A stretch of 35,624 bases of DNA, from contig JABEVB010000118.1 of NCBI GenBank assembly GCA_013044165.1, positions 1-35,624 on the forward strand. The letters are read 5' to 3'. This DNA is from Phycisphaerales bacterium (GTDB lineage: Bacteria; Planctomycetota; Phycisphaerae; WQYP01). Positions 1 to 35,624 of the stretch are shown here, piece after piece (positions within the stretch are counted from its first letter, which is position 1; each line of letters starts with the position of its first letter). The translations under genes were made by a program, and so were the position numbers. The notes under the pieces are model-generated. The model did not search any database. It was not told the origin of the DNA and saw only the letters and a program-made list of their open reading frames with translations.

Positions 1-126
1 CGGAGGCGTGTTAGGGCCGAGTTGGTCATAAACTTCCCGTAATGATTGACAGTTGCAAAAAGCTGCATACCATTGCAGTAGCGTAGCCTATGGGCAGTGA
101 GATGTGTTTGGCACTGGTTAGGGCTT

Positions 127-1170
127 ATGAGCGACCGCGAAAAATTCACCCCTGATGAACTGGCAATCGTGCTGAGTCATTTTGACATTGGCGTGATCGA
201 AACGATTAAGGAGTTTCCGCGTGGCTCGCGGAAGGCCCCTAAGTTGCTGCTGCGCACCGAAAAAGGCGAGTTTTTGCTTAAGCGACGCGCCAAAGGCAAG
301 GATGACCCTTTCAAGACTGCGTTTTGCCATGCCATTCAGCTCTACCTTGCCGAAAAGCAATTTCCGCTGCCGCATCTCATAGGGACCCGCAAAGAAAACA
401 ATTCCATGCTGCAACTCTATGGGGGCATCTATGAACTGTTTGAATACATCCGCGGCACAGGTTACGACAATTCCCTGGAATCCACCCATGATTCGGGCCG
501 CATCCTGGCGCTATACCATAAGCTGTTGCGCGACTACACTCCGGAATTTGAACCCGCTACCGGAAGTTACCACTACAATCGCGGCATCGGCACCAGCCTG
601 GACCAGATACCAGACACGGTGATTCGCACGGAAAAACAGAAAGCCATAGATGTAAAAGATGTATCAAATACGCTTTATGCGCTGCGCGAGGCTTACGTGC
701 AGGCGGCCGATAAAACCAACAAAATGGGCATCTTGAACTGGCCTCTGCAAATTGTTCACTGCGATTGGCATCCGGGCAATATGCTGTTTCGAAACAAGCG
801 TGTTGTGGCCGTGATAGACTACGACGCGGCTCGTCTGCAACAACGGATTATTGACCTGGCCAATGGAGTTTTGCAGTTTTCAATTCTGGGTGGCGGCGAT
901 GACCCCTCTCAATGGCCCGACCATGTGGACGAAGCTCGCTTTACTCAATTCATACGAGGATACGATGCGGTGGATGTTATCAGCGAAGCCGAAGTCAAGG
1001 CCATTCCATGGCTCATGATTGAAGCGATGGTGGCGGAGAGTGCATTTCATATCGCCGCTACAGGTTCGTTTGGCCGCATCGAGGGAGTCGGATTTTTGAA
1101 GATGATCGAGCGCAAGGTGGCATGGGTGACGAGCCATGCGGATCATCTGATCAAATTATGCCTTGGCTAG
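127..1170 (+). CDS. Phosphotransferase enzyme family (APH/CotS-like kinase fold) protein
   Basis: ORF 97-1170; motif IVHCDWHPGNMLF...VAVIDYDAA matches the HxDxxxxN catalytic loop and D of the APH fold. ATG at 127 follows AGGG and is a likelier start than 97. Confidence 0.85.
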   Translation: MSDREKFTPDELAIVLSHFDIGVIETIKEFPRGSRKAPKLLLRTEKGEFLLKRRAKGKDDPFKTAFCHAIQLYLAEKQFPLPHLIGTRKENNSMLQLYGGIYELFEYIRGTGYDNSLESTHDSGRILALYHKLLRDYTPEFEPATGSYHYNRGIGTSLDQIPDTVIRTEKQKAIDVKDVSNTLYALREAYVQAADKTNKMGILNWPLQIVHCDWHPGNMLFRNKRVVAVIDYDAARLQQRIIDLANGVLQFSILGGGDDPSQWPDHVDEARFTQFIRGYDAVDVISEAEVKAIPWLMIEAMVAESAFHIAATGSFGRIEGVGFLKMIERKVAWVTSHADHLIKLCLG

Positions 1171-1232
1171 CTTTTTGCCGGTATTGCTGCAACAGCCTGA
1201 GGCCAGTCTTTGGCTCACGACTAGGTCGCGCT

Positions 1233-1418
1233 TTATTCAGCGATTTTATGAAATGTTTTACGCATGGCAGCATGCTCAGCGCCAAAGAGCGTGACAGCCA
1301 TGGCGCTGGCGTTATGCTTGGCCTGCTGGGCATTCCACGTGCCGACGATGCCCCGGCTATCAAAGCAAATCGCTGTAACCTTAATATCAGGCGATCCCAC
1401 ACGGCACAATTGCGTCAT
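1233..1418 (-). CDS. Small hypothetical protein (~61 aa)
   Basis: ATG at 1418 preceded by AAAGGAGA with ~6-7 nt spacing; ORF MTQLCRVGSPDIKVTAICFDSRG...HKIAE; sits convergent to the upstream gene. No family recognised. Confidence 0.4.
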   Translation of the reverse strand: MTQLCRVGSPDIKVTAICFDSRGIVGTWNAQQAKHNASAMAVTLFGAEHAAMRKTFHKIAE

Positions 1419-1631
1419 GTTCAATCTCCTTTACCCGCAGCACCTGCTGCGTTTGGCATCCGAATGGCTGCCAAGCTCAGGATTACGGTCTCTGTGGCGT
1501 CAATGGGTAGATCGCCTCTGCTCAAGCACTGCCGATAATGTCATATCGTGTAATTTGTGCTAACAGGATTACGCCGCTTTGCCGACAATATCAGTGATGG
1601 TGTCACATTCAATTAGGGTCGGGAGAATTTT

Positions 1632-2147
1632 ATGATAAGCACGGGTGTTCTGCAGCACATGCTGCCTATTGTACTTTCGCCGGCAACAAATTGGGCCAGC
1701 CGTGCCGGCGAGGAGATTATAAGACGTGGCCGAGGCCTTAACGAAACGCAGTTGGCCTTGGCCACGAGAATCGGTGTGGCCCGGCCTGACCAAGTGCGCT
1801 ATCAAGTGGTCGAAATGCTGCCACGTCCGTCCGCCGAGTTGGATATGCTCGCACGTCATGGTCATGTGCTAACCTCCGCGACGGAGAGCGTGATGCTGGG
1901 CTACGGCATCTGCGTGCGGCGCGATGTGGACAATATCGAATACTGGCTCGCACATGAACTGGTGCATGTAATGCAATTTGAACGTATCGGCAGCCTGCGC
2001 GAGTTTATCCGGCAATATGTGGCCAACTGCCTTGAGTATGGCCACGACGAGTCCCCTCTAGAAATTGAAGCTCGGACCATTACTGAATATTTGCAGCAGG
2101 CCGGAGAAATACCCCAAACGGCTTGCGAGGTTGCGATGGGAGCTTGA
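1632..2147 (+). CDS. Hypothetical protein with HExxH (HELVHVMQFER) putative zinc metallopeptidase motif
   Basis: GGGAG SD 6 nt before ATG; HELVH followed ~30 aa later by SPLEIEA, a possible third ligand Glu. Confidence 0.65.
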   Translation: MISTGVLQHMLPIVLSPATNWASRAGEEIIRRGRGLNETQLALATRIGVARPDQVRYQVVEMLPRPSAELDMLARHGHVLTSATESVMLGYGICVRRDVDNIEYWLAHELVHVMQFERIGSLREFIRQYVANCLEYGHDESPLEIEARTITEYLQQAGEIPQTACEVAMGA

Positions 2148-2224
2148 CGCTTTGGTTCGATGCAATTGCAGCACACGCAGGCCACAGGTGGAGTGTAACG
2201 GCCCCAGCAGAGAGAGCCATGAAC

Positions 2225-3667
2225 TTACCGCCGTGCCGCATGCAGTGATTGCTCCAACTGCTCCAGGCTCTGGCCTTTGGTTTCCTTAACGCTGAAGAAT
2301 ACAAATACCCATCCCGCCAGGCAGATGCCGGAGTAAAGCCAGAAGGTGCCAGCTATACCCAGCGCCGCGGTCAGCGGTTGAAAACTGTACGTCAGGGCGA
2401 AACAGGCAATCCACAGCGCGGATACGGAGATGGCAACGGACGCACCGCGGACACGATTGGGAAATATCTCAGAAATGAGTACCCAGGTAACCGGCGCCAG
2501 CGACATGGCGTAGAATGCAATGGTCGCCAGAGTAAACGCCAAAACAACAGGACCATGCAGGTGCGCATAAAATGCCCAGCCCACCGCCAGGTGCGACAGT
2601 CCTATTCCGCAGCAGCCTATAAGCATCAATGTTCGGCGACCAATACGATCTACCGTAAATAATGCCACGAACGTGAAGACGAGATTTATCACGCCGGTGA
2701 TAACAATGTTAAACATCTGCTGATTGAGGGTATAGCCGGCTCGGCGGTAGATATCGGTGGCGTAATTAAAAATGACGTTGATCCCGCTCCACTGCTGTAG
2801 CACCGCCAACACAACGCCGACAACCAGAAGCGCCGGCACCCCGCGGTGCAGCAGGTCCTTCCATTGCACCTTCACCAACGATTCGCTTCCGATGCTTTCC
2901 TGAATGCTCTGGCCTGCCGAGCGGGCAAACGCCGCTCCACCAATGGCCGAGAGCACCTGGTGCGCCTGCTGCAGTCGCCCCTCCTTTATGAGCCAGCGTG
3001 GGCTTTCAGGAACGAAAAGGGAACAGAAGAAAAACAGGGCCGATGGGCCCGCAACCGCTATAAACATCCATCGCCATGCCCATAAATCGTACCAGGAGCC
3101 CGCAAGCGAGGCTGTTGTGGCGTGTGCTGGTACATGACGGGTAATAAGCCAATCGGTAATTTGAGCGGCGAGTACTCCAATGACGATGGTCAATTGATTA
3201 AGCGCAACGAGACGGCCACGCCACCGAGCGGGGCTTATTTCGGCAATATACATAGGGGAAATATTCGAGGCTAACCCAATGGCCAAACCACCGGCGACCC
3301 TCCATAGAGTAAAGGCCGCGATTGAACCGGCCATCCCGGTAAAGATGGACGACACCAAAAATACGGCTGCGGAAACAATCAGCATGAGTTTACGGCCAAA
3401 GCGATCGCTTAAGCCCGCCGAACAAATGGACCCGAGAAGCGCACCCACCAACGCGCAGCTGGTAAGCCAGCCCTGTTGGTCAACACCCGTTACATGAAAG
3501 TGGGCAAACAAATAATCTTTTGCGCCGCCAATAACCACCCAATCGTAGCCAAACAGCAGCCCGCCCATGGCTGCGGTGACTGAAATAAGAAGCACAAAAA
3601 CAATATGGAGTTCATCTGCCGGTACACCTGCCGAACTGCTGGCATCGTGCATTGAACCGTTAAGCAT
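2225..3667 (-). CDS. MFS sugar porter family transporter
   Basis: GGLLFGYDWVVIGG, DRFGRK, PESPRWL, WSGINVIFNYA, VDRIGRR, PVTWVLISEIFPNRVRG, ETKGQSLEQ are sugar-porter signatures; AAAGGA SD inside the end of the upstream gene. Confidence 0.93.
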   Translation of the reverse strand: MLNGSMHDASSSAGVPADELHIVFVLLISVTAAMGGLLFGYDWVVIGGAKDYLFAHFHVTGVDQQGWLTSCALVGALLGSICSAGLSDRFGRKLMLIVSAAVFLVSSIFTGMAGSIAAFTLWRVAGGLAIGLASNISPMYIAEISPARWRGRLVALNQLTIVIGVLAAQITDWLITRHVPAHATTASLAGSWYDLWAWRWMFIAVAGPSALFFFCSLFVPESPRWLIKEGRLQQAHQVLSAIGGAAFARSAGQSIQESIGSESLVKVQWKDLLHRGVPALLVVGVVLAVLQQWSGINVIFNYATDIYRRAGYTLNQQMFNIVITGVINLVFTFVALFTVDRIGRRTLMLIGCCGIGLSHLAVGWAFYAHLHGPVVLAFTLATIAFYAMSLAPVTWVLISEIFPNRVRGASVAISVSALWIACFALTYSFQPLTAALGIAGTFWLYSGICLAGWVFVFFSVKETKGQSLEQLEQSLHAARR

Positions 3668-6600
3668 GCGGATCCTTTCGGTTGCGGTATTTCGGCCGGT
3701 GGTTAGAAATGTTGACGCCTAGGCGACCTACGCTTGCCTGAGTTTTTAACATCAAAGCTGGGGCATAGCTGGGATCTATTGCGAGGGCTAGATTGAGGCT
3801 GATCAGACCCTGGGCTATGCGGCCACGGGCGATGGCCGCTTGGGCGAGAAGCACGTTTGCGTAGGCGTTGCGGCGGGCCTCGCGGTCATCGTTAAACAAG
3901 AGCATGTTGGGCAAAGAGGTGGCGAAATAATCAATGGTTGGTTGTGTTTTAAGAAGTTGCCGGGCGTAGTTTTCCAAGCTTGCGATCATGTGCCTGGCTT
4001 GGTTGTGGTGCCCCAGTGCCTGCGATGCGCGAATGGCAAAGTAGGTCATGATGGAAACCGATTTCACCGCCATCTGCTCAAAATCGCCGCGAGCGCTGGC
4101 GGCTCTATTCCACCACTGCCGGGCGACCGCAGGGTTACCGCACGACTGCTGTGCACAGCCCATCGCATAAAAAATATCACTCTGGTTGGCAAGCAAGTGC
4201 CGGGCTTCACCGAGATTTTCTGGAGGTTTAAGTGCGGCGTTAAGATGCTTGACCGCCTGCGATGCATCACCACTTCGCAGGCAATCTTGGGCGAGCAACT
4301 GCCGGGCGCGGGCGTATTCGCCCAGGGCCAAACCCTCGCCCCCTTCCCATGGTTGAAAGTGCCGTGTAGTCAATATTGCTAGAGCCTGCTGCGGCTGGCC
4401 TATGCTGTTGTAAAGGGCGGCTAACTCGATGCACAGGTCATCGCGCTGGTGGACTAGTTCGTTATGCTGCAGAAGTTTAGCCATACGTTTGGCGGGCGAA
4501 TAACCCAATCGCTTCCAAAGCTGATCGCGCTCATAAATAAGCCGGGCATCCAGCGGAGCCGCCTGTATCGCCCGGTTAAAGGCCCTGAGTGCCTGTTGTG
4601 GCTGGCTGCCGACATTGAACTTAGCAATGCCCAAATTCCTCCATGCGATGCTGTTGGTTGGGTCGAGATTTGCGGCGGTTTTCCAGTGCACCATCGCTTC
4701 AGCTCCACGATCGTGCGCATATAAAAAATTGCCTAAATAGTAGTGAGCCTTGCAATCTTTGGCGTCTCGAGTAACGGCCCATTGCAGCGTAATGAGGTCC
4801 TCAAGCAGCCATGGAAAGCAGAAATCGGTGCTGGCTTTATGGGCTAATTTACGATGCTTACGGCTTTTACGAGGCATGGCCTGCACATCGTATAATCGAG
4901 TCAGATGATAGTGCAGCATCGGTAAAGCGCCGGGGGCGGCATGCGCTATGGTTTGTTCGAGCAACTTACAGGCTACAATCAAAAAGCCCGATCGCCAGAC
5001 ATTATGCGTAAGGTCCATGGCAGTAAATGTATCACAACCGATGCTACCGCCGCCGAGCAGTTGCATAAGATCATCAAATGCCGGACGATAAAAAGCATCT
5101 TCATGGGTGCATTGCATCGGCGGTTCGCTTGAGTTGCCACAGGCTGCCTGTGCCAGAGCGTACAACGCCGCAGCCTGCGGATTGTGCTGGTGTAAACCAC
5201 GGCTCGTGAGCCGTTCGATGGCTTTTGCATAGTTTTTGTTGCGACAATCCAACTCAGCCAGCCGCATGGAAGCGACGTCGGCCCAGGCAGCGCTCCATGT
5301 GGCTTTGGCAAAGGCATCGTAAGCGCCGTCAAAGTCGTTTTGAAATTGCAACGCAATGCCCAGATTGTAAAGCGGTTCGGCGTCGCGCGGGTTGGCGTTG
5401 CGTTGCGTAAGCCGGGTCACGGCCTTGCGAAAACACTCAGTAGCGGCCGAAAAAAGGCCTCGTCCCAGCAGCCGCAGGCCCAGAGCATTATTGGCGCGGC
5501 AGTCATTGGGATCGCGGCGGATGATCTCTTGCCAATATATTTCTGGATCACGCGTGGCGTGACGGTATTGATCGAGGTGTAGTCCATTAATATAAAGTTC
5601 GTCGGTGGAGGTAATAGTGGCAGGCAATCGCGGCTCAACTGCCGGAGTTGGTGGTTGGCCCGCATAGGCCTCGCTATTTTCGTAGGATATCAGCAGCGTA
5701 CCGGCTGAATCCTCCACCCGCAGGGTGAGCGCAGCGGGTGAGATGCCGCAAGGCAATGCCAGCGAGTGCAGCAGGGGTTGATTGGGCGCAAGAGTGCTTT
5801 TGATACGCCAGAATGTTCGACCGCAAGCACTCAATGTTATGTGACAATTTGGTTGAACGCTTGTAACAGCAACGCCCAATTGCACTCGGCCATCGGCAAC
5901 TTTAAGGCTGACGGCTGCAGAAATATTAGCAGCTTGGGCTGGGCCAATTTGCTGGATGGGGTACCAGTATTGCCGGAATTGCCGAATTTCCCCTGGATGA
6001 AGAAATGAAAAATCGGGTTGATTGTCAGTGAAAACGCCGGCCATGAGTTCTACATAAGGTCCGTCTCCATCCGTAAGGTTGCGGTCCCAGGCATAGCCAA
6101 AATTGTGGTTACCCCAAGTCCACTGTTTTTTTCCCGGCGCGATGTGATGATCGGCGATGTGCACAAAACCGGCTTTGGCGGCATGATCGTAGCCACCGAG
6201 AAAGTCCTGTTTGGACCCGATAGCCATGTAGCTGGTTGGCACCGGAATGTTGGCGTACCAACTTAAATCGTTCGGTTGGTAATCACCGGTTGGCTTAAAA
6301 TGGGCGGGGGCTTCGTGTTCGGGCACGCCATGTTTGGCGCGGCCTTTATAGTCTATACCGTAATAATGGCCTTGGCAGAGCGGGAAACTGGACATGGCCC
6401 GCCGCGCGTGATCAGCGACAAAGTGGACATCCGGTGGAAAGAACGACTGGTAGCGCTCGTGGACGCGAGCGGCGGCGTTGGCCCACCACAGAAACGTCTG
6501 TGTGGTCAGCGTACAATTGTGCAGCCGAACCTTTAGTTCCAAAACGGCACTGGCCGGATGCAGGCAAATGCCATGAGACGCCTCAAGCCGGCTCAGCCGA

Positions 6601-7091
6601 TCGCGATCATTAAGCCAGATGGTGCGAGCGCCGGTGGCATGCTCTTCTATATCAAATCGCATAGGTAAAAACGTGCCGGGCCGATGGTGTTGCGGCCAGT
6701 TAAACTCGACTCCACCAGAAGCCCAGGGGCCGGCCAACCCGACCAGGGCAGGTTTAATAACATTCTGCCGATAAAAAAAATCATAGTTATTGGTCTTGTC
6801 AAGCCCTATGTGAATCCGTCCGCCCAGCTCCGGAAGGATCATCACGCGGATAAACTCATTTTCAATATGCAAAGCCTGCCACAGTCGCGGAATCTTTTGG
6901 GTTGCAATGCGATCAATGAATGGGAGTGGATAGACCCGTCCGCTGCTGCCCTGGTATACGCGACGATTAAGGAACATGGGATTTTTTTCCGGTGGCATGG
7001 GTTGGTAGGTGTCTATTGCGACGGGTTCAAACCATGCTTTGACCGGCCCGGCCTCTCCGATGGGTGGCGTTGGCAAAATAAGCTCAGACAT
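3660..7091 (-). CDS. DUF5107-domain tetratricopeptide-repeat protein
   Basis: N-terminus (RVMILPELGGRIHIGLDKTNNYDFFYRQNVIKPALVGLAGPWASGGVEFNWPQHHRP) resembles DUF5107; C-terminal ~600 aa carries TPR-like repeats. GTG at 7121 or ATG at 7091 possible. Confidence 0.82.
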   Translation of the reverse strand: MSELILPTPPIGEAGPVKAWFEPVAIDTYQPMPPEKNPMFLNRRVYQGSSGRVYPLPFIDRIATQKIPRLWQALHIENEFIRVMILPELGGRIHIGLDKTNNYDFFYRQNVIKPALVGLAGPWASGGVEFNWPQHHRPGTFLPMRFDIEEHATGARTIWLNDRDRLSRLEASHGICLHPASAVLELKVRLHNCTLTTQTFLWWANAAARVHERYQSFFPPDVHFVADHARRAMSSFPLCQGHYYGIDYKGRAKHGVPEHEAPAHFKPTGDYQPNDLSWYANIPVPTSYMAIGSKQDFLGGYDHAAKAGFVHIADHHIAPGKKQWTWGNHNFGYAWDRNLTDGDGPYVELMAGVFTDNQPDFSFLHPGEIRQFRQYWYPIQQIGPAQAANISAAVSLKVADGRVQLGVAVTSVQPNCHITLSACGRTFWRIKSTLAPNQPLLHSLALPCGISPAALTLRVEDSAGTLLISYENSEAYAGQPPTPAVEPRLPATITSTDELYINGLHLDQYRHATRDPEIYWQEIIRRDPNDCRANNALGLRLLGRGLFSAATECFRKAVTRLTQRNANPRDAEPLYNLGIALQFQNDFDGAYDAFAKATWSAAWADVASMRLAELDCRNKNYAKAIERLTSRGLHQHNPQAAALYALAQAACGNSSEPPMQCTHEDAFYRPAFDDLMQLLGGGSIGCDTFTAMDLTHNVWRSGFLIVACKLLEQTIAHAAPGALPMLHYHLTRLYDVQAMPRKSRKHRKLAHKASTDFCFPWLLEDLITLQWAVTRDAKDCKAHYYLGNFLYAHDRGAEAMVHWKTAANLDPTNSIAWRNLGIAKFNVGSQPQQALRAFNRAIQAAPLDARLIYERDQLWKRLGYSPAKRMAKLLQHNELVHQRDDLCIELAALYNSIGQPQQALAILTTRHFQPWEGGEGLALGEYARARQLLAQDCLRSGDASQAVKHLNAALKPPENLGEARHLLANQSDIFYAMGCAQQSCGNPAVARQWWNRAASARGDFEQMAVKSVSIMTYFAIRASQALGHHNQARHMIASLENYARQLLKTQPTIDYFATSLPNMLLFNDDREARRNAYANVLLAQAAIARGRIAQGLISLNLALAIDPSYAPALMLKTQASVGRLGVNISNHRPKYRNRKDPHA

Positions 7092-7246
7092 GCAAAGTAT
7101 TCCAGCTTCTGCGGGTTTCACATTACGAAATTCGACAAGCCAATGGATGCTAACGCCAAGAAGGTACTCACGTAAATTGCCAAAAGTACTGGTGGCATGG
7201 ACGATATTCTGATGATCAGGGGCTTGGCCGGCGGTGTGGAATGGGT

Positions 7247-9709
7247 TTATGCGCTTCGCGGCTCAAAATGCCATAGGTGCCGCACCAGAAAATCTCGCGT
7301 TCTCCGCCATGTATAATGCCAGAATGGCCCACCACAGCCGTGATGCCCATTGGGCACCACCAGCAGGTCGAAATCTTTATTGGCACGAATGAGTGCGTCA
7401 ACCACTTGAAACGTGCAGGCGGGATCTACGTTATGATCCATGCCACCGACAATCAGCATCAGCTTACCCGCAAGTTTGTGCGCATTGACTGCATTGGATT
7501 GCTGCACATACCAGTGGCCGATGGGCCAGCACATCCAAAGTTCATTCCACCATATCTTATCTACGCGGTTGTCATGGCAGCCGGAGTTGGCAACGGCAAC
7601 CTTGTAGAACTCGCCAAATGCCAGCAAAGCTCGCATGGCGCTCTGGCCGCCTGCGGATGTGCCATGGATGCCGACTCGTTCGATGTCCATCCAGGGACGG
7701 CTTTGTGCGGCAGCCTTAATCCAGGGGATTCGGTCTGGAAAACCGGAATCGCCCAGATTTTTCCAGCAGACGTCATGAAACGCTTTTGAGCGGTTGCTGG
7801 TCCCCATGCCGTCGCATTTGACTACGATAAAGCCAATTTCGGCCAGTGTTTGCTGCCAGTAAAAATCCTGCCAGCCTTTGGGCACAAAAGCATCCTGGGG
7901 ACCGGCGTAAATGTCTTCCACCACCGGGTAGCGAATAGCAGGATCGAAATTGGAGGGCCTGAAGATCAGGCCATAAATGCTGGTGATTCCGTCACGTCCG
8001 GGCGCTTCAAAACGCTCCGGGCGCGGCAGGCCGGTTTTAAGCAGCATCGCGGCATCGGCACGTTCAAGCGGGCATACCAGCGAGCCATCGTGTGTGCGAC
8101 GCAACTCGGTTGCCGGAGGCAGGTCCACACGTGAAAAGTGATCGAAGTAATATTTGCCATCGGGCGAAAAGTGCAGGTGATGGGTGCCATCGCCGTGTGT
8201 CAGGTGAACAAGGTTCGTTCCGTTAAAATTCACGCGAATGTAATGAATATAATACGGGTCTTGCTCTGGAAAAATGCCGCCAACTTCCAGCAACACCGTC
8301 CGGGCGTGATTGTCCACCTGCACAACTTTACGCACCACCCATGAGCCGTTGGTAATTTGATTCTTAACACGGCCCGTTGTCATATCGTAAAGATACAGAT
8401 GGTTCCAGCCGTCGCGTTCGGACATCCAGATCAGTTCATGAGTGGCATCCAGGTAACAGGTGAATAACTTGCCGGCGTAATCGAAAAATGTTTTGCACTC
8501 TTCATTGACGATGGGGCTGACATGGCACGTATGGGCATCCACCGACACTACGCGCATAACCTGATGACCCCGCTGATTATACAAAAAAGTAAAGCGTGAG
8601 GAATCGGGCCACCAGCGAATGTCGTTTACACTCCAGGGGTTGGCAAAGAGTTTATCACTGACAGGAATCTCGGTTGCTTGCGAAACGTCAAACAGGCACG
8701 GCTTGCGTATCGGAATTGGATCGCCTGGTTTAAGATAACGGAACTCCACCGTACGTGGGTTAATGCTCCCGGGTGGCGCCCACTCTACTTCGGTCACCAC
8801 ACGGTTGGCCCCCTGCCGGACTTTAACAACCACCAGGCGAGTCGAGTCTGGCGACCAATAAAAAACTTCGTCATAATGGTTCTCAGCGAAGCCATCTGTG
8901 GATAAGACTCTGACTTTTCCGCCGGCGGTGGGACGAAGAAATACATTGTGCTCCTGAATGAATGCGAGCCATTTACCGTCGGGAGATTTGCGGTCCGCCG
9001 GGGACCAACGATGAAAGTGCTGCGGCAGCGGCTTATATGACTCGCGTGGAAGCGGCTTGGCCTTGGCCTCGGTAAGGTTGTAATTCCCAAGATTAAGCTG
9101 CCATGTCCTGCCCTCGCACTGAATGTGCAGGCGGCTGGCGTCTTTGTTAATGGCGATAATTGTCAACGACAGGCGATGAGGATCAAAGATTTTACCTGTG
9201 GTGTGGCGCAGTGCGGCGGCCATTCGCACAGGATCGAATGCGGGGCGACGCCAACCGGCGGCAGCATCCACTAATACATACTCGCACTCACCGTGGGGCA
9301 AAGTATTGACATACCAAAATCGGTCTTGACCCTCAAACCAGTGCGGATGCACATCTCTCCTGAAGACTTTATTGGCGGTGTAAGCCCACAGGTTCTCGCC
9401 GCGCGTATAATCGGCCTTGGTGGCGATACGTGAGGCCAAGGGAAGCGGAGCGTGCGGAAGCTCGCCCTGCGGTGGCACGATGCGGACTGAACTTTCTGCA
9501 TCACCACCAGCAACAGCCGCCAAGGCTGTGGCGGCGCCAGCCCCCAAGGCGACGACTTTTGCAGCACCAGCGGCAGCCAATCCGAGCAAATTCCGCCGCG
9601 TTATGCGCGGGCCTGATGCGGGGGTGGGCGATAGCGCTGTCGGTGCACATCCCGTAACTTCGGGCATGCTCTGCTCGGGTGCCTTATGCGCTTGCGGTTG
9701 TTGTTGCAT
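7247..9709 (-). CDS. S9 family peptidase, DPP-IV/prolyl-oligopeptidase type, predicted Tat-exported
   Basis: RITRRNLLGLAAAGAAKVVALGAGAATALA twin-arginine-like signal; beta-propeller segment; GIHGTSAGGQSA (GxSxG), VVPNGHHGCGG near the C-terminus. ATG at 9709 has an upstream GGAGG. Confidence 0.87.
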   Translation of the reverse strand: MQQQPQAHKAPEQSMPEVTGCAPTALSPTPASGPRITRRNLLGLAAAGAAKVVALGAGAATALAAVAGGDAESSVRIVPPQGELPHAPLPLASRIATKADYTRGENLWAYTANKVFRRDVHPHWFEGQDRFWYVNTLPHGECEYVLVDAAAGWRRPAFDPVRMAAALRHTTGKIFDPHRLSLTIIAINKDASRLHIQCEGRTWQLNLGNYNLTEAKAKPLPRESYKPLPQHFHRWSPADRKSPDGKWLAFIQEHNVFLRPTAGGKVRVLSTDGFAENHYDEVFYWSPDSTRLVVVKVRQGANRVVTEVEWAPPGSINPRTVEFRYLKPGDPIPIRKPCLFDVSQATEIPVSDKLFANPWSVNDIRWWPDSSRFTFLYNQRGHQVMRVVSVDAHTCHVSPIVNEECKTFFDYAGKLFTCYLDATHELIWMSERDGWNHLYLYDMTTGRVKNQITNGSWVVRKVVQVDNHARTVLLEVGGIFPEQDPYYIHYIRVNFNGTNLVHLTHGDGTHHLHFSPDGKYYFDHFSRVDLPPATELRRTHDGSLVCPLERADAAMLLKTGLPRPERFEAPGRDGITSIYGLIFRPSNFDPAIRYPVVEDIYAGPQDAFVPKGWQDFYWQQTLAEIGFIVVKCDGMGTSNRSKAFHDVCWKNLGDSGFPDRIPWIKAAAQSRPWMDIERVGIHGTSAGGQSAMRALLAFGEFYKVAVANSGCHDNRVDKIWWNELWMCWPIGHWYVQQSNAVNAHKLAGKLMLIVGGMDHNVDPACTFQVVDALIRANKDFDLLVVPNGHHGCGGPFWHYTWRRTRDFLVRHLWHFEPRSA

Positions 9710-9774
9710 GAATGCGTAACCTCCCGTCATCCTTTGTGAAAGCCAAACGCTGCCCGGTGCAGATTTATTTCGGT

Positions 9775-9803
9775 ACTATACGTACTGGCTATGAAGGTGT
9801 CAT
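9775..9803 (-). promoter_or_regulatory. Candidate sigma70-type promoter for the S9 peptidase/DUF5107/MFS operon
   Basis: Minus strand ATGACA-N17-TATAGT (-35 at 9798-9803, -10 at 9775-9780), ~60-70 nt upstream of the start. Confidence 0.5.
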
Positions 9804-9872
9804 GATGTAAGGCGATCTCTTTGACATTGAATATAATTGCAGATGTTTCTTTGTGTTTTGGAGCGTTTTGTT

Positions 9873-11504
9873 ATGCGGCGATACATTTTCTGGCCCATCT
9901 CGGTGATGCTGGCGGCAGCACTGATGCTGCCCATCCATAGCTATAGTGCCGCGCCGAAACCGATAACGCCGCAGCTTTGGCTCTACGATGCGACCAATCT
10001 TTTGCCGTCGGCTAATGTTGCCGCCACCAGGTCGTTATGGCACCGTGCCGCGATGTGTGGTTATAACCACATTCTTCTTTCAGACAGCAAACTGGCACAT
10101 CTGCATTGGCTCGGCCCGATGCGAGCCATTTATCAACGGCATGTCCGAGCTCTGCTGGCTTATGCCGCAACCGTGCACCTGAAGGTGGTGCCGTCGGTTT
10201 GCGAAATTGGTTATTCGAACGATTTGTTGTTTGGCGACCCAACTGCAGCGGAAGGGCTGCCGGTTCGTCATGTAGCCTTTGTGGTAAATGGGCAAATTGG
10301 GCGGGTAAAACCAGATTCCTCAGACGAATTGCCTGCCGTGCCTCAGTGGCACGACGCGGTGGTGCAGGTGTACAACCGTCACGCAACCATCTCTAACAAC
10401 CGCGGTAATGCCCGGATGGTGTTCGATAAATTACTGCAACGTTGGCATGTATATCATGTATCTTTTTTTGTACGCACTCACAATTACACCGGCCATCCCA
10501 AGCTTCGGGTATTTACCCGAGCGATGATGAATTTGCAGTATGAGCGTCTGGACATAAAAGCCACTCAAGCGTGGCGCCGTTACGATGTGGTGTTTGACAC
10601 GCTCAACCATCGCCACGTGAAACTATATTTTGGCGTATGGGGTTCGCATACCGGCCTATTGCAATTGAAAGATTGGCACATGCAATTGGCGGGGCTGGTG
10701 AACTCATTGAGTCGTCCGGGAGCGCCTACTACCGTGCTGGGCCTTGTTGCCGGTCGAGATTACGTCCCGGTGGTGGACCCAAACCTTGGCAACCACCCAT
10801 GGCCCGGCGAATACCAATCGTGGCACAAGCCGGTGGACCTTCATTTTCTCAAACCTCTTCCCAACGGCACGGTGGTATATGTATCCTGGTATTACCCGCC
10901 GATTGTTTATGACGGTCAGGTGGCAGCCTGCATTGGATCTCATGCGTTTTGGCGACTGGCCCGGCGGGAGGCGACCAGTGTGAGAAATCTGTTTCATGCA
11001 CATGCGTACATGCTGGCAATAGATGAGTGCCGGGTGCTTGATTGGGACCCGTCCTGTGTGGCCCGCCGCCAATCGCCGGGGCAGCTACTGGCATGGGCTA
11101 CGCGACGGTATTCCAAGCTGCTTGGAAATTCCGCCCTCTATACATGGAGCGACATGTTTGACCCGTACCATAATGCCCACGATCATTATTATCTTGTAAA
11201 TGGATCCTATGCAGACTCATGGTGTGGTTTAAGCCACCGCATTATTATCATGAATTGGAATTATGGTCAGCGCGATAAGTCTTTGGCATTTTTCGCCGAC
11301 CGTGGTTATCGGCAAATTATCGCGGCATATTACGACCAGCCGCTCTCGGCCACCGCCGCCTGGATAAAATCCGCCAATCAATTCGGCGGTGTGATGGGGT
11401 TCATGTACACCACTTGGCAGGGCAATTACCGGGAGATTAAGCCGTTTGCACAGATGGTGCAGCAGAAGGCTCATTTACAATCACCACGCGGCGCAAAACC
11501 GTAG
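9873..11504 (+). CDS. Secreted protein of uncertain family (possible glycoside-hydrolase-like TIM barrel)
   Basis: Signal peptide MRRYIFWPISVMLAAALMLPIHSYSA; ATG 9873 with GGAG; Trp/Tyr-rich body and MLAIDECRVLDWDP, ALYTWSDMFDPYHNAHDHYY resembling GH20-like barrel segments. Weak family assignment. Confidence 0.65.
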   Translation: MRRYIFWPISVMLAAALMLPIHSYSAAPKPITPQLWLYDATNLLPSANVAATRSLWHRAAMCGYNHILLSDSKLAHLHWLGPMRAIYQRHVRALLAYAATVHLKVVPSVCEIGYSNDLLFGDPTAAEGLPVRHVAFVVNGQIGRVKPDSSDELPAVPQWHDAVVQVYNRHATISNNRGNARMVFDKLLQRWHVYHVSFFVRTHNYTGHPKLRVFTRAMMNLQYERLDIKATQAWRRYDVVFDTLNHRHVKLYFGVWGSHTGLLQLKDWHMQLAGLVNSLSRPGAPTTVLGLVAGRDYVPVVDPNLGNHPWPGEYQSWHKPVDLHFLKPLPNGTVVYVSWYYPPIVYDGQVAACIGSHAFWRLARREATSVRNLFHAHAYMLAIDECRVLDWDPSCVARRQSPGQLLAWATRRYSKLLGNSALYTWSDMFDPYHNAHDHYYLVNGSYADSWCGLSHRIIIMNWNYGQRDKSLAFFADRGYRQIIAAYYDQPLSATAAWIKSANQFGGVMGFMYTTWQGNYREIKPFAQMVQQKAHLQSPRGAKP

Positions 11505-11574
11505 GTCAATGCGATCCTGTTCGAGCTACTCGAATCAATTTAATTCAATATCTTGCCGGAGCGTTTGCAGGCTC

Positions 11575-13200
11575 TTATGGTAAGCGGTCGCGATGGGCTT
11601 TGTTGATATTGCTGCCGGAGGGTCGCGTTGTGGATTGCCTGAAATGCCCCATGCGACGGTGGCCTCCCCTGGCGGATAAAAAATCGGTACTCACCAAAGC
11701 AAACAGCAGGATCATGGCTGCGGCGGCGGCACAGAGCAAGGTGGTGGTGCGTTTGAGAGTGCGGCCTCGCCCGTCGGCGTGTACGGGCGCATGCACCAGA
11801 CAAAATGCTTCAGTATGAATTTGCGTTGGGCGTATGCCAGCCGCGAGAAGACCGTTTACCATGGCCTGCGTAAATGGACCTGGGCCACAAATCCAAAATG
11901 ACGGGTTGCCACGCGCAAAATCGCAATGCCGACGGATGGTAGCGATGTCAATATGGCCTCGCTCGCCGTTCCAGGCGGCATCAGCTTTACTTAACACATG
12001 CACCACGCGAATGGCACCCGCAGATGATTGCTCAATTTGCGTTAGCTCATCACGGAAGACGATGTCATCCTGTGTGCGATTGCCATAAATAAGCAGTGCC
12101 GAGGCATCTCCGGGGCCGTCGGCCATGTATCGCAACATGCTGCGAAAAGGCGTGATGCCGATGCCTGCGGCAATAAACACCCTTTGTTCGCGGCCGTTGG
12201 TGGCATGCAGCGCGTGGCTGAAGCGGCCAAAAGGGCCGTGTACCAGCACGCGCCCGCCGGGCCGTAACCGGCCAACGGTCGCGGTAAAGTCGCCGAGTTC
12301 CTTTATAGCAAGGGTTAGACCGCCAGCCTCCGTTGGACTCGATGCAATTGTCCAAGCGTGCTCCTCTGAAACTTTTTCCGCACCTGCATGCGGCAGCGAG
12401 AAAAAGGCAAACTGTCCGGGCAAGTAACGCAGTTGCTGGTCGGGATGCAGGGCCTTGAGTTGCAATTGCCAGACTGCCTTGCCCAGCGACCGCACTTCGG
12501 CAAGTTCGTAGACGAGGCGCTGTGGCAGGGCCGGTCGCACGGCGCGCGTCCAAAAAAGCGATATCAGCGCCGCTGCGACGACGGTAAGCACCAGAATTCG
12601 CAGTGGCAACGGAGCAAAAGCCTCGCTGGAGTAAAGTCCATGCGCGAAGGCACTAACAAGTACAATTAAAGCCACCAGCCGATGACTGAAGCGCCACCGC
12701 TCAAACTCAACGTGCAGGCGCATGCGGTAAAGACTTGCCCCCACCTGAGTGACAACTGCCAGTAGCGCGATGCGGCCCAACTGCAGATGCCACGGTATCC
12801 ACAATTTGGTGATCAGTTGGCTTTGGCGCGTGGCCATGAGTGCAACATGTAGAAGGATCGCGAATAGCCCGGCTACGGCCATTCGCCTATGAAAGAGCAA
12901 TACGGCATCGAGGCCAAAAGGGCGGCTGATCCATTGATAGCGTGCAGCGAGAATAAAACTCGTCGCAAAAATCATAAGGCCGAAGAGGCCCAGCCCCAGC
13001 GCAATCTGGCGAGTAAACCGGCCTGCTGGCACTGTGGGATTGAGCATGGCCAGCGCTAAGGGCCCGATGAGAGCCACCGCATACAATCCCAGGATGAGCG
13101 ATCCGGGAAGGTACCGCAAGGGGGCCGTGGTTTGCAAGCCCGGTACACCTAGTGTGGCATTGGCGGCTGTAGGTAGCGGGTTCTTGCGCATATCAGTCAT
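11575..13200 (-). CDS. Ferric-reductase-like transmembrane protein with FAD/NAD(P)-binding oxidoreductase domain
   Basis: N-terminal multi-TM region, then LPGQFAFFSL, HAWTIASSP, FIAAGIGITPFRSML, FWICGPGPFTQAMVNGL (FNR family signatures). Confidence 0.85.
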   Translation of the reverse strand: MTDMRKNPLPTAANATLGVPGLQTTAPLRYLPGSLILGLYAVALIGPLALAMLNPTVPAGRFTRQIALGLGLFGLMIFATSFILAARYQWISRPFGLDAVLLFHRRMAVAGLFAILLHVALMATRQSQLITKLWIPWHLQLGRIALLAVVTQVGASLYRMRLHVEFERWRFSHRLVALIVLVSAFAHGLYSSEAFAPLPLRILVLTVVAAALISLFWTRAVRPALPQRLVYELAEVRSLGKAVWQLQLKALHPDQQLRYLPGQFAFFSLPHAGAEKVSEEHAWTIASSPTEAGGLTLAIKELGDFTATVGRLRPGGRVLVHGPFGRFSHALHATNGREQRVFIAAGIGITPFRSMLRYMADGPGDASALLIYGNRTQDDIVFRDELTQIEQSSAGAIRVVHVLSKADAAWNGERGHIDIATIRRHCDFARGNPSFWICGPGPFTQAMVNGLLAAGIRPTQIHTEAFCLVHAPVHADGRGRTLKRTTTLLCAAAAAMILLFALVSTDFLSARGGHRRMGHFRQSTTRPSGSNINKAHRDRLP

Positions 13201-13364
13201 GGTGCAGTAGAGTCCTTCAGATGGCCCGCGGTGGATTATCTAACGCGTAAACTGTAGTGTTATGCGGCCAAACAGGCAATCGTCGCTCTGGAATGCAATA
13301 TTGCCACACCGGATGCACGGTTTTGCAGGGATGGTTTAAACAGTGCCCGGGCTACGGCGAGCTT

Positions 13365-13394
13365 TTGACCCCGGCGATAGCTTATGAGTATACT
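13365..13394 (+). promoter_or_regulatory. Candidate sigma70-type promoter upstream of nuoA
   Basis: TTGACC (13365-13370) - 18 bp - TATACT (13389-13394). Confidence 0.55.
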
Positions 13395-13403
13395 ACGAAA
13401 AGT

Positions 13404-13425
13404 GATTGTGAATTGTGTCACAATC
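13404..13425. promoter_or_regulatory. CRP/FNR-superfamily-type operator (perfect palindrome)
   Basis: GATTGTGA-ATTGTG-TCACAATC: 8-bp arms, 6-bp spacer, matching TGTGA-N6-TCACA; overlaps/abuts the predicted transcription start. Confidence 0.55.
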
Positions 13426-13460
13426 CGACCGAGGTATGTTTGCGGCAAGGATTGTTCATT

Positions 13461-13883
13461 ATGATGTTTGCCATTCCCCCGGCTCTCGCCCAAGGTTCGA
13501 CCTATGCGATGCAGTGGGGGCTGATTCTAATACTATTTCTTATCGCGCTGGGCTTTGCGATTGGCAATGTTGTTGTATCGCAACTACTGGGGCCTTCGCG
13601 TAAGGGCCGCACTAAAGATACCTCGTATGAGTCAGGTGTAGAGCCGCTCGGCAGCACGCGTGACCGCTTTAACGTGCGTTTTTATCTGGTGGCCATGATC
13701 TTTTTGGTGTTCGACGTCGAAGTACTGTTTCTGCTGCCTTGGATAACCATTTTTAACAAAAGTAAGAACGCCGCGCTGCACCTGACGCATAGCCCGCTGT
13801 TTGGAAGCGTGCTCCTCTTTTCAGCAATATTGCTGATTGCCTATGTGTATGCATGGGGCAAGGGTGTCTTTAAGTGGGATTGA
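13461..13883 (+). CDS. nuoA: NADH-quinone oxidoreductase subunit A
   Basis: YESGVEPLGSTRDRFNVRFYLVAMIFLVFDVEVLFLLPW is the NuoA signature; start at ATG 13461 because the longer ORF (13257) would be translated through the promoter/operator region. Confidence 0.92.
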   Translation: MMFAIPPALAQGSTYAMQWGLILILFLIALGFAIGNVVVSQLLGPSRKGRTKDTSYESGVEPLGSTRDRFNVRFYLVAMIFLVFDVEVLFLLPWITIFNKSKNAALHLTHSPLFGSVLLFSAILLIAYVYAWGKGVFKWD

Positions 13884-13960
13884 AGGCTATTTGTCCGAGC
13901 CAATCAACTGATGGTATTTAATTAGCCTGGCGTGGCTGATGAACTCTGGAGTCTAATGCG

Positions 13961-14539
13961 ATGGCGATGGAACCTACAGCACTACCTGATAATGTATTAA
14001 CGCTAAATTTAAAAAAGGCCGTCAACTGGTGTCGGCGATCGAGCGTTTGGCCGTTGCCGTTTGCAACGGCATGTTGTGGCATTGAGCTGATGGCCACCGC
14101 GAGCAGCCGCTACGACCTTGCCCGCTTTGGCGCAGAGGTCATGCGATTTTCTCCGCGCCAGGCGGACCTGCTGATTGTTGCCGGTCGCATCGGTATTAAG
14201 ATGGTGCCGGTATTGCATCGCATATACATGCAGATGGCCGAGCCAAAATGGGTTATCAGCATGGGAGCTTGTGCGTCAACCGGCGGAGTTTTTGACAATT
14301 ACGCCACCGTGCAGGGAATTGATCAATTTATGCCGGTGGACGTATACGTGCCCGGCTGCCCGCCGCGGCCCGAAACGCTGATGGAGGGCATTATGACCAT
14401 TCAACGTATCATTGACGAATATGGCTTGCCGCCGGCCAAGCGGCACCCGCTCAAACTCTCGGTGCAACCAACCTTTAAACCATCGCCGCAGCCTCAGGTA
14501 GTGTTAGGACCGACGCTGGCGGCCGCAGTCGGCCAATAG
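13961..14539 (+). CDS. nuoB: NADH-quinone oxidoreductase subunit B
   Basis: [60 protein letters not shown]: NuoB with all four N2 cluster cysteines; GGAG SD. Confidence 0.96.
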
Positions 14540-14817
14540 GATCGGACTCTCTCCAGCAATCAATATATTATTTTAAGCGACTTGTATGCTCTTTTATTGC
14601 GCATGCAACCTTCATTGGGCCAACTCCGCCAAAGAGAAATGCTTGTCAATGCGTTACCGCTCTGGCACTGCATTTGACCCCATCTGCCCTTGAGGAGGAG
14701 CCTGCTATCACTTTGTTGTTCGTAGGGGATAGCTGTGGCTCGCGTGCGGCGGAATACAGCATTCCTCTGGGCCGACGGGCGGCATGTCGGATAAGGTAAG
14801 TTGGCGTTCGGACGTGA

Positions 14818-14835
14818 TATTCCATTAATGGAATA
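14818..14835. promoter_or_regulatory. Perfect 18-bp palindrome, candidate operator
   Basis: TATTCCATTAATGGAATA is self-complementary; lies in the AT-rich nuoB-GH3 intergenic region. Confidence 0.4.
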
Positions 14836-15029
14836 ATATTGCACTTTAATATGCCAAGATCATTATTGCCTATAATAGCTTAATTAAATGAGTAAAACGT
14901 TGATTTGGCTGGCTATTAAAATAGAATAAACATTTAATAAATATGGTTGAAAATAATGTTTCATTAGAATAAACTACGAGATCGTTTTGTCTTGACTCAT
15001 TTTACATTCCACAAAATTGGAGGATTACG

Positions 15030-17723
15030 TTGAAGTTCTTTCTGAAGATTTTAGCACTCGTTATGGCAGTCGCGGCCTATATTGGGCTAAATTCGTATGC
15101 TGCTCTGGGTTTAAATGCGAACTTGGCGGAGCCAGCAGTCCAGGCAACTCGTGGGGGCTCGCCTGTTTTTGGATGGGAGCATTGGGGTAAAAATGGGGCG
15201 ATGTATTGCCGCGATGGGCTTACACCGACGAAAATTAATCAACAGGTTGATGCAATTTTAGCCAAGTTGACGCTCGCTGAAAAAATTCGGTTACTGTCGG
15301 GCGCTGGCTTTATGCGCACGCGACCGGTTCGAGCATTAGGGATACCAGCGCTAAAAATGAGCAATGCCTCGGTTGGTGTTGGCACGTGGGGGCCAGCAAC
15401 GTCCTTTCCGGCATCGGAGACGCTGGCATCGAGTTGGGATCCAACACTTGCCAGAGCGGAAGGGATTGCTATTGGCCAAGAATGTCGGCGATGGGGCGTT
15501 AATATCGTTCTGGGGCCTGGAATGGACATTGTTAGGGTACCGCAGGGGGGGCGGAATTTTGAATACGTCGGAGAGGATCCGGTATTGGCTTCGGCTATGG
15601 TTGTACCTTGGATTCGCGGGGTGCAATCACAGGGCGTTGCCGCATGCGCCAAGCACTACGCCGGCAACGAGCAGGAATACGATCGTTTCACCCTTGACTG
15701 TAATATAAGCCGACGAGCAATGGAAGAAATCTATCTGCCTCCCTTTAAGGCTGCGGTAGAACAAGGTGGCGTATGGACCTTTATGGCGGCGTTTAATCGG
15801 GTAAATGGTGTCTGGTCGGCCCAGAATTCATATCTACTGAGCACAATGCTGCGGCAGCACTGGAACTTTCCGGGAATTGTGATGTCAGATTGGGGCGCAA
15901 CGCACTCAACGCTGCGATCGCTCGTCGGCGGACTGGACTTGGAAATGCCAGATGGAGAATACCTGAGCTATCATAAAGTGAAGCCCTTAATCAACCGACA
16001 GCTTTTGTCGGTATCGGTAATTGATGCTCATGTGCGGCGAGTACTGCGTATGATGATAGCCATGGGCTTTAAGCAACCATATCCGCAGTTAACGGCTTCG
16101 GAGCGAGCGTCTCTTAAGGCTCACGATTCGGCGGTGGCCCTTAAAGTTGCCGCTGAGGGAGCCGTACTGTTAAAAAACCGCCATCACATCCTGCCGTTTG
16201 ACGTTAACAGGCCACTGACGATAGCGCTCGTTGGGCCGATGGCCTGGCCTGCCGCGACGGGCGGCGGCGGGAGCTCGTACACCACACCCAATGTGCCACC
16301 GGTAAGTATGGTACAGGCGTTGCAACAGGCGGGCGGCAGCAAGCTGCAGCTTGTTTGGATTCCATATCCGCGCAGCCGCTACGCTTATCTGGGGCAAGGT
16401 GCGGTGTTTACAGCACAAAGACGACGAGGCTTTACAGCGGAATACTTTAACAATGCTAATCTGGAGGGAAAGCCCGCTCTGGTGCGAAGAGATCGGTGTA
16501 TAAAGTTTTATTGGCCATTTAACCCGCTGCCGAGTGAGATTACCAATCCGGTATTTTCAATTCAGTGGACGGGCAAGATTACGCCTCAAACGAGCGGAAA
16601 TTATCAGATGGTGTGCGGAACTGCAGCAGACACATTTGATAAGCACAGCCAGCAGAAGGCGGTGGTTTATCTCAACGGTAAGCAAATTTTATCGCAAGCT
16701 TCCAACGCGTGGCCGGGCATGGTTGTAGAGCATTTGCGCGCAGCGCACACATACGCTCTTCGCATAGATTTGACTAAAGTGCGGTCATACCCGCGCAATG
16801 AACACCTTCGGAATATGCCCTGGGTGGGCTTTGGCTACGGCCCCCTGACGACGACGAAATTGTCGGCTGCGCAAAAGGGCGAACTGAAATCAGCAAATGC
16901 GGTTGTTGCCTGCATGGGCTTTGGCCGACGGCATGAGTTTGAGGGTAATGATCGCACTTGGAAATTGCCCGATGACCAGGATTCGTATTTAAGCGAGGTA
17001 GCACGGATCAATCCGCATACCGTGGCGGTGATTTATGCCGGCGGCGGCATTAATATGCAATCATGGATACATAAAGTGGCGGGCCTGTTGTATGCATGGT
17101 ATCCGGGAGAAAACGGCAATTTGGCAATTGCACGCATTTTATTTGGACAGATTAATCCGAGCGGGCACCTACCCTGCACATTTGCGCTCAAGGCCTCGGA
17201 TGAGCCTACCTTTGGTCGGTATCCACTAGATCCGGGAAGTTCCAAGGCTCGGCCGACGGCGACATTTGCGGAGGGCATTTATGTGGGCTATCGCTGGTAT
17301 GACAAACATAGGATACAACCGCTTTTTTGTTTTGGTCAAGGGCTTTCGTATACGCACTTTGCATTTGGGAAACCGCAGGTCAACAGCGCGGGGCATGGGG
17401 TGAATCGTGTGATTACGGTTCGTATAAGGGTAACAAATACAGGATCGCGGGCGGGAGCGGAGGTTGTACAATTGTATGTTCATCCTTTGGTAGATAGAGC
17501 GGACCGGAGTGTGCAGCAATTGCGGGGCTTTAAGCGTGTAACGTTAAGTCGGGGGCAAAGTAAAGTTGTGGCGATCCGATTGACCTGGCGCGATTTTGCA
17601 TTCTATGACGAGCATTCAAAACATTGGCGGGTGCCGGCGGGACCTTATGAACTCGGCCTAGGCGATAGCAGCCGCAATGAGCCAGCAGTGTCGCGCGTGC
17701 ATTGGCCTGCGCTGGCGCAGTGA
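15030..17723 (+). CDS. Glycoside hydrolase family 3 protein with PA14 insertion and C-terminal FnIII-like domain (secreted beta-glucosidase-like)
   Basis: TTG start with GGAGGA SD; GIVMSDWGATHST nucleophile motif, KHYAGNEQEYDR, PA14-like GFTAEYFNN...SGNYQMVCGTAADTF, FGQGLSYTHF and C-terminal RVTNTGSRAGAEVVQLYV. Confidence 0.93.
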   Translation: MKFFLKILALVMAVAAYIGLNSYAALGLNANLAEPAVQATRGGSPVFGWEHWGKNGAMYCRDGLTPTKINQQVDAILAKLTLAEKIRLLSGAGFMRTRPVRALGIPALKMSNASVGVGTWGPATSFPASETLASSWDPTLARAEGIAIGQECRRWGVNIVLGPGMDIVRVPQGGRNFEYVGEDPVLASAMVVPWIRGVQSQGVAACAKHYAGNEQEYDRFTLDCNISRRAMEEIYLPPFKAAVEQGGVWTFMAAFNRVNGVWSAQNSYLLSTMLRQHWNFPGIVMSDWGATHSTLRSLVGGLDLEMPDGEYLSYHKVKPLINRQLLSVSVIDAHVRRVLRMMIAMGFKQPYPQLTASERASLKAHDSAVALKVAAEGAVLLKNRHHILPFDVNRPLTIALVGPMAWPAATGGGGSSYTTPNVPPVSMVQALQQAGGSKLQLVWIPYPRSRYAYLGQGAVFTAQRRRGFTAEYFNNANLEGKPALVRRDRCIKFYWPFNPLPSEITNPVFSIQWTGKITPQTSGNYQMVCGTAADTFDKHSQQKAVVYLNGKQILSQASNAWPGMVVEHLRAAHTYALRIDLTKVRSYPRNEHLRNMPWVGFGYGPLTTTKLSAAQKGELKSANAVVACMGFGRRHEFEGNDRTWKLPDDQDSYLSEVARINPHTVAVIYAGGGINMQSWIHKVAGLLYAWYPGENGNLAIARILFGQINPSGHLPCTFALKASDEPTFGRYPLDPGSSKARPTATFAEGIYVGYRWYDKHRIQPLFCFGQGLSYTHFAFGKPQVNSAGHGVNRVITVRIRVTNTGSRAGAEVVQLYVHPLVDRADRSVQQLRGFKRVTLSRGQSKVVAIRLTWRDFAFYDEHSKHWRVPAGPYELGLGDSSRNEPAVSRVHWPALAQ

Positions 17724-17751
17724 TGGCGACTGCTAAGAGGCGGTAAGGTTC

Positions 17752-17778
17752 GGTGGGTGCGCGGTACCCGCCGGAAGA
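17752..17778. terminator. Candidate hairpin/terminator between convergent GH3 and GH79-like genes
   Basis: GGTGGGT(gcgcggt)ACCCGCC stem (one G-T) followed by GGAAGATTTT; only a short T-run. Confidence 0.3.
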
Positions 17779-17834
17779 TTTTGGTAGTTATGCTTTAAGC
17801 CCAATCGGAAGATTTCTGAGCCGCCAAGGAAGTC

Positions 17835-19358
17835 TTACTCGGGTTTAATGGTAATAAGTGCGGCTGATGCGTGAGCCACTGGAACAATCCATTGTTTGTC
17901 AGAGATGGCGAGCGGGTGAGGCTCAAAATGACCTTGGGGCATGCCATCGGTTGTGTGATCAAAAGTGATGCCGCCAAACTGGATTTCAGTTGTTGCCGCA
18001 ACCCCAGGAGCTGTGAGATATTCAACTGTTGCATGCGATAGCGGTGTTGTCGGCAGGGCTATGCGAATATCGCCCGAGAGATTCTTATTTATTACCACTA
18101 TTCGCATGACATGCGAATGATCCAGGCAGGCCCATATTTTTATATTACCTGTGTGCGGGTACTTTACTGGCACGAGACGCCCGCCGTTTTGCACGGCTTT
18201 GGCAAACAAAAGCATGCCATAGTAGAGCGGATGTGGCTGCAGGCCCTTGCTGTCGCTGCTACCAGGCCAAAAAGCCCCGTAAATTGAACCAGTATGGAAG
18301 TTTACGCCAGCGCCGCCGGCATTGGCGATTTCAAAAAGAGTATCCGCACACCAAAGTGCGGAGGCAAACGTATTACTGACGCCGCGTTTACCGCCGCCCC
18401 AAGCAGAGTTTATTTCGGCATAGCGGACGGGGAGGCCGAATCGGTGTCCCATTTTTGCGCTGCCTGCGATGAGGCTGGCATAGACCTGTGAGTTGGCGTT
18501 TTTAAGCAGGTTTGGAATACTGGCGAAGTGGGGGCTCTTGGGGTTTTTAATTGGCGCCCCGAGTGGATAATAATGAATGGTCACCAAGCCGATCTTGGCA
18601 TGGTTTTCCTGAATAAATTCCAGCGTTATATTGCGGAGCCAGCCACAGCAGAATGCCGGCCCGGCAATCAATTTTGGCGATTTAACGAGCGGCATAATTG
18701 CGGTCACCATGTGGTTAAAATCCTTCAGGTAGAGCGGAAACTTTTCATGCCGCCATTTACCTCCCAGACGAAAGTACTCATCGGGTTCGTTGCCTACTTC
18801 AAACGCCAAAATGTGCCCGATGCCAATGGTGGCCAAGGCGTGCCGCACCCATTGGCGAGCCATGTGCCGCGTTCCAGTGCCCAAGTTCAGCCCGAGAATA
18901 AGTTTGCAGCCACTGGCCTTGGCGATTGCCGCGAGGCGGTCGGCATCCGCTGGGGTGATGTTAAATCGCAGATGTTTAGAATGGTTTGGGTACTGTGATA
19001 GGTTCCAGGCAGAACGATCCTCAGAGTTGCCGCCAATTCGGATAACAGGCTCGCCATTATAACGGCCAAGGTATTTCATCAGGTGGACGAAGGCGGCTTG
19101 CCTGCCGTGCGCACGGCGCATTAACGTTCGCAGCGAGGTGCCGTACTCGATCGAAACGCCAAGAAAGTGGTGCGATACTGCGCGAGTGCCGTGCGCGGGA
19201 GCAAGGTGTATGGTGAGTATGGGAACTGCGAGGGCTGGCCGTCCAGCACGCAATGCGGCTGCAAGAAAAAAAACTGCCGAGGCAAGGCTTAAGGCAACAT
19301 GCAAACTAGCCATGTGATTTTGGCAGCTTTGTTTGACGCGATGGTAATCAATCGTCAT
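17835..19358 (-). CDS. Glycoside hydrolase family 79-like secreted protein (beta-glucuronidase/heparanase-like)
   Basis: FEVGNEPDEYF (acid/base) and PVRYAEINSAWGGG (nucleophile region) in a clan-A barrel, C-terminal GH79-like beta domain; signal-like N-terminus; GAGG SD before ATG 19358. Confidence 0.8.
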   Translation of the reverse strand: MTIDYHRVKQSCQNHMASLHVALSLASAVFFLAAALRAGRPALAVPILTIHLAPAHGTRAVSHHFLGVSIEYGTSLRTLMRRAHGRQAAFVHLMKYLGRYNGEPVIRIGGNSEDRSAWNLSQYPNHSKHLRFNITPADADRLAAIAKASGCKLILGLNLGTGTRHMARQWVRHALATIGIGHILAFEVGNEPDEYFRLGGKWRHEKFPLYLKDFNHMVTAIMPLVKSPKLIAGPAFCCGWLRNITLEFIQENHAKIGLVTIHYYPLGAPIKNPKSPHFASIPNLLKNANSQVYASLIAGSAKMGHRFGLPVRYAEINSAWGGGKRGVSNTFASALWCADTLFEIANAGGAGVNFHTGSIYGAFWPGSSDSKGLQPHPLYYGMLLFAKAVQNGGRLVPVKYPHTGNIKIWACLDHSHVMRIVVINKNLSGDIRIALPTTPLSHATVEYLTAPGVAATTEIQFGGITFDHTTDGMPQGHFEPHPLAISDKQWIVPVAHASAALITIKPE

Positions 19359-19671
19359 TTGTTCGCCTCTATAAAGTGGCTGGTGGGCGGACGCCAGCTT
19401 TGTACACATGACACTATTTTAGGCTTTGGCCCCAGCGTTTGGCCCGAAGCCGCTTTAGCCGGCTGTATAATTGCTCTTAACGTAACGAAGCGAGGTTTAT
19501 TGCCATATTTAGAAGTCCATTGAGAGAAAGTCGTATTCGCAAGGCGATACTGACAGGTGGGCTGGGGTTATAGCGCGAAGATTTGGTCGTGGGAGGACAA
19601 CAAGTTGCTTAATGAACCAAGGCAATTTTCCTGCGACGACACATCCCGGCGCATTCATAACATTTTTTAAA

Positions 19672-19701
19672 TTGACACTTTTGCCACAATGCGGGTAGAC
19701 T
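19672..19701 (+). promoter_or_regulatory. Candidate sigma70-type promoter for the autotransporter gene
   Basis: TTGACA (19672-19677) - 18 bp - TAGACT (19696-19701), leaving a ~165-nt leader. Confidence 0.4.
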
Positions 19702-19713
19702 TCGTGCCGTAGG

Positions 19714-19745
19714 AAGCCTTCTAAATCGCAATGCCGAGAAGGCTT
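19714..19745 (+). other. 5' leader hairpin of the autotransporter transcript
   Basis: AAGCCTTCT (19714-19722) pairs perfectly with AGAAGGCTT (19737-19745), 14-nt loop. Confidence 0.4.
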
Positions 19746-19874
19746 TGCAGACTTAATGACTCAAACAGCGGCTGAAGGCGTTCGGGCGACGTTCATTTAG
19801 CCCATAAGTTGCTTAGAACACTGTAGTTTTGTTGTACGCTGGTTTTAGATGGTCGGTTTTAACGGAGTACAAAG

Positions 19875-22800
19875 ATGCGCAGTCGCAATGGATTCACGAG
19901 GTCGGCTGACAGGTCAAATCGCCAGCGGAAGCATTTGTCACACAAGGCTATCGCAATCGCCGTGCTTTTGGGCTGCGCAGCGGTGCCAGTTACCGCACAA
20001 ACAACGCTGGAGCCATCTTCTATATCAACATTAACCAATCAGGTTGGGAGTCTAACGCTTATTACCCCAGGTTTGCTGGCTGGCACGGTGACGGCGAGTA
20101 TCAACACATCGGCAATCAATTCTCCGACACTGACGGTGGGCGGCACTACATACACAGGGGCATATTTAGGCCAGACAAATGGTTCGAAGGTGGCGGCTTT
20201 CGGATTTAATGGCAGCTTGGTGCTCAGTGCCGGCGCAACCCTGAATGTCACCGGGAGTAATCCACTGGTGCTTTACTCGACCGGCGACATCAATTCGTCC
20301 GCAAATATAAGCCTAAATGGAGGCGACGGTGGTAGCGCTCCAATTGTGCAGGGCAGTGCCCCTGGCCAGGGCGGGGTGGCGGCTGGCGGGGGTTTTAATG
20401 GAGGCGTTGGCGGAAGCGCGGCCTCGTACTACGGTTTGGCGGCAAATGGTTCCGGTGCTGGCGGCGGTACGGGCGGTCCGGCGGAAGGCAGCGGTGGTGG
20501 CGGTGGATTTGGTGGATCCGGTGGCACGGGCTTTGTATTTCCCAATGCTGGCGCAGCAACTACGCCGGTGCCAGGTGGGCCGGCCAATGGAGATTTGACA
20601 AAATATCTGCAAGGCGGCAGTGGGGCTGGAGGCGGCAGCGGCAAAGTTGGTTTTGCTGGCGGAGGCGGTGGTGCTGGTGGTGGTGCCCTTGGCCTTATTG
20701 CCGGCGGCGCTGTCCTGCTGAATGGCGCAGTAGTAGTAAACGGCGGGCAAGGCGGCGATGGCTATTACGGCGGCGGCGGCGGTGCTGGTGGCGGGGTGCT
20801 GATTGCATCGCTTGGAGCGTCTTCAGGTATTGGAGCAGGCGGGAATATTTCGGCCGATGGTGGCGATGCCGGTTCGTTTCCAGGCTATGCTGGCGGTGGC
20901 GGCGGCGGTGGTCGCGTTGAGGTGTATTTACATCAGTGGAACGTTGGCCCGGGAAGCCTGAATGTTAGTGTTGCGCCCGGGACTTACGCTGGCAACGCTT
21001 CCTATAGTGGGGTGGTGGGCGTGGTGGGACTCTTGGCCGATTCCACATACATATCCGCCGGTAACAGCCTCAAAGTCAACGGCACTGGCTCAAGCACAAC
21101 CCTCGAAACCACCGGGGCCGCCAGCTATTCGTCTCCCCTGACATTTCAGACGAGCGCCTTTCCGGTGAATGGAGCCTTGACGCTTACCAATGCAACCCAA
21201 ACGATTCAAACACTCTCGGGTAGTGGCACTATAACGCTCACGGGTAGCAACATCATTCTTGACCCGGCTCTGGCAGTGTCGAGCAGCTTTAACGGCAGTA
21301 TTAGCGGCAATGGTTCTGTCACGCTGGATGGACCAGGCAACTTTACCTTGGGAGGCACAAACTCTTATACAGGTGGCACATTCATTAACGGCGGAGTTTT
21401 GTCTATCGTGAGCTCGGCAGCGCTCGGCTCCGGTGCCCTAACCTTCGCCGGAGGTACGCTTGCTCTGCCCGGCACGGTTACCATTACAAATACGGTTACT
21501 GTGTCAGGTGCAGGGACTGGAACCATAGAAGTTGCATCCGGGACGATTGGTACAATGGCGGGAGTGATTTCGGGCGGTGGATCGCTGATCGCTTCCGGCG
21601 GCGGAACTCTTAATTTATCGGCCGCTAATACATACACTGGTGGAACCACTGTTGCAGATGGCACGCTTGAAACCAGCTCCGGAGGTACGCTTGGCCCCGG
21701 CACGCTAACCGTCAACAGCGGTGCACAGTTTATTTCCAATGGCGTAAGTCAAACAATAACGGGCTTGGCGGGAGGCGGGCAGGTTAGTCTGGGCGGTGGG
21801 AGTTTGGCTATTAATGTGCCAACTGGCTCACTTTCAACCTTCACCGGCAACATTTCCGGGGCCGGAAGCCAACTCACAATTGACGGAACCGGAACTCAGG
21901 TTCTTGGAGCCGACAACACTTTCACCGGCGGCGTAGTCATTAATTCAGGAGCATCACTGGTAGCCGGATCGCTTAATGCATTGGGCGGAGGCTTGGTGGT
22001 AAACTCGGGATCGCTGGCCATAAGCTCACCGACGTATCAAGCGAACATAAATGGCGCATACATACAAAACGCTATCGGGGCACTGGGTGTTCGCATTTCT
22101 GGCGTGAATCCGGGGCAATTTGACCAGTACTCAGTTACGGGCGGGGCCAACGTTAATGGTACGCTGAACGTAACCTTCCAAAATGGTTATACACTTGCTA
22201 CGCCCACGCAAAACTTTGCCGTTCTTACCGCTACCGGTGGATCGGTCGGTAATTTTACGAGTGTCAATCTAGGCAACCACCCCATCAACACTTTTGCCAA
22301 TGTAATGGACACGGGCAACGGCATAAACCTTGAATTGTACCTGTCGCAGCCATCGCTGGTTCCCTATGCCTTGACGGGCAATCAACAGGCGTTTGCTCGC
22401 TATTTAGACCTTACAGACGGCTTCGCCGGCGGTACGCCCTCAGCCGAGTATCAGGCTCTAATAAATCAGATAGATAGCCTTTATTCGTCGCAGGTTCCTA
22501 CGGCGCTGGATCAGCTTTCGGGTCTTGTGCTGCAGGTTTTTCCGCAGGTTGCTCTACAAAACAGCATTGGACTTGATGAAACATTTAATCAGCATGCCCA
22601 AGCCTTAGATGATGGAGCCAGCGGCTGGAGTCAGTCCATTTTCGCGCTTAACACCCCGGGCGTGCTGGATTCTTCGCAGATGGCCCTGTCACAAATGCTT
22701 GATCAGCAATCGCAGATACTCTCACTCGATGCCTTGCCGTTGACGCTGCCCAATGGAACACAAATTCCCATGGCGCAGCAACCACAGGCTGCGGCCGCAA

Positions 22801-23666
22801 ACTGGAGCGCCTTCTTGACGGGTGCCTTGCAATTAGAAAACTACTCCAGCGCTGACAGCATAAGTAATCCAAAAGTGACGGCGGAAGGCTTAACGCTTGG
22901 TGGCGACTATGCCGTTTCATCAACAACGTCCGTCGGGGCCCTCTTTGCTTATGCCCACAATGACATTCGCCTGGATAGCTTTGGCAGCAAAGGCTCGATG
23001 GATTCCTATACGCCAGGAGTTTATGCCAACTTCCATACGCCTGATGGCTGGTTCACTGACGCTTTGGCCGCTTACAGCTACAACAGCTACTCTGAGCACA
23101 GAAACTTGAGCGTAGGAGGCATCTCACAAACGGCTAGCGGCACGGACACTGGCAATCAAGGTGACTTGTCAATGGATGCCGGGCGGCAGTTCAGCGCGGA
23201 TAACAACGCGTTTAACTGGATTGGTCCCTGGACATTGATTCCGATGGCGTCTCTAGCCTACACCTATAGCAATTTTAATTCCTATGCGGAAAGTGGTGCG
23301 GGAGCAGCAAGCCTTAATGTCGGATCCATGGAGGCCAACTCTCTCCGCAGCACCATTAGTTTGCAAGTTCTTTACACACTTCAACTCTCACAGAGTTTTG
23401 CACTACAGCCGGGGCTTCTGGTAGGGTGGCGTCACGAGTTTTTAAACGGGCCGCAAGGCATTACCTCGAGTTTGCAGGGGGCTGGGCCGGGCCAGAGCTT
23501 TACCATTACCACGGAACCGCCATCTAAGGACACCGGCATCTTTGGTGGATCGCTGCAGGCGACGATAAACCAAAGCGTTAATGCGTTTGTGAATTATCAG
23601 ATTGATTTAGGCTCGCAGAATTTGGTGTCGCAACGCTTGTTTGCGGGTGTGGCAGTTAAATTTTAA
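19875..23666 (+). CDS. Autotransporter (type V secretion): Gly-rich segment, PATR-type beta-helix repeats, C-terminal autotransporter beta-barrel
   Basis: Signal peptide region; long GGGGxGG tracts; repeats such as LGGTNSYTGGTFINGGVLSI and LSAANTYTGGTTVADGTLETSSGGTL; C-terminal ~290 aa barrel ending in FAGVAVKF (terminal Phe); GGAG SD. Confidence 0.93.
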   Translation: MRSRNGFTRSADRSNRQRKHLSHKAIAIAVLLGCAAVPVTAQTTLEPSSISTLTNQVGSLTLITPGLLAGTVTASINTSAINSPTLTVGGTTYTGAYLGQTNGSKVAAFGFNGSLVLSAGATLNVTGSNPLVLYSTGDINSSANISLNGGDGGSAPIVQGSAPGQGGVAAGGGFNGGVGGSAASYYGLAANGSGAGGGTGGPAEGSGGGGGFGGSGGTGFVFPNAGAATTPVPGGPANGDLTKYLQGGSGAGGGSGKVGFAGGGGGAGGGALGLIAGGAVLLNGAVVVNGGQGGDGYYGGGGGAGGGVLIASLGASSGIGAGGNISADGGDAGSFPGYAGGGGGGGRVEVYLHQWNVGPGSLNVSVAPGTYAGNASYSGVVGVVGLLADSTYISAGNSLKVNGTGSSTTLETTGAASYSSPLTFQTSAFPVNGALTLTNATQTIQTLSGSGTITLTGSNIILDPALAVSSSFNGSISGNGSVTLDGPGNFTLGGTNSYTGGTFINGGVLSIVSSAALGSGALTFAGGTLALPGTVTITNTVTVSGAGTGTIEVASGTIGTMAGVISGGGSLIASGGGTLNLSAANTYTGGTTVADGTLETSSGGTLGPGTLTVNSGAQFISNGVSQTITGLAGGGQVSLGGGSLAINVPTGSLSTFTGNISGAGSQLTIDGTGTQVLGADNTFTGGVVINSGASLVAGSLNALGGGLVVNSGSLAISSPTYQANINGAYIQNAIGALGVRISGVNPGQFDQYSVTGGANVNGTLNVTFQNGYTLATPTQNFAVLTATGGSVGNFTSVNLGNHPINTFANVMDTGNGINLELYLSQPSLVPYALTGNQQAFARYLDLTDGFAGGTPSAEYQALINQIDSLYSSQVPTALDQLSGLVLQVFPQVALQNSIGLDETFNQHAQALDDGASGWSQSIFALNTPGVLDSSQMALSQMLDQQSQILSLDALPLTLPNGTQIPMAQQPQAAAANWSAFLTGALQLENYSSADSISNPKVTAEGLTLGGDYAVSSTTSVGALFAYAHNDIRLDSFGSKGSMDSYTPGVYANFHTPDGWFTDALAAYSYNSYSEHRNLSVGGISQTASGTDTGNQGDLSMDAGRQFSADNNAFNWIGPWTLIPMASLAYTYSNFNSYAESGAGAASLNVGSMEANSLRSTISLQVLYTLQLSQSFALQPGLLVGWRHEFLNGPQGITSSLQGAGPGQSFTITTEPPSKDTGIFGGSLQATINQSVNAFVNYQIDLGSQNLVSQRLFAGVAVKF

Positions 23667-23782
23667 CTGGGCTTTTGAGTGTCGGGGAAGCCGGGACTTT
23701 TCAGCAAGGCGTTTGCCAATATCCCTCAGCCTCCGGTGCAAGCGTCTGGGACCACGCGGATGTCGCGTGAAAGAGTGGCCGA

Positions 23783-24334
23783 ATGAGCCAACGCATATTA
23801 TATACCATTGGTCATTCCACCCGCTCATGGCGAGAGTTTACAGACCTGCTGCTTGCATGGAAAATTGCTGAATTGATAGATGTTCGCACGGTTCCGAGGT
23901 CGCGGGCATTTCCGCAATTTAATAAGGATCATATGGCGACAGCCCTGCGGCGCGTGGGCATTGAGTACAAACACATCAAGGAACTCGGCGGGTTACGGCA
24001 CACTAAAAAAGGCTCGGCCAATACCGGCTGGCGAAACGCGAGCTTTCGAGGTTATGCCGATTACATGCAGAGCCAAGAGTTTTCACAAGCTTTGGCCGAG
24101 TTGAATCGCCGCCGCCGATTGCATCGGGCTTGCATCATGTGCTCGGAAGCCCTCTGGTGGCGCTGTCATCGCCGAATGATCGCCGATGCGGAAGTTGCCC
24201 GCGGCATACCTGTACGGCATATTATGAGCGAGCGTACAGCCAAGCCGCATGAAATCACACCATTTGCGCGAATACGTCGGCTGCGAACCCGATGCGTTTC
24301 CGTTGACTATCCGGGAGGTTCTCTTGCTCGGTGA
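23783..24334 (+). CDS. DUF488 family protein
   Basis: LYTIGHSTRSWREFTDLL...LIDVRTVPRSRAFPQFN...YKHIKELGGLR...CIMCSEALWWRCHRRMIA is the DUF488 signature. Confidence 0.93.
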   Translation: MSQRILYTIGHSTRSWREFTDLLLAWKIAELIDVRTVPRSRAFPQFNKDHMATALRRVGIEYKHIKELGGLRHTKKGSANTGWRNASFRGYADYMQSQEFSQALAELNRRRRLHRACIMCSEALWWRCHRRMIADAEVARGIPVRHIMSERTAKPHEITPFARIRRLRTRCVSVDYPGGSLAR

Positions 24335-24453
24335 AAACGTCTGCAATTGCGATCTGCCGCAAATGAATTAACACCGTCCTTTAAGGCCACAGCAGTACGC
24401 TATGATGCACAGTCTGTGTATGCTTACGAAAAAGCTAAGTGAGATGTCCTCGG

Positions 24454-25875
24454 CTATTGTTTAAGCCAGAGATGCTCCATCTGTTCGAGGGTGCGATTTT
24501 TGGTTTCAGGCACAAATTTCCAGACGAACATGGCGGCCAAAATGCTCATCACCCCATAAATCCAGTATGCAAATCCATGATGAAAATGTTTAACGAGAAA
24601 TTGATTGTCGTTAAGGATAGGAAATGTCCAGCTAACCAAATAGTTGGCAATCCACTGCGCTGCAACCGCAATCGCCATGGCTTTACCGCGAATTTGATTG
24701 GGAAATATTTCACTCAATAAAACCCATGTGACAGGCCCCCAAGAGATGGCAAAGCCGGCTATATAAAGCAACATGCTTAGAAGTGCCACAAGGCCATTGC
24801 CATGTAGCATAAAGTTGGCTCCCAAAGCGATCATGCTTGCAGCCATGACAATCGCACCTATGATTTGCAAGGGCTTGCGACCCAATCGGTCCACGGTAAG
24901 CACAGCGACTATTGTGAAAAGCAGGTTGACGGCGCCGACGATAATAGTTTGCAGAAGTGACGCATCGGTTGTTAGATGCATCCCCTTGAAAATAGTAGGG
25001 GCGTAGTACAAAACAACATTTATGCCAATAATTTGCTGGAACACCGAAAGCATAATGCCGATGAAAATCACCAAGGCCCCAAATGAGAATAGCTTGCCAG
25101 AATGATGGGCTGAGAGGGAATTGCGAATTTCGATGATCTCACGTTCACTTTCTTCAGCCGTTACAAGCTTGCCAAGCACATTACGGGCTTGGTCTTCACG
25201 CCCTTTGAGCATGAGATAACGGGGAGTTTCGGGCACCATCAATAACAGCAACAGGAATGCCGCCGCAGGGACCGCACCGGATAAAAACATGTAGCGCCAG
25301 CCAATGCTGTGCAGCCATGCATCGCTATTGCCAGCCCGTGCAATGCCGTAGTTGACGAAATAAATCACCAACATGCCGAAAATGATGGCGAGTTGGTTCC
25401 ACGCCACAAGATTTCCGCGAACACGAGCGGGAGCGATTTCTGCAATGTACATAGGTGCCAACATGGATGCCAGCCCAACACCGATGCCTCCGAGGATGCG
25501 GTAAGCAACAAAATTCCAAATGTACGCGGGGCCGCCGTGTCCTATAGGTGCGAACAAAAACTCGGGGGCGGCGGCTCCCAACGCAGATACAAGAAAAAGT
25601 ACCGCTGCAATGATCAAGCCGCGTTTGCGGCCAATGTGGGTGCTTATCCAGCCACCGAGCAAGCCCCCAATAATACAGCCAATGAGAGCGCTTGAAACTA
25701 CAAAGCCAAGAAGCGAGCTTGCCTCATTCGGGCTAAGATGCCGGGGGGTAATAAAGTAAGCCTTAAGACTACCGACGGCCCCCGAGATAACTGCCGTATC
25801 GTAACCGAATAATAGCCCCCCTAAAGTGGCTATCAAGGTCAATAGAACAACATAACGATTAAGGCGTGGCATCAT
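24454..25875 (-). CDS. MFS sugar porter family transporter
   Basis: GGLLFGYDTAVISGA, GRKRGL, PETPRYLMLKGRE, QQIIGINVVLYYAP, VDRLGRKPL, PVTWVLLSEIFPNQIRGKA, PETKNRTLEQME; start ATG 25875 with GGAG. Confidence 0.95.
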   Translation of the reverse strand: MMPRLNRYVVLLTLIATLGGLLFGYDTAVISGAVGSLKAYFITPRHLSPNEASSLLGFVVSSALIGCIIGGLLGGWISTHIGRKRGLIIAAVLFLVSALGAAAPEFLFAPIGHGGPAYIWNFVAYRILGGIGVGLASMLAPMYIAEIAPARVRGNLVAWNQLAIIFGMLVIYFVNYGIARAGNSDAWLHSIGWRYMFLSGAVPAAAFLLLLLMVPETPRYLMLKGREDQARNVLGKLVTAEESEREIIEIRNSLSAHHSGKLFSFGALVIFIGIMLSVFQQIIGINVVLYYAPTIFKGMHLTTDASLLQTIIVGAVNLLFTIVAVLTVDRLGRKPLQIIGAIVMAASMIALGANFMLHGNGLVALLSMLLYIAGFAISWGPVTWVLLSEIFPNQIRGKAMAIAVAAQWIANYLVSWTFPILNDNQFLVKHFHHGFAYWIYGVMSILAAMFVWKFVPETKNRTLEQMEHLWLKQ

Positions 25876-25921
25876 GTTTCTCCGCAAGGGGCTAAGGTGC
25901 CGGGCACCACCCAAGCAACTA

Positions 25922-26956
25922 TCAGTAGAGGCACGTCGCCAAATAGCCCGCCAGTGCGGTATATTGTTGACGCGAACGGAACTGGCCGATCTTTTTTCGA
26001 TCAACCTTAAGAGCTTTGTTCCAGAGACGCTGAAGGTTTGCCGCGCTTACATTGAGGATGTCGGTAATATCCTCCGGGCGGTCAGTTCTTGGTGCTTTAA
26101 CGTCAAAGGCTAGGATCCCGTCCCATTTCGCATCTTGCAGAACCACGCAAAGAGCGAGATCTTTAAGCGGCTCCGTATAGCCAAAAGGCAGGTCCTGGTC
26201 GTATCGAGTGGTGTCTTGAGAGTTAAGATGGATGTGAAACAGTTTGCCCGCTTCCAAACACAGTTCGACTTCCCAGATGTAATCCAAGCCGGCCATGCGG
26301 CTGTGCGCGGTTTCTGGATTGATGCCGAACAGCGGTTGTATGGATGGCTCCAGACGGCTGATAAGATAAAGTGCCTCCCCAACATTGCTCAAATACATAT
26401 TAGCGCGAGGCTCATTCGGTTTTGGCTCAAGTGCAAAACGCGGTGACGACTTGCCATATTGCTTGCGGGCATACTCGCCCACCGCATTAAAACCGTCGAG
26501 CATTCTGCGGAATGAATCCTGACCGTTCTTTCCGAGGACAAAATCAAACCCTTCTCGACCATTCCAAAATACCATAACCTCGGCCCCTAGAGCGACCGTC
26601 GCATCTACGGCCTCGAGGGCATTTTTAAGAGCCTGCCGACGAACCGTCGGGTCATTACTGGTCATGGCGCCATCCTTGAAGATGGCATCAGCAAAGAAGG
26701 ACGGCGTGTACATGCCCATCTTAAGGCCATATTTCTTCATAAGCCTTTTGGCTTCATCAACCTGATGCCGCGGTATCTCAACGTCATGGGCCTCGATGTA
26801 GGTGATGCCTGCCTCGGCCAGCAGCGGCAGCCGATCGAGTACGGGAATTTCCGGTCGTGTTGGACCACCAAAAGGGTCGCGTCCGGAACCGAGATTCCAA
26901 ACGCCGGCACCAATACCTTGCTTTCCAGTCTTTTTGGGGATGATAATTTTTTGCAT
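25922..26956 (-). CDS. Xylose isomerase-like TIM-barrel protein
   Basis: Collinear with short-type (actinobacterial) xylose isomerases: GRDPFGGPTR, FKDGAMTSNDPTVRRQAL, NGREG, RFALEPKPNEPR, NPETAHSRMAGLDY, AGKLFHIHLNSQ, RYDQDLPFG, FDVKAPRTD; ATG 26956 with GGAG. Confidence 0.85.
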   Translation of the reverse strand: MQKIIIPKKTGKQGIGAGVWNLGSGRDPFGGPTRPEIPVLDRLPLLAEAGITYIEAHDVEIPRHQVDEAKRLMKKYGLKMGMYTPSFFADAIFKDGAMTSNDPTVRRQALKNALEAVDATVALGAEVMVFWNGREGFDFVLGKNGQDSFRRMLDGFNAVGEYARKQYGKSSPRFALEPKPNEPRANMYLSNVGEALYLISRLEPSIQPLFGINPETAHSRMAGLDYIWEVELCLEAGKLFHIHLNSQDTTRYDQDLPFGYTEPLKDLALCVVLQDAKWDGILAFDVKAPRTDRPEDITDILNVSAANLQRLWNKALKVDRKKIGQFRSRQQYTALAGYLATCLY

Positions 26957-27271
26957 TGTCAACTTCTCCAGATACTACCCGAGTGTTATTAGGTGACTAT
27001 ACGTGGCCGGTGAAATGCTGTCAAAGCTTTGCTGGGTGCTAAGTGGTAAATTGCGGCAAATGCCGTGGACGAAAAAAATGTGCGGCCCGATCCACTGTCC
27101 CAAATCCAGCCCTAACCTGCCTCACATTTTGATGAATATGACTTTTTGACATCAAGCATTTATATTGACTGTCAGAAAAGTGATGCAGGCTCGATGCGTC
27201 ATATACTCTGCAAAGCCCTTCACCGTAGTGCTAGAGGTATGGCTATAACCCGCTGACCTGCCTCCACAGGG

Positions 27272-27300
27272 TTGACACCAATAAATATTGAACTTAAATT
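27272..27300 (+). promoter_or_regulatory. Candidate sigma70-type promoter for the first GH29 gene
   Basis: TTGACA (27272-27277) - 17 bp - TAAATT (27295-27300). Confidence 0.45.
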
Positions 27301-27339
27301 AATGTTTGGGTGGTTTGGCGTGTTAGCTTAAGGAATTTG

Positions 27340-29157
27340 ATGCGGCGGCGCGAGTTCTGTAAGATTCTGGCCAAGGCCGCAACAGCGGCGGTAACAGCAA
27401 CGACAATTAAGTCTGAGGCTGCGCAAGCGGCCAATGCGTTCGGCTTCATAGCCTCCGGCTTCAACAAACCGGATGAAAGCTATGCTGACTTCTGCGGTAT
27501 CCCCGAATTTAACCGCGTTTTTTACGCGGTTAAAGGTAACGACATCGTTGCTGAAAAGCTCAATGAGCACACGTGGCGTCCAACTGGTTGGGGCCGCCCG
27601 CCTCTGCTACCGGTACCGGGCGGATCAAGGGATGGCGTTCCTAACAATAGCCCCATTCCAAACCTGTATGGTAAAGGTCCTTACAAGCCAACGTATGACT
27701 CCCTTTTACAGTATGAATGTCCAGAATGGTACCGTGACGCAAAATTCGGCATCTGGAACCACTGGAGTCCACAGTGCGTACCCGAGGATGGAGACTGGTA
27801 CGCCCGCAACATGTACACACAACATTCCGCTCAGTACAACTTTCAGTGCAAGCATTATGGGCATCCTTGCAAATTTGGGTACAAGGACCTGTGTGCTCAA
27901 TGGACGCTGCTGAACTGGCAGCCAGAAGAACTTATGGACCTGTATGTCGCGGCTGGTGCCAAGTTATTCCTTGCGCTGGCAAACCACCACGACGGGTTTG
28001 ACACCTGGCATTCGAGACATCACGAGTGGAATGCATTCAACATAGGGCCACGTCGTGACGTTATTGGCGAGTGGGCCAAGGCAGCGCGAGCTCGCAGCCT
28101 GCCTTTTGGTGTTACCGTCCATCAAGGTCGCAATTGGTGGTGGTTCCAAACCGCGCACGGCTCGGATAAAACGGGACTACTTGCCGGGATACCCTATGAC
28201 GGCCACCTTACCAAGGCGGATGGCAGAGGTACCTGGTGGGACGGCTACGATCCGCAGCAGCTCTACGGAGCCAAGCATCCACACAATGCGCTTCCTGATT
28301 TCAGCTACGTCAAGAATTTCTATGATCGCACTCGCGATTTGATAGATCAACACAATCCGGAACTGCTGTATTTCGACAATGCCTTACTTCCACTGGGGTG
28401 GGCAGGCATGAACTTAGGCGCCTACTTTTATAACAACAGTCTGAAAGCCAATGGTGGAACAATGCGGGGTGTCATCACCACTGGCAATGTGCCAAGCCAT
28501 CTGCGAAAAGCCTTTGTTTATGATATTGAATCCGGCGTTACTGATCGCATATTGCGTCACCCATGGCAGTCGGAAACCTGCATTGGCGACTGGCATTATC
28601 AGCGAGCCCTCTACAACCACCCTGGCGAGTATGGAGCCTATCGCCATCCGCAGGACATCATTCGCTGGATGATTGATGTGGTAAGCAAAAACGGCACGTT
28701 TATTCTGGACATTCCAGGCAAGCCTGATGGCACCATTGACAGCAAAGAAAAGGCTGTGCTGAAGCAGCTGGCCATGTGGTTCGCAATTAACGGTGAAGCC
28801 ATCTATGCAACCCGACCTTGGAAGGTATTTGGCGAGGGGCATCTGAAGATCATCAAAGGGCGTGACAACGGCTACGAAAACATAAAACAGTACGACGCCC
28901 ATGATATTCGCTTCACCCGCAACAAGGCTGGCACTGTGGTGTACGCGATTTTTCTGGGCTGGCATCCAAAGGAGTTTGTCGTTGAGTCCTTTGGTCTTGT
29001 AGCCGATACCAAACCAGGCAAAGTTCTTTCGGTGGAACTGCTCGGAAGCCAGGAAAGGCTCTCTTGGCGGCAGACGGCTCAGTCGCTGGCCATTGCCACG
29101 CCCAAACATAAGCCGGGCGAGTACGCGTTTGCGTTTAAAGTCAGTTTCGCATCATGA
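27340..29157 (+). CDS. Alpha-L-fucosidase-like GH29 protein, Tat-type leader
   Basis: RRREFCKILAKAATAAVTA leader; YRDAKFGIWNHWSPQCV, NHHDGFDTWHSRHHEWNA, LLYFDNALLPLGWAGMN; AAGGA SD before ATG 27340. Confidence 0.88.
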   Translation: MRRREFCKILAKAATAAVTATTIKSEAAQAANAFGFIASGFNKPDESYADFCGIPEFNRVFYAVKGNDIVAEKLNEHTWRPTGWGRPPLLPVPGGSRDGVPNNSPIPNLYGKGPYKPTYDSLLQYECPEWYRDAKFGIWNHWSPQCVPEDGDWYARNMYTQHSAQYNFQCKHYGHPCKFGYKDLCAQWTLLNWQPEELMDLYVAAGAKLFLALANHHDGFDTWHSRHHEWNAFNIGPRRDVIGEWAKAARARSLPFGVTVHQGRNWWWFQTAHGSDKTGLLAGIPYDGHLTKADGRGTWWDGYDPQQLYGAKHPHNALPDFSYVKNFYDRTRDLIDQHNPELLYFDNALLPLGWAGMNLGAYFYNNSLKANGGTMRGVITTGNVPSHLRKAFVYDIESGVTDRILRHPWQSETCIGDWHYQRALYNHPGEYGAYRHPQDIIRWMIDVVSKNGTFILDIPGKPDGTIDSKEKAVLKQLAMWFAINGEAIYATRPWKVFGEGHLKIIKGRDNGYENIKQYDAHDIRFTRNKAGTVVYAIFLGWHPKEFVVESFGLVADTKPGKVLSVELLGSQERLSWRQTAQSLAIATPKHKPGEYAFAFKVSFAS

Positions 29158-29308
29158 TGAACGGGAGTAATAAAAGACGTGTAAGATTACACAAAGTGAT
29201 TGGAGTAGCTGCATAGCAACGCTAAGATAATGTATGTTCGAATTGGTGCTAAAAGGCGTTTAAGTTAGTAGATGTGCCGAAAAAGCTCTACAACAGGAGA
29301 ATTGTTCC

Positions 29309-31156
29309 ATGCGAAGACGTGAATTCTGCAAACTTCTGGCTGGGGCTGCGACAGCGGCAGTAACCGCAACGACAACTAAAGCGGATAAGACGCTGTTGGC
29401 CACCGGGACCAGCACAATTGCATCAGGCTATAACCAGCCTGATGGTACCTATGCGGATTTTTGTGCCATTCCCGAGTTGCAGCGGAAGTATTATGCAATC
29501 AAGGATAACTCGATCGTCGCGGAAAAATTGGATGAAATGACTTGGCATCCCGCTGACTGGCGAAACCCGATCACGCCGGCTGTTCCCGTTCGCGGCGGCG
29601 CGTGGAATGATGTGCCCATGATTGGTCCGTTAAAAGGGCTTCATGGTGAAGGTCCTTATAAGCCAAGCTATACATCCATGCTGCAGTACGACTGTCCCGA
29701 ATGGTACCGTGATGCCAAGTTCGGCATCTGGAATCATTGGAGTCCATCGTGTGTGGCGGAGGATGGCGACTGGTATGCGCGTCAGATGTATATACAAGGA
29801 CGGCCGGAGTACAATTACCAGTGCAAACATTTCGGGCATCCATCCAAATTTGGTTTTAAAGACCTTTGCGCCCAGTGGACGCTCTTGAATTGGCAGCCGG
29901 AAGAACTCATGAACTTGTATGTAAAGGCTGGTGCCAAAATTTTCATGATACTGGCCAATTTTCATGACGGCTTTGACACTTGGAACTCGCGGCATCACCA
30001 ATGGAACGCACAGCGAGTAGGCCCGCATCGGGATGTTATTGGCACTTGGGCCAAAGTTGCGCGAGCACATGGCCTGCGAGTGGGGGTGAGCGTGCATCAG
30101 GCTCGCAATTGGTGGTGGTATCAGGTGTCACATGGCGCGGATGCGACCGGTCCACTTGCCGGCGTTCCCTATGATGCCTGTTTGACCAAAGAAGATGGAA
30201 AAAACACCTGGTGGGAAGGTCTCGACCCACAGCAGCTTTACGGGCCAAAACACCCTTTCAATGCGCTCCCTGACTTCACCTTCAGTAAGAACTTTTACGA
30301 TCGCACCCGCGACCTTATAGATCAACACGATCCGGACATTTTGTATTTTGATAACGACATGCTACCGCTTGGCTGGGCCGGCATGAACATCGGGGCGTAC
30401 TTTTACAATCGCAACTTGAAAGTTCGCGGCCAAATGGAGGCTGTCATCAATGTCAAATACGTCCCATTTGACCTTACCAAAGCGGTGGTTGCCGATTTAG
30501 AGCGGGGCGTCACAGACAGCATTATGCAATATCCGTGGCAGTCGGAGACCTGCATTGGTCAGTGGCACTACCAACGCGCTCTTTACAATCATCCCGGTAA
30601 ATATGGCGGATATCTAAAGCCGCGGCAAATCATTCACTGGATGATTGATGCCGTAAGTAAGAATGGAACGTTTATTCTTAATATTCCCGGCAGGCCTGAC
30701 GGTACGATTGACAGCAAAGAGAAGCTGATTCTGCACGAACTCGCCGATTGGTTTGCCATCAACGGACAGGCCATATATGCAACCCGGCCATGGAAGGTCT
30801 TTGGCGAGGGCATGTTGCAGACGGCAGCCGACACATCCAATAACCCGCATGGCACCACTGGCGCGTACAACGGCTACAAGTCAACAAAAAATCTCGGCCC
30901 AGGCACCATCCGGTTTACACGCAACAAGACCGGTACGGTTGTCTATGCGATTTGTTTGGGCTGGCAGGATAAGGATTTTATTATTCGCTCGTTAGGCTTG
31001 GCAGCCGACACAAAACCGGGCAAAGTTTTGGCTGTTGAGTTGCTGGGCTGCCAAGAGAAGCTTTCATGGAAGCAAACGCCGCAGTCGCTGACCATCGCAG
31101 CCCCCAAACATAAACCGGGTGAATATGCGTTCGCTTTCAAAGTAAGCTTTGCATGA
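29309..31156 (+). CDS. Alpha-L-fucosidase-like GH29 protein (tandem paralogue), Tat-type leader
   Basis: MRRREFCKLLAGAATAAVTATT; YRDAKFGIWNHWSPSCVAEDGDWYARQMY, NFHDGFDTWNSRHHQWNA, ILYFDNDMLPLGWAGMN; GGAG SD. Confidence 0.9.
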   Translation: MRRREFCKLLAGAATAAVTATTTKADKTLLATGTSTIASGYNQPDGTYADFCAIPELQRKYYAIKDNSIVAEKLDEMTWHPADWRNPITPAVPVRGGAWNDVPMIGPLKGLHGEGPYKPSYTSMLQYDCPEWYRDAKFGIWNHWSPSCVAEDGDWYARQMYIQGRPEYNYQCKHFGHPSKFGFKDLCAQWTLLNWQPEELMNLYVKAGAKIFMILANFHDGFDTWNSRHHQWNAQRVGPHRDVIGTWAKVARAHGLRVGVSVHQARNWWWYQVSHGADATGPLAGVPYDACLTKEDGKNTWWEGLDPQQLYGPKHPFNALPDFTFSKNFYDRTRDLIDQHDPDILYFDNDMLPLGWAGMNIGAYFYNRNLKVRGQMEAVINVKYVPFDLTKAVVADLERGVTDSIMQYPWQSETCIGQWHYQRALYNHPGKYGGYLKPRQIIHWMIDAVSKNGTFILNIPGRPDGTIDSKEKLILHELADWFAINGQAIYATRPWKVFGEGMLQTAADTSNNPHGTTGAYNGYKSTKNLGPGTIRFTRNKTGTVVYAICLGWQDKDFIIRSLGLAADTKPGKVLAVELLGCQEKLSWKQTPQSLTIAAPKHKPGEYAFAFKVSFA

Positions 31157-31193
31157 CTTTGCGGGTGACTCAATGTTTCGCAGTAACTTTATA

Positions 31194-31270
31194 AACGCTT
31201 GCTTGGTGAAGCATTCAGGGCGATTAACTTTTCGCAAGCGTTGGGAGAGTGATGGCGGCATAAGCTCTCC
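31194..31270. other. Cluster of inverted repeats downstream of GH29 genes
   Basis: AACGCTTGC (31194-31202)/GCAAGCGTT (31234-31242), followed by GGAGAG (31244-31249)/CTCTCC (31265-31270). Confidence 0.35.
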
Positions 31271-31398
31271 TATGCGGCGATTGCGGTATGCCTTTATCGT
31301 AAAGCGAGGCGATTGATATTCGGTCAAAGTCGGAGGCGACCATCATCAACATTGAGACTTACCCGCGCGAATTTATGTCAGATCTCCGCCTTGAGGGA

Positions 31399-31620
31399 TC
31401 AATCTTTTAATGACTTGGATGGGCGAAACCGGATAGTGTAAAAGAGTCCCATGGCCAGAAGCAAGGCTCCCCACCATATGGCCGGATGAAGCGAGGCCAG
31501 CGCAGTCTTGTGAGCGGGTGGCCTTACCAGTTCCCATAAGCCAACACCCTCTATTATGACACCATAAATGAGTAATTGCAGCCCGATAAGAAGCCAGATT
31601 GAATTCGCATGCTTGGCCAT
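31399..31620 (-). CDS. Small two-helix membrane protein, downstream of SSS symporter
   Basis: MAKHANSIWLLIGLQLLIYGVIIEGVGLWELV...LHPAIWWGALLLAMGLFYTIRF; begins ~15 nt after the symporter stop with an AAGGGTG SD-like sequence. Confidence 0.65.
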   Translation of the reverse strand: MAKHANSIWLLIGLQLLIYGVIIEGVGLWELVRPPAHKTALASLHPAIWWGALLLAMGLFYTIRFRPSKSLKD

Positions 31621-31634
31621 ATTTCACCCTTTGC

Positions 31635-33476
31635 TTACCAGAAATATAAATTCAAAGCGATAAACACCACCGAAATAACCGCCGCCCAGAATATGGGTCG
31701 GTGAACAAGTGGGTATTCCCCCTCGGGCGGCATATTTGTGCAGCCCATCACCAGCCCGGCAAGTTCTTCCTTCGGCTTAGGCTGTGTCGCAAGGCTTGCG
31801 ACGACTGTCACCAGCACAACGATAATAAAGCTCCAAAGTGCTCTAAACATATCGGCGGCCATGGGCTGTGCGTGCGAGGAAAGAGCGATATACCTAAGCG
31901 CATCGGGCTTTTTGAGCACCCAAAACCACATGCCAATGGACGCTACAGTACCCGCCAGCAATCCCCAGAACCCACCGTGCTTGGTGGTGCGCTTCCACAG
32001 CATACCCAAAATTACCGTGCCAAACAGGGGCGCAATAAAGAAGCTGAACAGCGCCTGTACATAGTCCATAATGCTGTTTGATTTCATGACGAGGTAGGCC
32101 GTTGCCACGCTCACCAAAATTCCTATGGCCGAGCTCCAGCGGCCCATGGCCAACAGGTGCTGGTCGGACGCCTTCGGGTTCATCATTGGTTTGTAAATGT
32201 CGTGCGTCCAAACGGTGGCAAACGCGGTAACATTGCCAGCCATACCCGACATAAATCCCGCGATCAGCGCCGTGATGCCCAAGCCCAAGAGACCCGGTCC
32301 GCAGTATTTGGCGAGCATGATCGGCAGAACATCATTGTAACTGTATAACGTATGTCCGTGTTTGGCCGCTGCGTCAACAATTGGCTGTGGAAAGAGTTGC
32401 GTTTTGAGCAACCCCAAACCAAGCAGGCCAGGAAGAATGACAATAATGGGAACAAACATTTTAAAAGCTGCGCCAATAATGGGGGCCATTTTGGCTGAAC
32501 GCAGATCTTTCGCAGACATGACACGCTGAACCACCAAAAAGTCGGTAGTCCAATATCCCGTCGAAATGACTGCGCCCAGACCAAATACAATGCCGATCCA
32601 GTTAATTCCCATTGGGTTAGCGCTGAAATGACCCAAGGTGCTCCACGCGTGCGTATAAGTGGATGGATGCGAAGTTCCAAAAATAGCGGAATTTTTGAGC
32701 AGTGTGCCCGGGTGTTCGATGCCGGCGGCCTTGAGGTTGGCTGCAACCACAGCTGGATTGCCAATGCCAAAGTGAGTCAGATTTTTGGCAATGTCGCGTT
32801 TAAGACCTGACCATCCGCCGGCCTGAATCATGCCTAAAATAGGGACGAGCAGCGCTCCGAGCCAGATAAGTACAAATTGCAGCACCTCATTAAATATTGC
32901 GGAAAGCAAGCCCGCAAGTACCACGTAAACGCCCATGGTGATAGAGGAGACCCATATGCTAAACTGAAGTGGCCAGCCCAGCACAACCTGCATCACCGCC
33001 GCCATCGCAAAAATATTTACGCCGCTCATTAGAATGGTCATCAGGGCAAAACAAATAGCAGAGAGTCCACTCGTGCCCGGTCCGTAGCGCAATCGCAAAT
33101 AGCCCGGCACAGAGTGCGTCTTTGATGCATAATAAAATGGCATCATCACCAGCCCCAACAGCAGCATGGCGGGGATGGCGCCGATCCAATACCAGTGCAC
33201 GGCCAAAATGCCGTATTGATAGGCCGAGCCGGCCCAACCGAGCAGTTCCAGTGCGCCAAGGTTGGCAGAGAGAAACGCCAAGCCGGCAATCCAAGCGGTC
33301 ATCTCTCGGCCGGCCATAAAAAAGTCGTCGCCGGTTTTTGTGTACTTTTTAAGGTACAAACCAATGCCAATTACAAAAATAAAGTAGATGGCGATAACCA
33401 AAAAGTCCACCGGCGACGCAGAGACCAGTGGTTTGGCCGCAGGTGTCGTCGCCAGCAGGAAAGGCAATGTCAGCAT
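31635..33476 (-). CDS. Sodium:solute symporter (SSS) family transporter
   Basis: DFLVIAIYFIFVIGIGLYLKKYTKTGDDFFMAGREMTAWIAGLAFLSANLGALELLGWAG and multiple TM helices; start at ATG 33476 with GAGG is preferred over the ORF start at 33683. Confidence 0.92.
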   Translation of the reverse strand: MLTLPFLLATTPAAKPLVSASPVDFLVIAIYFIFVIGIGLYLKKYTKTGDDFFMAGREMTAWIAGLAFLSANLGALELLGWAGSAYQYGILAVHWYWIGAIPAMLLLGLVMMPFYYASKTHSVPGYLRLRYGPGTSGLSAICFALMTILMSGVNIFAMAAVMQVVLGWPLQFSIWVSSITMGVYVVLAGLLSAIFNEVLQFVLIWLGALLVPILGMIQAGGWSGLKRDIAKNLTHFGIGNPAVVAANLKAAGIEHPGTLLKNSAIFGTSHPSTYTHAWSTLGHFSANPMGINWIGIVFGLGAVISTGYWTTDFLVVQRVMSAKDLRSAKMAPIIGAAFKMFVPIIVILPGLLGLGLLKTQLFPQPIVDAAAKHGHTLYSYNDVLPIMLAKYCGPGLLGLGITALIAGFMSGMAGNVTAFATVWTHDIYKPMMNPKASDQHLLAMGRWSSAIGILVSVATAYLVMKSNSIMDYVQALFSFFIAPLFGTVILGMLWKRTTKHGGFWGLLAGTVASIGMWFWVLKKPDALRYIALSSHAQPMAADMFRALWSFIIVVLVTVVASLATQPKPKEELAGLVMGCTNMPPEGEYPLVHRPIFWAAVISVVFIALNLYFW

Positions 33477-33963
33477 AAGAACCTCAAAAAAGTACGTTAC
33501 AACGTCCGTACGGAGACGTTTTGGTTGCTCGCTCATCTGCTCTGCGAACAAGACACAGGTTCGACCGCCAACGGCGTCACAGAGCATGCCGAGCCTGGGT
33601 TCGCTCATGTTTGCGCCGCTGCGCCAAGCAGTCAGCATGCCTAGAACTGGCAGGATTGTATAAGTCCGCCATGGACTTAGCAACGAAAATCATCTTATTT
33701 TTTCGATGGCGTTTGTTGCGCAAATCTATATGAGTTGCATCAGCCTGCTGGCGCCGATGAGTAGCTTTTTGGGGTCGCGAGCCCTTGTCGCCCACATCAT
33801 CGCATTTTGTTTATGTGAGCGGCCGCTGTCCCGACCAACTCCTTCCGAACTGGCGGTGCCTGGTAAATGATTCAATGAGCTTAACTTGACGTTCCCTACG
33901 TGGATTGGGGCCGTGCGGCAATATAATCTCTTAAAATTGTCGCCTCGGCAACTTAAGTGTATA

Positions 33964-35319
33964 CTACCGAGCCTTGAATTCCGGGCGTGTGCCTGAGCGG
34001 CCAAAAGGGGCGGACTGTAAATCCGCTGGCTTATGCCTACGCAGGTTCGAATCCTGCCGCGCCCATCGGTTGGTATTTGCAGGGTGTTTCACCGAATTGC
34101 AGGCGCTATCAAACCCTTTGTTTTCAGGGGTTTTTGGCTTTTCGCCAGTCTCTGGCGTATTCCCTGCAACTCCCTGAAATGCGCTGATAACACCGGATTT
34201 AACACCGCTTTTTTTTTCCATACCCGTAGCACGTTCAAAGTCGGCGTCCTTGTTGGTCTCAACGGCGTAATGCTCGGCTGCAACCGCTGGGCTATTCCCG
34301 ATCCATTTACAAGCGGTGGCCAGGTCATACTGCTTCATCAATTCAGACTCGCGGCTTGCCCGCATATTGTGAAAAGGCTTAGGCCAAACCTCCACGCCCG
34401 CCCGTTCAATGATCCGCATAAATTGAGTACGCAAGTTCTGCCGCACGTCTCTGTACCGACTGATAACATAAGTCTCTGATGGGTCGAATGCTTCCTTCAG
34501 GTAGGGGTGCAACTCTTTGAACAATGGTATCGTTCGAGCGCCGCGGCCCTTGTGATGCGCAGTCTTGGGGCTTGTGATGCGGATTGTTCCAGCAGTCCAA
34601 TCAACGTCAGCCCATTTTAAGGGTAAGAGTTCGCTTGGTACTCGGATACCCGCGTAACGACTAAGGGCAATTATCAAACGCCATTCAGCATCGGGGCAAG
34701 CATCCAGTAGCTTTTCTACAACATCCATCGGGACAAAATGCTTACGATCCTCGTTGCTTTGGCTGCCGCCCTTAACACCAACAAACACGTTGTTGTTAAT
34801 CAGGCCCCAGCGGCAGGCCGTCTTAAAAAACTGGCGGGCGCAGACAATCCGCCGCGCCGTGGTGGCGTCTGATAGATTTTGCTTATCTTTGAGCCACGCC
34901 TTAAATCCGTCGGCTTCGGTTTCTGTAATATCCCGCAGGGCTTTATGTTCGCCAAAGTAATCATTCATGTTACGGCGGCAGTGACCATACGCTACAGCGG
35001 TCGCTGGCTTAACCGCCAACTGCGAAAACAGTTTATCGAGGAAGTCGCTTATCGAGGTGCCCTTAGGTCGCTCTTTAACCAAACCGGCTTTGGCCAGTCG
35101 GCCATAGATGCGGTCATCCAGCCGCCCAAGCCAGTCGCTCACCTCCATATCAGGCGTAACGCCCGATGCAACAGCCCCAAGCAGAGCATCAAATAAGGTA
35201 AGGAATCGCTCCGCCTGCCGCTTGGTCATCTGGCCGATCCGCACGCCCTTATGATTGCCGTTGGAATCGTAATATTGAATGCGCCAACGCCCGCCCGCTT
35301 CAGGAAATACGCTTGCCAT
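33964..35319 (-). CDS. Tyrosine recombinase / phage-type integrase
   Basis: SAM-like N-terminal core-binding domain; catalytic YAGIRVPSELLPLKWADVDW (R), PKTAHHKGRGARTIPL (K), HNMRASRESEL (HxxR), WIGNSPAVAAEHYA (Y); C-terminal tail antisense to tRNA-Tyr. Confidence 0.93.
   Translation of the reverse strand: MASVFPEAGGRWRIQYYDSNGNHKGVRIGQMTKRQAERFLTLFDALLGAVASGVTPDMEVSDWLGRLDDRIYGRLAKAGLVKERPKGTSISDFLDKLFSQLAVKPATAVAYGHCRRNMNDYFGEHKALRDITETEADGFKAWLKDKQNLSDATTARRIVCARQFFKTACRWGLINNNVFVGVKGGSQSNEDRKHFVPMDVVEKLLDACPDAEWRLIIALSRYAGIRVPSELLPLKWADVDWTAGTIRITSPKTAHHKGRGARTIPLFKELHPYLKEAFDPSETYVISRYRDVRQNLRTQFMRIIERAGVEVWPKPFHNMRASRESELMKQYDLATACKWIGNSPAVAAEHYAVETNKDADFERATGMEKKSGVKSGVISAFQGVAGNTPETGEKPKTPENKGFDSACNSVKHPANTNRWARQDSNLRRHKPADLQSAPFGRSGTRPEFKAR
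33983..34065 (+). tRNA. tRNA-Tyr (anticodon GTA)
   Basis: GGGCGTG/CGCGCCC acceptor stem, GCGGA-CTGTAAA-TCCGC anticodon arm, long variable arm GGC-TTAT-GCC, GCAGG-TTCGAAT-CCTGC T arm. Confidence 0.96.
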
Positions 35320-35521
35320 GCTCTGATCCTTTCGGTGTTAGCAACTCCAACCCCAGCCGCCTGCATATCTTGGCTGCAATATTCAGCCGCAGGGTTTGGG
35401 ACTCGGCCATAAACCGGCCAATAGATCGAAGATCAACGCCCGAATCTTTGGCCAGGCGATAATAAGACAGGCCGCTATCGGCAATCGCTTTGCGTAACGT
35501 TTGTTCAATGTCTTTATTCAT
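35300..35521 (-). CDS. XRE-like helix-turn-helix protein
   Basis: IEQTLRKAIADSGLSYYRLAKDSGVDLRSIGRFMAESQTLRLNIAAKICRRLGLELL is an HTH_3-type repressor pattern; overlaps the integrase start by 20 nt. Confidence 0.8.
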   Translation of the reverse strand: MNKDIEQTLRKAIADSGLSYYRLAKDSGVDLRSIGRFMAESQTLRLNIAAKICRRLGLELLTPKGSEHGKRIS

Positions 35522-35624
35522 AGTGTACTATCATCCCTTAATACAATTCCATTGTCAAGTGCAAAAGGTTCTCAACTGCGCCACGGAAGCTTACACTTTG
35601 CCAAGCGCCACCAGCGCCAGCGCC

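Follow-up and report, generated by a model that had tools for sequence, protein, structure and literature searches.

Organization of the nuoA upstream region

The window, that is, the whole stretch of 35,624 nucleotides analysed here, comes from a Phycisphaerae-type planctomycete MAG (3.58 Mb in 255 contigs, ~90% complete; denoted G000), and the nearest named relatives of its NuoB protein are found in MAGs of Planctomycetota/Phycisphaerales. Two complex I subunits are encoded on the forward strand, NuoA (13461-13883, with the ATG at 13461; 140 aa; PF00507, 109 bits) and NuoB (13961-14539; 192 aa; PF01058, 101.5 bits), the latter by the last nuo gene of the unit. The genes downstream of nuoB are unrelated, in this case coding for a family 3 glycosidase, and a nuoAB bicistron followed by non-nuo genes is also present in the three relatives inspected. 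Further along the window, two tandem paralogues (27310-29157 and 29309-31156; 615 aa each) with similar N-termini resemble glycoside hydrolases.

Upstream of nuoA, a -35 hexamer TTGACC (13365-13370) and a -10 hexamer TATACT (13389-13394), both on the forward strand, are separated by an 18-nt spacer. The TTGAC at this place is kept in most relatives, where the -10 hexamer is TATAAT or TATGAT. A perfect 8-6-8 dyad, GATTGTGAATTGTGTCACAATC (13404-13425, no strand assigned), lies 9 nt downstream of this promoter and 35 nt upstream of nuoA; if transcription starts about 7 nt past the -10 hexamer, as we infer, the dyad would span approximately +4 to +25. It was named in the initial annotation, and on re-reading of the sequence the dyad, its coordinates and TTGACC-N18-TATACT were all found as described there. 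Within the dyad, a predicted Rex operator (ROP), TTGTGAATTGTGTCACAA (13406-13423, no strand assigned), has one mismatch to TTGTGAA-N4-TTCACAA.

On the minus strand, divergent from nuoA, is a gene for a ferric reductase-like flavoprotein (11575-13200). The intergenic region is common to the two genes, so that Rex could also affect the flavoprotein gene.

The extended motif is rare and conserved

A perfect 8-6-8 dyad alone is not rare: the window contains two, against ~0.56 expected. The sequence TTGTGA-N6-TCACAA occurs once in the window versus 0.0016 expected, and the genome-wide scan for this pattern proposed in the initial annotation yielded four matches in the 3.58 Mb genome versus 0.16 expected from composition, with none for the reversed-pattern control. 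When up to two mismatches were allowed, the genome count (70) barely exceeded that of the control (57), and the signal is thus limited to near-exact sites. Summed over 28 genomes of the family, TTGTGAA-N4-TTCACAA with at most one mismatch gave 94 sites, compared to 4 for the reversed control.

The operator is located 5' of nuoA in 16 of the 20 nuoA-bearing genomes of the GTDB family. In the relatives, it mostly lies 10-11 nt past a -10 box of the form TAT(A/G)(A/C)T, itself downstream of TTGAC; the promoter at nuoA is less clear in G004. Among six genus representatives, the first 16 operator bases are 98% majority-conserved versus 46-47% for the flanks, and no other part of the upstream region is as well conserved as the operator. 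The operator reads TTGTGAATTGTTTCAC in most relatives and TTGTGAATTGTGTCACAA in the genus of the window (G000 and G001), and mismatches to TTGTGAA-N4-TTCACAA number one in the window and one or two in the 15 relatives with a site at nuoA. The conserved unit is TTGTGA(A/G)TTGTTTCAC; relatives do not preserve the GA/TC at the outer ends of the 8-bp arms. A recognisable site at nuoA is absent from the other four nuoA-bearing genomes of the family (G007, G008, G009 and G010); Rex was detected in the first three of these. Beyond the family, a 120-genome sample of the class gave no instance of the promoter-plus-operator arrangement, the scan having used a strict pattern that missed even the site in the window because the -10 hexamer there is TATACT. 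A chance palindrome is ruled out by the conservation and the genome counts.

Rex is encoded in nearly all genomes with the operator

The consensus of Streptomyces Rex is TTGTGAA-N4-TTCACAA (PMC5355995), and an identical generalised Rex consensus, cited from Ravcheev 2012, is given in PMC5317091. The G000 genome encodes a full-length Rex (contig C246), in which PF06971 (60.9 bits) and PF02629 are combined in one protein consisting of a winged-helix N-terminal domain and a Rossmann NAD(H) domain. This protein scores 273 bits against the NCBIfam Rex model (cut-off 126) and matches the Thermus Rex structures with a phmmer value of 1e-46. Among the 16 genomes that carry the operator at nuoA, 14 yielded a Rex, and the remaining two are 53% and 79% complete.

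In the alignment with Thermotoga maritima Rex, seven of the 12 DNA contacts are kept in the G000 protein (R12, S33, Q46, R48, G58, G61 and Y64), and the others are changed (E34R, K43T, K49R, S52A and R60P). Positions 34, 52 and 60 are reported to be variable within the family, and Thermus Rex likewise has T at position 43. Residue K49, in T. maritima numbering, contacts a base. The recognition helix (L007:1003-1662, minus strand; L130) reads QVRRDL in the genus of the window (g1), which corresponds to K49R; the other inspected Rex proteins have QVRKDL or QIRKDL. This genus, the only one with K49R, also has an inner operator base at nuoA changed from T to G, off consensus, whereas its other operators retain the usual inner bases. 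We do not claim co-evolution of K49R and the inner base, since this is a single event in one lineage and the other operators are unchanged.

Alternative readings of the dyad

The initial annotation attributed nuoA to control by a regulator of the CRP/FNR family that binds TGTGA-N6-TCACA. The half-sites do fit TGTGA/TCACA, but this string is also contained in the Rex consensus, and A predominates at position 7 of the half-sites (30 of 36), as in Rex sites, which argues for Rex over CRP/FNR. With respect to the regulator itself, the genome encodes one CRP-like protein of 242 aa (L005) that combines a cNMP-binding and a Crp HTH domain, but it scores far below the NCBIfam cut-offs (62 of 266 for CRP, 65 of 245 for NtcA and 55 of 228 for Fnr). 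According to our alignment, its recognition helix, TTLYTASRLL, carries Leu and Tyr in place of Arg180 and Glu181, which are base contacts in CRP (PMC12531629); two of the three CRP residues that contact bases are thus replaced. The second cNMP-binding protein of this genome is a Pycsar TIR effector that is encoded beside its cyclase and is no regulator. Furthermore, no PF00027 protein occurs in eight of the genomes that carry the operator at nuoA (G001, G002, G003, G006, G017, G018, G020 and G024); Rex is encoded by all eight, of which six have a completeness of at least 91%. Given these eight genomes without a cNMP-binding domain and the base-contact changes in L005, control by CRP/FNR is very unlikely, and the attribution gives way to Rex, whose consensus the extended motif follows and which is encoded in nearly every site-bearing genome.

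As an observation in its own right, the Pycsar pair (L006:1303-2979, on contig C202 of G000) is an anti-phage system, with the cNMP-binding TIR effector (PycTIR) followed by the PycC-type cyclase.

We consider it highly improbable that a different, unrecognised repressor uses the motif in these planctomycetes: the K49R substitution and the altered inner base in the genus of the window leave some room for such a protein, but Rex is encoded in nearly all site-bearing genomes, and both the consensus and the functions of the targets suit Rex. An RNA hairpin acting as a terminator or attenuator is effectively ruled out, because, although the dyad looks terminator-like on the minus strand in a consensus scan (8 pairs, loop of 6), one such site is at chance level for the region (mean 1.2), the relatives keep TTGTGAATTGTTTCAC and not the complete stem, with outer pairs lost without compensation, and the operator sequence recurs before unlinked genes.

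Predicted Rex regulon

Beyond nuoAB, predicted Rex sites of G000, exact or with one mismatch, precede nuoD of nuoDEFG, the other complex I operon found (C31:9281); actA of the alternative complex III operon (C186:1090); an operon coding for a cytochrome c, a porin-like protein and a cytochrome c (C154:30285); and a porin-like gene (C132:9870). The designations 'ActA' and 'porin' reflect sequence character, and neither Pfam nor NCBIfam gave a match for the porin. With at most one mismatch allowed, 12 of the 19 nuoD-bearing genomes retain the nuoD site; at actA, with up to three mismatches, the figure is 22 of 25 genomes. Porin homologues adjoin sites at nine other loci. The predicted targets are NADH-consuming or respiratory genes (nuoAB, nuoDEFG, actAB and cytochrome c). 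Because nuoDEFG, the alternative complex III, the cytochrome c operon and the porin gene share the operator, a joint adjustment of electron transport genes is probable.

Other sites have less obvious targets. An exact palindromic site, TTGTGAAATTGATCACAA (G000:C49:15471-15488; L002), has no clear respiratory target, and its neighbour genes gave no matches beside the sites of relatives. For the one-mismatch sites on C38 and C87, no respiratory target is apparent in the flanking sequence read, and these matches may have arisen by chance. None of the exact or one-mismatch sites of the genome lies at the rex locus, and hence we make no claim of Rex autoregulation.

Four genomes of genus g5 (G005, G014, G019 and G022) lack nuoA and have only distant nuoD paralogues; they retain Rex and the actA site. 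By gene content, this genus appears to have lost complex I.

In the operon on C154 (L106:2819-5202), genes for the cytochrome c, the porin-like protein and a small haem protein follow the Rex-type site as one apparent operon. These proteins may form a module that transfers electrons across the outer membrane.

A model of NADH-responsive control

Motif, conserved position, rex gene and shared target set, all read directly from the genomes, indicate that the dyad very probably serves as the operator through which Rex, a repressor that senses NADH/NAD+, acts at the start site of a two-gene nuoAB operon. Binding by the G000 Rex itself would follow a known precedent, in which Rex binds DNA at a low NADH/NAD+ ratio and is released by NADH (PMC5355995). 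At low NADH, a Rex dimer, either apo or NAD+-bound, would occupy the nuoAB operator and block initiation or clearance of transcription, for which a position at approximately +4 to +25 is suited. Upon a rise in NADH, NADH-bound Rex would leave the operator and nuoAB would be made, so that high NADH would result in more complex I, the oxidiser of NADH. The earlier view that a protein bound at the start site would more plausibly repress than activate is supported, the operator being real, conserved and predicted to cover the start site. With a Rex site at nuoAB, this uncultured planctomycete, like some other bacteria, thus seems to match its respiratory chain to the NADH level.

A broader proposal, which we put forward tentatively and rate at somewhat below even chances, is that Rex is a family-wide master switch of the electron transport chain, including the separate complex I operons, the alternative complex III, the cytochrome c operon and an outer-membrane-type porin, and that in the genus of the window, K49R in Rex and the inner T to G change of the nuoA operator occurred together.

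The reassignment replaces a wrong regulator with a testable one and provides an uncultured family with a predicted NADH-responsive respiratory regulon. It also illustrates that TGTGA-N6-TCACA alone cannot separate Rex from CRP, whereas the inner AA/TT and the regulators encoded by relatives can.

Comparison with known systems

A literature search of incomplete coverage returned no Rex regulon in Planctomycetota and no report clearly dealing with Rex control of alternative complex III. What is new is the lineage, the position of the operator, a complex I whose genes are split, each of two units having an operator, and the connection with alternative complex III. Rex control of complex I is already known in Streptomyces: Rex of S. 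avermitilis binds and represses the nuoA1-N1 promoter, as demonstrated by EMSA, footprinting, ChIP and a rex mutant (PMC5355995). The regulator family, the consensus and the target complex are the same here. The two systems differ in the place of the operator: that of S. avermitilis (TTGTGACCTGCTTCACAT; PMC5355995) is flanked by the -35 and -10 regions, and the one here is located just past the -10. They also differ in the operon, which is nuoA-N in S. avermitilis and here comprises nuoAB only, with a separate nuoDEFG that has its own operator. In Shewanella oneidensis, CRP, likewise a TGTGA-type factor, is reported to act on NADH dehydrogenase genes (PMC12210985). Unlike in that system, no canonical CRP was found here, and both the motif extension and the co-occurrence fit Rex.
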